A stretch of DNA of 64,000 nt from positions 2,362,501 through 2,426,500 of the forward strand of contig NZ_JQLQ01000002.1 in assembly GCF_000744285.1 (NCBI RefSeq), written 5' to 3'. The stretch's first letter is position 1, and each line of letters starts with the position of its first letter. This document shows positions 1 through 64,000 of this stretch, piece by piece. The notes under the pieces are model-generated. The model saw only the letters and a list, made by a program, of their open reading frames with translations. It had not been told where the DNA came from and did not search any database. The translations under genes and the position numbers were made by a program. Source of the DNA: Carnobacterium pleistocenium FTR1. Lineage in GTDB: Bacteria > Bacillota > Bacilli > Lactobacillales > Carnobacteriaceae.

Positions 1-276
1 AATCGTAGTAACGTGGCCATCGTCACCTACATGTTGTGCCATTAAACTTGAAGAAAATCCAATAGCTGCTCCAATTTCCAAAATTTGCTTTGGTTTTATT
101 TGGCCTAATAGCAGATTTATAAATACGACTGTTTCATGAGGTATTATCGGAACACCCTCTTTGTTTGCTTGACGTTCGATTTCTCCAAGTCTTCCTTCAA
201 GTGGTTTTTGCGCATGTCGAAGAAATTCTACTACTTCCTTATCTACAACTGGTCGATACATCATTTCATTTCTCAT
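1..276 (-). CDS. trmR: tRNA 5-hydroxyuridine methyltransferase TrmR-like (N-terminal part)
   Basis: This is the first 92 codons of a class I SAM-dependent O-methyltransferase; the rest lies outside the window. The N-terminal helices read like the YrrM/TrmR group, which methylates 5-hydroxyuridine at the tRNA wobble position in Gram-positive bacteria. The SAM-binding motif I is visible as LEIGAAIGFSS at about residues 69-79. The start ATG has a GAGGAA ribosome site about eight bases upstream. The O-methyltransferase family assignment is firm; the tRNA target is inferred from family resemblance, because catechol-type methyltransferases share this fold. Confidence 0.75.
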   Translation of the reverse strand, partial: MRNEMMYRPVVDKEVVEFLRHAQKPLEGRLGEIERQANKEGVPIIPHETVVFINLLLGQIKPKQILEIGAAIGFSSSLMAQHVGDDGHVTTI

Positions 277-429
277 TACATATTCCTCACTTTTCTATTC
301 ATTTATTTTTAATTAGTAACCGGATTCTTTTTTCATTATAAAATGCTAAATCCTTTCAAACAAGCTAAACTTGCCGTTGTCTACCTAATTGTATACCCTT
401 TAGAACTTTTTCATTCGTTTTCAAAAGCA

Positions 430-458
430 TTGGATACCTTAACTACTATGTGTTATTA
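430..458 (+). promoter_or_regulatory. probable sigma-A promoter of the CBS/ACT gene
   Basis: A TTGGAT -35 box and a TTATTA -10 box are separated by 17 bases, about 30-40 bases upstream of the ribosome site of the CBS/ACT gene. The boxes are moderate matches, so this is a plausible assignment only. Confidence 0.4.
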
Positions 459-497
459 TCAAATTAAACAAATTAATCCTTAAAGGAGGATACATCT

Positions 498-1139
498 ATG
501 CTTATAAAATCACTTTGTATTCCTAAGAATAAACTAACTACAGTAAGCGAAACCGTGACACTTGAAGAGGCTATTCATATTCTTGAAGAGTCTGGATTCC
601 GCTGTGTACCTATCTTAGATGAATCTGGAACAATATTTAGAGGAAATATTTATAAAATGCACATTTATCGTCACAAAGCTAATGGTGGAGATATGAATTT
701 GCCGGTAACTCATTTATTAAAAAATGCCACAAAATTTATTTCTATAAATGCCTCATTTTTCAAAGTCTTTTTCTCAATTAAAGAATTGCCTTATATCTCT
801 GTATTAGATGATGATAACCGTTTCTACGGAATTTTAACTCACAGTTCATTGCTTAACATGCTACAACAATCTTGGAACGTTAATACTGGGAGCTATGTAT
901 TAACCATTGCTTCTACTGGCCACAAAGGCGATTTAGCAAATATGGCAAAAATCATTAGCCGTTTTTGTTCTATCTCAAGTTGTATTACATTAGACGTTGA
1001 ACATGATGACTTAGTTCGTCGCACAATGATCACTTTAGAATCCGGCGTTACAAAAGATGTCGTTAAGCAATTAACCAGCTCTTTAAGTAAAAAAGGGTTT
1101 CGTGTCGTTGAAGTAGAAGATTTGAAAAATGCTGTTTAA
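498..1139 (+). CDS. CBS-ACT domain protein, probable cyclic-di-AMP receptor (CbpA-like)
   Basis: The 213-residue protein has two CBS motifs (about residues 5-60 and 70-125) followed by a C-terminal ACT-like segment (about 135-210). This arrangement is known for small CBS proteins of Firmicutes such as Listeria CbpA, which bind cyclic di-AMP. No catalytic domain is attached, so it should act as a ligand-sensing partner of other proteins. The ATG follows a strong AAAGGAGGA site. It is a single-gene unit that ends at a bidirectional terminator shared with queT. Ligand binding is inferred from architecture; an adenine-nucleotide ligand other than c-di-AMP is possible. A second c-di-AMP receptor gene (darA) lies near 53.2 kb. 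Confidence 0.7.
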   Translation: MLIKSLCIPKNKLTTVSETVTLEEAIHILEESGFRCVPILDESGTIFRGNIYKMHIYRHKANGGDMNLPVTHLLKNATKFISINASFFKVFFSIKELPYISVLDDDNRFYGILTHSSLLNMLQQSWNVNTGSYVLTIASTGHKGDLANMAKIISRFCSISSCITLDVEHDDLVRRTMITLESGVTKDVVKQLTSSLSKKGFRVVEVEDLKNAV

Positions 1140-1154
1140 TCTATATTTTTCTAA

Positions 1155-1191
1155 TAAAAAAAGCTGAATGCTAGCGCATTTAGCTTTTTTT
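1155..1191. terminator. bidirectional intrinsic terminator
   Basis: A hairpin with arms built around AAAGCTGAATGC and GCATTTAGCTTT is flanked by an A-run and a T-run. It can end the CBS/ACT gene on the plus strand and queT on the minus strand. Confidence 0.85.
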
Positions 1192-1194
1192 ATT

Positions 1195-1686
1195 TTATGC
1201 TTCAATTCGCTTATTAAAATTAATTTTTTTATCAAGATAGATCATAATTGGCATACCAATACCCATTACAACAAATTCTCCGATTGCCACAGTAAAATAA
1301 CTAAACCAGAATGGCAATTCTAAAGCTAAGTATAATTCCCACGCAATCAAAGCTGAGCCAAGAGTGAAAACAATCGTGTTGACACTCATTTTTGCCCAAA
1401 CATTCGTTATCTTCCTAGTTATACCACTCATTATAAGCAATGATAACAATGAATGCGCAACTCCAAATACAATATCATAAGCAACCATAGTTGAAAAGAA
1501 AAGATTTGAAATAAACACTCCACCAACAATCCCAAAAATGTAATTTTTATTAAATACAGCTAAATGATTCAGCATTTCAGCTACTCGAAATTGAATTGCT
1601 CCAAAAGATATAACACTAAGTAGCGCAGTAATTACAACGTACAATGCTGCGACTACAGCATTTGTTACTAAATTTTTAGTTTTCAT
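1195..1686 (-). CDS. queT: queuosine-precursor ECF transporter substrate component QueT
   Basis: This 163-residue hydrophobic protein has about five or six membrane segments and the QueT-family layout (MKTKNLVTNAVVAALYVVIT at the start; the VISFGAIQFRVAEML segment near residue 35). QueT is the substrate-binding part of an energy-coupling-factor importer for a queuosine precursor such as preQ1; the shared EcfA/EcfT parts are not here. An in-frame ATG 12 codons upstream lies inside the riboswitch. The start chosen here has GGAGGA seven bases upstream and is clearly better. The gene is monocistronic and probably under translational control by the adjacent preQ1-I element. Confidence 0.88.
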   Translation of the reverse strand: MKTKNLVTNAVVAALYVVITALLSVISFGAIQFRVAEMLNHLAVFNKNYIFGIVGGVFISNLFFSTMVAYDIVFGVAHSLLSLLIMSGITRKITNVWAKMSVNTIVFTLGSALIAWELYLALELPFWFSYFTVAIGEFVVMGIGMPIMIYLDKKINFNKRIEA

Positions 1687-1691
1687 TTTGT

Positions 1692-1732
1692 TCCTCCTAG
1701 TTTTTTTCCGTGGGATGGTCAACGAACCACGT
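1692..1732 (-). promoter_or_regulatory. preQ1-I riboswitch in the queT leader
   Basis: Read on the minus strand, a 5-bp stem (CGTGG/CCACG) closes a loop beginning TTCGTTGACC. It is followed by an A-rich tail (AAAAAAACTA) that runs directly into GGAGG. This is the layout of the class I preQ1 aptamer: H-type pseudoknot, A-rich L3 and a 3' CUA just before the ribosome site. The queT ribosome site abuts the pseudoknot, so ligand binding should hide it and lower translation. The call rests on pattern and gene context; a covariance-model hit to the preQ1-I family would settle it. Confidence 0.82.
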
Positions 1733-1853
1733 TTTAATAACTTTTACAGCATATCATCTAATCTTTATTTATTCATTTTTATTTAAATATGTTTTTTCAA
1801 AACAAAAAAAGCATCCGTTCATTTACGAATGCTAAAAGTTAGTTGCATTCTTG

Positions 1854-2204
1854 CTATACCTGTCTTGATAATCCAACACTTATCTCAAGTGCATCGTCTA
1901 TTTTTTTCATCATTTTAAAGTCTAATTGAGTTACTTTTTCATGTAATCGTTGTTTGTCAATTGTTCTTATTTGTTCTAATAAAACAACAGAATTTTTTTC
2001 GAGATTGTACTCTTCTGCTGATATTTCAACATGGGTAGGCATCTTTGCCTTTTGGATTTTAGCTGTAATAGCTGCAATAATAACGGTTGGACTATAATGA
2101 TTACCGACGTTATTTTGAATAATCAAAACTGGTCGCATCCCACCTTGTTCCGAACCTACAACTGGCGATAAATCAGCGTAATAAATCTCTCCCCGTCTTA
2201 CCAT
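1854..2204 (-). CDS. mazF: MazF/PemK-family mRNA interferase toxin (EndoA-like)
   Basis: The 116-residue protein matches Bacillus subtilis MazF/NdoA closely in its core: [19 protein letters not shown], then RPVLIIQN and [10 protein letters not shown]. Arg24 and Thr47 align with the catalytic Arg25 and Thr48 of that enzyme, so the nuclease should be active. MazF cuts single-stranded mRNA at short motifs such as UACAU. It lies 27 bases downstream of the mazE-like antitoxin, the usual antitoxin-first order, and both are read from a promoter overlapped by palindromes. Full length, with no sign of decay. Confidence 0.95.
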
Positions 2205-2231
2205 AGGTATTTTCCTCCTTACAACACCCGG

Positions 2232-2480
2232 TTAGAATTGGGCACCGACCTCTTTTTCACAAACTTCAAATTCATTACAAATATCAAGATTGATACGAGA
2301 CATCTCCGCATATCCTTTACGCATGGTATCATAGATTATTAAATTTTCATCTAAAAAATAATTCATAACCGAATTAACAAATTCATTTTCATCAATATCT
2401 GCAATGGCACAATATTCTTTAACTTCTTTGTAAACTGCTGGTGCTAAATTAACTTTCATTATGTTATCATTTTCACCCAT
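2232..2480 (-). CDS. mazE: MazE-family antitoxin (EndoAI-like)
   Basis: This 82-residue protein has an N-terminal ribbon-helix-helix-type segment (MKVNLAPAVYKEVKEYC...) for dimerisation and operator binding. Its C-terminal tail MRKGYAEMSRINLDIC resembles the MazF-binding tail of B. subtilis EndoAI. It should neutralise the adjacent MazF and autoregulate the pair. The ATG has AGGAGGT about eight bases upstream; a nearer ATG GGG TAA is not a usable start. In many Bacilli alr sits just upstream of this pair. Here the space between acpS and mazE is gene-free. Confidence 0.9.
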   Translation of the reverse strand: MGENDNIMKVNLAPAVYKEVKEYCAIADIDENEFVNSVMNYFLDENLIIYDTMRKGYAEMSRINLDICNEFEVCEKEVGAQF

Positions 2481-2501
2481 TACCCCATACCTCCTAAAAG
2501 A

Positions 2502-2560
2502 TTACCTTTTTATACCCCATAAAAAGGATTCACTTCAAGTTCATGGTACCATGAAATGAC
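2502..2560 (-). promoter_or_regulatory. mazEF promoter with two operator-like inverted repeats
   Basis: On the minus strand, TTGAAG (plus 2533-2538) and TATAAA (2509-2514) are spaced 18 bases and place the start about 20 bases before mazE. A perfect 16-bp palindrome, TTCATGGTACCATGAA (2540-2555), abuts the -35 box. A perfect 9-bp inverted repeat (CCTTTTTAT/ATAAAAAGG, 2505-2527) spans the -10 box. This layout fits autorepression by MazE or MazE-MazF; binding is inferred. Confidence 0.6.
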
Positions 2561-2757
2561 GAACATTGAAACTGTAGATAGCATAAAGAATTAAGTTTCA
2601 CCTTACAGACAAATTTAATTTACTTCTAAGTATATTAAAGTATTGACTAATTTATTTCGCTATTATTAAACAGGGTTACCAAAATTAATCTTTCGACTTA
2701 ATACTCTAAAATAATTATATGTACAGTTTTATTTCTATTAGCTAATTAAAAGCTATC

Positions 2758-3108
2758 CTATTTTTCCAATATTACTTGTGCTGCCACAATTGAATCTGTA
2801 TGGGTAATAGAAAGAAATACATTTCCTTGAAAAGGACATCTTGTAATTACTGGTTTTCCATAACTATCCGGTATAACTTCAATATCTTGAAAGCCTAACT
2901 TTCCAATTCCTGTTCCCATCGCTTTTGAAAAAGCTTCTTTTGCTGCGTATCTTCCTGCTAAGAACTCTATTTGTCGGTTGCCTTTTAACCCAGAAAAAAT
3001 TTTTATTTCTGCTGGAGTAAGTACTCGTCTAGAGAAAGTTTCTCGCTTTAAATAAGCTTCTTTTATACGAGAAATTTCTGCTATATCTAACCCGATACCC
3101 ACAATCAC
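2758..3108 (-). CDS. acpS: holo-[acyl-carrier-protein] synthase
   Basis: AcpS transfers 4'-phosphopantetheine from CoA to acyl carrier protein for fatty-acid synthesis. The 116-residue product has the family signatures: IVGIGLDIAEISRI with the metal-binding Asp8, FLAGRYAAKEAFSKAMGTG with the second metal ligand Glu, and a C-terminal SITHTDSIVAAQVI. The start chosen is a GTG preceded by GGGGGTG, giving the usual 116-121 residue length. A longer reading from an ATG 14 codons upstream adds residues absent from the family. It lies upstream of mazEF, as in Bacillus and Enterococcus, but without alr between them. Confidence 0.93.
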   Translation of the reverse strand: MIVGIGLDIAEISRIKEAYLKRETFSRRVLTPAEIKIFSGLKGNRQIEFLAGRYAAKEAFSKAMGTGIGKLGFQDIEVIPDSYGKPVITRCPFQGNVFLSITHTDSIVAAQVILEK

Positions 3109-3310
3109 TTTAAGCACCCCCACATATCCATTTCGACTCTTTTTATTCATTTAAATAATATTTAATACTATTAGATTTATTTTATCAAATAATACTTCTA
3201 ATGTCACTTATAATAAAGGAATAAAACCCACTTTTAACGGTTTATTTTCATATATTTACAAATTAACCAAGAAAAGTAACTCCACTCTTCTATTTCTATC
3301 TAAAAACGAT

Positions 3311-3520
3311 TTATATTTTTTAGTGTTGATAACAAATGAACAAAGTTACTCACTTAAAATTTTTAGTGGAATAGACTTGATTATATATTTAAAGGAAGAA
3401 TTATAGAAATTAATGACAAGATGTTTCTTGTTTGTAAGCTATTAAATTTATAATAAATGTGATCTACAGGCTTGCAAAAGATTTTTTAGCTTCACAAGCA
3501 AAACGTTTAGTTCAAAAAAA
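3311..3520 (+). repeat. degenerate copy A of a structured dispersed repeat
   Basis: The gap between acpS and the cshA terminator holds no gene. It contains a decayed copy of the element seen better at 14.53, 18.15 and 39.71 kb. Recognisable pieces are TTTTTAGTGTTGATAA at the left, ATTTTTAGTGGAATAGACTTG in the middle (shown here in part) and AGCTTCACAAGCAAAACG near the right. The right boundary is unclear. Divergence suggests an old insertion. Confidence 0.5.
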
Positions 3521-3577
3521 TGTATTTAAAGAATTCACGCAATTTGAGGTATAGTCCAAAAAAAGACTAAAACAAAT

Positions 3578-3612
3578 AAAAAAAGACTGAGATATACATC
3601 TCAGCCTTTTCT
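3578..3612 (-). terminator. intrinsic terminator of cshA
   Basis: On the minus strand a hairpin with GGCTGAGAT and ATCTCAGTC arms is followed by a run of seven T residues, about 10-40 bases after the cshA stop. Confidence 0.88.
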
Positions 3613-3621
3613 ATAATTATT

Positions 3622-5214
3622 TTAGTCTTTATCACGAATAGTAAATTTACGTTCTCCGCCAGCTTTACGACGATTATCAGTAGATTTACTATGACTATCT
3701 TTACGACGACTGTCACTTCCGCTACGTTTTGAATCTTTATTCCATTTTCCACTTGCGCTTCCAGTTGTGCTTCCGCTTGCGCCACCACGACGTTCAGCTG
3801 GTTTTCCACTACGGCTATTTCCGCCACGGTATCCACCTTTACTGCTACTTCCACCACGGTTGCTTCCGCCACCGCCATGACTTCCGCCTTTACGACCTGG
3901 TAATGGACGTTCTGGTGTAATTTTAACTGGAACTTCATCAGCATCTTTTGTTACATTCTTCAAGAATGCAGCAGCAAGATCTTCAGCTGTATAAGTTTCT
4001 AGTAATTGTGCTGCAGCTTTTTCGTAACGGTCCAAACCATTAGCGTCAACAATTGAACTTACTTCATCGATTGATGCTTTAATTTGACCTTCAAAAGCTT
4101 CTGCATTTGTTGGTGGACGTAATGGTGTTATTGTTTTTTTAGTTAAATCTTCAATAACACGTAAATATCCCATTTCATTAGGTGTAATGAAAGTTACAGA
4201 AACACCCTCTTTTCCTGCACGACCAGTACGTCCAATACGGTGGACATAACTTTCTGGATCTTGAGGAATATCATAGTTGTACACGTGTGTAACTCCGGAA
4301 ATATCTAATCCACGAGCGGCTACATCGGTTGCAACTAAAATATCTAGTTTACCTGTTTTAAATGATTTCAGTACGCTCATACGTTTTTGTTGAGAAAGAT
4401 CGCCATGGATTCCTTCTGCACGGTACCCACGAGCTTCTAAACCACGAGCTAATTCGTCTACACGACGTTTTGTACGACCAAAGATAATTGTTAATTCTGG
4501 CGTTTGAACATCAAATAAACGAGTCATAATATCGAATTTTTCGAAGTCTTTACAACGTACGAAGAATTGTTCAATTAAACTATCAGATAATGTTGTTGCT
4601 TTGATCTGAACATGTTCAGGATTATTCATGAAACGTACCCCGATGCGTTTGATAGCAGGTGGCATTGTTGCAGAGAATAATAGTGTTTGACGTTCAGCTG
4701 GAACTTCATGGATGATTGTTTCGATATCATCAATGAATCCCATGTTTAACATTTCATCTGATTCATCTAATACTAATGTTTCAACATGTCCTAATTTCAA
4801 TGTTTTACGTTTGATATGGTCTAATAAACGACCTGGTGTTCCAACAACAATATGTGGAGCATCTTTTAATGCACGAATTTGGCGGCTGATATCAGCTCCA
4901 CCGTATACTACTTGAACACGCACTTTTTTGTCGCGGCTCAAACGGAATAATTCTTCTTGTGTTTGGATAGCTAATTCACGAGTTGGTGCAATAACTAATC
5001 CTTGTACGTTGCGATTGTTTACGTCAATTTTTTGTAACATTGGTAACCCAAATGCAGCAGTTTTACCTGTTCCTGTTTGTGCTTGACCAATAACGTCTTT
5101 TCCATCAAGTGCTAGTGGAATCGTTTGTGCTTGGATTGGTGTTGCTTCCTCAAATCCTAAACGTTCTACTGATTTTAATAATTCAGGTGCTAATCCTAAT
5201 TCTGAAAATTTCAA
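3622..5214 (-). CDS. cshA: DEAD-box ATP-dependent RNA helicase CshA
   Basis: CshA unwinds RNA and in Gram-positives takes part in mRNA decay with the degradosome, ribosome assembly and cold growth. The 530-residue product shows the Q motif (PIQAQTIP), motif I (AQTGTGKT), Ia (PTRELA), III (SAT) and VI ([10 protein letters not shown]). Motif II reads DESD instead of the usual DEAD, a confirmed codon reading (TCA). The last 90 residues are a basic, Gly/Ser/Arg-rich tail with RGG-like repeats for RNA binding. The start is a TTG seven bases after GGGAGGA; the family N-terminus KFSELGL fits this. It is preceded by a leader of about 240 bases. Confidence 0.93.
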
Positions 5215-5229
5215 TATATTTCCTCCCAA

Positions 5230-5490
5230 TTTTAAAACCTTAAGAGAGATTTTTGCGAAATACAGGCACCTTCATTAGTTAATCAATGCACCTGTTGCTG
5301 TAACTCCATATAAAAACTCGATGTCCGTTCGGTTGAATGTACACCAAGTTTTTCATTTCATATAAAAAACTTGAAATATTTTCAAGTTTATCTGCTTATC
5401 TAGTTTCACAAAACCCTCGATGGTCTCATTTTTTATTAAAGATTATTCTTCAATCTATACTATTCTATCATGTATATTTTTTTTATTCAA
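5230..5490 (-). promoter_or_regulatory. cshA promoter and long structured leader
   Basis: A good promoter on the minus strand, TTGAAT (5485-5490) with 17-base spacing to TAGAAT (5462-5467), gives a leader of roughly 240 bases. Within it lies an almost perfect terminator-like hairpin (AAACTTGAAA/TTTTCAAGTTT arms, 5364-5389) followed by a T-run. Nearer the gene is a CAGGTGC/GTGCCTG stem with two wobble pairs. This suggests attenuation or cold-responsive leader control, as reported for other cold-shock helicase genes. No convincing gene lies between 5230 and 5615 on either strand. Confidence 0.55.
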
Positions 5491-5615
5491 TCGATTTGAT
5501 CTTTTGTTTGGTATGAACACGTTTCCTTTTTTGTTTTTTTTTCTAATCTGTGAATTCACCTATTCTAGTTTGCATTTTCATCGCTTATTGCTCATCTTAA
5601 TGACAGAATTTTTTA

Positions 5616-5663
5616 TAAAAAAAACTAAAAGCCGTGTTTTCACACGATACTTTTAGTTTTTAA
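5616..5663 (-). terminator. intrinsic terminator of the BI-1 family gene
   Basis: On the minus strand, AAAACTAAAAG pairs with CTTTTAGTTTT around an inner CGTGT/ACACG stem, and a run of eight T residues follows. Confidence 0.88.
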
Positions 5664-5700
5664 CTTGATTTAATTTTTATCTATTACCTAAAAGGTTAGT

Positions 5701-6411
5701 TTAATCTCTTCCGCCACCAAAGATACGTAGTAAACCGATAAAAATGTTGATAAAGTCTAGATACAAACTTAATGCTCCACTAATAGCCAGCGCACCTAAA
5801 TTTTGTTCTCCAGAATACTGCGTATAAAGTCTTTTTAATTTTTGAGTATCGTAAGCTGTAAAGCCGATAAAAATAATAACAGTAATGAACGATAACACCA
5901 TATCCGCCGGTCCACTTTGTAGGAAGATGCCATTTACTAGCATGGCGATAATCAACCCAATCAGCGCTCCTCTTAATTGTCCACCTAAAGAACTCAAATC
6001 TTTTTTAGTTGTAAAGCCCACTAAACTCATACCTGCAAATGAAGCTGCTGTGGAAATAAACGCTGCTCCAATACTTCCTAAATCATATAGCAAGAAAATA
6101 GACGATAACGTGATTCCATTGATAACTGCAAAAGCAATAAATCCGATAATTGACGCACTCGCTGATCTTAATTTAGCACCATTCGAAGCTAATTTCATAA
6201 CTAAGGCTATTTCAGCAATAAAAAAAGCTATCATCCCGAATCGCGTACCGAAAACTAAGTTTAAAATAAACGGACTTTGAGATGCATAGAACGCTGTTAT
6301 ACCCGTTATAGATAAGCCTAATGCCATATAAATATAAATTGAAGCAAAAAATTTAGATAAACTAGTTGTATTTTCTACTTGATTGGAAACTTCTCTTCTA
6401 AATGTACTCAC
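5701..6411 (-). CDS. Bax inhibitor-1 (BI-1)/YccA family membrane protein
   Basis: The 236-residue protein has about seven hydrophobic segments and the family's C-terminal pattern, FIGFTAYDTQKLKRLY followed by ALSLYLDFINIF and a glycine-rich end. Bacterial relatives such as B. subtilis YetJ behave as pH-sensitive calcium leak channels; the Asp in TAYDTQ belongs to the conserved acidic pair. The start is a GTG (VSTFRREVSN) about ten bases after GGGAGGA; the upstream TTG overlaps that ribosome site. It is flanked by its own terminator and separated from murF by 87 bases. The calcium role here is inferred. Confidence 0.85.
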   Translation of the reverse strand: MSTFRREVSNQVENTTSLSKFFASIYIYMALGLSITGITAFYASQSPFILNLVFGTRFGMIAFFIAEIALVMKLASNGAKLRSASASIIGFIAFAVINGITLSSIFLLYDLGSIGAAFISTAASFAGMSLVGFTTKKDLSSLGGQLRGALIGLIIAMLVNGIFLQSGPADMVLSFITVIIFIGFTAYDTQKLKRLYTQYSGEQNLGALAISGALSLYLDFINIFIGLLRIFGGGRD

Positions 6412-6498
6412 ACTAATCGATCCTCCCAATTCTTTTTCTAGTAATAGTATAACAAATTTTCCCTATTTATTACTCAGTCTTTAGACATATTTTTTATA

Positions 6499-7887
6499 TT
6501 ATATTTGAATTGCCCTCACAACGGAAAGCAAATCTGTTCCTAAACTTGATTTCACTAAAACATAATCTCCTGGTTCAATTTGTTTTTTGACAAATTGAAT
6601 CAACGGTTCCTTATCACCAACAAAGTAAAATAGGTTATTTTCGTCGAACGTTTCCTTTAAGGCTTCATAAAGTACGTTCATTTTCTCACCATAGAGAATA
6701 ACTTTTTCGATTTGAGTAGGATTTAGAGAATCTTTAATACTTAAATGCAATTCTGAAGTCTGATTCCCTAATTCTAGCATATCACCTAAAATAGCCATTT
6801 TCTTACCCTTATTTTTAAATGTACTAAAATTATCTAACACAGCTTTCATAGCAGTAGGATTCGCATTATAAGCATCATTTAAAATACTGCTATTATTTAA
6901 TCCGTTTAACCATTCTGTTCTATTTTTAGTTAGCTGAAATTTCGCAAGTTCGGGGGCCGACTTTTCAATCGGTACACCTAGAACCATACCTGCCATCAAT
7001 GCAGCTAAGGCATTATTCACGTTATATTTTCCTAGAACAGGCAAATTTATCGTCAAATCCGGATTTTTATTGGTTGTAAAACTAGTTTGATTCATTTGAG
7101 CATCTATCGCTAGTGGATACAAATCATTTTTAGAAGAGGACCCAAATGTTTTTAATTGTTTATTTACTAATCCTGCCACTCTTTCCTGTAACAACGGTTC
7201 CTCACCTGGATAGATCAATACTCCATTATCTTTTAAGCCTGAACAAATTTCCATTTTTGCATCTGCAATCCCAGCTCTCGAACCAAAAAATTCAATATGA
7301 GATTCACCAATCATGGTTATAATGGCTACATCTGGTTTAGCTAGCTCTGATAGAGTCTTGATTTCTCCAGCACGACTCATGCCCATTTCTAAAATAACGA
7401 CTTCAGTATCTATAGGCATTTCAAGAATTGTTATTGGAAGGCCGATATGGTTATTAAAGTTTCCTTGTGTTTTATGCACTCGGTACTTACTGGATAACAC
7501 CGCATCTGTCATATCTTTTGTAGTTGTTTTTCCATTACTTCCCGTGATTCCGACAACTTTTGGATCAACTTTGGCTAAATAGAACTTAGCCAAATCTTGT
7601 AAAGCTTTTAGCGTATCTTTTACTTGAATAACAGGAAAATCATTCTCCACTTCGAGTGGAAGTTCTTTCAATGATTTATTCCATAAAGAAGCTCCTGCGC
7701 CATTCTCAATAGCTTTTAAAATAAAATTGTGGCCATCGTTATTTCCAATTAGTGGTACAAATAATGAGGCTTTCACTAATTTACGTGTATCAAAATCAAC
7801 TGAAATTATTTCTTTGTCGGACCATTTATTCGTATCATTTAATGCTCCAACTGCTGTTGCAATTTCTTTTACTGTTAAAGAAATCAT
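6499..7887 (-). CDS. murF: UDP-N-acetylmuramoyl-tripeptide--D-alanyl-D-alanine ligase
   Basis: MurF adds the D-Ala-D-Ala dipeptide to the UDP-MurNAc-tripeptide, the last cytoplasmic step of stem-peptide synthesis. The 462-residue length is typical. The Mur-ligase P-loop GITGSNGKTTTKDM is at about residue 113, followed by GNFNNHIGLPITIL and the central NDAYNANPTAM motif near 335. The C-terminal domain contains ILGDMLELG. The ATG follows AAAAGGAG. It lies directly downstream of ddl, whose product it consumes. Confidence 0.97.
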   Translation of the reverse strand: MISLTVKEIATAVGALNDTNKWSDKEIISVDFDTRKLVKASLFVPLIGNNDGHNFILKAIENGAGASLWNKSLKELPLEVENDFPVIQVKDTLKALQDLAKFYLAKVDPKVVGITGSNGKTTTKDMTDAVLSSKYRVHKTQGNFNNHIGLPITILEMPIDTEVVILEMGMSRAGEIKTLSELAKPDVAIITMIGESHIEFFGSRAGIADAKMEICSGLKDNGVLIYPGEEPLLQERVAGLVNKQLKTFGSSSKNDLYPLAIDAQMNQTSFTTNKNPDLTINLPVLGKYNVNNALAALMAGMVLGVPIEKSAPELAKFQLTKNRTEWLNGLNNSSILNDAYNANPTAMKAVLDNFSTFKNKGKKMAILGDMLELGNQTSELHLSIKDSLNPTQIEKVILYGEKMNVLYEALKETFDENNLFYFVGDKEPLIQFVKKQIEPGDYVLVKSSLGTDLLSVVRAIQI

Positions 7888-7941
7888 ACTTACACTCCTT
7901 TTAAATTTAATGAATTGCCAAAAAAATAACGCCTCTTGAAC

Positions 7942-7979
7942 GAAACAGAGACTGGGAAACTTATCCCAGTCTCTGTTTC
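7942..7979. repeat. strong inverted repeat between ddl and murF
   Basis: A perfect 15-bp inverted repeat (GAAACAGAGACTGGG and its complement) encloses an 8-base loop. On the minus strand it follows the ddl stop, but the nearest T-run begins about 15 bases later. It could be a partial terminator that tunes murF expression or an mRNA 3' stabiliser. Confidence 0.6.
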
Positions 7980-7991
7980 TAGCAATAAGCT

Positions 7992-9092
7992 TTATTGCTC
8001 ATAATTTTTATTTTGAAAAGACAGTCTTTCTTGATGTTTTCTTAGTGCCAGTTGAATCAACTCTTCAACTAAATCACCGTAATTTAATCCCGTATTTTTC
8101 CATAGTGTAGGATACATACTAAATTGTGTGAAACCTGGCATAGTGTTTATTTCATTAACAAATATTTCATTATTACTTGTTAGAAAGAAATCACACCGAC
8201 TCAACCCACTTCCATCAAGAGCTTGAAAAGCACGTACTGCAAATTCGCGCAGCCGAGCACTAACATCCTCAGAAATTAATGCGGGTATTTGTAACACCAC
8301 ATCATTCTTGAGATATTTTGATTCATAATCATAAAAATCAACACTTTTCACTAATTCTCCGGGTACTGAGATATGAATATCATCATTTCCTAAAATAGCT
8401 ACTTCAATTTCTCTAGCTTCAATCCCTTGCTCAACAACCACTCGTCGGTCATACTGAAAAGCTAACTCAATGGCTTCAATCAATTCATCTCGATTTTCAG
8501 CTTTGCTAATTCCAACACTTGATCCTAAATTTGCCGGTTTTACATACATAGGATAAAGTAATGTACCTTCACATTGCTTGAAAATAGTTTCTTTAGTATT
8601 GATCCACTCAACTTTTCGTATGGGTACATATGGAACTTGCGGTAAACCTGCTTGTTGAAAGAGCTGCTTACTAATAATTTTATCCATACCACATGCACTA
8701 GCTAAAACACCAGCACCTACATAAGGCATCCCAATAACTTCAAATAATCCTTGAACCGTACCATCTTCTCCATTAGGTCCATGTAGAACTGGAAAAATTA
8801 CAGCATTTTCTTCTTTTATATCAGACGGTTGAATAAGCACACCTTCAGAACTTTGATTTTCATCAGTTGCAAATTGTACTTTGTCAGAAATTTCTAATTT
8901 CAAGGCATTTGAACTCATAATATCGCTTGCTTTTTTAACAATGGCGCCTCTTACCCATTGGCCACTTCTTGTAATATATATCGGTTCTACTTCATAATAA
9001 TTATAATATACTTCTTTAATGATAGAAAAAGCTGTCAGAATTGAGATATCATGTTCCGCACTCTTTCCGCCATATACTAGAAAGATTTTCAT
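7992..9092 (-). CDS. ddl: D-alanine--D-alanine ligase
   Basis: Ddl joins two D-alanines with ATP to make the substrate of MurF. The 366-residue protein has the ATP-grasp pattern: MKIFLVYGGKSAEHDIS at the N-terminus, HGPNGEDGTVQG near residue 105, KPANLGSSVGISK near 185 and the C-terminal EINTMPGFTQFSMYP. The omega-loop reads FYDYESKY, with Tyr at the position occupied by Phe in D-Ala-D-Lac ligases of lactobacilli and leuconostocs. The sequence therefore predicts D-Ala-D-Ala products and a vancomycin-susceptible wall. It lies upstream of murF. alr, the other D-alanine gene, is at the far end of the window. Confidence 0.97.
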   Translation of the reverse strand: MKIFLVYGGKSAEHDISILTAFSIIKEVYYNYYEVEPIYITRSGQWVRGAIVKKASDIMSSNALKLEISDKVQFATDENQSSEGVLIQPSDIKEENAVIFPVLHGPNGEDGTVQGLFEVIGMPYVGAGVLASACGMDKIISKQLFQQAGLPQVPYVPIRKVEWINTKETIFKQCEGTLLYPMYVKPANLGSSVGISKAENRDELIEAIELAFQYDRRVVVEQGIEAREIEVAILGNDDIHISVPGELVKSVDFYDYESKYLKNDVVLQIPALISEDVSARLREFAVRAFQALDGSGLSRCDFFLTSNNEIFVNEINTMPGFTQFSMYPTLWKNTGLNYGDLVEELIQLALRKHQERLSFQNKNYEQ

Positions 9093-9228
9093 TTTAGTTA
9101 TCCTCCGAATTTACTTAGGCATCTTACCTTACATTCTTTATAATTCAAAAATTATTGTATCATATTTTTTTACAGAAAAATAGCATACCTGTTTAGAACC
9201 GCTATTCTTATACATTGTATAAACAGTT

Positions 9229-9262
9229 TTAAAAAAAAGCCCTTTAGGCAACTTATCTGTTC
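9229..9262 (-). terminator. possible terminator downstream of the unrecognised gene at 9.3-10.1 kb
   Basis: On the minus strand a short GCC/GGC stem with a small loop is followed by eight T residues. The stem is weak, so the call is tentative. Confidence 0.4.
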
Positions 9263-9327
9263 AACTTATTATACATCTAAAATAGCAGCCAAATTCAGGT
9301 ATCTCTTAGGACTTTTTTTCACAAAGG

Positions 9328-10089
9328 CTATAAACCTCTTTCTTCTTTGAAAAACCATTTTTGCTTTTTCTCATCAAAACAAAGATTACCCAATAAGTCT
9401 TTTTCCGGAAAATCTCGATTGACAAATTTCAAACGATCTTCTGCTAAATAAATGGGAATCTCATAAACTTCTTGATCCATTTTCAATTTTTTAAAGGAAA
9501 AGACAACGCCTTCTTTAAGCAGTGGGAGCAATTTTTTTACTTCAGACATTGGTAGACGCATAATTTTTTTATTTTTTTTGAAAAGAAATACGTTTCTTTT
9601 ATCATTTATTTTTTTCTCTAGATTATTTGTTATACTAACCGATAAAAGACTGTAAAATTGATCTAATTTTCGGTAATAAACCTTGGTTATTCCTTCAGGC
9701 AACGTTAAGTGGATATAATTATTTTGTAATTTATAATAGAATGGTGAATGTAAATGTGTATAGGTATGTGCAATATACAGTAGTTCAGAAATTTCAACCG
9801 GCGTCAACTGTCTCATCAACTCAACACTTTCAAAATCGATCCATTTAGAAGGAACTACATTTGTATTTTGGCTTTGCTCGAAGTATTCTTGTATTTTTGC
9901 TATTCCTCGAATCATACGAAAACCAGTATGGGAGTCATATTCCCCAACACCTTTGGGAGCACTTAACAATAATATATTTTTGATTGGTTTATTAACGGCA
10001 TCTTTATATTCACTCATTGTAAAACCTTTACTCATCAACACGGCATTTGTAATAGTATCTAAATGGACATAAGTTGTTTCTGATGGCAC
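9328..10089 (-). CDS. hypothetical protein, 253 residues, not recognised
   Basis: I do not recognise this protein. It has no signal peptide or membrane segment, and no nucleotide-binding or metal motif that I can see. It opens PSETTYVHLDTITNAVLMSKG. The middle contains a basic stretch (KKINDKRNVFLFKKNKK) and the C-terminal third is rich in Lys, Phe and Glu. The start is a GTG about eight bases after GGGGAG. It stands alone, transcribed on the minus strand after a gap full of inverted repeats. A TATAAT box lies about 20-25 bases upstream of the GTG. Codon use looks like its neighbours, so foreign origin is not indicated. Confidence 0.7.
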   Translation of the reverse strand: MPSETTYVHLDTITNAVLMSKGFTMSEYKDAVNKPIKNILLLSAPKGVGEYDSHTGFRMIRGIAKIQEYFEQSQNTNVVPSKWIDFESVELMRQLTPVEISELLYIAHTYTHLHSPFYYKLQNNYIHLTLPEGITKVYYRKLDQFYSLLSVSITNNLEKKINDKRNVFLFKKNKKIMRLPMSEVKKLLPLLKEGVVFSFKKLKMDQEVYEIPIYLAEDRLKFVNRDFPEKDLLGNLCFDEKKQKWFFKEERGL

Positions 10090-10191
10090 GACACATTTCT
10101 CCCCTTGTATTATATCCCTTACATTATACTACGCAAACAAAAATTAATCTGTATCAGTTAGATAATATTATGGTTACAAGCACGATATAAA

Positions 10192-10365
10192 ACCGCTCTA
10201 TTAAGACATTACTATGACAATCAAAATTGTTATGTCTAAAGTAATCTTCTTTTTACTAAGCAGGATAGAGCGATTTAACTGTCAAATTATTTGGCAGAGC
10301 CTTGCAATTAGACTATATAATTTTTGGTATGATTGCAAAAAATTATAGTCGAAAACGACTAAACG
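10192..10365. repeat. cluster of overlapping inverted repeats in an intergenic gap
   Basis: The 430-base gap between the symporter and the unrecognised gene holds no gene. It contains CGCTCTAT/ATAGAGCG (10194-10201 and 10265-10272) enclosing ATGACAAT/ATTGTTAT. Next come TTGCAAT/ATTGCAA (10302-10338) and GACTATA(TA)ATTTTT/AAAAATTATAGTC (10311-10350). Last is TAGTCG-AAAA-CGACTA (10346-10361), whose left arm is the right arm of the previous hairpin. The shared arm means the two cannot form together. It may be a structured RNA, a regulatory leader read on the minus strand, or a decayed mobile element. Confidence 0.55.
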
Positions 10366-10403
10366 TATTGGTTATCAATATCTAAATTAGTTTTAAAGCG
10401 AAA

Positions 10404-10503
10404 AAAAGCAGCGTGAGAAAATTATCTCACACTGCTTAAACAAACTTTTATTATCAATTAAAATCAACTTATCTTCATCATTTGATAAAGATAAGTTGAT
10501 TTA
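10404..10503 (-). terminator. two hairpins in series ending the alanine symporter transcript
   Basis: On the minus strand the first hairpin (AATCAACTTATCTT and its complement) follows the stop codon. The second (AAGCAGTGTGAG/CTCACGCTGCTT) is followed by a run of seven T residues and is the stronger terminator. Confidence 0.82.
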
Positions 10504-10520
10504 TTTTTTCAATCTATTTA

Positions 10521-11888
10521 TTAACTTTCTTTTCGCTCTGTTTCATAAATACCCTTTTTACCAAAGTATTCCTTAGTTAAGCGGGCGATAACCGGGCTAA
10601 GTAATAACAATCCGATTAAGTTTGGTAATGCCATCAAGCCATTCAGTGTGTCTGCGATAGCCCAAATGACGCGTAATCCTCCGACTGCTCCAACCACAAT
10701 CAGTGGAATAAAAATAAGTCGATATATTATAATTGATTTTGGTCCAAATAAATACTCCATACAACGTTCACCATAGTATGACCAGCCTAACAATGTTGAG
10801 AATGCAAAGAAGATTAGACCGAACGTCACGATACTTCCACCAAATGGCATTCCTTTATCAAAGGCCACTGTTGTTAAAGCAGCGCCGTCTAAACCAGTTT
10901 CCCAGACACCAGTCATAACAATAACTAGAGCAGTAATGGTACATATGACAAGTGTGTCGATAAATACTTCAAAAATACCCCAAAGACCTTGTCTGACAGG
11001 ATGATCTGTTGTTGCTGCAGCATGAGCGATAGGTGCGCTTCCTAGTCCAGCTTCATTTGTAAAGACTCCTCTAGCAATACCAAAGCGGATAGTCATTGCC
11101 ATTGTGGAACCGACAAACCCACCAGTAGCTGCTGTTCCTGTAAAGGCATCGTGGAATATAACGCCAAATGCTGCAGGGACAAGTTCGATATTAAGAATAA
11201 TAATAATCAAACCACCAAGAATGTAAACAGCGGCCATTAAGGGTACTAGTATTGAAGTTACCATTCCAATTTTCTTGATACCGCCTAACGTAACTAAACT
11301 GACAGCAATCGCTAAGATGATACCCGTCACTAAAGGATCAATATCAAATGTGCTTTTAAGTGAAGCCGCGACAGAATTTGACTGCACCATATTACCAATT
11401 CCAAAAGTCGCTACAGTACCGAAGATGGCAAATAACACACCCAGCCACTTCTTGTTTGCTCCCTTATCAAGGTAGTACATTGGTCCGCCAACAAAGTGGC
11501 CTTCCTTAGTCTTTTCTCTATACTCGATAGACAAGACAACCTCACCGAATTTTGTTGCCATTCCAAACAATGCAGCAAGCCACATCCAAAAAATAGCACC
11601 TGGTCCACCTATAGCTATAGCTGTACCAACGCCGGCAATGTTTCCCGTACCAACTGAGGCTGCTAAAGCCGTCGCTACCGCTTGAAAAGCTGTGACTTCT
11701 CCTTCACCCTTTTGTTTTTTAGCGAACATTTTGAAAAGTGTTTGCTTCATAACATAACCAATTTTAGTGAGGGATATAAAATTCGTCCGTACCGTCAAGT
11801 AAATACCTGTTCCTAAAATAAGAACTAAAAGCGGCCACCCCCATACAATCCCATTAATCGTTTCATTTATCTTTGTAAAAGTTTCCAT
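10521..11888 (-). CDS. sodium:alanine (glycine) symporter, AgcS family
   Basis: The 455-residue protein has about eleven membrane segments and the AgcS/AlsT signatures. The segment AFQAVATALAASVGTGNIAG lies near residues 67-86, GGPGAIFWMWLAALFGMATK follows it, and GIARGVFTNEAGLGSAPIAHA lies near 270. These proteins import alanine or glycine with sodium. It is monocistronic; the promoter on the minus strand is probably TTGCAA and TATATT spaced 18 bases. I looked for a glycine riboswitch upstream and saw none. Substrate choice between Ala, Gly and Gln cannot be settled from sequence. Confidence 0.92.
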   Translation of the reverse strand: METFTKINETINGIVWGWPLLVLILGTGIYLTVRTNFISLTKIGYVMKQTLFKMFAKKQKGEGEVTAFQAVATALAASVGTGNIAGVGTAIAIGGPGAIFWMWLAALFGMATKFGEVVLSIEYREKTKEGHFVGGPMYYLDKGANKKWLGVLFAIFGTVATFGIGNMVQSNSVAASLKSTFDIDPLVTGIILAIAVSLVTLGGIKKIGMVTSILVPLMAAVYILGGLIIIILNIELVPAAFGVIFHDAFTGTAATGGFVGSTMAMTIRFGIARGVFTNEAGLGSAPIAHAAATTDHPVRQGLWGIFEVFIDTLVICTITALVIVMTGVWETGLDGAALTTVAFDKGMPFGGSIVTFGLIFFAFSTLLGWSYYGERCMEYLFGPKSIIIYRLIFIPLIVVGAVGGLRVIWAIADTLNGLMALPNLIGLLLLSPVIARLTKEYFGKKGIYETERKES

Positions 11889-12291
11889 ATTTTTCCCCTT
11901 AATGTTCTTCTTATTTGCAATCTTAACAATATACCTTATTTACTATCGGCATTGCAAATATTTCTCGCAATTTTCACTCTTATTTAAGTTGAAAAATTAA
12001 ATATAAAGAGTTTATTATTTTTCCTTTTAATCTTTAAATTCAATAAATACAAATTGAGAAAATCTATTTTTTCTTTCCCTATTGCTTGGCCAAAAATACA
12101 TACCGTTCGGCTTAAAATCAGCTTAAATTGATATAGTAGAAATAAGAAAAATGGCTTTTCACCTTTGCTACACGCATTCGCTTCAAATATTTTTGAAAAG
12201 AAAGAAATCACTTTAATTAATTACAGAACACTAAAAAAGAGTGTTAAAATATAACTATCTACATCAATCAAAATGAAAGAAGGCAAAACAA
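11889..12291. other. divergent intergenic region between agcS and selD
   Basis: The region holds the symporter promoter (minus strand, -35 TTGCAA and -10 TATATT at about 11930-11960). Close to selD it holds a small AACACT/AGTGTT hairpin at about 12227-12245 followed by an AT-rich stretch that may be the selD -10 region. A 75-codon open frame on the minus strand lacks a ribosome site and recognisable content. I see no other feature. Confidence 0.5.
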
Positions 12292-13332
12292 ATGACTCAA
12301 ATCAAATTAACGACTCTCACTAAAAAAGGCGGCTGTGGCTGCAAAATTGGTCCAAGTGATTTACGCGAGGTCCTTCAACAACTTCCCACAATAAAAAAGG
12401 ACCCAAATCTTCTTGTTGGTTTAGAAACGGGCGATGATGCAGGCGTCTATCGTTTAACGGATGAACTGGCAATTGTCCAAACAGTTGATTTTTTTACTCC
12501 AATTGTTGATAACCCTTATGATTTTGGTCAAATTGCAGCTGCAAATGCATTGAGTGACGTGTATGCTATGGGTGGAACGCCAATTACCGCACTAAACATC
12601 GTAGCTTTCCCCATTTCCACCTTAGATAAAGCAATCCTTACTGAGATTTTACGTGGTGCAAGCGACAAATTACAAGAAGCAGGCTGTAGTCTTGTTGGGG
12701 GTCACTCAATCGATGATGAAGAGCCTAAATTTGGTCTTGCAGTAACCGGTACTATTCACCCTGATCACATCCACACAAATGCTGGAGCAGAAAAAGGTGA
12801 TAAACTTATTCTGACAAAACCAATTGGGGTGGGAATTTCAACCACTGCTATCAAAAAAGAATTGTTGACCGAAGAAGAAACTAAAAACGTTACCCGCGTG
12901 ATGGCAACCCTAAATAAATCAGCCGCAAAAGTTATGAATCAGTATAACGTTCATGCCTGTACCGACATCACCGGCTTTGGGCTGTTAGGCCATCTCAGTG
13001 AAATGGCCACCGAAAGTCAGCAAGCGTTAACCATTATAAAAAACGACGTGCCTACCTTACCTCGTGTACGTGATCTTGCAGAAAAAGGTGCCATTCCTGG
13101 TGGATCAAGAAATAATTTAAAACATGTAAAAGATGTTGTCCATTTTGAAAACTATTGCGATGAAATCGATCAACTTATTTTAGCAGATGCGGTCACTTCT
13201 GGTGGATTATTAATGGCCGTAAGTTCACTGGATGCTTCAGCGTTACTTGAATCTCTTAAACTCAGCGGAATTGATGCTAAATTGATTGGGAAAGTATCCG
13301 ATGGCGATGCTGGTCATATCTATGTTAAATAA
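12292..13332 (+). CDS. selD: selenide, water dikinase (selenophosphate synthetase)
   Basis: SelD makes selenophosphate from selenide and ATP. The 346-residue protein follows Escherichia coli SelD throughout: GGCGCKIGPSDL with catalytic Cys15 and Lys18 (matching Cys17 and Lys20), TGDDAGVY, DFFTPIVDNPYDFGQIAAAN, GGHSIDDEEPKFGLAVTG and DITGFGLLGHLSEM. The catalytic position is cysteine (TGT), not selenocysteine. It sits 14 bases upstream of mnmH, so this selenophosphate is most likely for tRNA 2-selenouridine. selA, selB and selC are not in the window. Confidence 0.97.
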   Translation: MTQIKLTTLTKKGGCGCKIGPSDLREVLQQLPTIKKDPNLLVGLETGDDAGVYRLTDELAIVQTVDFFTPIVDNPYDFGQIAAANALSDVYAMGGTPITALNIVAFPISTLDKAILTEILRGASDKLQEAGCSLVGGHSIDDEEPKFGLAVTGTIHPDHIHTNAGAEKGDKLILTKPIGVGISTTAIKKELLTEEETKNVTRVMATLNKSAAKVMNQYNVHACTDITGFGLLGHLSEMATESQQALTIIKNDVPTLPRVRDLAEKGAIPGGSRNNLKHVKDVVHFENYCDEIDQLILADAVTSGGLLMAVSSLDASALLESLKLSGIDAKLIGKVSDGDAGHIYVK

Positions 13333-13346
13333 GAGAGGATACTTTT

Positions 13347-14390
13347 ATGTTTAAAGATATAACACCAAGTAACCTCTACCAGCTCAAGAAACTGGGAAAT
13401 ACCATAGTTGATGTACGTTCACCAAAAGAATACGAAGAAGCAACGATTCCAGGCGCGATCAATATTCCTCTTTTCACAAACGAAGAACGGGCGGCAGTTG
13501 GAACAACCTTCAAACAAGAAGGTAAAGAGGCCGCAAAAGATCTTGGTTTAGAAATTTTTTCAAAAAAATTACCTGCCTTTATTCAGCACTTCAAGCAATT
13601 AAAGACACCAGTAACCGTTTTTTGTTGGCGTGGAGGTATGCGTAGCGAGACCGCCGCAACAGTTGTAAACTTGATGAACATTCCAGTGAATCGTTTAAAA
13701 GGCGGGATCAAAGCTTATCACAATTGGAATAAAGAGCAGTTCAACACAATTCACATTCCACCTCTATATGTCTTGAACGGCCATACTGGAAACGGAAAAA
13801 CAAACATTCTTCTTCAGCTGAAGGAAGAAGGCTACCCTGTAATTGATTTAGAAGGCATGGCCAATCATCGAGGTTCGATTTTCGGTCATATAGGACTCAA
13901 ACCAAATAATCAAAGAACGTTTAACCTGTTACTAGGTGAAGCATTGTTACGCTACCAAGACGAACCTTTCATACTCATTGAGGGGGAAAGTTCACGAATC
14001 GGCAACATAACGATACCCGAGAGCTTCTACCATCATAAAGAAATAGGCTCTCAACTATTTATTGATCTTCCCTTAGTCGAGCGAGTAAAAAATATTTTAG
14101 CAGATTATTCACCTGATAGCTATCACGCTCAATTTGTTGAATCCTTTCAAGTGATTAAACGTCGCATTCATACACCCGTAGCGAATGCGACTGCACAAGC
14201 ACTTGAAGAAAAAAATTATTCATTAGTTATAAAGAATCTTTTGACTCATTATTATGACTTGCGTTACAATCATTCAACCACTTGTTCTGAAAATTTGATC
14301 ACATCGATTAAAGAATTATCCGTAGAGGATGCGAAACAAAAAGTAAAACAGTATCTTCCGTCAAAGAAAATTAACTTGAAAAGGGAATGA
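13347..14390 (+). CDS. mnmH: tRNA 2-selenouridine synthase
   Basis: MnmH (SelU) converts 2-thiouridine at the wobble position of certain tRNAs to 2-selenouridine via a geranylated intermediate, using selenophosphate. The 347-residue product has an N-terminal rhodanese domain with active Cys93 in FCWRGGMRSETAA. A P-loop domain follows, with GHTGNGKT at 145-152 and the LEGMANHRGSIFGHIG signature after it. Translation is probably coupled to selD through the short 14-base spacer containing GAGAGGA. The gene is complete. The pair is followed by a gap with a structured repeat rather than more selenium genes. Confidence 0.96.
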   Translation: MFKDITPSNLYQLKKLGNTIVDVRSPKEYEEATIPGAINIPLFTNEERAAVGTTFKQEGKEAAKDLGLEIFSKKLPAFIQHFKQLKTPVTVFCWRGGMRSETAATVVNLMNIPVNRLKGGIKAYHNWNKEQFNTIHIPPLYVLNGHTGNGKTNILLQLKEEGYPVIDLEGMANHRGSIFGHIGLKPNNQRTFNLLLGEALLRYQDEPFILIEGESSRIGNITIPESFYHHKEIGSQLFIDLPLVERVKNILADYSPDSYHAQFVESFQVIKRRIHTPVANATAQALEEKNYSLVIKNLLTHYYDLRYNHSTTCSENLITSIKELSVEDAKQKVKQYLPSKKINLKRE

Positions 14391-14532
14391 CCCCAAACAA
14401 ATTAACCATAACGTACCAAATTGATGTTAAGACAACATTTTTTAGATAAATAATTTTTTTTAAAAAGGGAACTAGCAATTCGTTCTACGCTTGTACTCAA
14501 TCACTTCACAAAATAATCTAGCTTTTTTGTTA

Positions 14533-14697
14533 GGGTCTATAATTTTTAGTGTTGATAATTAAATTGCTTATCTAAAATTCCAAGAGGATTAGACTTGCTT
14601 ATAGCTATGTCTAAACTCCCATAGCTTCATAAGCAAACACATCTTTTTCAGAAAAAATTTTACTTTTAAAGCATCCATACTATTTAACCTAGAGTCC
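14533..14697 (+). repeat. copy B of a structured dispersed repeat, about 165 bases
   Basis: The ends form imperfect terminal inverted repeats: GGGTCTATAATTTTTAGTG at the left, and a right end whose complement starts GGACTCTAGGTTAAATAG. Inside, GCTTATAGCTATG pairs with CATAGCTTCATAAGC, so the whole element can fold into one long hairpin. It carries no gene. Copies C and D share the ends and core. The form resembles a non-autonomous element (MITE); the ends remind me of ISL3-type termini, which is inference. Clear target duplications were not found. Confidence 0.7.
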
Positions 14698-14716
14698 TTT
14701 GTTTTATTCAAAAACT

Positions 14717-14768
14717 AAAAAAAGCAACAAGTTTTCTGCCTTGACCGGCTAAAATCTTGTTGCTTTTC
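14717..14768 (-). terminator. intrinsic terminator with no recognised gene just upstream
   Basis: On the minus strand, AAAAGCAACAAGATTTT pairs with GAAAACTTGTTGCTTTT and a T-run follows. It lies about 125 bases beyond the strong rpmE2 terminator. It therefore ends either rpmE2 read-through or a short unrecognised transcript from 14770-14893. I found no ribosome site or convincing promoter there. Confidence 0.75.
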
Positions 14769-14893
14769 ATCAGTACTTTTAAAAAAACTACTATTTGTAC
14801 AAAGAAAGAACTTTTGCGAAGTATTCTGTTTGAATTAGCTTTTTCTTGGACAATAACCGTCAAGAAACACATTAAAAAAGCATACAAAATAGT

Positions 14894-14930
14894 AAAAAAA
14901 GAGATTGGACAATTGTCCAATCTCTTTTTT
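14894..14930. terminator. bidirectional intrinsic terminator after rpmE2
   Basis: GAGATTGGACAATTGTCCAA forms the core of a perfect palindromic hairpin flanked by seven A and six T residues. It follows the rpmE2 stop on the minus strand. Confidence 0.9.
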
Positions 14931-14942
14931 GAAAACAAAAAT

Positions 14943-15212
14943 TTATTTTTCTTCTTGTTTGTTTGCATCTGCAATACCATATTTTTTGTTGAAACGGTCC
15001 ACACGTCCGTCTGCTTGAGTAAATTTTTGACGTCCTGTATAGAATGGGTGTGAGTCAGATGAAATTTCGACACGGATCATTGGGTAAGTAGAACCGTCTT
15101 CCCATTCAACTGTTTCGCTTGAATTTTTAGTAGATCCTGATATAAATTTAAACCCTGTAGTAGTATCCATGAACACAACTTGTCTGTAATCTGGGTGAAT
15201 TGCTTTTTTCAT
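14943..15212 (-). CDS. rpmE2: 50S ribosomal protein L31, type B
   Basis: The 89-residue protein begins [16 protein letters not shown] and contains [12 protein letters not shown] and DRFNKKYG, typical of L31 type B. It has no cysteines, so it is the zinc-independent (C-minus) form used when zinc is scarce or constitutively in species lacking the C-plus form. The ATG lies ten bases after AAGGAGAG; a longer reading frame upstream has no ribosome site. It is separated from rho by about 140 bases and has its own terminator. Confidence 0.96.
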
Positions 15213-15351
15213 AAGTGTATCTCTCCTTGTGCCCTGATGCATTTGCTGAACCAGAGTTGATTTTTTGTCTCTAGACAATAATAGCATAATACCATATTCT
15301 TCAATATGATTCAATACTTTTCATCAAAATCCTAACTGTGAAAGGTCATAT

Positions 15352-16647
15352 TTAACGGTGCGAACCTCTATTATTTCTTGTTTGGATAATGGTTTTATCT
15401 GTAAAGTTCTCAAAAAACTCTTCATTATTTTTTGATTTTTGTAAAGCTTTGATAAATTGATCGGTTAGATCCAAAGCATCTCCAGTCATTGCATGGCGTA
15501 ATTTCCATATCATTTCTAACCGGTCGTTTTCCAATAGAAGTTCTTCTTTTCGAGTACTTGATTTTTTGATATCAATAGCTGGAAAAACACGACGTTCTGC
15601 AAGCTCTCTCGATAGATGCAATTCAGAATTTCCTGTACCTTTAAATTCTTCATAAATCATGTCATCCATTCGGCTACCGGTATCTACCAAAGCGGTAGCT
15701 AAAATGGTTAAGCTGCCACCTTCTTCAATATTTCTCGCTGCCCCAAAGAAGCGTTTAGGCCGATATAATGCTGCTGGATCTAAACCACCACTTAACGTTC
15801 GGCCACTTGGAGGAAGAACCAAATTATAGGCACGCGCTAACCGAGTGATGCTATCCATTAGAATAATAACGTCACGTCTATCTTCTACCAAACGCATAGC
15901 TCTTTCTAGAACCAACTCTGTTACCCGCACATGATTTTGTGGTTGTTGGTCAAATGTTGAAGAGACAACTTCCCCTTTAACACTTCTTTCAATATCCGTC
16001 ACTTCTTCTGGACGTTCGTCAATTAGCAAAATAATCAATTCAGCATCTGGATAATTTTCAGCGATTCCATTGGCAATTTCTTTTAATAAAGTTGTTTTTC
16101 CTGCCTTTGGAGGCGCAACGATCAATCCACGCTGCCCAAAACCTACAGGAGCCAAAATATCAATCATTCGATTTGAGATTTTTGCTTGAGTTGTTTCAAG
16201 AGTAATTTGCCTTTCAGGGTATAGAGGTGTTAATGCAGGGAAATGAGGACGTTCTTTTGCATCTTCTGGGTCTTTGCCATTTACAAAGTTCACATGCATC
16301 AGACCATAATAGCGCTCTGAGGGTTTTGGCGGTCTTGCTTTTCCAGAAACTTTATCGCCATTTCTCAATCCAAAACGCTTGATTTGAGAAGAAGAAATAT
16401 AAATATCTTCTTTACTTGGTGTATAATTGATTGGGCGCAAAAAACCGAAATCCTGTTGTGCCATGACATCTAGCACTCCTTCTACGATGAAGAAACCTTG
16501 TTTTTCTTCTTGTGCCCGGATAACAGCTAATGCTAATTCTTTTTTATTCATTTGACTGTAATAAGGAATTTTCAGTTCTTTTGCATAATTATAGATCTCT
16601 TTTAATGTTTTCAACTCTAATTCAGTTAATGTTAATAATTCACTCAT
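15352..16647 (-). CDS. rho: transcription termination factor Rho
   Basis: Rho is a hexameric RNA-dependent ATPase that ends transcription. The 431-residue protein has the N-terminal helical domain, an RNA-binding segment around [20 protein letters not shown], and the P-loop region [20 protein letters not shown] near residue 175. The Q/R-loop segment [14 protein letters not shown] is followed by [17 protein letters not shown]. The length is close to B. subtilis Rho, with no insertion domain. It lies 12 bases downstream of murZ, with AGGAG before its ATG, so the two are co-transcribed. Confidence 0.97.
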
Positions 16648-16659
16648 TTTAGTTAACTC

Positions 16660-17931
16660 CTATTTGTTGTCATCTTCAATCATTTGAACATCTGCACCTA
16701 AAGCTGTTAATTTTTCAACAATATGATCATAACCACGTAAAATGTTTTCAACACCGGTAATGGTTGTAGTCCCTTCTGCCATTAAACCAGCAGTTACAAG
16801 ACACGCTCCTGCCCTTAAATCGCTTGCCTCTACTTCTACGCCTTGTAATTGTTTTGTTGGTCCTTCAATTAAAATCATATCACTTTCAACACGTGCATTC
16901 GCACCCATTCGAACCAATTCTGGTATATGTTTAACACGTTTAGGATAAATTGTATCCGTAATTAAAGAGGTTCCGGTCGCCTTTAATAACAACGGTGTTA
17001 AAGGTTGCTGCAAATCAGTTGCAAATCCAGGATAAGGAAGTGTTTTTATATTTATAGCTTTTAAATGAGTGGCTTCTTTTACTCGGATGCTATCTTCTCC
17101 AATTTCCATTGGCACACCCATTTCTTCTAGCTTAGCTAATAATCCTTCTAAATGTTCTACAATGACATTATTCACCAAAACGTCTGTTCCAGCTGCTGCT
17201 GCCATAGATAAGTAAGTACCAGCTTCAATACGATCCGGTATAATAGTATGTCGGCAACCGTGAAGCTCATCGACTCCATCTATACGAATGGTATCTGTTC
17301 CTGCACCTCTTACTTTTGCTCCCATGTTGTTTAATAGTGTTGCAATATCAATAATTTCCGGCTCACGTGCTGCATTTTCAATAATCGTTTTACCCTTTGC
17401 TTTTACTGCAGCTAGCATAACATTGATTGTCGCTCCTATCGAAACGACATCTAAATAGATTCTTGCTCCAACTAGACCTTTTTCGTCGGTTCTTAAATAC
17501 ATTGCACCCATTTCATTATCGACAGTAGCTCCTAATGCGCGAAAGCCTTTTAAATGTTGATCTATTGGACGAGGTCCTAAAAAACATCCTCCTGGCAATC
17601 CTACAACACCTTTTCCAAATTTAGTTAGCAACGCGCCCATAAAATAATAAGATGCACGCAAACTTTTTATTTTTCCATTTGGCATTGGGATAGAAACGAT
17701 GTGCGTTGGATCAATAGTCAGTGTTGAGCCGTCGAAAGTAGTCTTTACGTTCATAACATTCAGAATATCAATTAATGAATGGACATCTTGAATATCTGGT
17801 ACACCTTCTAAAATAACAGGTGAATCGGCTAGGATTGCAGCTGGTATCAAAGCAACTGTACTATTTTTAGCCCCGTTGATGGTCACTTCTCCAGATAATT
17901 TTTTCCCACCATTAATGACTAATTTCTTCAT
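16660..17931 (-). CDS. murZ: UDP-N-acetylglucosamine 1-carboxyvinyltransferase (second MurA paralogue)
   Basis: This enzyme transfers enolpyruvate from PEP to UDP-GlcNAc, the first committed step of peptidoglycan synthesis. The 423-residue protein shows [14 protein letters not shown] at the start and the fosfomycin-sensitive Cys116 in [16 protein letters not shown]. The C-terminus contains [18 protein letters not shown]. Its place beside rho and fba is that of murZ/murA2 in low-GC Gram-positives, where two MurA paralogues are usual. The ATG follows TGGAGGT. Fosfomycin sensitivity is expected because Cys116 is kept. Confidence 0.95.
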
Positions 17932-18153
17932 GATTATACCTCCATTTTATCTTCTAAAAGTTAGTTTTATTTTTATTTCAGAACTTTCAATTAACTGTTT
18001 ATTGATGCCTAATACCCTAAACTAACGGGTTGATTTTATCAAACTTAAATAGCTTTATTTTATGATAGCTATTAGCGATTTTTTCCCTTTGTATAAACAG
18101 GATATTTCAATTTTACTATAACTCAAAACAACTTACAATTACTATCTTATTTA

Positions 18154-18402
18154 GGTCTATAATTTTTAGCGTTGATAGATTTAATCCAATTACTCACCTA
18201 AAAATTCTGGAGGAATAGAATTTGCTTATAGCCGTGCATTAGATTCAATGCGAACAACAGAGCTTTAACGCTCTGTTGAGGCTTAAAAACCTTAAGACTG
18301 TGGTCTTCAGGCTTCAGGTGGTTCCCATGGCTTCATAAGCAAACCCGTCCATTCCAGAAGAAATTTAAACTTGAAGCATCTGCACTCTTTGACCTAGAGC
18401 CC
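18154..18402 (+). repeat. copy C of the structured dispersed repeat, about 249 bases
   Basis: This is the longest copy. The left end is GGTCTATAATTTTTAGCG and the complement of the right end starts GGGCTCTAGGTCAAAGAG. Inside, TTCTGGA and TTTGCTTAT on the left pair with ATAAGCAAA and TCCAGAA on the right. The centre has an extra AACAGAGC/GCTCTGTT hairpin missing from copies B and D. It fills the gap between murZ and the fba terminator and encodes no protein. Confidence 0.7.
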
Positions 18403-18416
18403 TGATTTAACTAAAC

Positions 18417-18452
18417 AAAAAAAGTCCTTACCTGAAAGGCAAGGACTTTTTT
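18417..18452 (-). terminator. intrinsic terminator of fba
   Basis: On the minus strand AAGTCCTTGCCT pairs with AGGTAAGGACTT, followed by seven T residues, just after the fba stop. Confidence 0.9.
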
Positions 18453-18461
18453 GTTATTTAA

Positions 18462-19319
18462 TTAAGCTTTGTTAGAAGATCCAAATCTTTGCATAGTTGT
18501 TTTAACTGTTGCAACGATAGCATCTTTACCTGGTGCAATAACTTTACGTGGGTCATAAACTTTGTTGTCAGTGCTTAATTTTTCACGTACTGCTTTTGTC
18601 CAAACTTGTTGTAATTCAGTATTTACATTGATTTTTGAGTGTCCATTTGCAATTGCTTTTTTAATTTGGAATTCTGGGATTCCAGATCCGCCATGTAATA
18701 CTAAAGGAGCTTTAGTTAAATCAGAGATGATTTTCATTTCGTCAAAACCTAAAACAGGTTCTCCTTCGTAGTCACCATGTACAGATCCTAAAGCAGCAGC
18801 TAAAGCATCGATCTTAGCTTCAGTAACCATACGTAGACATTCTTGTGCGTCTGCGTAGTTTACTCCGCCAGTAACGCCATCTTCAGTACCACCAACAGTT
18901 CCAACTTCTGCTTCTACTGATACATTTTTTGAATGAGCATATTCTACAACTTTTTTAGTTGCTTCAATGTTTTTATCAATTGCAAAAGCAGAGTTATCGA
19001 TCATTACAGAAGAATAACCAGCATCAATTGCAGCTTTACAATTTTCAAAAGAAGAACCATGGTCTAAGTGTAGTGCAACTGGAACTGTGATGTTCATTGT
19101 TTCCATCAAAGCTTCAACCATTGCTGCTACAACTACAGGGCCACCCATGTATTTACCTGCTCCTTCAGAAACACCTAAAATAACTGGTGATTTTTCTGCT
19201 TCAGCAGCTGCTAATACAGCTTGTGTCCATTCAAGGTTGTTGATGTTGAATTGACCTACTGCATATTTACCTTCTAATGCTTTATTTAACATATCTGTCA
19301 TACTAACTAAACGACTCAT
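18462..19319 (-). CDS. fba: class II fructose-1,6-bisphosphate aldolase
   Basis: This is a zinc-dependent glycolytic aldolase that splits fructose-1,6-bisphosphate. The 285-residue protein has [13 protein letters not shown] near residue 20 and [14 protein letters not shown] near 81-94, with catalytic Asp86 and zinc ligand His87. It continues with [29 protein letters not shown] and KINVNTELQ. The start is the ATG of [11 protein letters not shown], nine bases after AAGGAGGA; an ATG 18 codons upstream adds a non-family basic extension. It stands between pyrG and murZ, the usual order, with its own terminator. Confidence 0.96.
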
Positions 19320-19446
19320 ATATTTTTTCCTCCTTAAGGAAATCTTTTTATTTACTAAGATGTTCTTAGTCAACGATGCTATTATAACAAAAAAACATTA
19401 AAATATCTAGATTATTATAAACTTACCCCGTTTTATGCCTTTTTTA

Positions 19447-21248
<1,802 letters not shown>

Positions 21249-21310
21249 GTTATTTTTATAGACAGGATTTTTCTGAAAGCTATTATTAGAAAATCATTTT
21301 ATTAAAAGGG

Positions 21311-21934
21311 TTACTTATACTCTTCTTCGTCAGAATCGTCTTCATCTTCATCTTCAATGATTGTAAGTTCCCCTTCAACACCATCGGGTAATTCATCTTC
21401 TTCATCATCCGTACCAAGTTCAGATAAATCTTTTTTGTATTCGCCAAGATCTTCTTTATCTTCATCTTCAACCATTACGCCATGCTCATCAACGTTCACA
21501 CGTCCCCCGTAAGTAGTTGCATTGTCATCTTCTTCCTCTTCGGGAGAATCATCGTCTTCAGGATCATCATCATTGTAATCAATATCATCTTCACCTGTAA
21601 CAAATGCACTAGCTTTTTTGCGTTTTTTACGACGTGGAGCTTCATCTTCATTTCCTTGAGTGACTTCTTCATCAATAAAATCAATCGGATACCATGAACG
21701 CAGACCCCAACGATTTTCTCCTAAGGAAATAAAACTGCCGTCAATATTTAAGTCTGTATAAAATTGAGAAGTTTTACTTGCAAGTTCTTTTGAGTTTATA
21801 GTTAGAAAATCTTGTACTTCTTTTAATAAAGTTACGAAATCTAAGATTTCTCCTTTTTGATCTAGGATAGCATGAGCTACTTCAATCATTGACAATTCAT
21901 CTTTATTTTGCCCGTCAAATTGTGTTAATTTCAC
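21311..21934 (-). CDS. rpoE: DNA-directed RNA polymerase delta subunit
   Basis: Delta is a Gram-positive RNA polymerase subunit that speeds recycling and sharpens promoter selectivity. The 207-residue product has the folded N-terminal HARE-HTH domain (DELSMIEVAHAILDQKG, then NRWGLRSWYPIDFIDEE). A short basic patch (RRKKRKK) follows, then a long disordered tail of Asp and Glu. The start taken is a GTG ten bases after AAAGGA; a GTG three codons earlier overlaps that site. It lies upstream of pyrG, as in Bacillus. Confidence 0.95.
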   Translation of the reverse strand: MKLTQFDGQNKDELSMIEVAHAILDQKGEILDFVTLLKEVQDFLTINSKELASKTSQFYTDLNIDGSFISLGENRWGLRSWYPIDFIDEEVTQGNEDEAPRRKKRKKASAFVTGEDDIDYNDDDPEDDDSPEEEEDDNATTYGGRVNVDEHGVMVEDEDKEDLGEYKKDLSELGTDDEEDELPDGVEGELTIIEDEDEDDSDEEEYK

Positions 21935-21978
21935 GAAAGCCACGTCCTTTCAACAGTCTATTCTTTATCATACAATAT

Positions 21979-22410
21979 TTAAATAGTAAAAAGCAATTCT
22001 AATTTATAATCTCCTAATTTTTCTTTCCCTAAAAATAAATCATATTCAATATATACTCTTCCAGAAAAAGGTTTATCAGTATAACTAATTTGCATATTTT
22101 TAGTCATTGTTTCAATAGATACGGCACCTTGTGGCGTATGATAGAGTGTTTCAAATCTTTCTCCTTTATCAAACCTCATGCGCGTGGTTGTTTCACCTTT
22201 ACGCGTTAGGGTAACAATTCCAGCAGGATCGATTTTAACCGTTACGGGAACAATTCCTGATTCATAGGTTTCTTGGAAGCGAATGTAATAAGACGAATTC
22301 ATTTGGACGACTTTCCCTGCTTCATCAAATACATGTTTTTCGGTTTCATTGCCTTGAGAAATGATCGTTTCTAAATGTATTTGAGCCACTCTTCCTTTTG
22401 ATAGATCCAC
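21979..22410 (-). CDS. DUF1934 (YwiB-like) beta-barrel protein
   Basis: The protein of about 143 residues is mostly beta strand and fits the DUF1934/YwiB family, a calycin-like fold of unknown function common in Firmicutes. Recognisable parts are RFQETYESGIVPVTVKI, TLTRKGETTTRMRFDKG and the C-terminal EYDLFLGKEKLGDYKLELLF. It is 44 bases upstream of rpoE, in the order ywiB-rpoE-pyrG. A GTG six bases after AGGTG is the preferred start; a GTG three codons earlier overlaps that site. It has no cysteine and no membrane segment. Confidence 0.85.
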   Translation of the reverse strand: MDLSKGRVAQIHLETIISQGNETEKHVFDEAGKVVQMNSSYYIRFQETYESGIVPVTVKIDPAGIVTLTRKGETTTRMRFDKGERFETLYHTPQGAVSIETMTKNMQISYTDKPFSGRVYIEYDLFLGKEKLGDYKLELLFTI

Positions 22411-22616
22411 TTGTTTCACCTCATAATTTTTAATTCCTATATTCGTTATAGGTCTAATGATTTTAACTACTATTTTTCACTTTATTGCATATCCATCTTA
22501 TCATAAATAAAAGGAGATTTTTGTTTTTTTGAACCAGTTAAGGAAGAAGACTGCAATAAAGTTTGCTATAATAGAATAGAAACGCTATTTCTCAATTAGA
22601 TAAAGGAAGTAAAAAA

Positions 22617-23486
22617 ATGAAGATCAATGATAATAAAAGCTTTTTAACCGATCATTCTTATGAGCTTTACCAAGCTGAAACGATGCCTTTTGCTAATCAA
22701 ACTATTTCTCATTTTGCTTTAACGGATAGTTTATTGCGCTATGCTGGAAAATATCAAAAAAACATTTTGCATTTTTGGCCAATTTCAAATTTAGTCATAC
22801 TCGGTATGATGGATACAAAACTGCCTTATTTCAAAGATGCTTTAGACGTTATCGAACGTTATTCCTACCCGTACATTGTACGCAATTCTGGAGGATTAGC
22901 TGTAGTTGGAGATGAAGGTGTATTAAACTTTTCTTTAATACTACCTGAAAATCCTAAACAAAAAATGACTATAAACGCTGGATATGAGTATATGCTGCAA
23001 CTAATCAATGATTCTCTAAAATCGTATGGCAAAACCTGCTTGGCTTATGAGATAAAGGATTCTTATTGTCCGGGAGATTATGATTTAAGTATTGACGGGA
23101 AAAAATTTGCCGGCATCTCACAAAGGCGTTTAAAAAATGGCGTAGCAATCATGATTTACATTAGTGTGAATGGAAGCCAGTTGAAAAGAGCTGAAATGAT
23201 TCGCGATTTTTATCAAGCTGGTTTAAAAGGAGAAACTGTAAAATGGCATTTCCCATCAATTGATCCTACTGTAATGGCTACATTAGAAGAGTTACTTCAT
23301 ATTTCTTTAACTGTTGCCAAAATGAAAAATCTCATTCAAGCCACCCTTCTTAAAAACAACTGCACCATCATACTTGGTGACTATTCACCGGAAATACTAA
23401 CCGACTATAATGAAGGTTTTGAAAAAATGATCCGCCGCAATCAACAAATGCTTGGCACTTCAATTGATAAGGAGTTAATGAAATGA
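22617..23486 (+). CDS. lipL: octanoyl-[GcvH]:protein N-octanoyltransferase, LipL-like
   Basis: This protein belongs to the biotin/lipoate ligase fold family and matches LipL. LipL moves octanoyl (or lipoyl) groups from GcvH to the E2 subunits of 2-oxoacid dehydrogenases. Its catalytic Cys151 sits in DSYCPGDYDLSIDGKKFAGISQRR, shown here in part as SYCPGDYDL; B. subtilis LipL uses Cys150. The start ATG has AAAGGAAG upstream. The stop overlaps the next start by four bases (ATGA), so it is co-translated with the HD gene. Whether the organism uses it for lipoate relay or scavenging cannot be told here. Confidence 0.85.
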   Translation: MKINDNKSFLTDHSYELYQAETMPFANQTISHFALTDSLLRYAGKYQKNILHFWPISNLVILGMMDTKLPYFKDALDVIERYSYPYIVRNSGGLAVVGDEGVLNFSLILPENPKQKMTINAGYEYMLQLINDSLKSYGKTCLAYEIKDSYCPGDYDLSIDGKKFAGISQRRLKNGVAIMIYISVNGSQLKRAEMIRDFYQAGLKGETVKWHFPSIDPTVMATLEELLHISLTVAKMKNLIQATLLKNNCTIILGDYSPEILTDYNEGFEKMIRRNQQMLGTSIDKELMK

Positions 23487-24877
23487 GCAGCCTTTATAAG
23501 GGTAATATTTTACTGCCAATCGAACACGTTTTTCGTGATCCAGTCCATGATTATATTCATGTTCAACATCAAATTATTTTAGATTTGATCAATTCAAGTG
23601 AATTTCAAAGATTACGAAGAATCAAACAATTAGGTACCTCTTCCTTAACTTTTCATGGTGCAGAGCATACACGTTTCACTCACTCTTTGGGTGTATATGA
23701 AATCACTCGTCGCATCTGTGATAAATTCAAACGCAATTATGCCACTCAAGCACCTGGTGACGGCGGCTGGGATGATAATGAACGATTAGTTGCATTATGT
23801 GCAGCCCTTTTACACGATATTGGCCATGGTCCCTATTCTCATACATTTGAACGTATTTTTAAAACGGATCATGAAAAAATCACGGTAGCTATTATTACCT
23901 CGCCAGAAACTGAGGTTCATAAAGTATTGTCTAAAGTGAGCGAAGATTTCCCAGAAAAAGTTGCCAGTGTGATTAAAAAAACTTATCCTAATCCGCAAGT
24001 AGTTCAACTCATTTCTAGTCAAATCGATGCAGACCGGATGGACTATTTATTGCGTGATGCCTATCATACAGGTGTCAACTATGGTACATTTGATTTGACC
24101 CGAATTCTGAGGGTTATTCGTCCTTATAAAGAAGGTATCTATTTTCAAGTGTCCGGTATGCATGCAGTTGAAGATTACATCGTTAGTCGTTACCAAATGT
24201 ACATGCAAGTTTACTTTCATCCAGTCTCCAGAGGCATGGAAGTGATTCTAGATCATTTACTGAAACGAGCAAAAAAGATGTATGCTGATCCAAAAATCCA
24301 ATTTACAGACCAACTAAACTTACTCGTTCCTTTTTTTAAAGAAAATTTTACTCTTAAGGATTATCTGAAATTAGATGATGGTGTTTTAGCAACTTATTTC
24401 ACCTTGTGGAAAGAAGAAAAAGATCCGATTTTAAGTGATCTAGCTACACGTTTTCTTGACCGTCATCCGTTCAAGTCAGTTAATTTTTCTAGTAAAACAG
24501 ATATGGCTTTGATTGAGAATTTGAAAACGATTATTCGTGAAGCTGGCTACGATACAGATTATTATACAGCTATCAATAACAGCTATGACCTTCCCTATGA
24601 TTTTTACCGGCCAAATCAAGATACTAATCGCACACAAATAGAATTGGTTCGTCAAGATGGTTCACTTGTGGAACTTTCTAAACTAAGTGAAATTGTCTCT
24701 TCTATTACTGGAAAGGTCCGTGGTGATGAACGATTTTATGTACCAAAAGAATTTTTAAAGCCGGGAATATCTGATGAAATCACTTTATTTGAACATTTAT
24801 ATGATGAATTTAATCGGTATATTAAAAATGGGACTATTATTGACCCAAATAAATTAGTGGAGGACTCACCTAAATGA
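23483..24877 (+). CDS. HD-domain dNTP triphosphohydrolase (YwfO/EF1143-like)
   Basis: The 464-residue HD-superfamily protein shows the metal-binding pattern H...HD...D: HTRFTHSLGVYE near residue 62, ALLHDIGHGPYSHTFE near 112 and SSQIDADRMDYLLRDA near 185. It closely resembles the Enterococcus faecalis EF1143 type, a tetrameric dNTPase stimulated by dGTP that trims dNTP pools. The N-terminus (VFRDPVHDYIHV) is typical. It is joined by four-base overlaps to lipL upstream and a HAD phosphatase downstream, so the three form one translationally coupled operon. Confidence 0.9.
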   Translation: MSSLYKGNILLPIEHVFRDPVHDYIHVQHQIILDLINSSEFQRLRRIKQLGTSSLTFHGAEHTRFTHSLGVYEITRRICDKFKRNYATQAPGDGGWDDNERLVALCAALLHDIGHGPYSHTFERIFKTDHEKITVAIITSPETEVHKVLSKVSEDFPEKVASVIKKTYPNPQVVQLISSQIDADRMDYLLRDAYHTGVNYGTFDLTRILRVIRPYKEGIYFQVSGMHAVEDYIVSRYQMYMQVYFHPVSRGMEVILDHLLKRAKKMYADPKIQFTDQLNLLVPFFKENFTLKDYLKLDDGVLATYFTLWKEEKDPILSDLATRFLDRHPFKSVNFSSKTDMALIENLKTIIREAGYDTDYYTAINNSYDLPYDFYRPNQDTNRTQIELVRQDGSLVELSKLSEIVSSITGKVRGDERFYVPKEFLKPGISDEITLFEHLYDEFNRYIKNGTIIDPNKLVEDSPK

Positions 24878-25713
24878 CAATAGAACTAATCGCTATCGAT
24901 TTAGACGGCACATTATTAACCCCTGAAAAGAAAATAAGCGCTAAAGTTAAAAAAACAATTGAAATAGCCAAAACGAAAGGCATAAAAATCGTTCTTTGCA
25001 CTGGCCGACCTTTGCCAGGCGTATTTCCAATTCTAGAAGCCTTGAATTTACAAGAAGAAGGCGATTATGTCATCACATATAATGGCGCGCTAGTCCAACA
25101 ATCACAAAATGGTAAAGCTATTTCACACCATACTCTAAACTTTGAAAGTTTTCTGGAAATTGAAGAAATGAGTCGCCAAATTGGAATTCATTGCCATGCT
25201 ATTGATGAAAAACATATTTATACTGCTAACAAAGACATTAGCCCATTTAGCGTAAGAGAATCATTTTTAGTTAACATGCCTATTCGATACCGTACAATAG
25301 AGGAGATGGATCCAACTCTTGTGATCAGCAAGATGATGATGATCGATGAACCAGATCTTTTAGATGCTGCTATTGTTAAATTGCCAAAAAGCTTTCACGA
25401 TAAATATACGATTTTAAAAAGTGAACCTTTTTATCTTGAAGTATTGAATAAAGCTGCCAGTAAAGGACAAGCACTAAAAGATTTAGCACAAATTTTAGAC
25501 ATACCTAAAGAAAATATTATGGCGATCGGCGATAATGAAAATGATATAGACATGATTGAATATGCTGGAATGGGTGTTGCCATGGGGAATGCTATCGCCA
25601 GTGTAAAAGAAATATGTGATTATGTTACCGATACAAATGAGTACGACGGCGTTGCTACAGCAATTGAAACCATTGCTTTCGAAAACATCTCCATTGATAG
25701 CTACTCTAAATAA
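24874..25713 (+). CDS. Cof-type HAD-family sugar/nucleotide phosphatase
   Basis: The 279-residue protein is a HAD hydrolase of the Cof (type IIB cap) group. It has motif I LIAIDLDGTLLTP with Asp9 and Asp11, motif II VLCTGRP, the lysine of motif III in NKAASKGQALKDL, and motif IV IMAIGDNENDIDMIEYAG. Such enzymes dephosphorylate sugar phosphates or flavin and PLP phosphates with broad range, and the substrate cannot be read from sequence. It overlaps the HD gene by four bases. The operon ends at a very long terminator hairpin. Confidence 0.9.
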   Translation: MTIELIAIDLDGTLLTPEKKISAKVKKTIEIAKTKGIKIVLCTGRPLPGVFPILEALNLQEEGDYVITYNGALVQQSQNGKAISHHTLNFESFLEIEEMSRQIGIHCHAIDEKHIYTANKDISPFSVRESFLVNMPIRYRTIEEMDPTLVISKMMMIDEPDLLDAAIVKLPKSFHDKYTILKSEPFYLEVLNKAASKGQALKDLAQILDIPKENIMAIGDNENDIDMIEYAGMGVAMGNAIASVKEICDYVTDTNEYDGVATAIETIAFENISIDSYSK

Positions 25714-25778
25714 AAAAGAACAGAAAAATAAGCTACGAGTATGCACTGCAACTCGTAGCTTATTTTTCTGTTCTTTTA
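25713..25778. terminator. very long bidirectional terminator hairpin
   Basis: Two perfectly complementary arms of about 27 bases (cores AAGCTACGAGT and ACTCGTAGCTT) enclose a 10-base loop, with A- and T-runs built into the arms. It separates the lipL operon from the convergent tautomerase gene, whose stop codon lies in the right arm. Confidence 0.93.
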
Positions 25779-25955
25779 GCCTAGCAATTTTCCACCGACA
25801 GCATAATTACTTTTTTTCATATCTTCTATAATGACATGAACTCGGTCTTCTGTTGCTCCGGTATTTTTCACTACTGCTTGCGTAATATCTTTAACTAAAC
25901 CTGCTTTTTGTTCTGCGGTCCGTCCTTCAACTAATTCAATGTGTACTAATGGCAT
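25776..25955 (-). CDS. 4-oxalocrotonate tautomerase family protein
   Basis: The 59-residue protein begins MPLVHIELVEGRTAEQKAGL. After Met removal the N-terminal proline is the general base of this small tautomerase family. Length and the downstream VHVIIEDMKKSNYAVGGKL fit the XylH/YwhB type. The physiological substrate in lactic acid bacteria is unknown. The ATG has AAGGAGAG upstream; an upstream in-frame extension would bury the essential proline and is rejected. The stop codon lies within the shared terminator hairpin. Confidence 0.9.
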   Translation of the reverse strand: MPLVHIELVEGRTAEQKAGLVKDITQAVVKNTGATEDRVHVIIEDMKKSNYAVGGKLLG

Positions 25956-26119
25956 AAAATCTCTCCTTCCCATATGTTCTTCTCCCAATTCTAGCGATAC
26001 ATTTTTTATTTTTCAACTAATTTCTTCATTTTTAACTGCCTCAAACAGATTATTAGAGTTTTATCCTCACTATTAGTATACTTGGTAAGTACGATAAATT
26101 AGAGAGGAGAATTACAAAT

Positions 26120-26560
26120 ATGGCGGATTCAAAATTAATGTATCAAACTACAGCAATCAATACTGGTGGAAGAAATGGGGAAAGTCATTTACCAGATAAG
26201 TCATTTTCCGTTCGAGTTTCTACTCCAAAAGATATGGGTGGTCCTGGTCAAGGAAGTAACCCAGAACAATTATTCGCATTAGGCTACAGTGCTTGTTTTA
26301 ATTCAGCTTTAGAACATATGATGAAAGAAGATAAAGTCTCTGGTAAAAGCCAAGTTACGGCTACTGTTGAATTGCATTCAGACCCAACTGATGGCGGCTT
26401 TAAGCTTGCAGTAAAATTAGATGTTGGGATTGATGGTCAAGATGATGCTACTACCCAAGATTTAGCAAAAAGAGCTCATGCTTATTGTCCTTACTCTAAA
26501 GCTACTAGCGGTAATATTGATGTTTCAGTTAACGCTGTTGCTTATGAAGCAGACAAATAA
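26120..26560 (+). CDS. ohr: organic hydroperoxide resistance protein, Ohr/OsmC family
   Basis: Ohr is a thiol peroxidase that reduces organic and fatty-acid hydroperoxides using dihydrolipoyl carriers. The 146-residue protein carries the two catalytic cysteines, Cys59 in GYSACFNSALEH and Cys123 in AHAYCPYSKATSGN, in the family spacing. The start ATG follows AGAGAGGAG. It is a single gene with its own terminator. No OhrR-type regulator is adjacent. Dependence on lipoylated proteins gives a possible link to the nearby lipL. Confidence 0.93.
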   Translation: MADSKLMYQTTAINTGGRNGESHLPDKSFSVRVSTPKDMGGPGQGSNPEQLFALGYSACFNSALEHMMKEDKVSGKSQVTATVELHSDPTDGGFKLAVKLDVGIDGQDDATTQDLAKRAHAYCPYSKATSGNIDVSVNAVAYEADK

Positions 26561-26570
26561 ACCGATTATT

Positions 26571-26612
26571 CAAAAAGAAGGCGCGGACAACTGTCCTCGC
26601 CTTCTTCTTTTT
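26571..26612. terminator. bidirectional terminator between ohr and the Nudix gene
   Basis: AAGAAGGCGCGGAC pairs with GTCCTCGCCTTCTT (one mismatch) around ACT, with A- and T-rich flanks. Confidence 0.87.
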
Positions 26613-26625
26613 ACTATTCAATAGA

Positions 26626-27075
26626 TTAATTTGTCTTCAAAAAATTATTTTCATATTGTTTTACAGCCCATTTATGGCTACCTCTTTTTAATTTAATTAA
26701 CGCTTCAGGAATAGATGCCCATTCTAATTGATTGAAATCTTCTAAAGGCTCGCAGACTGATTTCCATAACTTAACTGTATAAAAATAGGCAGGATTATGG
26801 TAATAGTGTTGCCGGTATTTTGAGTAATAATAATCTTCTGCCTCCCCAATAAATGATTCTATTTCTATTTCAAAACCTAATTCTTCTATGGATTCCCTTT
26901 TTGCCGTTTCTTTATGTGTTTCATTTTCTTCTATTTCTCCACCTGGCAGCAAATAAGAGCCGTTTGGAGGCGAAACGAGGAGTATTTTTTTTATTTTTGG
27001 GTCGAAAATTACCAAGTGCACACCAGTACGGGTAAGGTAAGCTTGATCCCTTATTTTTAAGCCAAATGTTTCCAT
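26626..27075 (-). CDS. Nudix hydrolase
   Basis: The 149-residue protein has a full Nudix box, G-G-E-I-E-E-N-E then REXXEELG, at about residues 44-66, with the catalytic REXXEE glutamates present. It begins METFGLKIRDQAYLTRTGVHLV. Nudix proteins of this size hydrolyse nucleoside diphosphate derivatives such as oxidised dNTPs; the substrate here is not predictable. It is transcribed convergent to ohr and downstream of folT, which has its own terminator. Confidence 0.9.
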   Translation of the reverse strand: METFGLKIRDQAYLTRTGVHLVIFDPKIKKILLVSPPNGSYLLPGGEIEENETHKETAKRESIEELGFEIEIESFIGEAEDYYYSKYRQHYYHNPAYFYTVKLWKSVCEPLEDFNQLEWASIPEALIKLKRGSHKWAVKQYENNFLKTN

Positions 27076-27142
27076 TACTCTTTCGCACCTCCTATCCTCT
27101 CATCATACTATCATCTTTGCTTTTATTATATTATATCTACGA

Positions 27143-27173
27143 AAAAAAGACAGCTTAAATTTAAGCTGTCTTA
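27143..27173 (-). terminator. intrinsic terminator of folT
   Basis: AAGACAGCTTAAATTTAAGC forms part of a perfect 13-bp-arm palindrome, followed on the minus strand by seven T residues. Confidence 0.88.
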
Positions 27174-27206
27174 GATTGGATGTTGCATTGTTTATTTAAT
27201 TAAAGT

Positions 27207-27722
27207 TTACTCAATTCCAATTGCTTTTCGCAATGTTTTATTCTGAACAACAAAATACAGCATGGCTATGTTGAGGGGTGCTAAGATCATATTTTGTAGC
27301 AAACGAGTTGGGAAAATGACAACTATTGCCTTATCTAAAAGCATCGTTAACCATACCGTATTCAACCCTAGGTTTACAAAAACGGCGACTAAAAGAATCG
27401 CTAAGACAATTCTTTTTAATGATTTAGGTTTCTTGTAGAGAACAAGACCATAAATCATTCCGCCGATAAAAGCAGATAGGGTAAATCCTGGAAAAAACAC
27501 TCCCCCACCAAATAATACTGTTCCTACGACATCTGTTATCGCTGAAGCCATTCCCGCTATCCAAGGACCATACAGCATCCCAATAATGGCTATTGGCAAA
27601 AAGCCAAAACCAACACGGACAATTGGCGTTTCAATTGAAATAAATTGGGTCAAAACGATTTCTAACGCCATTAGTAATCCAATTTTTGAAACACTTCTTG
27701 CATCATACTTATTTCCACTCAT
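27207..27722 (-). CDS. folT: folate ECF transporter substrate component FolT
   Basis: This 171-residue membrane protein has about six hydrophobic segments and resembles FolT-type S components: an N-terminal short helix, ALEIVLTQFISIETPIVRVG, then GFLPIAIIGMLYGPW with the AxxxA-like contact face for EcfT. The assignment to folate is strongly supported by a THF riboswitch just upstream. The start is the ATG of MSGNKYDARSVSK after AAAGGAG. A longer frame begins inside the riboswitch and is rejected. The energy-coupling module is encoded elsewhere. Confidence 0.88.
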   Translation of the reverse strand: MSGNKYDARSVSKIGLLMALEIVLTQFISIETPIVRVGFGFLPIAIIGMLYGPWIAGMASAITDVVGTVLFGGGVFFPGFTLSAFIGGMIYGLVLYKKPKSLKRIVLAILLVAVFVNLGLNTVWLTMLLDKAIVVIFPTRLLQNMILAPLNIAMLYFVVQNKTLRKAIGIE

Positions 27723-27763
27723 TTTGAAGATCTCCTTTGAAGAGCTCCACACATAATAATTAT

Positions 27764-27865
27764 GCAGCGAATGCAGAAACAAAACCGCAAATTGTACAAA
27801 CAATTTTTCGTCCGCGGGCAACATCCCATCCCAGCGACACTTAACGCTTTATTTCCTACTCTGAT
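27764..27865 (-). promoter_or_regulatory. tetrahydrofolate (THF) riboswitch upstream of folT
   Basis: Read on the minus strand, the conserved pieces appear in order: AGAGTAGG, GCGTTAAGTG, GGGATGGGATGT, GGACGAAA, GCGGT and CTGCATTCGCTGC. P1 is CAG/CTG and P2 is GAAATAA/TTGTTTC, with the AGTAG and TGCATTCG internal-loop strands between, exactly as in the class I THF aptamer. The folT ribosome site lies about 30 bases downstream, so translational control is likely. The call is by eye; a covariance search would confirm it. Confidence 0.88.
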
Positions 27866-27972
27866 AGATTACCTAAATTTTTTATCATTTAGGCTCATTC
27901 ACTATAGCACATTCTGTCTTTCTCTGATAGTAGCGAAATCGTTTTAATTAAAATAAATAGCCAATTTAAGTA

Positions 27973-28001
27973 TTGACATTTATTTATTGATTCTGTATAT
28001 T
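27973..28001 (+). promoter_or_regulatory. consensus promoter of the metNIQ operon
   Basis: A perfect TTGACA box, a 17-base spacer and TATATT lie about 70 bases before the first T-box. Confidence 0.85.
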
Positions 28002-28069
28002 AAGAACAAGTTAAAAAATTATGAATAATACATGATGAAACACTATGAAAAGAAGAGTACGTTTAAATT

Positions 28070-28352
28070 TGTCTATAGAAGAGAACCTAGTAATTGCTGA
28101 AAATAGGGCAGTCAAATTGAACCGAAGATGGTCTTTGAGTGGAGTTAGCGAATCACTTGCGTAAAGTGTCAGCTTACTACGGGAGCACCCGTTACAGTGC
28201 CACAGTATGAACAGATAAAACACTCTGGTGTACTGGATAAGATAAGTATAGCAATATACTTATAAACTAAGGTGGTAACACGAAGCAGCTAACTGACTTT
28301 CGTCCTTACAAAGAAACAGATTCATTTGTTTCTTTGTAAGGACTTTTTATTT
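28070..28352 (+). promoter_or_regulatory. first methionine T-box riboswitch with terminator
   Basis: The stem I base pairs AAGAGAACC with GGTCTTT, and the codon just 5' of the right arm is ATG (28128-28130), a methionine specifier. The T-box sequence AAGGTGGTAACACG (28269-28282) precedes a strong terminator with arms GTCCTTACAAAGAAACA and its complement plus a T-run (28302-28350). Uncharged tRNA-Met would pair with the specifier and the T-box bulge and allow read-through. Confidence 0.93.
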
Positions 28353-28410
28353 TTTACTAACCATATAGCTAAACGCAATGAAGAGAAAAGTATTTCCACA
28401 GAATGCACTA

Positions 28411-28660
28411 ACAGAGAGCCTGAATACTGAGAACAGGTTTGCAGGAGTGAAAAGAAAATGGCCTCTGAGCAGGATACCGAGTGTTTTAGACATAAGGCTA
28501 TCATGGGTGCACCCATTACAGTGCTAGAGTATCAGAATTGATTTTCTCGTACTTGATAAGGAATTGTTTGTAAAAACAATTCAAATGAAGGTGGTAACAC
28601 GACGTTAAAGCGTTCGTCCTTTAATCTACAGCAGTAGGTTAATGGATGAGCGCTTTTTTC
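28411..28660 (+). promoter_or_regulatory. second methionine T-box riboswitch with terminator
   Basis: The stem I base is ACAGAGAGCC paired with GGCCTCTG, with ATG (28458-28460) again just before the right arm. The T-box GAAGGTGGTAACACG starts at 28588. A terminator with wobble pairs (GCGTTCGTCC against GGATGAGCGC, with a T-run, 28608-28658) ends 20 bases before the metN ribosome site. The two T-boxes are in series with no gene between, so read-through of both needs two uncharged tRNA-Met bindings. Confidence 0.93.
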
Positions 28661-28680
28661 TATTTTAAGGAGGAATTCAC

Positions 28681-29754
28681 ATGATTACATTAAATAATGT
28701 AAGTGTCACATTTGCAGGGAAAGAAACAACTATAAAAGCTGTCGAGAAAGTTCAGTTAACCATTGAAAAAGGGGATGTTTTTGGAATCGTCGGTTACAGC
28801 GGAGCTGGAAAAAGTACTCTAGTCCGTACCATTAACCTTCTTCAAAGGCCTACAGCAGGAGCTGTCATTGTTTCTGGCCAAGATCTATTGAGCTTAAAGC
28901 CAAAACAATTACGAGCGGCTCGTAAAAAAATCGGCATGATTTTCCAACATTTCAACTTAATGGGCTCGCGTACGATTGCTGAAAATGTAGCCTATCCTTT
29001 AAGAAAATCCGGTTTATCAAAAACGGAAATCAAAATAAAGGTAGCCAATTTATTGAAGTTAGTCGGATTAACAGACAAAAGCGCTGCCTACCCTTCTCAA
29101 TTATCCGGTGGACAAAAACAGCGTGTGGCTATTGCAAGATCTTTAGCCAATGACCCTGAAGTGTTGTTATGTGATGAAGCGACAAGTGCTTTAGATCCAA
29201 AAACGACCCTTTCCATTCTGGAACTACTTAAAGAATTAAATCAAAAATTGGCTTTGACTATCGTGATCATTACTCATGAAATGCAAGTCGTAAAAGAAAT
29301 TTGCAACAAAGTAGCCGTAATGGAAAATGGTCATGTTGTCGAAGAAGGCGATCTCGTTTCTATTTTCACTAAACCTAAAGAACGAATCACAAAAGAATTC
29401 ATCAATACTGCGACTCATGTTGAACAAGCACTAGAAAGCATTCTAAGCCATCCTACTTTACTTGATTTACAGACTAATGATGTACTAGCTACTATTTCTT
29501 ACGTTGGTTCAAGTACGAGCGAACCATTAATTGCTACCCTTACGACTCGATTTGGCGTTACAACCAATATTTTATTTGGAAATGTGGAGATTTTGCAAGA
29601 AACGCCTGTCGGCAATCTTATTGTTGTTTTGAGTGGCGATCCTGGACGCAGAGAAAAAGCCATTGCTTATTTAACGTCAAAAAATGTAAAAGTAACCTTG
29701 ATCCACCATCGTCAACAAGTTATCCCATTAAAAAAAGAACAAACTATTATTTAA
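28681..29754 (+). CDS. metN: methionine ABC transporter ATP-binding protein
   Basis: The 357-residue ATPase has Walker A GYSGAGKS near residue 38, signature LSGGQKQR near 140, Walker [13 protein letters not shown], and a C-terminal NIL regulatory domain (about 280-355). The NIL domain binds methionine and gives trans-inhibition in MetN proteins. The upstream Met T-boxes fix the substrate class. The ATG follows AAGGAGG. It is followed by metI after seven bases. Confidence 0.96.
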
Positions 29755-29767
29755 GGAGTGAATGACT

Positions 29768-30448
29768 ATGACTGAATTTTTTGCAACTTATTTTGAACAT
29801 GTTATCCCATTGAAAGATGAAATTATTGAAAGTACTTTACAAACACTCTACATGGTTACTGTTACAGGCTTGATTGCAGGTATCCTCGGTTTATTTTTAG
29901 GCGTCATTCTTGTTGCAACCGATCGCGGAGGTATTTTAGCAAGTCCGCGACTTTATGGCTTGCTTGATCAAGTCGTTAATCTTTTTCGCTCTTTGCCCTT
30001 CATTATCATGCTGACTTTAGTTGCTCCCTTAACCCGATTAATTACCCATACAACTATCGGGACAACAGCTGCTATTGTTCCTCTGGTTATTGGGACCGTG
30101 CCTTTCTTTGCCAGACAAATACAAAACGCTCTGTTAGAAGTTGATCCTGGTGTTATAGAAGCTGCAGAATCTATGGGTTCTAGCCCATTGGAAATTATTT
30201 TTCGGGTTTATCTAAAAGAAGGACTAACAGCTATTATTCGGGTCTCTTCTGTAACTATCATTAATTTGATTGGGTTAACGGCCATTGTCGGAGCAATTGG
30301 TGGCGGTGGTCTAGGAAATCTAGCCATCTCCCGAGGGTACAATCGTTACCAGAATGATGTCACTTTAGTCGCAACGGTTATTATTTTGATCATTGTTTTT
30401 ATTAGTCAATTGATTGGAAATGCTTTAGTTAAAAAAACGAGTCACTAG
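29768..30448 (+). CDS. metI: methionine ABC transporter permease
   Basis: The 226-residue permease has five membrane segments and the coupling loop EAAESMGSSPLEIIFRVYLKE near residue 140 that contacts MetN. The start taken is the second of two closely spaced ATG codons, nine bases after AAGGAG; the first is only three bases from it. The stop is immediately before the metQ leader bases, which suggests coupled translation. MetI forms the dimeric channel for D- and L-methionine. Confidence 0.95.
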   Translation: MTEFFATYFEHVIPLKDEIIESTLQTLYMVTVTGLIAGILGLFLGVILVATDRGGILASPRLYGLLDQVVNLFRSLPFIIMLTLVAPLTRLITHTTIGTTAAIVPLVIGTVPFFARQIQNALLEVDPGVIEAAESMGSSPLEIIFRVYLKEGLTAIIRVSSVTIINLIGLTAIVGAIGGGGLGNLAISRGYNRYQNDVTLVATVIILIIVFISQLIGNALVKKTSH

Positions 30449-30469
30449 ATGACATTGGAGGAAAAGAAG

Positions 30470-31294
30470 ATGAAAAAATTTAAAAAAGGTCTTTTAGGGT
30501 TAACGTTAGCAGTAGGACTTCTTGTAACAACCGCTTGTGGAACGGATGCGGCTACAGATACTGAAAAAGCCGAACCGATTAAAATTGGGGTCGTTGGCGA
30601 AGTAAATGAAGTTTGGGAATTCGTGCAAGAAAAGCTAGCCGCGGATGGTGTTGAGATCGAACTGATTAAATTTACAGATTACGCCACTCCAAATGTTGCT
30701 CTTTCTGAAGGCGAATTAGATTTAAATTCTTTTCAAACGAAGATTTTTATGGATTCCTTTAACGAAGATCATGGTGCAAATTTAGTCGCTATCGCTGATA
30801 CGGTTATTGCTCCGCTTGGTATTTATTCATCCAATATTCAAGATGTTTCTGAGATAAAAGAAAACGATGTGATTGCTATTCCAAACGACGTTTCGAATGA
30901 AGGAAGAGCCTTACTTCTACTTCAAACAGCAGGTCTAATTGAAGTAGATCCTTCAAAAAATCAAGTACCTGTAGTTGAAGATGTCACCTCTAATCCGTTA
31001 AATTTAACTTTTGAAACATTAGATTCTTCACAAACGGCTCGCGCTTTAGAAGATGTGGATGCATCCGTTATCAATAGCGGAATGGCTGTGGATGCTGGAT
31101 TCATTCCAACTGAAGATGCTGTTTTCTTAGAACCAGTCACTGACTCATCGGATCCTTATTACAATGCGATTGTTTCAAGAGATGAAGATAAAGACAATGC
31201 CGTTTTCAAACAAATCATAGAAGCTTACCAAGCAGAAGACACGAAAGAAGTCATTGATGAAACATCAAAAGGCTCTTCTATCCCAGTATGGTAA
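30470..31294 (+). CDS. metQ: methionine-binding lipoprotein
   Basis: The 274-residue substrate-binding protein opens with MKKFKKGLLGLTLAVGLL and a lipobox ending TTAC, so it is lipid-anchored outside the membrane. It belongs to the NlpA/MetQ family: IKIGVVGEVNEVWEFV, DLNSFQTKIFMDSF and the ALEDVDASVINSGMA segment. The ATG is seven bases after GGAGGA; an in-frame ATG seven codons upstream has no ribosome site. It completes metNIQ. Confidence 0.95.
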   Translation: MKKFKKGLLGLTLAVGLLVTTACGTDAATDTEKAEPIKIGVVGEVNEVWEFVQEKLAADGVEIELIKFTDYATPNVALSEGELDLNSFQTKIFMDSFNEDHGANLVAIADTVIAPLGIYSSNIQDVSEIKENDVIAIPNDVSNEGRALLLLQTAGLIEVDPSKNQVPVVEDVTSNPLNLTFETLDSSQTARALEDVDASVINSGMAVDAGFIPTEDAVFLEPVTDSSDPYYNAIVSRDEDKDNAVFKQIIEAYQAEDTKEVIDETSKGSSIPVW

Positions 31295-31343
31295 TTAGAA
31301 ACAGCCAGCAAAAATCAACCTAACTTAGAGAGGACGATGGATT

Positions 31344-32537
31344 ATGACAAAAGTACTCACTCGATCTACAGTACACGAAGAAGTTCAACAAGGAGCTCAA
31401 GAGGTTATTGCATTGCGTCGATACCTTCACCAACATCCTGAACCTAGCTTGAAAGAGTATGAAACAATCAAATACATTAAAAATGAGTTAACAAAACTAA
31501 ACATTCCTTATGAAGCGGTTGGTGAAACAGGAGCTATCGGAACGATCACTGGTCAAAGAGGAGCTGGAAAAACGATTCTCTTGAGAGCCGATATTGATGC
31601 TCTCGAACTAGAAGATGCTAAAGATAAACCCTACAAATCACTTAACAAAGGGTTACACCATGCATGCGGTCATGATGGCCACACGGCTGCTTTATTAGGA
31701 GCTGCAAAAATTTTAAAGAAACATGAAGCGGATTTTTCTGGCACCATTAAATTAGCTTTTCAACAAGCTGAAGAAATTGGAGCTGGAGCAAGACAATTTG
31801 TTGCTGGTGGATTTGTTAACCATGTCGATCAAGTTTTTGGAATCCATGTTGATTCCTCTATTAAAACTGGAAAAATCGTTTCTACTGCAGGTCCTACAAA
31901 TGCCTCTTGTGACATTTTCAAAATAAAAGTGACAGGTGAAAGTGGTCATGCAGCTAGACCTGATTTAGGAAAAGATGCCTTACTGACTGCTGCTGCCATT
32001 ACTGTTGAATTGCAGAGCATTGTGGCTCGTGAAGTCAGCCCATTGGATAATGTCGTGGTTGCTGTCGGCGTATTGAACGCTGGGACCCGTTACAATATTA
32101 TTGCCAATGAAGCCACTCTTGAAGGAACCGTTCGTACTTTCAGCCATACAACACGCCAATTTGTATTAGCAGCTGTAGAACGCGTGGCACGAGAGATTGC
32201 TAACGCTCATCGCACATCAATTGAATTTGAAAATTACGATGCCGCTGCTCCTCTTATCAATAACCCGCTGGCTGCAAGTCGTGCGGCTCGAGTAGGTGCG
32301 GGTATCGTGGGAGCAGAAAATATTATTCAAGACAATCCAAAAAGTTTAGGAGCAGATGATTTTGCCGACTTCTTAGCCGTTACACAAGGCGTTTATGCTC
32401 GTGTTGGAACGAAAGATCCTGCTAACCCGCAGACTTGGTATGGACATCATCATGAAAATTTTGATATTGATGAACGTGGATTAGCTATAGCAACCGAGTT
32501 ACATGTCAAATATGCGCTAGATTTTTTAAATGAATAA
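31344..32537 (+). CDS. M20-family amidohydrolase in the methionine operon
   Basis: The 397-residue metalloenzyme has HACGHDGHTA near residue 108, EEIGAGARQF near 145 and a lid domain beginning near 190. The metal-binding C-terminal HHHENFDIDE is also present. These match the M20D group (N-acyl-amino-acid deacylases). Being the fourth gene of the Met T-box operon, 49 bases after metQ with GAGAGGA ahead, it probably releases methionine or a related amino acid from an N-acylated form taken up by the cell. The exact substrate is inferred from context only. Confidence 0.88.
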   Translation: MTKVLTRSTVHEEVQQGAQEVIALRRYLHQHPEPSLKEYETIKYIKNELTKLNIPYEAVGETGAIGTITGQRGAGKTILLRADIDALELEDAKDKPYKSLNKGLHHACGHDGHTAALLGAAKILKKHEADFSGTIKLAFQQAEEIGAGARQFVAGGFVNHVDQVFGIHVDSSIKTGKIVSTAGPTNASCDIFKIKVTGESGHAARPDLGKDALLTAAAITVELQSIVAREVSPLDNVVVAVGVLNAGTRYNIIANEATLEGTVRTFSHTTRQFVLAAVERVAREIANAHRTSIEFENYDAAAPLINNPLAASRAARVGAGIVGAENIIQDNPKSLGADDFADFLAVTQGVYARVGTKDPANPQTWYGHHHENFDIDERGLAIATELHVKYALDFLNE

Positions 32538-32646
32538 CCATACTAAAAAAGATTTGGTCAGTATTTCCTTGAAAAGATTGAAGCGAGTTGTTTTCGTTTC
32601 TTTTTTTTCGTTTTTTTCTAAAATGATGATTTTTAATCGTGCAAAA

Positions 32647-32662
32647 ACACCATATGTAGTGT
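32647..32662 (+). promoter_or_regulatory. probable NrdR box upstream of nrdJ
   Basis: ACACCATATGTAGTGT fits the imperfect palindrome recognised by NrdR (consensus near ACACwATATwTwGTGT). It sits about 90 bases before the nrdJ start. A second, weaker box is possible around 32675-32690. NrdR represses ribonucleotide reductase genes when dATP is high. No cobalamin riboswitch was seen here. Confidence 0.6.
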
Positions 32663-32750
32663 AGAATAAAATACCGATAGCTATATACAGGAAAACAAAC
32701 ATTATTAGTATCAGTTGGTTACATAACTAATTTATTAAGGAGTGGTATTT

Positions 32751-35300
32751 ATGATTACAAACATCTCTGCAAAAGCAGAACTAACTATTGAAAAATTAAA
32801 TGAAGATATCAAGGCTTTCCCTCAAGTTCATCCAATAACTGATGATATGAAATTAACCTATAAAGGGGTATCTCGCTTAGTAATGTTAGACCGCTATTCC
32901 TTTAAAGACCTTTCTAAATCGACTCTTTCTATCGGAGATCTAGTTGTTCTTACCGTTAAGCCAGATCCACAATACCCTACTAGAGGCACTGGATTTGTTA
33001 CACAAATCAACCATTCTAACCATACGGCTTCAATTTTGATTGATGAAGAGTTCCGAGGATCAATTGAAGATCAAGATGAGCAAAAAACTGGGATCATTAC
33101 TTGCAGTTTAGATGTGATTGAAAAACCACTTGAAATTTTTTATGAACAAATTGCTAAACGAAATGCAACCGGCTTAGCAGCTATAGAAACAACGCCTGAA
33201 AAAAGAAAAGCGGCTTACACTACTTTTTATGAAGAATTAAAAAACTTGAATTTTATTCCTGCAGGACGCGTTTTGTATGGAGCAGGTTCAAAAACCGATG
33301 TCACTTATTTCAATTGTTATGTTATGCCGTTTGTGCCAGACTCTCGTGAGGGCATTTCGGATCATCGAAAACAAGTTATGGAAATCATGAGTCGTGGTGG
33401 CGGTGTGGGAACGAATGGCTCTACTCTTCGTCCACGCCATACCTTAGCTCGCGGTGTCAATGGAAAATCATCAGGAGCTGTCTCTTGGTTAGATGATATT
33501 GCTAAGTTAACTCACTTAGTTGAACAAGGCGGTAGCCGTCGCGGAGCACAAATGATCATGTTAGCTGATTGGCATCCAGATATTCTTGAATTTATTATTT
33601 CAAAAATGCAGAACCCTCGTATTTTGCGTTATTTAATTGAAACCACCACCGACACACACATAAGAAAGCTAGCAAGTGAAAAATTAAAGTTCACACCTTT
33701 TACACAACGCGAAATCGCTATGTATCAAAGTATTCTAAATTATAAAAACGTACCCGGTTATGGTGGATTTGACGCGACAATGATGAAAGAAACTGCTGAG
33801 AAATTAAAAACAGGTGGCATCTATAGTGTTCATAATCCGGAATTCTTATCTGGAGCAAACATTTCGATTTGTTTAACGACTGACTTTATGGAAGCTGTTG
33901 AAAAAGATACCGATTATGCACTTCGTTTTCCTGCCGTAGAGACATACAGTAAAGAAGATATGGAAGAATATAACACTCGTTGGCCAGAAGTTGGCGATGT
34001 TCGTGAATGGGAAGCTTCAGGGCATGATGTTCATACTTACCGGACTATCAAGGCTCGGGAGTTATGGAAACTGATCACTACTTGTGCCACTTACGCTGCT
34101 GAACCAGGTATTTTCTTTATTGATAATGCAAACGAGATGACAAATGCTACTGCCTATGGCCAAAAAGTTGTCGCTACCAATCCTTGTGGCGAGCAGCCTC
34201 TTGCTCCTTATTCAGTATGTAATCTAGCAGCTGTGAATTTAGCTGAAATGGCCGATAAAGAATCTGGCACAGTTGATTTTGCTAAATTAAAACAAACCGT
34301 TAAAATCGGTGTACGGATGCAAGATAATGTAATTGATGCTACTCCTTACTTCTTAGCAGATAACGAAAAACAAGCATTAGGAGAACGCCGCGTTGGTTTA
34401 GGCATCATGGGGCTCGCTGACTTACTAATCTACTGTGGCGAAGAATATGGTTCTCAAGAAGGCAATCAATTAGTCGATGAAATTTTTAAAACCATCGCTG
34501 TTTCAGCTTATGAGGCTTCTATTGAGTTAGCAAAAGAACGAGGCAGTTTCCCATTCTTAATTGGGAAAACTGATGCAGAAACAACTAATCTGAGAGAAAA
34601 GTTCATTCAATCCGGTTATATGAAAAAAATGCCAAAACACATCCAAGAAGGCGTTATAAAATATGGCATACGCAATTCACATTTATTAACTGTTGCTCCC
34701 ACTGGTTCAACAGGTACAATGGTCGGTGTTTCAACCGGGCTTGAACCTTACTATTCTTTTAGTTATTTTAGAAGTGGACGTTTAGGCAAATTTATCGAGG
34801 TAAAAGCTGATATTGTTCAAGAATACCTAGATCAACATCCAGAAGCAGATCCTGAACAATTGCCAAAACAATTCGTGTCAGCTATGAGTCTAAAACCTGA
34901 GGCACACGTTGATGTACAATGTACGATCCAACGCTGGGTCGACAGCTCTATTTCTAAAACGGTCAATGCTCCTAAAGGTTATTCAGTTGAACAAGTTCAA
35001 AAAATTTATGAACGTCTTTATAACGGTGGAGCAAAAGGTGGTACAGTTTATGTAGACGGAAGTCGTGACTCACAAGTACTGACTTTAAAAGCTGAAGATA
35101 CGGTTTGGGATGAAGAAATGAGTGGAGAATCAAATTTCTCAGAACAAAGTATGATTCAAGTGGCTGCCGTTAGTGAAGAAAAAAACTACGGAAATGAAGT
35201 TGGAGATACTTGTCCAATCTGTCGTCAAGGAACAGTGGAAGATTTAGGCGGTTGCAATACTTGTATCAATTGTAACGCCCAATTAAAATGTGGTTTATAA
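32751..35300 (+). CDS. nrdJ: class II (adenosylcobalamin-dependent) ribonucleotide reductase
   Basis: The 849-residue protein is an oxygen-indifferent ribonucleotide reductase using coenzyme B12. It shows FNCYVMPF near residue 190, GGGVGTNGSTLRPR near 223, NPCGEQPLAPYSVCNLA near 475 and the phosphate loop APTGSTGTMVGVSTGLEP. A C-terminal cysteine-rich tail (CPICRQGTVEDLGGCNTCINC, in part) carries the redox-active and zinc-type cysteines. The ATG lies eight bases after AAGGAG. The gene is alone and ends at a strong terminator. The organism must obtain B12, since no synthesis genes are in view. Confidence 0.95.
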   Translation: MITNISAKAELTIEKLNEDIKAFPQVHPITDDMKLTYKGVSRLVMLDRYSFKDLSKSTLSIGDLVVLTVKPDPQYPTRGTGFVTQINHSNHTASILIDEEFRGSIEDQDEQKTGIITCSLDVIEKPLEIFYEQIAKRNATGLAAIETTPEKRKAAYTTFYEELKNLNFIPAGRVLYGAGSKTDVTYFNCYVMPFVPDSREGISDHRKQVMEIMSRGGGVGTNGSTLRPRHTLARGVNGKSSGAVSWLDDIAKLTHLVEQGGSRRGAQMIMLADWHPDILEFIISKMQNPRILRYLIETTTDTHIRKLASEKLKFTPFTQREIAMYQSILNYKNVPGYGGFDATMMKETAEKLKTGGIYSVHNPEFLSGANISICLTTDFMEAVEKDTDYALRFPAVETYSKEDMEEYNTRWPEVGDVREWEASGHDVHTYRTIKARELWKLITTCATYAAEPGIFFIDNANEMTNATAYGQKVVATNPCGEQPLAPYSVCNLAAVNLAEMADKESGTVDFAKLKQTVKIGVRMQDNVIDATPYFLADNEKQALGERRVGLGIMGLADLLIYCGEEYGSQEGNQLVDEIFKTIAVSAYEASIELAKERGSFPFLIGKTDAETTNLREKFIQSGYMKKMPKHIQEGVIKYGIRNSHLLTVAPTGSTGTMVGVSTGLEPYYSFSYFRSGRLGKFIEVKADIVQEYLDQHPEADPEQLPKQFVSAMSLKPEAHVDVQCTIQRWVDSSISKTVNAPKGYSVEQVQKIYERLYNGGAKGGTVYVDGSRDSQVLTLKAEDTVWDEEMSGESNFSEQSMIQVAAVSEEKNYGNEVGDTCPICRQGTVEDLGGCNTCINCNAQLKCGL

Positions 35301-35347
35301 AAAAAGGAGCTTGGACAATTTAATTTGTCCAATGCTCCTTTTTCTTT
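35300..35347. terminator. bidirectional terminator between nrdJ and mgsA
   Basis: AAAGGAGCTTGGACAA pairs with TTGTCCAATGCTCCTTT (one bulge), with T-runs on both strands. Confidence 0.88.
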
Positions 35348-35349
35348 TT

Positions 35350-35778
35350 TTATTCGAATTCTTCTAATCCTTTTAATTGAGATTCTTGTTGTGTTTTGCG
35401 CCATTCAATAAAGCCACTTCCTAGACCTCTCAGTAAAACTTCACTCGTTCCAAGATTGGTTGCTAAAGGGATTTCATAAACATCACATAATCTTAGCAAG
35501 GCCGAAATATCTGGTTCATGTGGTTGGGGTGTTAAAGGATCTCTCAAAAATATAACTAAATCTATTTTATTATCAGATACATAAGCTCCGATTTGTTGAT
35601 CTCCTCCAAGTGGACCAGATTTAAAACGATGGACATTTAAACCAGTTGCATCAATAATGCGTTGTCCGGTTGTCCCTGTAGCAAATATTTGATGCTCTTT
35701 AATAATTTCTCGATAAGCTGTGGTCAATCTTACCATTTCATCTTTTTTCTTATCATGTGCAATAAAAGCAATATTCAT
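35350..35778 (-). CDS. mgsA: methylglyoxal synthase
   Basis: MgsA converts dihydroxyacetone phosphate to methylglyoxal, an overflow route that relieves sugar-phosphate stress. The 142-residue protein has [15 protein letters not shown], the [10 protein letters not shown] phosphate site, the catalytic Asp in [12 protein letters not shown], and [17 protein letters not shown]. The ATG matches the family start; an upstream TTG abuts the AAAGGAG site and is not usable. It is monocistronic, with no phosphate-related gene beside it. Confidence 0.95.
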
Positions 35779-35958
35779 ATCCGGTTTCAACTCCTTTCAA
35801 AAAGCTGTTTAGCTAATAGTAACATGTACTTGATAAAAAGATAAGTTTATATAACCGGTTTCATTAGTAATAGAAAATCCCTTTTACTTGAAGTGCTTTT
35901 TTGTCTGCGTTAAAATAAGCATTGTTAAACTTAAACTATTAGGAAAGAGGGATTGTAC

Positions 35959-36477
35959 ATGGGAAAGAAAATTGCAACAGTCGTTACCAATTTATTTGAA
36001 GATGTCGAATTCACATCGCCAAAGGAAGCTTTAATAAATGCAGGACACCAAGTGATTACAATTGAGAAAAAAGCAGGCAATACAGTTACAGGAAAAAAAG
36101 GGGAAGCTACCATTACCATTGATAAAGGGATTGATGACGTTTCACCAGAAGATTTTGATGCATTATTGATTCCAGGAGGTTTTTCACCTGATCAATTAAG
36201 ATCTGATGATCGATTTTTAGCTTTTACTAAAGCTTTTTCTGATGCAAAAAAACCTATTTTTTCAATTTGCCACGGACCTCAACTTCTTATTAACGCTGAA
36301 GTAGTCAAAGGCAAAAAAATGACTGCTGTCAAACAAGTTGGCGTTGATCTAAAAAATGCAGGTGCTTTATTCGAAGATAGCGAAGTTGTAGAAGACGAGA
36401 GCGGCATCATTTCTAGTCGTACACCTGAAGACCTTCCCGCTTTCAACAAAGCAATCATAAAGGCTTTAGCTGGTTGA
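35959..36477 (+). CDS. DJ-1/PfpI family protein (YfkM-like general stress protein)
   Basis: The 172-residue protein is a type 1 glutamine-amidotransferase-like PfpI member with the nucleophile-elbow Cys104 in FSICHGPQLL and the acidic partner in DVEFTSPKEAL. Bacterial relatives are called general stress proteins or proposed deglycases acting on methylglyoxal adducts. Its place next to mgsA (divergent) makes a role in methylglyoxal damage attractive but unproven. The ATG follows GAGGGA by six bases. Confidence 0.88.
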   Translation: MGKKIATVVTNLFEDVEFTSPKEALINAGHQVITIEKKAGNTVTGKKGEATITIDKGIDDVSPEDFDALLIPGGFSPDQLRSDDRFLAFTKAFSDAKKPIFSICHGPQLLINAEVVKGKKMTAVKQVGVDLKNAGALFEDSEVVEDESGIISSRTPEDLPAFNKAIIKALAG

Positions 36478-36553
36478 TCCTAAACAAGATTTTTTTAATT
36501 GAATTCAATTAAAATTTTCACTTTCCTATCATAGTCTATTAAATATCCTATGA

Positions 36554-36663
36554 TAAAATAAAGAAGTTGTTAAATAGTACTGAATTTATTTTCACTCTCT
36601 TTTCTCCCCCTATTGAAAAGAGTCTTACCCCCTTAGCTATCTCTTAATTGAGATAGCTTTTTT
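36554..36663 (+). ncRNA. candidate small RNA 1 with C-rich loop and terminator
   Basis: There is no reading frame of note. A TGATAAAAT extended -10 box (36551-36559) precedes about 95 bases that end in a clean terminator (AGCTATCTC/GAGATAGCT plus T-run, 36635-36663). Inside is a perfect 8-bp hairpin, CTCTTTTC/GAAAAGAG, whose loop is TCCCCCTATT. A single-stranded TCTTACCCCCTT follows it. The -35 box is weak. C-rich exposed loops are typical of small RNAs that pair with Shine-Dalgarno sites (streptococcal csRNAs, listerial LhrC, RsaE/RoxS). Confidence 0.55.
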
Positions 36664-36744
36664 ATCTTTTATCATTACCTTAAGGGATATATATAAATTT
36701 CATCTCATTTTCTTCATAACATATCGTTATAGTTTACTTATACC

Positions 36745-36837
36745 AATAACAACCAACTTTTTTATATTGCCTTTTCTCCTCCAAAGTAAATGGCAATGAC
36801 TCCTCTACCACCCTTTTTATATGGGTGGTTTTTTTAC
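36745..36837 (+). ncRNA. candidate small RNA 2 with C/U-rich loop and terminator
   Basis: After a possible TATACC -10 box at 36739 comes about 85 bases ending in a terminator (ACCACCC/GGGTGGT plus seven T, 36807-36835). A 6-bp ATTGCC/GGCAAT stem (36766-36797) displays the loop TTTTCTCCTCCAAAG. A second C/U patch, ACTCCTCTACC, lies between this stem and the terminator. The loop motif CTTTTCTCCTCC differs from candidate 1 (CTTTTCTCCCCC) by one base. No ribosome site or coding frame is present. Confidence 0.55.
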
Positions 36838-36897
36838 CTAAAATAATATTGCTCTACTAATATTTTAATATTACTTACTTTTTTTCAAGCTCCTAAC

Positions 36898-36970
36898 TTG
36901 ACAAAAGCAAAAAAACATTGGTATACTTACAGAAACAAACAAGTGGTTACTTGCCTAACTTGCTTGTTTC
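36898..36970 (+). promoter_or_regulatory. promoter and leader hairpin of the P-type ATPase gene
   Basis: A TTGACA box (36898-36903), an 18-base spacer and TATACT (36922-36927) are followed at once by an inverted repeat, GAAACAAACAAG/CTTGCTTGTTTC (36932-36970, one mismatch). The repeat would form a 5' leader hairpin or act as an operator. Confidence 0.7.
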
Positions 36971-37007
36971 ATCCATTATGTTAAAAATACTTATTAGGAG
37001 GAATGTT

Positions 37008-39650
37008 ATGGATTTTAGAACAAAAAAATTAGATTCCATTATATCACAGTTCAACAGTACCGCAGAAACAGGGTTATCCCCGAAGGAAGTAGGAGAACAC
37101 AAAAAACAATTTGGTGCCAACCAATTTGATGAAGAGGAAAGTGTTTCTTTATTTTCAAAGATTCTTGATCAATTAAAAGATGTCACCGTTATTATCTTGA
37201 TCCTTGCCGGAATTATCTCCACGTATATTGCCATTACTGAACACCCCGACGATTTCTCAGAACCTATTGTAATCTTCTCTATTATTGTCATCAATGTTGT
37301 TATTGCTCTTAGGCAGGAAGGAAAAGCTGAAAAAGCTTTGGATTCATTGCAAAGTCTATCTGCTCCACAAGCACGCGTTATAAGAGATGGTCAAGAAGAC
37401 GTTATTGACGCTGCCGAGTTAGTACCAGGAGACATTATACTATTAGAAGCAGGTGATCAAATACCTGCAGATGCTCGTTTAATTTCTAGTAGTGATTTAC
37501 AAGTCGAAGAGTCTGCATTAACTGGTGAAAGTATGCCTGTCGAAAAAGACGAAAATGCAGAAATTGAAGAAGACAGCCCTGTTGGTGATGTATTTAATAC
37601 TGTTTTTTCTGGAACCTTGGTTACCAATGGACGAGCAAAAGCTATTGTTGTAACAACTGGTATGGACACAGAAATGGGTTCTGTTGCAAACTTATTGAAC
37701 AGTACCAAACAAGGAAAAACACCTTTACAATCTAGAATGGATAGTTTAGGAAAACAAGTAAGTGTCATCGCTTTAATTGCTGGGGTTATTATTTTCATTT
37801 TAAGCTTCCTTCAAGGAGAAGCATTTATCCTTAGCTTAATGACTGCTGTATCACTTGCTGTTGCAGCCGTTCCTGAAACCTTACCTGTTATCGTCACTAT
37901 TTCATTAGCTAATGGTGTGAAAAATATGGTAGATCGCAATGCGATTATCCGAACCATCCCTTCCGTTGAAACACTGGGTAGTGCTTCTGTTATTGCTTCA
38001 GATAAAACAGGAACGTTAACTCAAAATCAAATGACCATTCAAAAACTTTGGGCTTTTCCTCATGAACCAATAAATGTAAAAAATGAGTTTGGTGATGATG
38101 AAAAATGGGTTCTTAAGATGATGAGCCTAGCCTCAAATGCGACTATTGAAGATCGTGATGGCGAGGAAGTTATTAGTGGAGATCCTACTGAAACAGCGAT
38201 TATCCGCTTGTTACAGAAAAAAGGACTTCAAAAAGATGATTTAGATAAGTCTTACCCACGTGTACACGAGATACCTTTTGATTCTAGTCGTAAGTTGATG
38301 ACGACTGTTCATGAGATAGATGGTCATTACATTTCCATTACTAAGGGAGCTTTTGATCGTTTACCAGTTGAATTTTCGTCTATTACAGATGAAGCAGGTC
38401 AAAATGCACGAGATATCCATGACTCATTTGCTAATGATGCTTTACGCGTTATCGCTGTTGGATATAAAACATACGATACACTTCCAGAAGATTTAAGTCC
38501 CGAAGAACTTGAAGATGGGATTACATTTGCTGGGATTGTCGGAATGATTGATCCTCCAAGAGAAGAAAGTATTCAAGCAGTTAAAGAAGCCAAGTCAGCA
38601 GGCATTAAAACCATTATGATTACTGGTGACCATGCTGCTACAGCTTCTGCTATCGCTAAACAAATCGGTATTTTTGAAGAAGGCGATAAAGCAATCACAG
38701 GTGCTGAATTAGGTAAACTTTCAGACGAAAAACTAAAAGAAACAATTCGTGATTATTCCGTTTATGCACGTGTTTCTCCTGAAGACAAGATTCGAATCGT
38801 TAAAGCTTGGCAATCACATGGAGAAGTTGTAGCCATGACCGGAGACGGTGTCAATGATGCACCAGCCTTAAAAGCGGCTGATGTTGGTACTGCTATGGGA
38901 ATTACCGGTACTGAGGTTGCTAAAAGTGCTTCTGACATGATCTTGACCGATGACAAATTTGATACCATTGTTCATGCTGTTGAAGAAGGACGACGTGTTT
39001 ACGAAAACATCAAAAAAACTGTATACTTTTTATTATCATGTAACATTTCAGAAATTCTCATTATGTTAATTGCTGTTATTATGGGCTGGGGATTACCAGT
39101 CATTGCTATCCAACTACTATTTGTTAATGTAGTAGCGGATGGAATTCCTGGTTTTGCATTGAGCAAAGAAAAAGCTGATCCGACTATTATGGATAATGAA
39201 CCAACAGCTAAAGGTGAAAGTATCTTCGCTAAAGGCGGCTATCGGAATATTGCAATTGCAGCTTTAACGTTCACAATTACGACTCTTATTGGTTTCTACG
39301 TGGGTTCATTTATTGATATCGATTCTACAATCTCCGCAAGTCATGACGTTGGTCAAACAATGGCTTTCTTAATTCTTGGTTGGTCTTCTGTACTGCACAT
39401 TTTCAATGCACGCAGTAAAGAATCTATTTTCAAAGTTGGGATTACATCCAACATGAACTTGTTCTGGTTAGCAATGCTCTCAATTGCATTGATTACCCTC
39501 GTGGCTACTGTGCCATTCTTAGCTGGTATTTTTAACTTAGTTGCTATTAGTATAACGCATTGGATAATTGCTATTGGACTATCTCTTACTATTCTTATAG
39601 TAGTTGAACTTCAAAAATTCATTATGCGTAAAATGAATAAAATATTTTAA
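37008..39650 (+). CDS. P-type cation ATPase, calcium-transporting (SERCA/YloB-like)
   Basis: The 880-residue pump has an N-terminal cation-ATPase domain, ten membrane segments, the TGES actuator motif, the phosphorylation site SDKTGTLTQNQ and the hinge MTGDGVNDAPALKAADVG. It has the PEGL-equivalent VPETLPVIVTIS in membrane segment 4. The ion-site pattern and C-terminal six-segment domain fit bacterial Ca2+ ATPases such as YloB, although Na+/K+-like specificity cannot be excluded. The ATG follows AGGAGGA; a frame extension 30 codons upstream lies in the leader hairpin and is rejected. Confidence 0.9.
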   Translation: MDFRTKKLDSIISQFNSTAETGLSPKEVGEHKKQFGANQFDEEESVSLFSKILDQLKDVTVIILILAGIISTYIAITEHPDDFSEPIVIFSIIVINVVIALRQEGKAEKALDSLQSLSAPQARVIRDGQEDVIDAAELVPGDIILLEAGDQIPADARLISSSDLQVEESALTGESMPVEKDENAEIEEDSPVGDVFNTVFSGTLVTNGRAKAIVVTTGMDTEMGSVANLLNSTKQGKTPLQSRMDSLGKQVSVIALIAGVIIFILSFLQGEAFILSLMTAVSLAVAAVPETLPVIVTISLANGVKNMVDRNAIIRTIPSVETLGSASVIASDKTGTLTQNQMTIQKLWAFPHEPINVKNEFGDDEKWVLKMMSLASNATIEDRDGEEVISGDPTETAIIRLLQKKGLQKDDLDKSYPRVHEIPFDSSRKLMTTVHEIDGHYISITKGAFDRLPVEFSSITDEAGQNARDIHDSFANDALRVIAVGYKTYDTLPEDLSPEELEDGITFAGIVGMIDPPREESIQAVKEAKSAGIKTIMITGDHAATASAIAKQIGIFEEGDKAITGAELGKLSDEKLKETIRDYSVYARVSPEDKIRIVKAWQSHGEVVAMTGDGVNDAPALKAADVGTAMGITGTEVAKSASDMILTDDKFDTIVHAVEEGRRVYENIKKTVYFLLSCNISEILIMLIAVIMGWGLPVIAIQLLFVNVVADGIPGFALSKEKADPTIMDNEPTAKGESIFAKGGYRNIAIAALTFTITTLIGFYVGSFIDIDSTISASHDVGQTMAFLILGWSSVLHIFNARSKESIFKVGITSNMNLFWLAMLSIALITLVATVPFLAGIFNLVAISITHWIIAIGLSLTILIVVELQKFIMRKMNKIF

Positions 39651-39677
39651 GTTATCAGAAAAAACTAAAGAAAGAAG

Positions 39678-39713
39678 AAAAGGTCCTAGGCATTTGCCAG
39701 GGCCTTTCTTTTG
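39678..39713 (+). terminator. intrinsic terminator of the P-type ATPase gene
   Basis: AAAGGTCCTAGG pairs with CCAGGGCCTTT around CATTTG, followed by TCTTTT. Confidence 0.82.
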
Positions 39714-39905
39714 GTTCTTTAACAAATACTGTTGGTACGATAAAATAATTTTTTTCTGGAATGGATGGGTTTGATTGTAGCCACGGGACCGTCTGAAGCC
39801 TGAGATTCATAATCTTTAGACTTTCAAGTCTACAAGCACTCCCTATTCCTCCAAAATTTTGGTTAATCGATTTAAATGATTTATCAACATTAACAAATAT
39901 ACAGC
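39714..39905 (-). repeat. copy D of the structured dispersed repeat, about 190 bases
   Basis: This copy is inverted relative to copies B and C. Read on the minus strand it starts GGCTGTATATTTGTTAATG and keeps TGTTGATAA, TTTTGGAGGAATAG, GGCTTCAG, AACCCATCCATTCCAGAA and an end complementary to GGTTCTTTAACAAATAC. The centre carries an AGACTT/AAGTCT hairpin. It fills most of the gap between the ATPase terminator and proB; the remaining bases to 40069 are AT-rich with no clear feature. Confidence 0.65.
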
Positions 39906-40069
39906 CTTTCTTCTTTTATCTCTTTAGTTTGTCTCTTAAGTCAAAAGCCAGAAAAAATAGTTTTTTACCTTAGAAACTGGTAGAATAAATGGAATAGACT
40001 GTCTTACTGATTAATGAACAAACTCATTAGACTAAACCGAATTTTTTAGGGTTATTAAGTATAGAATGG

Positions 40070-40891
40070 ATGAAAAAAATGACGACTACTTCTCGACAAT
40101 TATTATCTTCATGTAAACGGATAATTGTAAAGGTTGGAACCAGCACGATCATGTATGCCAATGGTGCCATCAATTTACAACGTTTAGAAAAATTAGCTTT
40201 TGTTTTATCTGATTTAAATAATCAAGGAAAAGAAATTATTTTAGTCTCTTCTGGAGCTGTAGGGGTCGGAATTTCTCGCTTGCAATTAACCGAACGACCA
40301 AAGACCATCCCTGAACAGCAAGCTGTAGCGTCAGTGGGTCAAACTGAATTAATGAATTTATATAGTAAATTCTTTTATGGCTATGGCCAAATTATCGGCC
40401 AAGTTTTGATGACCCGCGATATAATCGAGTTTCCAACTAGCCGACTAAATGCAATCAACACCTTTGAACAGTTGCTTGTAAAGGGTATCATTCCTATCGT
40501 AAATGAAAATGATACTGTTGCAGTAGATGAACTAGATCATTTGACTAAATTTGGTGATAATGATCGCTTGTCTGCTATTGTTGCTGAAATTACTGATGCT
40601 GATTTATTGATTATGTTATCAGATATCGATGGTTTTTATAATAAAAACCCCGGTGATGAACCAGATGCAGTTCTTTTTCACGAAATTCATGCTGTCACAG
40701 ATGAGTTATATACTCTTGCTGGTGGAAAAGGATCACGCTTTGGAACTGGCGGTATGTCTAGTAAACTAGTAGCTGCTGATCATATCTTAAAAAACACTAG
40801 CCGAATGGTATTGGCTAATGGTGAAGATCCTACAATTATTTTTGATATTATTGCAGGCAAAGAAATCGGAACATTATTTTCTGCCAACTAA
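40070..40891 (+). CDS. proB: glutamate 5-kinase
   Basis: ProB phosphorylates glutamate in the first step of proline synthesis. The 273-residue form has only the amino-acid-kinase domain, without the C-terminal PUA domain of E. coli ProB; this short form is common in Firmicutes. Recognisable are IIVKVGTSTIMY, ILVSSGAVGVG, VNENDTVAVDEL and FGTGGMSSKL. The ribosome site is weak for this start; an ATG three codons further in is an alternative. It is 18 bases upstream of proA. Confidence 0.93.
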   Translation: MKKMTTTSRQLLSSCKRIIVKVGTSTIMYANGAINLQRLEKLAFVLSDLNNQGKEIILVSSGAVGVGISRLQLTERPKTIPEQQAVASVGQTELMNLYSKFFYGYGQIIGQVLMTRDIIEFPTSRLNAINTFEQLLVKGIIPIVNENDTVAVDELDHLTKFGDNDRLSAIVAEITDADLLIMLSDIDGFYNKNPGDEPDAVLFHEIHAVTDELYTLAGGKGSRFGTGGMSSKLVAADHILKNTSRMVLANGEDPTIIFDIIAGKEIGTLFSAN

Positions 40892-40909
40892 ATTAGAAAG
40901 GGTGTCTTT

Positions 40910-42154
40910 ATGGAAACCTTGATTCAATTAGGTGAAAAAGCAAAGAAAGCGGCTCGCTCACTTGCAAAAGCTACAACATCTGAAAAAAACGAAGCCTTAA
41001 AATTAATGAGCCAAGCTTTGATCGATCATACAGAAACCATCCTCACAGCAAATGCATCAGATTTAACTAATGCTAAAGAAAATGGGATATCAGAAAATAT
41101 GGTAGACCGTTTGATTCTAACGGAAGAACGCATTCAAGCAATGGCTGATGGTATTATTGAAATAGCTGATTTACCAGATCCAATCGGAAAAGTCGATGGC
41201 ATGTGGAAAAACGAAGCTGGTCTAACGATTGGCAAACAACGCGTTCCTTTAGGCGTTATTGGAATCATTTATGAATCTCGTCCAAATGTGACCACTGATG
41301 CTGGATCTTTATGTTTTAAAGCTGGCAATGCGGTTATTTTACGCGGTGGTAAGGAAGCTATCCACTCAAACAAAGCATTAGTCCGCGTCTTGCAAGATGC
41401 ACTTAAACCAACTCTATTTCCTTCTACCGTAATTCAATTAGTTGAAGATACGACACGTGAAAGTTCAACAGAAATGATGCGATTAAATCGTTACTTGGAC
41501 GTTTTGATTCCTCGCGGCGGCTCAAAATTGATTCAAACAGTTATGAACACAGCTACAGTACCCGTAATTGAAACAGGTACTGGAAACTGCCACGTGTATA
41601 TTGATAAAGATGCCCAATTGAAAATGGCATCTGATATTATTGTTAATGCCAAATGTTCTAGGCCTTCCGTATGCAACGCTGCTGAAACGTTGTTGATCCA
41701 TGAAGATGTAGCAGAAACTTTCTTACCCGTTATCGAAAAAGCATTGGCTCCTTGGAATGTTGAATTAAGAGCCGATGAAAAAGCTCTTTCTTACTTACAA
41801 AAGGCCGTTCCGGCTACTCAAGAGGATTGGGAAACTGAATTTTTAGATTTCATTTTAGCTGTTAAAGTAGTTTCCTCTTTAGATGAAGCAATTGAACACA
41901 TTGATCGCTATAGTACGGGTCACTCTGAAGCAATCGTGACCGATAATTACGCTGCTGGTCTTCAATTTCATCGTGAGGTAGACTCTGCTGCTGTTTACAT
42001 CAATGCCTCTACTCGTTTCACAGATGGTTTTGAATTTGGTTTTGGTGCCGAAATTGGGATAAGCACTCAAAAGTTACATGCCCGTGGCCCAATGGGTCTA
42101 AATGAATTAACTTCATCAAAATACATCATTTTTGGAGAAGGTCAAATTCGTTAG
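40910..42154 (+). CDS. proA: gamma-glutamyl phosphate reductase
   Basis: ProA reduces gamma-glutamyl phosphate to glutamate semialdehyde with NADPH. The 414-residue protein has [20 protein letters not shown] near residue 105, the catalytic Cys in [17 protein letters not shown] near 250, and [22 protein letters not shown] at the C-terminus. AAAGGGTG lies before the ATG. With proB it forms a two-gene operon closed by a strong terminator; proC is not here. Confidence 0.96.
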
Positions 42155-42199
42155 AACAGGAATTCAGTCAAAAACAGATGGACACAACCTAGTCTCACA

Positions 42200-42242
42200 C
42201 CAAAAAAGCTCACTTTTCTATTGAAGAGTGAGCTTTTTTGGT
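42200..42242. terminator. bidirectional terminator between proA and the Lrp gene
   Basis: AAAAAAGCTCACT pairs with AGTGAGCTTTTTT around a short loop. Confidence 0.88.
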
Positions 42243-42310
42243 TCAATCTATATTTGGAGGCGAAATTGATGTGAAGTTGCCAATTTTTTTGCTTTATTAA
42301 CCTTTTCACC

Positions 42311-42748
42311 TTATTCTTCTAATTGGATCCCCCTAGGCTCTACGCTAGTTGAAAAAACAATTTGCGTAGAGGTTTTACCAAACTGTTGAAGCTCGCCAAT
42401 AAATTTATCCAATTCAACAGTACTTGGAAAAGAAACCTTTAAAAGCATCGAATACTCTCCAGTTACACAATTACATTCTAATATATTTGGGCATTCCTTA
42501 ACAAATGGATAAAATATAGGTTTTTGCTTAGGACTTAATTCGAGATTTATAAAGGCTGTAATATGATAACCGAGTTTATGTAAGTTTACTTGAGCAGCAT
42601 AACCTGTAATAATCCCCTCTTTCTCAAGACGAGAGATTCGTGCAGAAACGGCTGGAGAAGATAAAAATGTCTTAGCTGCAATTACTTTCAATGATGCTCT
42701 TGCATTATCTTCTAGTAGTTGAATAATCTGTTTATCAATCCTATCCAT
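42311..42748 (-). CDS. Lrp/AsnC-family transcriptional regulator
   Basis: The 145-residue protein has an N-terminal winged helix (MDRIDKQIIQLLEDNARASLKVIAAKTFLSSPAVSARISRLEKEG, in part) and a C-terminal RAM/ACT ligand domain from about residue 65. Lrp-type regulators sense amino acids and often control the neighbouring gene. It is divergent from aspA with a 250-base shared region, so aspartate/fumarate metabolism is the natural target. The effector is unknown. The ATG follows AAGGAAGGG. Confidence 0.9.
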   Translation of the reverse strand: MDRIDKQIIQLLEDNARASLKVIAAKTFLSSPAVSARISRLEKEGIITGYAAQVNLHKLGYHITAFINLELSPKQKPIFYPFVKECPNILECNCVTGEYSMLLKVSFPSTVELDKFIGELQQFGKTSTQIVFSTSVEPRGIQLEE

Positions 42749-42999
42749 TTTATCCCTTCCTTTTCAAAGAATCATCTTTATATTAAAATTATACAGAATG
42801 AAGAAGACATTTCAAGTCAAACCTTTCCTCTACTTAATAAAATAAAGTTTAATAAGGAATATTAGGACTTTTATAATTTCAAAACAACCTATACCAATTA
42901 ATTGTTTTTTTCTTTTTGATACCCATTTACTCCCTGTTTCAAGCATGGTATCTTTTTAATTATATTTAAACAATACATTGAAGGAGCGTGACAAAGACC

Positions 43000-44430
43000 A
43001 TGCATACACGAATAGAATTTGACTCAATTGGTAGCTTGCCCGTTTCATGTGAAGCTTATTATGGAGTGCAGTCTTTAAGGGCTAAAAATAATTTTTCAAT
43101 ATCTGGAGAAATGATGCATCCTACCTTCATAAAAAAATTAGCTATTATAAAAAAAATAGCTGCTATTACTAATTATCAAGAAAAAAATCTATCCTCTACT
43201 ATTAAAGATGCTATCTGCAAAGCAAGCGATGAAATTATTGCCGGAAAATTTCAAGCTGATTTTATTGTCGATACTATCCAAGGAGGTGCCGGAACTTCTG
43301 CAAATATGAATATGAATGAAGTTCTTGCACACCGAGCTAGTGAAATTTTGGGCGGAACAAAAGAAACTTATGATTTGGTTCACCCAAATGATCATGTTAA
43401 CTGTTCTCAATCAACAAATGATGTTTTTCCAACAGCTGGAAAACTAACGGTTCTTGAACTTATGCCACAACTTATTTCGAGTCTTTTATATTTAGAAGAA
43501 TTGTTGGAACAAAAGTCTATTGAATTTTCGGACGTCATTAAAATGGGCAGAACTCAATTACAAGATGCAGTTCCTACAACTTTGGGGCATTCTTTCAAAG
43601 CCTATCATTCTGCTATTCATCGCGATATTCATCATTTAATTGCCATCATGGGTGAAATGCATACCCTTAATATTGGTGCTACAGCTATCGGAAACGGCAT
43701 AAATGCCTCTTCCGGTTACTCCTCGATTATTGTCAAAAATCTTGCTTCTGAACTACAGCTTCCCTTAAAACAATCTGATGATCTGTACGATGGCACTCAA
43801 AATGTGGATGGATTTGTTCGCGTTTCAGGAGTCGTAAAGACAGCCGCTGTCACGCTCTCAAAAATGTGCAATGATCTTCGATTATTATCTAGCGGCCCCA
43901 AAGCAGGATTTGGTGAAATTAATTTGCCAGCTAAGCAAAATGGCTCATCCATCATGCCTGGAAAAGTCAACCCAGTCATTCCTGAGGTTGTTTCTCAAGT
44001 CGCTTTTCAAATTATCGGTAATGATGTGACTATTACTATGGCTGCCGAATCCGGTCAACTCGAATTAAATCCATTTGAGCCTATTATTTTCCGTAATCTT
44101 TTCAGCTCTATTGAACTGCTAACTAATGCTGTAATGACATTAGCAGATAATTGCATTAGTGGAATCACTGTCAATGAGGCACATTGTCGGAACCAAGTTG
44201 AGCAAAGTCCTGGGATTGCCACTGTTCTTTGTCCGTTTATCGGCTACAAAAAAGCAAGTGAAGTAGCCAAGGAAGCCTTAACAACCGGTAGCTCTATTCG
44301 ACATATCCTGATTAAAAGAAACTGGCTAAGTGAAGAAAAAATCGATGAAATACTTAATTTAAGAAACATAGCTGAAGGAATCATCCCGTCAAATGATGCC
44401 AACTTTAGGGTGCTGACAGAACTGTATTAA
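43000..44430 (+). CDS. aspA: aspartate ammonia-lyase
   Basis: This fumarase/aspartase-superfamily enzyme deaminates aspartate to fumarate. The protein of about 476 residues shows AYYGVQSLRAKNNF, GGAGTSANMNMNEV, HVNCSQSTNDVFPT, MGRTQLQDAVPTTLGH and the flexible catalytic loop GSSIMPGKVNPVIPE with its serine. It follows B. subtilis AnsB closely. The start is ambiguous: the ATG chosen is 13 bases from AAGGAG, while a GTG four codons earlier is only one base from it. The divergent Lrp gene is the likely regulator. Fumarase is an alternative, but the TSANMN pattern favours aspartase. Confidence 0.88.
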   Translation: MHTRIEFDSIGSLPVSCEAYYGVQSLRAKNNFSISGEMMHPTFIKKLAIIKKIAAITNYQEKNLSSTIKDAICKASDEIIAGKFQADFIVDTIQGGAGTSANMNMNEVLAHRASEILGGTKETYDLVHPNDHVNCSQSTNDVFPTAGKLTVLELMPQLISSLLYLEELLEQKSIEFSDVIKMGRTQLQDAVPTTLGHSFKAYHSAIHRDIHHLIAIMGEMHTLNIGATAIGNGINASSGYSSIIVKNLASELQLPLKQSDDLYDGTQNVDGFVRVSGVVKTAAVTLSKMCNDLRLLSSGPKAGFGEINLPAKQNGSSIMPGKVNPVIPEVVSQVAFQIIGNDVTITMAAESGQLELNPFEPIIFRNLFSSIELLTNAVMTLADNCISGITVNEAHCRNQVEQSPGIATVLCPFIGYKKASEVAKEALTTGSSIRHILIKRNWLSEEKIDEILNLRNIAEGIIPSNDANFRVLTELY

Positions 44431-44688
44431 CGAGTAGCAACTACCAGTGATCATTATTGTTTATAAACAGAATCATCTAAGGTTTTGGTTTTATGAGTAA
44501 AACTCATTTATTAAAATTTGAATTTGCTTTATACTTATTAAGGTTACCGTTCTTTTTATTGATCTTGGACAAGTTAACCAAAAGTAGTATAAAGAATTTT
44601 TATAAAACGTAATCTACCTCATGCAATATTAGTGCTTAAATATAAATTAGTTCATACATCTAGTTGCATACGAAAAGGATGAGAATCA

Positions 44689-45813
44689 ATGGCCAAAACA
44701 AAAAAAATTGCAGTAGTTGGTGGTGGTATTGTAGGAGCTACTACTGCCTTTTACCTTAGTCAAAAAAATTATACAGTGGATATTTACGATGATGGTGTGG
44801 GACAAGCTACTTCTGCTGCTGCTGGAATCATCTGTCCTTGGTTATCTCAGCGACGAAACAAAGAATGGTACCAATTAGCTTCTAAAGGAGCGGCTTTTTA
44901 CCCCCAATTGATGCGGGATTTAAATGAACCTCTTGATGATTCAGATATTTACCAACAAGTAGGAACACTTGTCTTCAAAAAAAAGGCAAGCTTACTAGAA
45001 AAATTAGAGAAAATAGCTCTTAAACGCCTTGAAGATGCTCCAGAAATGGGAGAGATCTCACTTCTATCTCCCAAAGAAATCAAAGCTAAATTTCCATTGT
45101 ATGATTCAGAAGAATCAGCTTTATTTGCTTCAGGAGGCGCACGTGTCGATGGTTCTCTATTGACCAAAAAGCTAATTGATCAAGCCATCTCAAATGGTGC
45201 ACATTATTATCCTGATAAGATAGCTCTATCTCAAACCAATTCAACTAACTATCTTATCCGCTCTACCACTCAGGAAAAAACTTATGATACAGTTGTTTTA
45301 GCAGTAGGAGCATGGTTACCTGAATTACTCGATCCACTTCATTTAGCTGTCGATATTCGTCCTCAAAAAGGACAACTGGTCCAGCTTCATTTACCAGAAG
45401 ATATGTCCCAATGGCCTGTTATTATGCCAGAGGGTGAAAAAGATATTATTCCTTTTGCAAATGGGAAAATAATCGTAGGAGCTACACATGAAAATGATTG
45501 CGGCTATGACTTAACACCTACTAAAGAAAAATTAAACCTTATGTTAGAAGAAGCGATAGAGCTTGCTCCCGGATTAAAAAATGCTACCATTACAGGAATT
45601 CGCGTAGGGACGAGAGCCTACACTTCTGATTTTGCTCCATTTTTTGGAGTAGTTCCCGATCACCCCAACCTTTTAACAGCTAGTGGTTTAGGTTCATCTG
45701 GGTTGACTTTTGGGCCTTTAATTGGTCATATGCTAAGTCAAATTATCTCAGGCGACTCTACTGACTTGCCATTAGCTGATTACCCTGTTGAACGTTACAT
45801 TAAAAGAAGCTAG
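44689..45813 (+). CDS. FAD-dependent oxidoreductase of the DAO/DadA family
   Basis: The 374-residue flavoprotein has the dinucleotide-binding fold KIAVVGGGIVGATTAFYLSQ at the N-terminus and a second FAD-contact segment SAAAGIICPWLSQ. The C-terminal TASGLGSSGLTFGPLIGHML is also conserved. This resembles D-amino-acid dehydrogenases and glycine oxidases. It is a single gene after a 258-base gap that shows no other feature. The amino-acid substrate is unknown. The ATG follows AAAGGATGAGAATCA, a moderate site. Confidence 0.85.
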   Translation: MAKTKKIAVVGGGIVGATTAFYLSQKNYTVDIYDDGVGQATSAAAGIICPWLSQRRNKEWYQLASKGAAFYPQLMRDLNEPLDDSDIYQQVGTLVFKKKASLLEKLEKIALKRLEDAPEMGEISLLSPKEIKAKFPLYDSEESALFASGGARVDGSLLTKKLIDQAISNGAHYYPDKIALSQTNSTNYLIRSTTQEKTYDTVVLAVGAWLPELLDPLHLAVDIRPQKGQLVQLHLPEDMSQWPVIMPEGEKDIIPFANGKIIVGATHENDCGYDLTPTKEKLNLMLEEAIELAPGLKNATITGIRVGTRAYTSDFAPFFGVVPDHPNLLTASGLGSSGLTFGPLIGHMLSQIISGDSTDLPLADYPVERYIKRS

Positions 45814-46130
45814 CAAAATAAACTGAACTGTATAAAGTAACCACTAAAAAGTGGAACTTTATCAGTCTTTTTTTGCCATGATCCAGGGACTATGTTACCA
45901 GATATTAAAAAGATTATTATTTATGCAGAGTAATTTTTTAATTAAACGTGTAATCTATTAATATTTGCAATTTTTCCAGTTTATAAATCTCCTGTTTACA
46001 CTCATCACTTCCAGGTACGATAACCCCAGTCTCCAAACCTATTCTTTGAATTTAAAAAAACAATATACAATAATAATGATGCAATCGGTCACAAAAAAGA
46101 TAGGAAGAGTGGGAGAAAGGAAGATGACAA
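45814..46130 (+). other. intergenic region between the oxidoreductase and the broken lipoprotein gene
   Basis: The only structure seen is a small CCACT/AGTGG hairpin at about 45842-45855, followed 15 bases later by a T-run, a possible weak terminator. The rest is AT-rich and I see nothing else in it. Confidence 0.4.
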
Positions 46131-46763
46131 ATGTATAAAAAAGCTGCATTGTATTTGACAGCATTATTTAGTTTAGGTTTACTATCAGCTTGCGGGACAA
46201 ATGAAGAAGATTCTTCATTGAGCAGTACAGCTTCAAGTGTAACGAGTTCAACTGTAAGCAGTGAGACTGCCCAAAACAGTGACGCAACGGAAAATGTCGG
46301 TTCTCCGCTTGGGATCAATCCAGTTGTCTTCAATACTTCTTTCGGTACCGCTATCAGCATGTATTTTGATACCTTCCCTGATTCATATATTGAATCAGTT
46401 GCAATGGAAGAAAATGATGATGGACGATACGAGTACAAAATTGATGGTTTTGATAGTGAAAATGAGTACGATCTGACCATTTATGCTGACAACGGATCTA
46501 TCCTTAAACAAAACCAAGAGCAAAACGAAAATGGTGACCAAACGAAATTGATACTAGAAGATCTGATTACATAAAGCGCAGCTATGTCTACAACACTTGG
46601 AGAAAGCTTTACGGCTTCTGTCAAAAGCTTGAAGTTGGAAACAATAGACGACAAGCCGGTCTACACAATCAGTATCGATAAAAATGTCGATGAGGCCGAA
46701 TCATCTGACTAATCAGAAGTCTTGATCAATGCTGAAACTGGAGAAGTAATTAAATCAGATTGA
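46131..46763 (+). pseudogene. PepSY-domain lipoprotein broken by two in-frame TAA stops
   Basis: The intact part (147 codons) begins MYKKAALYLTALFSLG with lipobox LSAC and a Ser/Thr-rich linker, then one PepSY-like domain ending YDLTIYADNGSIL. After a TAA at 46572 the same frame continues with AAMSTTLGESFTASVKSLKLE and VYTISIDKNVDEAE. A second TAA at 46710 follows, then EVLINAETGEVIKSD and a TGA at 46761. The tail is clearly a second PepSY domain. Both TAA codons are one change from CAA, AAA or GAA. A truncated one-domain lipoprotein may still be made. Confidence 0.8.
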
Positions 46764-46794
46764 TTTTTTTCTCCTGTTAGAGTTTTTTCATGCA

Positions 46795-46837
46795 AAAGAG
46801 CTACAAGAAACCCAGATCTGGTTTCTTGTAGCTCTTT
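46795..46837. terminator. bidirectional terminator between two lipoprotein genes
   Basis: Perfect 17-bp arms, AAGAGCTACAAGAAACC and its complement, surround CAGATCT. Confidence 0.9.
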
Positions 46838-46903
46838 ACATTTATTAGCTGATTCTCAAAAAGAAACAGTATAACTCTGTCATAAATATTAGCTTATATA
46901 AGC

Positions 46904-47704
46904 TTACTCTGTCACTACTTTGTATTCACCCGTTAATGGATCCATCTTTTGTAACTCTTTTGTTGTTAAATCATATTTAAACATCCCTACCATATTTGAA
47001 ATTCCTACACCATCTACTTCGTGTGAATGGCGGATTTCAATAGTATATGTTTGTTCATCTGTTTTAGTTGCATAAAATTGATTGTCTTCTGCAGCTATCC
47101 CAGAAATTGCAACTACTTGGTTCAATACTTCCGTCATCTCTTCTTCTGGTGTTGCTTGTGTTGTTTCTTTAAGTACTTCTTCTACTTCAGCTTCTTTATC
47201 GCTTATCCAAGTACTAATTTCATCATCTGATACAGTATTAATGTCTTTCCCTGTTGCTTCTGTAAATTCAGAATTCGCTAAATCTGATGTCCGCTCTGTT
47301 TTATAAGTTGATTTTTCTATGATTGCGGTAGCTTCTTCATCAGCTTGTGCTTCTTCAGCTTGAACAAGATTGATTTTTTCTTCCAAGCTTACAGCTTTTA
47401 TTTTAAGTTCCTCGTACTGTGACAAGTCATTTTGAAGCAATAGTCCAATTGTACCAGCTGCTTCATCATATTTTCCAGCATCATATTGAGCTAATCCATC
47501 TGTATAAATTTCGTTATATTCTTCTTGCAACGAAATTTCTTCCGTTGAAGATTCTTCTGCTTGTGAAGACGTTGACTCAGATACAACTGATTCAGCTTGT
47601 ATTGTTTCAGTTGATGTTCCTTCTTCTCCATTATTTGTTCCACAAGCACTTAATACCAATAGACCTAAAGAGATGATCATTAGATTACTCCACTTTTTCT
47701 TCAT
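46904..47704 (-). CDS. lipoprotein of unknown function with acidic coiled-coil region
   Basis: The 266-residue product has a lipoprotein signal (MKKKWSNLMIISLGLLVLSAC, in part) cleaved before Cys21 and a Ser/Thr/Glu-rich linker. A TPR-like helical segment (EYNEIYTDGLAQYDAGKYDEAAGTI) is followed by a Glu/Ala-rich coiled coil (about 110-130). A C-terminal beta-rich domain runs from about residue 190. I do not recognise a specific family. It lies convergent to the broken PepSY lipoprotein. The ribosome site AAGGGGGA is good. A surface or wall-associated role is inferred. Confidence 0.8.
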   Translation of the reverse strand: MKKKWSNLMIISLGLLVLSACGTNNGEEGTSTETIQAESVVSESTSSQAEESSTEEISLQEEYNEIYTDGLAQYDAGKYDEAAGTIGLLLQNDLSQYEELKIKAVSLEEKINLVQAEEAQADEEATAIIEKSTYKTERTSDLANSEFTEATGKDINTVSDDEISTWISDKEAEVEEVLKETTQATPEEEMTEVLNQVVAISGIAAEDNQFYATKTDEQTYTIEIRHSHEVDGVGISNMVGMFKYDLTTKELQKMDPLTGEYKVVTE

Positions 47705-47926
47705 TTCTTTTCCCCCTTATAAGACTTATTTTCTTCTTCATTATACCTTATTTTATCCATACTCCACATTAATTTTCATAATTTCATACTTTCTGTCTTG
47801 AATTGATCTTAAAAAGAATCATTTTAAAATTCATCCATAAAGGTGGACTATAAAAACGTACTTCTGTTATAGTTGGGTTTGCTTTAGCTAATGCTAGCTA
47901 AGTTTATTTGTAAGGAGGAGAAAAAT

Positions 47927-48337
47927 ATGAAAAAATTTATGGATGAGTTTAAAGAATTTGCCTTTCGTGGAAATGTTCTTGATTTAGCCGTGGGGCTTGT
48001 CATTGGTTCTGCATTTACTGGCATTGTTACTGCTCTTGTAAACTACATTATTATGCCCATTGTCGGTATTCTGTCTGGTGGAAAAGATATTCAAGGATTA
48101 TCGATAGAAGTTGGCGGTGCTACCTTAGCATATGGCGCTTTCTTGCAAGCCGTTGTTGATTTCATTCTGATTGCATTTGTTATTTTTATTTTCATTAAAA
48201 TCATCAATAATGCAGCGAATAAATTCAAAAAGACAGAAGATATTAGTGAGGAAATTGAAATTCCAGCAGCTGAAAAATACCTTAAAGAAATTCGTGATTT
48301 ATTAGCAGACGATAAAATAAACCATGACGATCACTAA
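47927..48337 (+). CDS. mscL: large-conductance mechanosensitive channel
   Basis: MscL opens under membrane tension to release solutes on hypo-osmotic shock. The 136-residue protein has the N-terminal amphipathic helix and first membrane segment KEFAFRGNVLDLAVGLVIGSAFTGIV, shown in part as FRGNVLDLAVGLVIG. The second segment lies near 75-100, and a charged C-terminal helix bundle ends IRDLLADD. The ATG follows AAGGAGGAGAAAAAT. That exact site is complementary over 11 bases to the loop of the small-RNA candidate at 36.77 kb. Confidence 0.95.
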   Translation: MKKFMDEFKEFAFRGNVLDLAVGLVIGSAFTGIVTALVNYIIMPIVGILSGGKDIQGLSIEVGGATLAYGAFLQAVVDFILIAFVIFIFIKIINNAANKFKKTEDISEEIEIPAAEKYLKEIRDLLADDKINHDDH

Positions 48338-48382
48338 TTACTAATTAGATTCACTGTGTTAACCCACGTAATAGTACTACTA

Positions 48383-48439
48383 AAAAATAGCTACCCTCTT
48401 TTCGGAAATACTTTTCCACAAAGAGGGTAGCTGTTTTTA
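48383..48439. terminator. bidirectional terminator between mscL and rsmI
   Basis: AGCTACCCTCTTT pairs with AAAGAGGGTAGCT around an 18-base loop, with A- and T-runs outside. Confidence 0.87.
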
Positions 48440-48451
48440 GTTGTCTTTATG

Positions 48452-49330
48452 TTAAAATTCATGAAAAGCTGCATAGACTTCTTGCTTTTTTAAACCTCTT
48501 AGTTTAGCTACTTCTTTAATAGCGTCTTTACTAGTAAATGCCATTTCAGTGATCATCAAATCAACGTGTTCCTTTAAAGACAAGCTTTCCCAACTTGTAT
48601 CTTCTTCTGCTAAAAGTGATCCTGCACTATTTCCTTCAACGATCAAACAAAATTCGCCTCTTATTTCATTTGTCATTGACCATTCAATTGTTTCTTCAAT
48701 CGTGCCTCTTATAAATTCTTCGTATCGTTTCGTCAGTTCGCGACAACAAACGATCCTTCGATTCATTCCAAAAACGGTTGACATGTTTTTTAAAACCTCT
48801 TTTAAACGATGTGGCGATTCATATAAAATAATCGTTTCAGGTCGATGATTCAATTCTTCTAAAGCCATTATCTGGTCTTTTTTCTTGCGCGGTAAAAAAC
48901 CAAAAAAGTAAAAAGGCTGTGGGCTTATTCCAGATGCAACTAGTGCAGTTAATCCGGCACTCGCTCCTGGTAAAGGAATGACCGAGATTCCAGCTTGAAT
49001 ACAGGCTACAACTAACTCGTGTCCAGGATCACTAATAGACGGCATTCCTGCGTCACTCACTTGTGCAATTGTTATACCCGCTTCTAATTTTTCAATTAAT
49101 TGAATAATTCTTTCTTGTGTATTGTGCTCATGAAAGCTAATTTGAGGTGTTTTTATTTCATAATGATTTAGTAATTTTTGAGTCGTACGTGTATCCTCAG
49201 AAGCAATCAAATCGACTTCTTTCAGTAACCTTACTCCTCTAAATGTCATATCCTCTAAATTTCCAATAGGAGTGGGGATAAGGTATAAACTTCCACCCTG
49301 AGTTTGCTCAAAACTTTTTTGACTCTGCAT
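48452..49330 (-). CDS. rsmI: 16S rRNA (cytidine1402-2'-O)-methyltransferase
   Basis: RsmI methylates the ribose of C1402 in the decoding centre. The 292-residue tetrapyrrole-methylase-fold protein has GSLYLIPTPIGNLEDMTFRG at the start, IASEDTRTTQKLLNHY, SDAGMPSISDPGHELV and IPLPGASAGLTALVASG. The ATG chosen lies eight bases after GGAAGG; a GTG three codons earlier overlaps that site. It overlaps the upstream GIY-YIG gene by about 23 bases. Confidence 0.95.
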   Translation of the reverse strand: MQSQKSFEQTQGGSLYLIPTPIGNLEDMTFRGVRLLKEVDLIASEDTRTTQKLLNHYEIKTPQISFHEHNTQERIIQLIEKLEAGITIAQVSDAGMPSISDPGHELVVACIQAGISVIPLPGASAGLTALVASGISPQPFYFFGFLPRKKKDQIMALEELNHRPETIILYESPHRLKEVLKNMSTVFGMNRRIVCCRELTKRYEEFIRGTIEETIEWSMTNEIRGEFCLIVEGNSAGSLLAEEDTSWESLSLKEHVDLMITEMAFTSKDAIKEVAKLRGLKKQEVYAAFHEF

Positions 49331-49664
49331 TTTTTTCACCTTCCTTTACTTCCATTTTTTGCATGATTAATAAACAAGGCATTGTTGTTTGAATAGGAAA
49401 TTTAACACCCTGATTTATTAAATAATCTAGTTTGTTTTTCCTTGTTTGTTTCTTAAAAGCATATTCCGCTTTTGTAGCTTCACTTCTAGTTCCATAGCCC
49501 TCAGCATAAAATAGCTTCACGGGTCTTCTTGTTTGTGGCTTTGTATATTTAGCTCCGGCTCCCTGATTATGTTCCAGTTCTCTTCTCGTAAGATCCGTTG
49601 TATATCCACCATAAAAACTTCCGTCCTGACAATACAAGACATAAAAATAACTAATGGATTCCAT
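49308..49664 (-). CDS. GIY-YIG domain protein (YazA/UPF0213 family)
   Basis: The 118-residue protein has the GIY-YIG-like core YFYVLYCQDGSFYGGYTTDLTRRELEHN and the ARG-type helix AEGYGTRSEATKAEYAFKKQTR. The family is small and uncharacterised, and it sits between trmN6-like yabB and rsmI in many Firmicutes, as here. The first about 80 residues match the family; the C-terminal 35 residues are a lysine-rich extension. It overlaps both neighbours, so the three are one coupled unit. Nuclease activity is unproven. Confidence 0.88.
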   Translation of the reverse strand: MESISYFYVLYCQDGSFYGGYTTDLTRRELEHNQGAGAKYTKPQTRRPVKLFYAEGYGTRSEATKAEYAFKKQTRKNKLDYLINQGVKFPIQTTMPCLLIMQKMEVKEGEKNAESKKF

Positions 49665-50403
49665 AGAGCATCTCTCTCACTTCTGGCAAATAATCATTGG
49701 CTTCACTGTAAACAAAAAGTGGCGGTAAAACGCGAAAACCTGCATCTTTTCCATTCTTTATGCCTTCAATTAATAATGTGTTAGCTTCTTTTCCGTCTTT
49801 AGGATAAACTAAACGCATTTTTTTAGGAGCAATCTGATACTTTTTCATTGTTTCTAAGATCTCAATCAATCGATCTGGCCGATGAACAAAATAAGCTTTT
49901 CCATTCATTTTTAGTAACTCACTTGAGACCCTCATGACCTCATCCAGGTTTGTTTGCAGCTCATGTCTGGCGATAGCCAAATGGGAATTAGGATTCTTTA
50001 TACTTTTTTCTCCCACAGCAAAGTACGGTGGGTTACACGTTAACGTATCTACCGTATCTTTTTTAACCCACTTAGTCGCATCACTTAAATCTCCATGTTT
50101 AATAGAAACTTGATCTGCTAAATCATTCATTTGAATGGTTCTATTGGCCATATCAACTAATCTTTCTTGTATTTCAATTCCAATAATAGAGCTGCTTGTT
50201 TTTTGACTGAGCAACAAGCCGACAACGCCATTCCCTGCACATAAATCAACAATTTTTGCACGATCATGTTTTGCTGGTTGAGCAAAATCTGCCAGTAACA
50301 CTGCGTCTAATGAAAATGAAAAAACGGACGGACTTTGGATAATGGATAAGTTATGACTGAGCAATTGATCCATTCGTTCGTCACCTTGCAGCCACTGATT
50401 CAT
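49651..50403 (-). CDS. tRNA1(Val) A37 N6-methyltransferase-like protein (YabB/TrmN6)
   Basis: The 250-residue SAM-dependent methyltransferase has motif I VDLCAGNGVVGLLLS near residue 52 and the N6-adenine motif NPPY near 128. The N-terminal ERMDQLLSHNLSIIQSPSVFSFSLDAVLLADF is typical of YabB/YfiC. E. coli YfiC methylates A37 of tRNA-Val; the target of the Gram-positive homologue is less certain. The ATG is eight bases after AAGGAAG. It overlaps the GIY-YIG gene by 14 bases. Confidence 0.88.
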   Translation of the reverse strand: MNQWLQGDERMDQLLSHNLSIIQSPSVFSFSLDAVLLADFAQPAKHDRAKIVDLCAGNGVVGLLLSQKTSSSIIGIEIQERLVDMANRTIQMNDLADQVSIKHGDLSDATKWVKKDTVDTLTCNPPYFAVGEKSIKNPNSHLAIARHELQTNLDEVMRVSSELLKMNGKAYFVHRPDRLIEILETMKKYQIAPKKMRLVYPKDGKEANTLLIEGIKNGKDAGFRVLPPLFVYSEANDYLPEVREMLYGIH

Positions 50404-50495
50404 TATTGACACTTCCTTCAATTATAATCATTTTTTACTATACCATATGGTGAACTGCTTTAACATGAAATAAGTAAAACCAACTCTCACCAAAT

Positions 50496-51482
50496 TTAAT
50501 CTTCGACCTTCAAAATAATTTTCCCACTATTTTTATTATCTTCCATATAACGATGAGCTTTTGCTGCGTCATCTAATAAGAAAACAGTATCTACAATCGG
50601 CTTGATCAAGTCTTTTTCAAAATAAGGCATAACATGTTCAACAAACTCATTCGTTAATTTTGCCTTATAGTCATCACTTCTAGAAGTCAAAAGAGTTCCT
50701 TTTAACGTAATTCGTTTTTGTAGTAACTTGCCTAAGTTGATATTTTCAACTATTGCCCCACCCAATACACCAATAAGTACCCAGCGTCCATCTATTTTCA
50801 GACTCGTTAAATTTTTTTCCCAGTATGAAGCACCGATAAAATCTAATATTAAATCAACGCCCTTTTGCTCTGTATAATTCAAAACAATCTGATCAAACTC
50901 TTCTTCTTTATAATTGATCACTTTATCTGCGCCTAATTCTTTACAAAATTGCAATTTTTCATTTGAACCAGCTGTTACGATAACCCGTGCCTTAGTCATT
51001 TTTTTTGCCAATTGAATCGCTGCCGTTCCCACACCGCTGGCTCCTGCATGAATCAAAACAGTCTCATCTGGCTTTAACTCTCCTAACCAGTATAGTGTTT
51101 GGTAAGCTGTTAGAAAAACTTCTGGAATCGCTGCTGCTGATTCAAAACTCATATTATCTGGTATACGTATAGCTCGATTAGACGGCATAACGACATACTC
51201 TGCATACCCACCATGATTTACTAACCCTGCAACACGAGTCCCAGGAACCAATTGGTTGTCAGAATTGTTGCTATTTTCAACCACAACTCCTGCGACCTCA
51301 ACTCCTAATATTGGATAAGGCTCAGCCAATTGTTTGTTTTCACGTGTCATAATATCTGTCCTATTTACAGCACTTGCTTTAACTTGTATCAAGAGATCTC
51401 CTTCATTAAGCTTAGGTATCGTATATTCTTTAATTTCTAATTGTTCAGAATTACCCGGATTTTTGATTGAGATAGCTTTCAT
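50496..51482 (-). CDS. NADPH:quinone oxidoreductase-like medium-chain dehydrogenase
   Basis: The 328-residue protein is a zinc-free medium-chain dehydrogenase: KAISIKNPGNSEQLEIKEY at the start, VKASAVNRTDIMTRE, the Rossmann motif LIHAGASGVGTAAIQLAKKM near residue 145 and the C-terminal KAHRYMEDNKNSGKIILKV. It resembles the PIG3/QorA group that reduces quinones. The Cys ligands of zinc alcohol dehydrogenases are absent. It interrupts the usual yabA-yabB order, so it is probably an insertion in this lineage. The substrate is unknown. Confidence 0.88.
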   Translation of the reverse strand: MKAISIKNPGNSEQLEIKEYTIPKLNEGDLLIQVKASAVNRTDIMTRENKQLAEPYPILGVEVAGVVVENSNNSDNQLVPGTRVAGLVNHGGYAEYVVMPSNRAIRIPDNMSFESAAAIPEVFLTAYQTLYWLGELKPDETVLIHAGASGVGTAAIQLAKKMTKARVIVTAGSNEKLQFCKELGADKVINYKEEEFDQIVLNYTEQKGVDLILDFIGASYWEKNLTSLKIDGRWVLIGVLGGAIVENINLGKLLQKRITLKGTLLTSRSDDYKAKLTNEFVEHVMPYFEKDLIKPIVDTVFLLDDAAKAHRYMEDNKNSGKIILKVED

Positions 51483-51600
51483 TACTTTTATCGACTCCTT
51501 ATTGTAGCTTGAATTTTACTCCTTTAATTGAATTGTATCTTCTGAATTTTTTTAAGACTAAGTAAATCAATAACTTATTAATCAAAATAATGGTAAATAA

Positions 51601-51644
51601 CAAAAAACCTGTAGCCATTTTCATTACGGTTACAAGTTTTTTTA
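51601..51644 (-). terminator. intrinsic terminator of yabA
   Basis: On the minus strand AAAAAACTTGTAACC pairs with GGCTACAGGTTTTTT (mismatches inside), with a T-run after. Confidence 0.78.
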
Positions 51645-51657
51645 TCAAATTCATGTT

Positions 51658-52002
51658 TTATCTTCTTTCACCATAAATAACATCTAAACAAAAGGCACAT
51701 GGTTCATCATTCACTCTTCTTGAACCGTAAAAAACATTGCACACATGAAACCCATCTTCATACAACTTTTCAAGATTTAAACGTGATTTACTCATTTCTG
51801 GTTCTACAACTTCCTCATCTGATTGTTGCTGCTTTTCAAGATCACTCAAACGGTCTCTCAAGTGTTGATTTTCAATGCGGAGAGTAGCGTTTTCTTCGAC
51901 TAATGTTTCAACCTCTTTTTTAATTTTAGAAATCTGGTGGAGAGTTGTATCAGTATCAAGTTCTATTTGAGTAAAACTATCATATAAAGTTTTTTTGTCC
52001 AT
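51658..52002 (-). CDS. yabA: replication initiation control protein YabA
   Basis: YabA binds DnaA and the sliding clamp DnaN to stop over-initiation. The 114-residue protein has an N-terminal leucine-zipper-like coiled coil (about 8-70) and a C-terminal zinc domain with the ligands in [20 protein letters not shown]. The start ATG gives [15 protein letters not shown] lies upstream. It follows holB directly. The yaaT (ricT) gene normally found between holB and yabA in Bacillus is absent. Confidence 0.94.
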
Positions 52003-52057
52003 CCATTTTTCACCCACTCTTTACTATGATCATTGTTTTAATCATCTTTTATACCTT

Positions 52058-53044
52058 TTATTTTATTAATTGTAAAACAAGCTGTTCAAAAACACCTTGC
52101 GCATTGACATTGCTTTCTAGTTTTTTACGACTAAGTAAGACGGATTCAATAGCTTGTATTGTTCCTTTTCCCGTACCTACTGCTTTAATGTGATCAAGTT
52201 CTTTTTGATAACGTGCATAAGCCAGTACATCAATTGTGTGATAGTGCATCATCAATACATCTCGGTAGGCCAATAAAATCAAATCCAGCAATCTTCTGTG
52301 TGCATCGCGATCTTTAAAATGAGGCATAATAGTCGTCTGTACATAAATAAAACTTTGACTATCTTTATTTGTAATCAGTGTAAACCATTTCCAAGCGATT
52401 GTTTTTGCCTCTTGAAACCACTCATTTCCATTCATTTCGAGTGCTTCTTCTACACTATTAGTCAATTGTACCAATAAAGAAGCCTGATTAATAGAAAGTC
52501 CTTTAGTTTCGAGCTCTGCCATTAATTTTTTTTTAGTCAACGATTGAAAATGAATCAGTTGACACCTAGATAAAATAGTTGGAAGAATCCGTTGCTTAGC
52601 GGTAGTTAATAAAAAGGCCACTGCGCTTCCTTCAGGTTCTTCTAAGAATTTAAGTAAACTGTTTGCCGCACCGGTGGTCATTTTTTCAACATCTTCGATA
52701 ATAAAAATCTTTTGGTGACTTTCCACACCACTTTTTGAAAATTCAGCTTTTAAATTGCGAACTTGTTCTACTTTTATAGATAAGCCATCTGGTATAATTT
52801 CAATTACATCCGGATGTTGATGTTCAAAGACTCGACGACAATTTTCACAACTTTCGCAAGGAATATTTTCTGACCCTTTTTGGCAAAGCAAACTAGCTGC
52901 TAGCCATAAACTCAGCTCTTTTTTTCCTGCTCCTGAAACACCTTCAAAAAGGTACGCATGAGCCAATTGTTTCTGCTGTACTGTTTTTTTAAATTGTTTG
53001 AACAATATAGGCTGTAGCCAATTTAATTTTTCTTCGATATTCAT
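52058..53044 (-). CDS. holB: DNA polymerase III delta' subunit
   Basis: Delta' is part of the clamp loader. The 328-residue AAA+ protein has AYLFEGVSGAGKKELSLWLA near residue 31 (a degenerate P-loop, as usual for delta') and a four-Cys zinc module starting at Cys55 (C-X8-CESCENC). SNSLLKFLEEPEG-type LLKFLEEPEG near 130 and LPTILSRCQLIHF follow. The preferred start is the ATG just after a GTG. It follows the c-di-AMP receptor gene with nine bases between. Confidence 0.93.
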   Translation of the reverse strand: MNIEEKLNWLQPILFKQFKKTVQQKQLAHAYLFEGVSGAGKKELSLWLAASLLCQKGSENIPCESCENCRRVFEHQHPDVIEIIPDGLSIKVEQVRNLKAEFSKSGVESHQKIFIIEDVEKMTTGAANSLLKFLEEPEGSAVAFLLTTAKQRILPTILSRCQLIHFQSLTKKKLMAELETKGLSINQASLLVQLTNSVEEALEMNGNEWFQEAKTIAWKWFTLITNKDSQSFIYVQTTIMPHFKDRDAHRRLLDLILLAYRDVLMMHYHTIDVLAYARYQKELDHIKAVGTGKGTIQAIESVLLSRKKLESNVNAQGVFEQLVLQLIK

Positions 53045-53056
53045 CACGACCCGCTT

Positions 53057-53386
53057 TTAAAATTGTTGAAATTGATCAACAGGCAATACAAATACAGTAG
53101 CTCCACCAACTTGAACTTCTACTGGATAAGGCATATTTGTTTCCATTGAAACATCTACGCTAACAGGAGGAGTCATAAATTGTTCTCTTGATTGGCAATT
53201 TCTACGAATAAGATCTAATACTTCATCTATACGTTCTTCTTCGATTCCTATAATAAATGTTGTGTTGCCAGCTTTTAAAAAGCCTCCTGTTGTTGAAAGC
53301 TTAGTTGCTCGTATTCCCGCATCTACAAATTCATTCGACAAACGTCCTCCATCTTTATCTTGGACTATAGCTAATATTAACTTCAT
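53057..53386 (-). CDS. darA: cyclic-di-AMP receptor, PII-like (DarA/PstA)
   Basis: The 109-residue protein has the PII-like fold of YaaQ/DarA/PstA: MKLILAIVQDKDGGRLSNEF, ATKLSTTGGFLKAGNTTFIIG and the C-terminal PYPVEVQVGGATVFVLPVD. Trimers of this protein bind cyclic di-AMP between subunits; the downstream partner is unknown in most species. It lies in the conserved tmk-darA-holB order. The ATG follows AGGAG by about nine bases. Confidence 0.94.
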   Translation of the reverse strand: MKLILAIVQDKDGGRLSNEFVDAGIRATKLSTTGGFLKAGNTTFIIGIEEERIDEVLDLIRRNCQSREQFMTPPVSVDVSMETNMPYPVEVQVGGATVFVLPVDQFQQF

Positions 53387-53409
53387 TTAAAATCAACTCC
53401 TCTTCCTTT

Positions 53410-54045
53410 TTATCCTGTGATGTTTCTAATAATAACTTGATAACAATCTTCAACAACTTTTTCTAATTCTTGACTTGCATCGATTTGAACGACTCTATCA
53501 GACTGTTCTTTTGCAATATCTAAATAGGCAGACCGAACTTTTTCATGAAACGTTAATGTCTCTTGGTCTAAACGATCAAACTGACGATTTTTCTTATTTT
53601 GATTGATCCGTTCCAAACCTAAATGTGCCTCTATATCTAAGTAGAGCGTTAGGTCAGGAGAAAGATTTCCTGTTGCAAATTGATTGATTTCTGCTACTTC
53701 AGAGACACCAATACCACGAGCCACACCTTGATAAGCCAATGAACTATCTACAAATCGGTCACATATAATTACTTTTCCGGCTTCTAAAGCTGGAATGATT
53801 TTTTCTATTAAATGCTGCCTTCTTGCGGCTGCATACAATAATGCTTCTGTGCGTATGTCCATTTCAGTGTTCTCTGGATTTAAAATAAGTTCACGAATTT
53901 CTTCGGCAATCCGACTGCCTCCAGGTTCTCTTGTTGCAACAATCTCTTGTTGAACTGTTTTAGCTAGCATTGGAATAAGTTTTTTTATAACGCTAGTTTT
54001 CCCTGCACCATCTGGACCTTCAATTGTAATAAATATTCCTTTCAC
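53410..54045 (-). CDS. tmk: thymidylate kinase
   Basis: Tmk makes dTDP from dTMP. The 211-residue protein has the P-loop FITIEGPDGAGKTSVIKKL near residue 5, the DR(Y/F) motif in VIICDRFVDSSLAYQG near 92, and the lid region ERINQNKKNRQFDRLDQE. The EPGGS motif at about 39-43 is kept. The start is a GTG nine bases after AAGGGG. It begins the tmk-darA-holB-yabA run. Confidence 0.96.
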   Translation of the reverse strand: MKGIFITIEGPDGAGKTSVIKKLIPMLAKTVQQEIVATREPGGSRIAEEIRELILNPENTEMDIRTEALLYAAARRQHLIEKIIPALEAGKVIICDRFVDSSLAYQGVARGIGVSEVAEINQFATGNLSPDLTLYLDIEAHLGLERINQNKKNRQFDRLDQETLTFHEKVRSAYLDIAKEQSDRVVQIDASQELEKVVEDCYQVIIRNITG

Positions 54046-54148
54046 TATTCTAAGCCCCTTACTTCTTCTTCTAGCTTTATAGCTATTCTCATTATACTGT
54101 ATCTATGTCTGACAGTCTAATGGCTTTTACCCATTGCCAACAATAGCG

Positions 54149-55576
54149 TCAATCCTTTTCAGAAAAGACAGCAAGCTCCATACTATTTCCAAGTCCAACA
54201 ACTCTCACCGACTGGCCTAAATAATCCTCCAAACATCTAATCTTCTCAATTGTTAGTCTTTCACCTTTCAATACAAAAGGGATTCCTGGTGGATAAGGCG
54301 TGATATTTTGTGCTGTAATTTTTCCTTCAGCTTTTGCTAAGGGAATTTGTTCAATTGTTCGACTTTTTTGAACCTCATAGCCTAAGTCTAGTTCTGAATA
54401 AGGTGCAATCAACAATGCCGTTTCCTTGTTATCGATCCATTCTTCTTTATACTGTATCAATTTTATAGTGAATGGTTTGCTAATTTCTGTTTCTTGCTTC
54501 AGAAGTGGAAACGTCAGTAGTATCGTAGTTTGATCCGTCTTTTCACCAAAGATGCCTTGTTTTTCTAATTGAGTAGCTAATGCTTCACCGCTATGATTTA
54601 CCCAAGAAACCCTCACTTTTAACGGATCACTGCTTTGAAAGATTTTTAGACCCGCATTTTCAAATTGATTTTTCCATAAATCACGGTATTCTATCGTAGT
54701 TTTCAAGTCTTTTTCATTAAAAAATGCTAAAAAGTAACGTGCATACTCCAGCGAAAGCATCAGTGGGTAAGATGGACTGCTAGATTGGAAGATGTGCAAA
54801 TAATAGTTAACTTTATTTTTCAAAGAAAGTGAGGCATGTCTTCCGATATGCAGATAAGCTGTCTGGGTAAAAGAAGGCAACATTTTATGTGCAGACTGCA
54901 CGACCACATCTGCCCCTAAATCTAATGCCGAAGCAGGAAAAGGGTCTCCTAATGTAAAGTGCGGTCCATGGGCTTCATCTACTAAAACTAAGCACTTCCT
55001 TGTTCTAGCATAATCTATCAACTCTTTAAGAGGGTAAACCATTCCATCATATGTAGGGTACGTTACGATCAACGCCTTAACAGATGGGTACTCCTCAAAT
55101 GCTTCTTCTAACCTTGCCAAAGAAATTCCCAAAGGTGTCGTATTTGATTGAGTCATTTCTGGTGTTAGAAAAATCGGTCGCAGTTCTGCTAATTCTAATG
55201 CATGAATAACCGATTGATGACAACTTCGATCAACAAATACCTGGTCTCCTTTATTCGTTGCACCCATGATCATGGCTAAATTGCCCACGGTTGAGCCATT
55301 TATTAAATAATAGCTTTTACTGCTACCATATAGTTTACTTAGCAATTCTTGACTTTCTTTTAAAATACCAACCGGTTCATGTAAATAATCCAATCCTGAA
55401 ACTTCCGTTTGATCAAAAGGAAGCATCGAGTGAAAAGAAGCTAACGATTCATCCCAGTTTATACCGTTTTTATGTCCAGGAACATGAAAAGAGACCTTTT
55501 CCTTCTTTTGATGTTGATTTAAACTATCAAATAGAGGGCGACGATGTTGTTCTGCACTATTTTTTTTTTCATTCAT
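54149..55576 (-). CDS. PLP-dependent Orn/Lys/Arg decarboxylase family protein (YaaO-like)
   Basis: The 475-residue fold-type I enzyme has VSFHVPGHKNG near residue 28, the cofactor segment VDEAHGPHF near 203 and the PLP lysine in VVQSAHKMLPSFTQTAYLH near 235. It matches the short YaaO-type Orn/Lys/Arg decarboxylases, which lack the N-terminal wing domain. The same gene sits beside tmk in B. subtilis. The substrate (lysine, arginine or ornithine) is not resolved. The ATG follows AGGAGG. A possible product is a polyamine such as cadaverine or agmatine. Confidence 0.9.
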   Translation of the reverse strand: MNEKKNSAEQHRRPLFDSLNQHQKKEKVSFHVPGHKNGINWDESLASFHSMLPFDQTEVSGLDYLHEPVGILKESQELLSKLYGSSKSYYLINGSTVGNLAMIMGATNKGDQVFVDRSCHQSVIHALELAELRPIFLTPEMTQSNTTPLGISLARLEEAFEEYPSVKALIVTYPTYDGMVYPLKELIDYARTRKCLVLVDEAHGPHFTLGDPFPASALDLGADVVVQSAHKMLPSFTQTAYLHIGRHASLSLKNKVNYYLHIFQSSSPSYPLMLSLEYARYFLAFFNEKDLKTTIEYRDLWKNQFENAGLKIFQSSDPLKVRVSWVNHSGEALATQLEKQGIFGEKTDQTTILLTFPLLKQETEISKPFTIKLIQYKEEWIDNKETALLIAPYSELDLGYEVQKSRTIEQIPLAKAEGKITAQNITPYPPGIPFVLKGERLTIEKIRCLEDYLGQSVRVVGLGNSMELAVFSEKD

Positions 55577-55602
55577 CCTCGCTCCTCCTTAATTTTTGAT
55601 TG

Positions 55603-55839
55603 CTATAATGTTTCTAAAGTTGATGTATCCCCTTTAATATGCCTTTTTTTGGCCTCTTTAAATAAATAGAAATACTTTGCTTCTGCTAATTTTGTTTGAG
55701 CAAATAATAGGCTATCTTTTTCAATGACCGAATACTCAATCTTTTTTGCGTATTCCCATTTCCCTTTTGTCTCTATCATTAATTTTAGCAAGGCTGCATC
55801 GTACTCTCTTCGTAATGCGTATTTCTTCTTGAACAGCAT
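55603..55839 (-). CDS. YaaL family protein (DUF2508)
   Basis: The 78-residue, highly charged helical protein matches the small YaaL/DUF2508 family found next to recR in Bacilli: LFKKKYALRREYDAALLKLM and SLLFAQTKLAEAKYFYLFKEAKKRH, shown in part. Function is unknown. It lies between recR and the decarboxylase with GGGAGG before the ATG and is probably co-transcribed with both. Confidence 0.88.
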   Translation of the reverse strand: MLFKKKYALRREYDAALLKLMIETKGKWEYAKKIEYSVIEKDSLLFAQTKLAEAKYFYLFKEAKKRHIKGDTSTLETL

Positions 55840-55873
55840 TATTCCAGCCTCCCTTCCTTACTACTTACTTTTT

Positions 55874-56470
55874 CTAAAGTTCTCTACGCCCTTCAACTGC
55901 TTTTAACAGGGTGATTTCATCCGCATACTCAATATCGCTTCCAACTGAAAGTCCATGAGCCAAACGCGTTACTTTAATTCCTGCTGGCTTGATCAGTCTA
56001 GATAAATACATAGCTGTTGCTTCACCCTCAGCAGTCGCATTTGTAGCAATAATCACTTCATTGATTTCATCAGACTGCAATCGTTTGATCAAACTCGGTA
56101 TGTTGATGTCTTCTGGACCCGTTCCTTCTATTGGAGAAAGAACTCCTTGTAATACATGATACAACCCATGATACTCACGCATTCTTTCTAAAGCTATCAC
56201 ATCTTTTGGATCTTCTACAACTAAAACAACACTTCTATCACGTGATTTATCTTGACATATTTGACACGGATCTTCTTCTGTAATTTGGCCACAAATGGAG
56301 CAATAATGAAGATCTCTTTTTGCGCTGATCAACGATTTAGCAAAATCCGTTACGTCTTCTTCGCGCATATCAATCGTGAAAAAGGCTAAGCGAGCAGCTG
56401 TTTTCGCCCCAATTCCAGGTAGTTTCATATAGCTGTCCATTAATTTTGATATCGGTTCTGGATAGTGCAT
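55874..56470 (-). CDS. recR: recombination mediator RecR
   Basis: RecR loads RecA with RecF and RecO in gap repair. The 198-residue protein has the helix-hairpin-helix segment [21 protein letters not shown], the four-Cys zinc finger [16 protein letters not shown] near 57-72 and a Toprim domain with [11 protein letters not shown]. It ends with [20 protein letters not shown]. The second ATG is preferred, because it is seven bases after AAAGGA and gives the family start HYPEPISKL. It lies downstream of ybaB and dnaX. Confidence 0.95.
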
Positions 56471-56569
56471 AGTCATTTCCTTTCTTATCCGTTATACAGG
56501 AATTATAGGATTCAAAAAACGGGACCCACAAGGAATCCCATCTTTAGTCATTATCTACTTCGTTGTGGT

Positions 56570-56881
56570 TTAAAGGCCGGGAATTCCTTTAGTGTATTTC
56601 CCCATGACAGCTTGTGTTTCTGCTTCTACTTTTTCTAAAGCATCATTCGTTGCCAAAATAATTAAATCTTGCAACATTTCAATATCATCAGGATCAACAG
56701 CTTCTGGTTTTATAGAAATATCTTTCATTTTCTTTTCTCCAGTCAACGTTACAGTGACCAAATCTCCATTAGTTGTTCCATTAAATTCTTTTACATTTAA
56801 ATTCTCTTGAGATTTCGCCATTTCTTTTTGCATTTGTTGCATTTGTTTCATCATACCTTGCATATTTCCCATTCCACGCAT
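56570..56881 (-). CDS. nucleoid-associated protein, YbaB/EbfC family
   Basis: The 103-residue protein starts [20 protein letters not shown] and has the central [28 protein letters not shown] and the conserved end [16 protein letters not shown]. YbaB dimers bind DNA without strong sequence preference. The ATG is eight bases after AAAGGAAG. It lies between dnaX and recR, the order conserved in most bacteria. Confidence 0.95.
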
Positions 56882-56911
56882 CAATTACTCTTCCTTTCAA
56901 TTGGTTGATTT

Positions 56912-58741
56912 TTAATCATTTCTTACTTCAACATTTTTTTCTCCAAACATTTCCATCGCTTCTGTTACAATCGTTTCCTCTTCATCTGGCTCTGGTAGAG
57001 CCGTTTCTAAACTAGCTAAATTTTCTTGTTCAAAATCAAAGTCCACTTGGATCTCATCTTTACTACCAGAAGCAGAAGGGGAAGACACTTTTTCTACAGG
57101 GGCTTTCTTCACTAATGTTTTATTTTGTTTCAGAAATTGTTCTCGAATAATTGGCCATTGCTCTGCTGGAACACAGATCATTTGCGGCGAATGCCCGACT
57201 AAACGTCGTAGATTTTCACTGATAGCTTCAAGCAATTCGCTATCATTTGTAGCCTTTTGACACAAAATATCATATTCGAAAGAAACAATCAAGCCATTAG
57301 GACTTGCCGCAACTGGTGTTGAAGCTTTCATGATGGCTCGTTGCGTGACCGACAGCATATTCAACAAGTCAGGCCAAATATCAATCAATTGGGCTAAATT
57401 TTCTTTTGTCGCTTCACTTAATAATTTGTGAATCATCGTCGTATTTGTTTTAAATTGGTTGTTTCCTGGTTTAGAAACTGCTTTAGGTGCTTTTTTAGAT
57501 GGCTGAGGCGTTCCACCATTCTTGGCAAGCTTTTGCAGTTGCTTTTTCATTTCTAGGAGTTCTTTTTCCATATCGGTAAACTTTTGCTGTTCAACTTGTA
57601 CACTATTATTGTCTACTTTAGACTCTTCAACCGTTGCTCTACCTGCTGAACTAGCAACAGCTAATTGAGTCAACTTCACTGTGGAAACTTCTAAATAAAC
57701 TTCTGCATGATTTGTATATCGCATTTCTTGTTGAGCATCATTTAAAATCCTAATGACTTCGTACAACTGCTGAGCTGTAATCGTTTGACTGAGTGCTTTA
57801 AACCCTTCGTCAACATTTGCACCTTCCAATAAATCAGTCATCAAAGGAGCTTGCTGGTAAACCAATATATCACGGCTGAACAAAATCAAATCTTCCACAA
57901 AACGACTGGCATCTTTGCCTTCAGCTAAAATACTTTGCAAAAGAGATAAACCTTTTTCGGTATTGGAGTGAATAATAGCATCAAAATAATCTAAAACTAA
58001 TTCTTGTGTCAAACTACCGGTAACGCTCATGGCATTTTCAACGGTTACTGAATTATCTCCATATGAAATGGTTTGATCCAATATACTTAATGCATCACGC
58101 ATACCGCCTTCAGCAGCTCTAGCAATGACCGTTAAAGCCTCTTCTTGATACGTTATTTTTTTTTGATTTAGAATATATGCCATTCGTTCGCAACTATCGC
58201 GCACACTGATACGTTTAAAATCAAACCGTTGCGTTCTAGAAATAATGGTCAAAGGAATTTTATGCGGCTCTGTTGTAGCTAAGATAAAGACAACATTTTT
58301 TGGAGGTTCCTCTAACGTCTTTAGTAACGCATTAAAAGCTCCAGTTGTTAACATATGAACTTCGTCAATGATGTAAATTTTATAGTCTGCGCTAGTCGGT
58401 GCATATTTTGCTTTATCCCGAATATCTCGAATTTCTTCTACCCCATTATTACTGGCCGCATCAATTTCAATTACATCATTTAATTGACCATTAGTAATAG
58501 AAAGACATGTTTCACACTCATTACAAGGTTCTCCGTCTTTTATATTGGGGCAATTAATAGCTTTAGCAAAAATTTTAGCTGCACTCGTCTTTCCTGTTCC
58601 ACGAGGCCCAGTAAACAGATAAGCATGGCTTGTTTTTTCTTGTGCCAAAGCATTTATTAACGTTTGTGTAATGGCTTTTTGACCTGCAATATCTTGAAAT
58701 TTTTGGGGACGCCATACTCGATAAAGTGCTTGATAACTCAT
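56912..58741 (-). CDS. dnaX: DNA polymerase III gamma/tau subunit
   Basis: DnaX is the clamp-loader ATPase and organiser of the replisome. The 609-residue protein has SYQALYRVWRPQKFQDIAGQ at the start, P-loop FTGPRGTGKTSAAKIFA near residue 45, a four-Cys zinc module beginning CPNI and ending CETC, Walker B YIIDEVHML, and sensor 1 ILATTEPHKIPLTIISRTQRF. A Pro/Lys-rich linker (about 400-440) leads to the tau C-terminal domain and an acidic tail. The SRP RNA gene lies upstream, as in Bacillus. Confidence 0.96.
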   Translation of the reverse strand: MSYQALYRVWRPQKFQDIAGQKAITQTLINALAQEKTSHAYLFTGPRGTGKTSAAKIFAKAINCPNIKDGEPCNECETCLSITNGQLNDVIEIDAASNNGVEEIRDIRDKAKYAPTSADYKIYIIDEVHMLTTGAFNALLKTLEEPPKNVVFILATTEPHKIPLTIISRTQRFDFKRISVRDSCERMAYILNQKKITYQEEALTVIARAAEGGMRDALSILDQTISYGDNSVTVENAMSVTGSLTQELVLDYFDAIIHSNTEKGLSLLQSILAEGKDASRFVEDLILFSRDILVYQQAPLMTDLLEGANVDEGFKALSQTITAQQLYEVIRILNDAQQEMRYTNHAEVYLEVSTVKLTQLAVASSAGRATVEESKVDNNSVQVEQQKFTDMEKELLEMKKQLQKLAKNGGTPQPSKKAPKAVSKPGNNQFKTNTTMIHKLLSEATKENLAQLIDIWPDLLNMLSVTQRAIMKASTPVAASPNGLIVSFEYDILCQKATNDSELLEAISENLRRLVGHSPQMICVPAEQWPIIREQFLKQNKTLVKKAPVEKVSSPSASGSKDEIQVDFDFEQENLASLETALPEPDEEETIVTEAMEMFGEKNVEVRND

Positions 58742-58865
58742 GCATTTCTCCCTTTCTTGAACCGTTCGTAATTACTCTCTATTATACGTTATTTGAGGCG
58801 GAATTTAAACAGTTAGTCAAAGACTCTTTTGAGTTTCAACCATCTAACTCCATTAGATAATAAAA

Positions 58866-58910
58866 TAAAAAGAAACCGCTGATTTTTCAATAAGCGGCTT
58901 CTTTTTATTT
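58866..58910. terminator. terminator of the SRP RNA gene
   Basis: AAGAAGCCGCT and AGCGGTTTCTT arms enclose TATTGAAAAATC. On the minus strand T-rich sequence follows. Confidence 0.82.
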
Positions 58911-58915
58911 TATTA

Positions 58916-59013
58916 TATGTACGAACGGCACATGACGGAACATTCTTAGTGCTGCTTCCTTCCGGATCTGACACGATTCGAAAGTCTATCATTGCCGTAC
59001 GACCTTTCGGCAC
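58916..59013 (-). ncRNA. ffs: small signal recognition particle RNA (4.5S type)
   Basis: On the minus strand a GTGCCGAAAGG start leads to the universally conserved SRP domain IV loop, GTCAGATCCGGAAGGAAGCA, and then GCACTAAG. The lower stem is ACGGCA with TGCCGT. Size (about 100 bases) is that of the short SRP RNA found in lactic acid bacteria. A TATAAT box lies at plus 59019-59024, six bases before the start. The RNA binds Ffh to target proteins to the membrane. The 3' end is approximate. Confidence 0.95.
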
Positions 59014-59114
59014 TTCCTATTATAACGGATTAATGAATAAAAAGCCAGTATTTTTCTAAATTAAGTAAGTGGACTGTTCTAATGGTTAAATCAGTAGTCA
59101 TTTTTAAAAGTTGT

Positions 59115-59143
59115 TTGAATATCGAGACTAAAACTTTTATAAT
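59115..59143 (+). promoter_or_regulatory. promoter of the ABC importer genes
   Basis: TTGAAT, a 17-base spacer and a perfect TATAAT lie 30 bases before the ATPase start. The short leader leaves no room for a riboswitch. Confidence 0.72.
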
Positions 59144-59173
59144 GGAATCGACTACTAAAAGGGAGACAGCTGA

Positions 59174-59923
59174 ATGATTAGAAACGCTATATTTGTGAAC
59201 AAGTTAACTTGTTCGTTTGAAAATAAAATTGTATTGACTGACATTTCTTTTGTTGTTCCATCCAACTCTACATGTGTCATCATTGGACCCTCCGGTTGCG
59301 GGAAAACAACTATTCTCCATGCTTTAGCCGGATTCATTAAACCTGTCAGCGGAGAATTAAAAATAAATGATGTTCCAGTAACCGATTTTCCTGCTCATAC
59401 TGGAATCATTTTTCAAGAATACGCTTTGCTCCCATGGTGTACTGTTTTCGATAACGTAGCGTTGGGGCTTAAAATAACTCATCACAGTCCTAGCAGTATA
59501 AAAAAAAAGACCACCCATCTTTTAAAAGATTTAGGCCTTTCAAGTCTCGCTCAATTTTATCCTTCTCAAATTAGTGGTGGGCAAAAGCAACGTGTAGCGA
59601 TTGCCCGAAGTTTAAACTTAGATCCCGAGATTCTTCTCTTAGATGAAGCTACTTCGGCATTGGATGCCATGACCAAAGAGCAATTGCAAAATCTGATTCT
59701 AGCGATTCATCAAACAAAAAAGACGACTCTTTTGCAAGTGACTCATTCTATCGAGGAAGCCGTATTTTTAGGGGAACAAATCATTGTTATGAATCAAAGC
59801 GGAATTCATGAAATTATACATAATCCTTTAGTTGGAAGTGAAAATAATCGTAAAAACCTGGCCTTTTACGACATGTGCTTAAGGGTTCGAGAAAGTCTAG
59901 AAAGTGGGACACAACATGTCTAA
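59174..59923 (+). CDS. ABC transporter ATP-binding protein (nitrate/sulfonate/taurine type)
   Basis: The 249-residue ATPase has Walker A IGPSGCGKTTILHA near residue 38, the Q-loop GIIFQEYALLPWCTVFDNV typical of the SsuB/TauB/ThiZ group, signature [14 protein letters not shown] and Walker [13 protein letters not shown]. It overlaps the permease gene by eight bases. The importer class handles sulfonates, nitrate or thiamine precursors; no riboswitch is present to narrow this. Confidence 0.92.
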   Translation: MIRNAIFVNKLTCSFENKIVLTDISFVVPSNSTCVIIGPSGCGKTTILHALAGFIKPVSGELKINDVPVTDFPAHTGIIFQEYALLPWCTVFDNVALGLKITHHSPSSIKKKTTHLLKDLGLSSLAQFYPSQISGGQKQRVAIARSLNLDPEILLLDEATSALDAMTKEQLQNLILAIHQTKKTTLLQVTHSIEEAVFLGEQIIVMNQSGIHEIIHNPLVGSENNRKNLAFYDMCLRVRESLESGTQHV

Positions 59924-60665
59924 AAAGAAAAAGATCTCTTTAGATACTTTTATTGGTTTGATAGGCTTATTTTTAGTTTGGGAGTCGCTTTATTTTGTCG
60001 TGGCGCATCCAGTTATTCCAGAGCCGATTAAGACAATTGGTTTATTTATAGAAGTGTTTCCACTACTGCTCCCTCATATCTTTAGCAGTTTATTCCGCAT
60101 CTTATCAGCTATCGTTATTTCTTTTATGATTGGTGTGCCTTTAGGTATTTGGATTGGAGCTAGTAAATGGGCAGATCGTTTATTATCTCCTTTACTGTAC
60201 TTTATTTACCCTATACCGAAAGTCGCATTTTTACCAGTCTTTATGCTGGTTTTTGGTTTAGGCGATGCTTCAAAAATCAGTTTAGTCGTCTGGATCATTG
60301 TCTTCCAACTGATTCTATCCGTGCGCGATGGCATAGCCCAAATTGACCAGTCTTATTATCAGGTCATGCGGATGATGCATGCAAGCAAATGGCAGACCTT
60401 TCTCTACTTGCTCTATCCAGCCATTCTCCCACAAATCATTAGTGGGTTGCGTGTTTGTATTGGGATTGCAGTAGCTTCACTATTTTTTGCAGAAAATTAT
60501 GCTACGCAATATGGTCTCGGTTATTACATCATGAATGCTTGGTCTGTCATTGACTATTCGCAAATGTTTTGCGGCATACTAGCGCTTTGTTTAGTTGGTT
60601 TTTTGTTATTCAAATTGATAGATCTGCTAGAATGGTTTTTGACGCCATGGAATAAATCGATGTAA
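59916..60665 (+). CDS. ABC transporter permease (SsuC/TauC/ThiX type)
   Basis: The 249-residue permease has about six membrane segments, starting SLDTFIGLIGLFLVWESLYF. The coupling loop DGIAQIDQSYYQVMRMMHASKWQTFLYLLYPAILPQI is shown here in part. The ATG lies inside the end of the ATPase gene (ATGTCTAA), so translation is coupled. Its substrate-binding protein is probably the lipoprotein encoded convergently just downstream, a split arrangement. Confidence 0.9.
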   Translation: MSKKKKISLDTFIGLIGLFLVWESLYFVVAHPVIPEPIKTIGLFIEVFPLLLPHIFSSLFRILSAIVISFMIGVPLGIWIGASKWADRLLSPLLYFIYPIPKVAFLPVFMLVFGLGDASKISLVVWIIVFQLILSVRDGIAQIDQSYYQVMRMMHASKWQTFLYLLYPAILPQIISGLRVCIGIAVASLFFAENYATQYGLGYYIMNAWSVIDYSQMFCGILALCLVGFLLFKLIDLLEWFLTPWNKSM

Positions 60666-60673
60666 CCCCAGAC

Positions 60674-60735
60674 TAAAAACGCCTCGAATCCACCTGGCTC
60701 TCTTAATAGAGTTGGTTGAATCTGAGGCGTTTTGT
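60674..60735. terminator. bidirectional terminator between the permease and binding-protein genes
   Basis: AAAACGCCTC pairs with GAGGCGTTTT, continued by AATCCACC against GGTTGAATC-type bases with small mismatches. It lies just past the ancestral stop of the binding-protein gene. Confidence 0.85.
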
Positions 60736-61709
60736 TATTCTTTCAGCATAGAAAAATCGGTCAATTCTTCATATCTATAATCTTTGCTGATCATTTCTTT
60801 TTCTTTAGTCCATTCTTCGATACTAGCATATTATTCTTTTGTAACGGCTGTTGCTTTAGTGTAATCTTCTTCTTTATTGGCTAAATAGTCGCCCATTTCT
60901 TTAGGAAAATTATACTCATCTAAAATCGTACTGTATTCAACTGGATCAGTAGTATTCATATACTCAACTGCTTTGTCGTACGCACGATAAAAAGCAGCAA
61001 TCTCAGTAGATTTTTCTGCTACACTCTCATCGCTAAACAGAATCGTTCCACCTTTGATGCCATACTCTGATGAACTTGCCAATACATGTGCCCCATTTAC
61101 TTTAAGAGCTGTAGCTTGAGGTTCCGTAAAGATGACCGAATCAATTTGATTTTCTAATAATGCTTCATACCTCGCCGGGATAGAAGGAATCGAAACCACT
61201 TCATAACCAATCTCATTTTTAGCAGCTATTTCATCCATAATATATTCAAGTAAAAATTTAGGTACTAATGAAACATCTTTACCATCTAATTGTTTGATAT
61301 CTGTGATCCCTGAATCAGGTGAAGACAATAATTTGAATTCCTCATTAATGTCAGACGTAATCGTTAAATCGATTCCACCTTCTCGGAATGAAAGAGCCGT
61401 CATTACATCTGCGATCATTCCATCCAGTTCACCAGATTGAGCAGCTGCATTGCGGTCATTTGGCGAACTAAAAGGAGTGATGTCTACAGCTACATTTTCA
61501 TCCTCAAAATAACCATTCTCTTCTGCTAATATGATCGGAATAGCTGATTCTGCAGGCAATGTGCCAAATCTAAGTGGCTCATTCATATTTTCCGAAGAGC
61601 TATCTTTACTAGTTTGAGCAGTCTCGGCATCCGTTGAACAAGCTGCCAAACCGATTGCTGCTATTACTACGAATGTAATGACTAGTAGCAGTCTACCTAA
61701 TTTCTTCAT
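60735..61709 (-). pseudogene. NMT1/SsuA-type ABC substrate-binding lipoprotein with a premature TAA
   Basis: The 292-residue open part has signal MKKLGRLLLVITFVV with lipobox LAAC, then PLRFGTLPAESAIPIILAEENG and a two-lobe binding fold (GELDGMIADVMTAL; IDSVIFTEPQATAL). Its frame stops at TAA (60831-60833) after AVTKE. The same frame then stays open for 31 more codons, reading YASIEEWTKEKEMISKDYRY onward to FSMLKE and a TAA at 60735, right before the terminator. The normal gene is thus about 324 codons and has lost its last helix. The shortened protein may still fold. It overlaps the deacetylase gene by four bases. Confidence 0.75.
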
Positions 61710-62467
61710 CTTCTCGTTCCTCTTTCCACAATGATTTTAAATTCTTCTAATGTACAATCAAGCATCACCGTATCGCGGTGTAATTCTAACAACGGTGTAC
61801 TTTTTGTATTTACCCCTGGAACTGTAGTAAATGCATACTGGATATTGATTTCAGCTAAGCGTTTTGTATCCTCAGACGAAAAAATTCCAAACGGATAAGC
61901 AAATATATCTGGGTGGTTCACGTATTTTCCGCATATTACTAAATCTTCTTTCAACTCTTGTAGAGAAGTTCGTTGCATTTCAGTCGTTCCATCAGAGTAT
62001 CGCTTATGTAAGTTAGTTGTATGATTAGCAAATTCAAATACATCTTTCATCTCTTCAAGTTCAGCTTTACTCATAACTAGCGATACTGTTGTATCAAATA
62101 TTTTTTTCTCTTGCGATAGCCAACCTAATACCACAAAACTGACTGCATGGAACTGTAATTCTTTCAAAATTGGATAGGCGTACTTGTGCACTGATTGAAA
62201 AGCATCATCAAATGTTAGTAAAACTGATTTTTCTGGAAGCTGGATTCCTTTCTCGTAAAAATCTTTTATTTCTTGAAGCATCAAGGTATGGTACCCTTCA
62301 CTTTTCAAAAATTCCATTTGTAGTTTAAAGTTATTAATATAACTAAAAAGTACTGTCGGTAAAGCATCTTGATAATCTTGTGCAACCGAAATAGTGGATG
62401 GATTCAAAACATCCACGTCACCTTGTTCTCGAAATTCATGGTACATCAAAACATTAAAAGTCATCAT
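61706..62467 (-). CDS. polysaccharide deacetylase family (NodB-like) protein
   Basis: The 253-residue protein has MMTFNVLMYHEFREQGDVD and a NodB core: LLTFDDAFQSVHKYAYPILKEL with the TFDD metal and base aspartates near residue 82. FEFANHTTNLHK with the second His ligand motif lies near 145, and IFAYPFGIFSSED near 190. No signal peptide is seen, so it may act on a cytoplasmic or short-lived substrate rather than on wall polymer. It is translationally coupled (ATGA) to the ABC binding-protein gene. Such deacetylases can also act on small amides. The substrate is unknown. Confidence 0.85.
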   Translation of the reverse strand: MMTFNVLMYHEFREQGDVDVLNPSTISVAQDYQDALPTVLFSYINNFKLQMEFLKSEGYHTLMLQEIKDFYEKGIQLPEKSVLLTFDDAFQSVHKYAYPILKELQFHAVSFVVLGWLSQEKKIFDTTVSLVMSKAELEEMKDVFEFANHTTNLHKRYSDGTTEMQRTSLQELKEDLVICGKYVNHPDIFAYPFGIFSSEDTKRLAEINIQYAFTTVPGVNTKSTPLLELHRDTVMLDCTLEEFKIIVERGTRR

Positions 62468-62843
62468 TATCTCCTTTTGTGAAAATATTCACTTTTATTA
62501 CTAAAAAACTACAAGAACGCTCTTTTACTTAATCAATAATACCATTTATTTTTAGCTAAAACAGTTAATTTCGATAGAAACACTTTTTTCTTACACTATC
62601 TCCTTCCTAAAATAACAAAACGAATGACTAATAATTAAATTGTATTTTTTCATTTTCCCGGTACAGATTTCAAAATTTTAAGTCCTCTGTCTTTGAACAA
62701 ATCATTCTAGAATTTATACATGTCTGTATAAATTCTAAAAGCATGACCTATTTGCTATAAAATATTTTATTATCCTTTCATTCTTTGGTTGTTAAGTGGT
62801 ATTATATTTAAAATATACTAGCTAACTTTAGGAAGTGAATGAA
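62468..62843. other. divergent gap between the deacetylase gene and alr
   Basis: The gap contains a perfect 12-bp inverted repeat, AGAATTTATACA/TGTATAAATTCT with a TGTC loop (62709-62736), which could be an operator or a short RNA hairpin. About 50 bases downstream are AT-rich -35/-10-like sequences (TTGGTT or TTGTTA with TATATT or TAAAAT) for alr. Nothing else is recognised. Confidence 0.5.
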
Positions 62844-64000
62844 ATGAAAAAAGGAAGTTTTAGAGAGACTTGGGTAGAAATATCCTTGGATAATTTAGCA
62901 CACAATATAAAAAGCTTTAAAAGAATGATTCCCCCAAAAACAACTTTAATGGCTGTTGTAAAAGCTGATGCCTATGGCCATGGTGCAAAAGAAGTTGCTC
63001 AAACAGCCATTGATGCTGGTGCAACCTATCTAGCCGTTGCTTTTCTAGATGAAGCGATTGTTTTACGAAAAGCTGGATTCTCCATTCCAATTTTAGTATT
63101 TGGCTATAATAGTCTCGATAGTGAAACAATTAAAACCGCGATTGACCATAACATTACACTAACCGTTTATTCTAGAGAAGCTGTCGCAAGCATTCAAGAA
63201 TTAGCTCAAGAAAAAGAGACAGTATGCCGGATTCATTTAAAAATAGATAGCGGGATGAATCGCATTGGGGTACGAACAGCAGAAGAAGCTTTGCAAATCA
63301 TTTCATCAATCACATCAGATTATTTGATCTTAGAAGGTATTTTCACTCATTTTGCGGATGCAGATGCTATTCAGTCTACATTTGTTTACGATCAATTCAA
63401 CCATTTCATGAACATTACTTCTTCTATTCAAAAAGAAGGCTATACGATTCCTATTACACATTGCTGCAACACTGCAGCAACTATTGCTTTTCCCGAGATG
63501 CATTTAGATATGGTTCGGATTGGCATCGGTATTTATGGTATCTACCCTGAAGAACATTTACGCGATAAAATAGAGTTGAAACCAGTCATGACCTTTAAAA
63601 CAAAACCTATTTTAATCAAAGAAGTTCCAGCTGGACAATCTGTCAGCTATGGACGAACTTATACCACTACAAAAGATTCGATTATTGCAACGATTCCAGT
63701 AGGCTATGCAGATGGCTTTTCACGGGCACTATCGAATACAGGTCATGTGACATTAAACGGGCATAGAGCACCAATCATCGGACGAGTGTGTATGGATCAA
63801 ACGATGGTAGATCTTACCGAAATTGATTCTGTTAATTTTAATGAAGAAATCATTCTTTTTGGAGACCCTAAAGATGACTGTATTTCCATCAGCGAAGTAG
63901 CTGCACAAATGAATACCATTCATTATGAAGTGGCTTGTTTGGTAGGTCAAAGGGTACCTAGAGTTTACCTCAAAAACGCTACTATAGCAGCTACAACCGG
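62844..64000 (+). CDS. alr: alanine racemase, 3' end beyond the window
   Basis: Alr interconverts L- and D-alanine for wall synthesis. The 385 codons in view cover nearly the whole enzyme. The PLP lysine is in TLMAVVKADAYGHGAKEVA near residue 40, HLKIDSGMNRIG lies near 132, and HCCNTAATIAFPEMHLDMVRIGIGIYG (in part) lies near 207-232. The C-terminal catalytic segments SVSYGRTY, GYADGFSR and GRVCMDQTMVDL follow, then RVPRVYLKN. No stop occurs before the window ends. In many relatives alr is between acpS and mazE; here it stands apart, about 60 kb away. Confidence 0.96.
   Translation, partial: MKKGSFRETWVEISLDNLAHNIKSFKRMIPPKTTLMAVVKADAYGHGAKEVAQTAIDAGATYLAVAFLDEAIVLRKAGFSIPILVFGYNSLDSETIKTAIDHNITLTVYSREAVASIQELAQEKETVCRIHLKIDSGMNRIGVRTAEEALQIISSITSDYLILEGIFTHFADADAIQSTFVYDQFNHFMNITSSIQKEGYTIPITHCCNTAATIAFPEMHLDMVRIGIGIYGIYPEEHLRDKIELKPVMTFKTKPILIKEVPAGQSVSYGRTYTTTKDSIIATIPVGYADGFSRALSNTGHVTLNGHRAPIIGRVCMDQTMVDLTEIDSVNFNEEIILFGDPKDDCISISEVAAQMNTIHYEVACLVGQRVPRVYLKNATIAATT

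Follow-up and report, generated by a model that had tools for sequence, protein, structure and literature searches.

The Locus and Its Features

The window analysed here, a stretch of 64,000 nucleotides (G000:C2:2362501-2426500), belongs to the 2.66 Mb genome of Carnobacterium pleistocenium FTR1. Positions 36478–37007 are flanked by an open reading frame (ORF) for a PfpI/DJ-1 protein and by one for a calcium-type P-ATPase, all on the plus strand. This gap had been described in an initial annotation as a gene-free stretch of 530 bases, and it contains no ORF of at least 50 amino acids apart from two exceptions: the ATPase ORF can be extended upstream to a TTG, and a 57-residue ORF on the minus strand starts from 36947. 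Two units are found within it at the positions given in that annotation, each of them folding as a hairpin, a C-rich linker, and a terminator; they are referred to below as C1 and C2. The P-ATPase has its own strong promoter-like site (36898–36927, TTGACA-18-TATACT), located 3' of the terminator of C2. The features of the region are as follows.

35953–36477, plus strand: PfpI/DJ-1 gene, upstream neighbour of C1 (TIGR01382, 184.5 bits; PF01965)
36518–36532, plus strand: operator-like direct repeat of C1, TCAC-N7-TCAT, with the second half-site ending 21 bp before the −10
36554–36559, plus strand: predicted −10 of C1, TAAAAT (sequence; TAnnnT at the matching place in relatives)
36567–36664, plus strand: C1 sRNA, predicted transcript (match to covariance model R1; fold z −4.57)
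36597–36622, plus strand: C1 hairpin, CUCUUUUC-(UCCCCCUAUU)-GAAAAGAG (fold; kept in 13 aligned genomes)
36627–36632, plus strand: second C-rich single-stranded patch of C1, ACCCCC (fold; at least CCC in 13/13 aligned sequences)
36635–36664, plus strand: intrinsic terminator of C1 (terminator scan and fold)
36703–36717, plus strand: operator-like repeat of C2, TCTC-N7-TCAT, with a degenerate first half and the second half ending 10 bp before the −10
36728–36733, plus strand: predicted −10 of C2, TATAGT (sequence; matching site in relatives)
36741–36835, plus strand: C2 sRNA, Ref84 homologue (RF02846, 47.2 bits; own model R2, 89 bits, with the C2 of the window itself contained in R2)
36765–36798, plus strand: C2 hairpin, with the loop CCUCCAA at 36778–36784 (fold; covariation)
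36799–36806, plus strand: C-rich linker of C2, GACUCCUC (fold; alignment)
36807–36836, plus strand: intrinsic terminator of C2 (fold; 7 of 8 pairs vary on both sides among 21 aligned copies)
37008–39650, plus strand: calcium-type P-ATPase, downstream neighbour (ORF and domain match)

Structure of C1

The segment 36564–36668 folds with an energy of −23.0 kcal/mol (z −4.57), and none of 200 shuffled sequences was as stable. The start of the transcript at 36567 was placed from the −10 and from the ends of the matches to R1, a covariance model built from 7 of 13 C1 sequences, that of the window included, and from no C2. The 12 bases CTTTTCTCCCCC are present at 36599–36610, as annotated initially, and their proposed exposure is true for a part of them: only UCCCCCUAUU (36605–36614) forms the loop, whereas CUUUUC (36599–36604) is engaged in the stem formed by CUCUUUUC and GAAAAGAG. 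The second unpaired C-rich patch expected before each terminator is also found, as ACCCCC in C1 and as GACUCCUC in C2. A simple terminator scan detects only the first terminator, that of C1 (1 compared to a mean of 1.3 in shuffles), and in loci L013, L015, and L016 this terminator is replaced by a hairpin of different sequence (folded for L013 and L015).

The stem of the C1 hairpin is nearly invariant, with 6 distinct forms; in one alignment 1 of 17 pairs varies on both sides, and in another 2 of 8 do. The loop is shorter by two bases in two of the 13 aligned genomes. A TTG-started frame of 26 codons within the C1 transcript of the window genome was considered as a small ORF and was rejected as non-coding, since it meets a stop after three codons in the sister genome G003 and the loops of G017 and G012 are the ones that lack two bases. 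C1 has no Rfam family; the best matches on its strand are Ref84 (20.3 bits, E 4.2) and rli22 (18.9 bits, E 1.4). As far as the Rfam and literature searches reach, C1 thus appears to be an undescribed RNA.

C2 as a Homologue of Ref84

The segment 36741–36837 folds with −19.6 kcal/mol (z −3.57), again with none of 200 shuffles as stable. The sequence CTTTTCTCCTCC lies at 36771–36782 as originally reported, and the proposed sharing of a 12-base loop with C1 is limited on the side of C2 to a part of this sequence, since only CCUCCAA is in the loop. For the alignment (A5) and for model R2, 21 of 34 extracted C2 copies were used (L015, where the locus ends early, was left out of the extraction). CUCCUC is present in all 21 and CUCCUCC in 20 of them; the linker reads ACUCCUUUU in 11, and 3 have no CUCC in it. 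The stem is supported by covariation, with 85% of nine positions paired in 22 distinct hairpins, compared to a mean of 70% and a maximum of 79% when the 3' arms were dealt anew 1000 times. These hairpins were picked by CCTCCA(A) followed by AG, which fixes the loop and the innermost pair by construction and leaves copies with other loops (L008, L032, the UUAU type) outside the set; the constancy of the loop therefore rests on the alignment of 21 copies.

While the pair had not been recognised as a described family, the Rfam covariance search suggested at the same time identifies C2 as a homologue of the enterococcal sRNA Ref84 (RF02846). The match scores 47.2 bits (E 5e-5 for 491 bases) and extends over model positions 1–87 of 87, with the 5' stretch, hairpin, linker, and terminator in order. 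This score is below the gathering cutoff of 52, so C2 is filed as a Ref84 homologue and not as a member of Rfam grade; its orthologue at the same locus in the sister species G004 reaches 62.9 bits, above the cutoff. In the reverse direction, R2 finds all seven tested Rfam-grade Ref84 loci (families f2 and f8) at 50–72 bits. The two RNAs have in common the 5' UACCAA-AACAACC, the U-rich tract, the hairpin, the ACUCC linker, and the terminator. They differ in that many of the top-scoring Rfam copies have no CCUCC loop (UUAU in L040, L041, and others), as well as in their promoters, with the TCAY-N7-TCAY box described below found in 0 of 30 Ref84 loci (L038–L067) and TTGACA-like −35 elements seen in several of those inspected. 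C1 differs from Ref84 more strongly, lacking the 5' consensus and scoring only the 20.3 bits given above. The sequence comparisons thus identify C2 as a Carnobacterium-type Ref84, a homologue of a known but uncharacterised family. E. faecalis sRNA_109 and E. faecium sRNA_093 are reported to be highly conserved, similar to the Ref84 Rfam family, and of unknown function, and discrete sRNA expression is described for these enterococcal relatives (PMC7724050). A literature search with the word Ref84 returned unrelated papers only.

Distribution and Conservation

Of 295 genomes of the order, 74 have a Ref84 match at E ≤ 0.001 and 40 have one above the cutoff, compared to none of 14 control genomes. 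The families are designated f1 (the own family), f2 (taken as Enterococcaceae), and so on, with genera g12 and g35 of f7 taken as Listeria-type, in both cases from the Rfam families that they carry. The genome studied here has two Ref84 copies, C2 (matched at 36741–36836) and G000:C2:808193-808281 (minus strand; G000:C2:808193-808286 as a C2-like copy), and tandem arrays of C2-like copies occur in genus g18. All 18 own-family genomes, the own one included, have at least one DNA match, some of them short, in the C2 part of the query, and 28 of 59 genomes, again with the own one, match the intergenic DNA, some through short matches only.

C1 is found by R1 in 13 of the 18 own-family genomes (61.6–118.8 bits) and in G063 of family f6 (53.7 bits); it was not found by this model in the other five own-family genomes, including G001 of the own genus. 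Four R1 matches of 45–50 bits in genus g33 are Ref84-like copies by their sequence. At E values of up to 1 the R1 matches extend to 74 of 295 genomes, and most of the remaining ones resemble chance matches, judging from a few that were inspected. The exact C1 hairpin is carried by C. jeotgali, Desemzia incerta, Desemzia sp. RIT 804, and Pisciglobus halotolerans. C1-like sequences are present at the same place in G049 and G042 (L022 and L030), as well as beside PfpI in G167 (L089, 32.9 bits). The PfpI motif is upstream of C1 in 14 of 17 loci (the exceptions are G006, G011, and G015), and C2 follows C1 at 0.15–0.6 kb in 13 of the 17 and at 1.4–1.5 kb in the two Desemzia. In G015 the two are not neighbours, and in G167 they lie on different contigs. 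Conservation in close relatives, by which the units could be judged, was examined in the five further genomes available for the genus: four keep the loops and terminators at the locus, and the fifth, G001, has no C1 match and a single C2-like copy.

The model of each RNA also finds the other RNA. R1 scores the C2 of the window at 41.3 bits, with the next match in the window at 18, and R2, which consists of 21 rows, scores seven C1s at 30–48 bits; its noise reaches 19.8 bits, and the C1-like units of L089, L022, and L030 stay within it. The Rfam Ref84 model gives 40.4 bits for the C1 of L010, inside the range of true C2s (36–47 bits), and has no listed match to the other seven of the eight C1 or C1-like units in 15 loci. 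Compared side by side, the 5' part of the C1 of G006 runs parallel to Ref84. The similarity of C1 and C2 noted in the initial annotation is thus real and is probably more than a likeness, with C1 as a divergent paralogue of C2; paralogy is given as probable because the common U-richness and the terminator contribute to the cross-scores.

Promoters and a Candidate Operator

The promoters of C2 were compared in 25 copies from families f1, f4, and f6 and in ten from f8, after removal of three false loop anchors (L001:751, L007:621, and L019:2661). In 18 of the 25, the distance between the end of a full TCAY-N7-TCAY repeat and the −10 is exactly 10 bp, compared to at most 1 in 300 shuffles, and in 2 more it is 21 bp. 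The box of the C2 in the window, with its degenerate first half, is one of the seven without the full repeat at 10 bp, and in the ten f8 copies the half-site is present at 10 bp but never the full repeat. In the C1 promoters, whose −10 positions were assigned by hand, 13 of 17 have a TCAY half-site whose end is exactly 21 bp from the −10 (own family 13/13, family f6 0/4), compared to 3 for the best of all offsets in 300 shuffles; the full repeat, with a half-site also at 32 bp, is present in 4 of 17. A TCAY half-site in a fixed helical phase relative to the −10 is thus common to C1 and C2 promoters, a conclusion supported by these counts; the distances of 10, 21, and 32 bp keep one face of the helix.

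In the promoters of the Listeria LhrC sRNAs, the looser TYAY-N7-TYAY is found in 11 of 20 distinct sequences and the strict TCAY-N7-TCAY in 5. Two lhrC5-like promoters carry TCAT-N7-TCAT at −57 to −43, about 32 bp before the −10 and some 22 bp further upstream than the repeat of C2; the +1 of lhrC5 may differ slightly from the Rfam start used for this numbering. Expression of LhrC needs LisR, and substitutions in lhrC5 at −57 to −59 and −55 reduce induction, which is also impaired by a change at −72, −74, and −75 (PMC4132741). The TCAT-N7-TCAT repeat overlaps a part of this LisR-responsive stretch, and positions −72, −74, and −75 fall outside it. According to the 2014 LhrC paper, a consensus for a LisR-type operator had not been identified (PMC4132741).

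A loose search with TCAYNNTTTCTTCAYA-N9-TANNNT, allowing 2 mismatches, was uninformative (16 matches compared to 14 in the control). The pattern TTCAYA-N5-TTCAYA-N9-TANNNT gives 22 matches in the 18 own-family genomes and 3 in the reversed control, an enrichment that is partly post hoc because the pattern was chosen after the loose search and the promoter of a permease-like gene had been seen. Ten of the 22 precede this one gene (G000–G006, G011, G013, and G015) and, as orthologues, are not independent; three precede C2 (G007, G014, and G016). A search with the permease-like protein matched 14 of 30 genomes, and the box is present in all of the ten best-matching ones, to which the inspection was confined; the other four are weak matches to larger proteins. 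The protein has no sequence match in Pfam, NCBIfam, or PDB at the cutoffs used.

In the own genome, there are two exact and seven one-mismatch boxes, nine compared to 2 in the control. One-mismatch boxes are located upstream of the second Ref84 copy and of genes for a DUF3899 protein and an HtrA-like protease; together with the exact site of the permease, these three are plausible as promoters. Of the other sites inspected, the second exact one (L210) and L215 are placed within or next to genes of the opposite strand, and L211 has no listed ORF; L213 and L214 complete the one-mismatch list. The gene htrA is named as regulated by LisR (PMC6305404).

Potential Targets

Two targets had been proposed in the window, mscL for the loop of C2 and the unrecognised gene at 9328–10089 (minus strand) for the loop of C1. 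The complementary stretches exist, 11 nucleotides at the mscL ribosome site (47914–47924) and nine at the other gene, and both are at the level of chance. Each loop has one site of at least 9 nucleotides among the 742 possible starts of ORFs of at least 80 residues in the window, compared to averages of 0.43 (C1) and 0.45 (C2), with up to 3 and 4, for 40 shuffled loops, so these matches are not evidence of targeting. Genome-wide, GGAGGAGAA-N3-10-ATG occurs at 17 places compared to 6 in the reversed control, and six of the 17, mscL included, carry the full 11-nucleotide GGAGGAGAAAA, with two of these six being identical ORFs of 46 residues. Inspected by eye, the 17 places comprise MscL, PTS-like transporters, an amino-acid permease, a glucosaminidase-like secreted protein, and short or spurious ORFs, a group with no coherent theme.

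Functional Interpretation

The existence of the two genes, their conservation and structure, the kinship with Ref84, and the half-site in register with the −10 are supported by computation. Taken together, C1 and C2 are likely to be tandem, independently transcribed paralogous sRNA genes that encode anti-Shine–Dalgarno RNAs induced by a regulator of the LisR type. Each RNA would consist of a short single-stranded 5' stretch, a hairpin with a C-rich loop, a second C-rich patch, and the terminator, and its loop (UCCCCCU or CCUCCA) resembles the anti-Shine–Dalgarno end of 16S rRNA. A LisR-type response regulator of the OmpR family, responding to envelope stress, may induce both genes through the TTCAYA-N5-TTCAYA repeats; the loop and linker would then pair with the Shine–Dalgarno stretches of several mRNAs and block ribosome binding, in the manner of LhrC and csRNAs. 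Among the points that weigh against this reading are the absence of a C1 match in G001, the f6 C1 promoters without the half-site, and the degenerate box of C2 in the window. To these are added the C1-like units missed by R2 and by the Ref84 model, the outcome of the loose box search, the mismatch in the htrA box, the lhrC5 positions outside the repeat and the lhrC promoters that lack it, the chance-level complementarity to targets in the window, the low variation of the C1 stem, and the part of U-richness and terminators in the cross-scores.

The hairpins might instead be mere gene-end or leader elements, with C1 as the terminator or 3' end of PfpI and C2 as a part of the P-ATPase leader, as would fit the position of C1 downstream of PfpI in most loci and the common direction of C1, C2, PfpI, and the ATPase. 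This is very unlikely, considering that C1 is kept in the three genomes that have no PfpI motif within 1.5 kb upstream, that C2-like copies are located elsewhere (the second own-genome copy, the arrays of g18), that the ATPase has a promoter-like site after the terminator of C2, and that in relatives a separate −10-like site precedes each unit. A further alternative, in which the C-rich loops bind a protein or act as an RNA decoy, with no pairing to ribosome-binding sites, would account for the near-invariance of the C1 stem besides the loop, which is more than a loop-only seed needs, and for window target matches at chance level. For LhrC4, however, the 5' side of stem A is reported to engage the target by pairing once the stem has opened (PMC4132741), so a conserved 5' stem arm in C1 is expected under base-pairing as well. 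Moreover, the loop and linker of C1, the loop of C2, and most C2 linkers keep unpaired C-rich stretches complementary to Shine–Dalgarno sequences across families, and the decoy or protein-binding role appears improbable.

A more serious competitor, still the less likely one, retains the anti-Shine–Dalgarno RNAs and assigns them to another response regulator, such as PhoP (phosphate) or one of the CiaR type. The box is a 6-5-6 direct repeat, which is the general layout of the OmpR/PhoB family and the feature that raised PhoP as a candidate, and C2 promoters use TTCACA besides TTCATA. The PHO box is described as consisting of 11-nucleotide repeats (PMC4415409). On the other hand, the second pstS gene of the own genome, beside a PhoR-like ORF, is preceded by repeats of the TTTACA/TTAACA type and not by TTCAYA, which weakens the case for PhoP. 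The direct repeat recognised by CiaR is TTTAAG-N5-TTTAAG; it is matched in 36478–37007 only with 3 mismatches and is rarer in the whole window than in shuffles (202 compared to 225), which speaks against CiaR. An envelope role is indicated by the conserved permease-like gene and by HtrA, in agreement with the preferred assignment to a LisR-type regulator.

Comparison with LhrC and Other sRNAs

The initial comparison with the LhrC type, as two independent sRNA genes of anti-Shine–Dalgarno design, is well founded. LhrC1-5 and Rli22 of Listeria (RF00616 and RF01457, clan CL00114) are likewise multi-copy tandem sRNA genes with a CU-rich loop and linker, a 5' AACAAC stretch, and a U-rich tract. They differ in that a CU motif is also present in the loop of the LhrC terminator (PMC4132741), whereas the terminator loops of C1 and C2 have none. 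Against RF00616 itself, C2 scores 19.3 bits, below the gathering cutoff of 110, with the best C2 relative (L022) at 31.3. Of 30 LhrC loci, 17 from six genomes with RF00616 were tested with R2, giving 22.8–38.6 bits over the full model and one partial match of 17.5, compared to 14.6 for the best other match. In whole-genome scans, LhrC reaches about 32 bits with R2 and is seen in only two of the four genomes of the Listeria type, on a background of own-genome matches of up to 29.5 bits and unchecked matches of 33–35 bits in families f4 and f9. When the 5' parts of six C2/Ref84 sequences were aligned globally with twelve LhrCs, 0–4 of 300 shuffles were as good. Scores from a sequence-only HMM are weak: when the terminator is included, 4 of 21 LhrCs reach a level of about 1.2% of shuffles or lower, and without it 0 of 18 fall below 1%. 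The HMM scores and the whole-genome scans speak against common ancestry, the R2 matches in the 17 loci and the global alignments for it, and LhrC is tentatively taken as a likely distant homologue of C2/Ref84. No report of the RNAs described here, or of a link between Ref84 and LhrC, is among the papers listed in literature searches that covered journals without subscription.

We can speculate that C1, C2/Ref84, LhrC, and the LhrC-like tandem copies of genus g26 (L180) form one sRNA superfamily extending over the Lactobacillales and serving as the RNA arm of a LisR/CroR-type envelope-stress regulon, a tentative proposal that we hold to be somewhat less probable than its opposite. Operators similar to TTCAYA-N5-TTCAYA would in that case be located 10, 21, or ~32 bp before the −10 on the same face of DNA, and in the enterococci Ref84 would have come under the control of ordinary promoters, with a partial loss of the Shine–Dalgarno-like loop. 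This wider family link is the most interesting part of the finding. If it holds, Ref84, an orphan in Rfam, would gain a function from LhrC: it is conserved between E. faecalis and E. faecium with no function known in the source describing it (PMC7724050), and the carnobacterial pair, with its readable loop, linker, and operator in a harmless organism, suggests that it may be a Shine–Dalgarno blocker active in envelope stress. A true link to LhrC would also place one ancestral RNA behind the sRNA families of the Listeria, Enterococcus, and Carnobacterium types, and the aligned promoters offer a concrete candidate operator for LisR-type regulators.

Other sRNA systems resemble C1 and C2 in fewer respects. 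The csRNAs block Shine–Dalgarno sequences. They are small sRNAs of streptococci, present in several copies per genome under the control of a response regulator (PMC4507080, PMC3091779), a layout similar to that of C1 and C2 with their putative regulator. They differ in the operator, with no CiaR-type repeat above chance at C1 and C2; in seven genomes of genus g8, assumed from size and sampling to be Streptococcus, R2 gives nothing above 23.6 bits. Of the eight listed Rfam matches of the region with E values of up to 5, none is to RsaE. This RNA belongs with RoxS, FsrA, and SprD to the UCCC-motif sRNAs, in which a C-rich motif blocks translation (PMC4132741), and such a C-rich motif is also the feature that these RNAs share with C1 and C2.

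Ref84-like copies and arrays

In addition to candidate 2, the C. pleistocenium FTR1 genome (G000) carries another Ref84-like copy, matched by R2, the covariance model built from 21 copies of candidate 2:

G000:C2:808193-808286, minus strand, Ref84-like copy no. 2 (locus L002), R2 65.4 bits

The CCUCC loop of this copy is clean, and its box, the operator-like direct repeat preceding the -10 element, reads TCAC-N7-TCAT.

Near-identical Ref84-like genes form tandem arrays in genus g18 of family f8 (L023, L025, and L026), with a spacing of mostly 195-250 bases. One small genome of family f4 (G020, locus L178) has six R2 matches, ranging from 49.2 to 23.5 bits, two of which lie ~210 bases apart; the loop of the copy that was read is CUCCUCCCAAAC. 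Locus L180 (G050; genus g26, family f7) contains a tandem pair of sRNA-like units (R2 36.4 and 27.3 bits), and the one unit read carries the C-rich loop UUCCUCCCCCAAU, intermediate between candidate 1 and LhrC, the multi-copy sRNA family of Listeria.

Promoter of candidate 1

The promoter of candidate 1 includes the following element:

window 36527-36555, 8-bp inverted repeat TATCATAG...CTATGATA with spacer

Compared with genomes G003 and G005, the spacer between the two arms is flipped, the DNA matching on the opposite strand; it is a natural micro-inversion. The TCAT half-site stays in register.

Protein-coding genes with box-like sites

Two genes of the same genome are accompanied by such sites:

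G000:C2:836070-836822, permease-like membrane protein, assigned by eye (loci L194-L203)
G000:C2 near 2552810, htrA-like gene beside a box-like site (L217)

The box is present in the promoter of the permease-like gene in all 10 orthologues inspected (L194-L203). The encoded protein has no Pfam, NCBIfam, or PDB sequence match at the cutoffs applied, and the ORF that follows is, by eye, ABC-ATPase-like. The htrA-like gene appears, from the G000 assembly, to contain a frame break near the N-terminus.

Other RNA elements

window 1691-1736, minus strand, PreQ1 riboswitch
window 27763-27865, minus strand, THF riboswitch
window 58917-59003, minus strand, small SRP RNA
L013 1725-1997 (genome G012), group II intron (RF02001, 146.9 bits), immediately 3' of the candidate 2 gene
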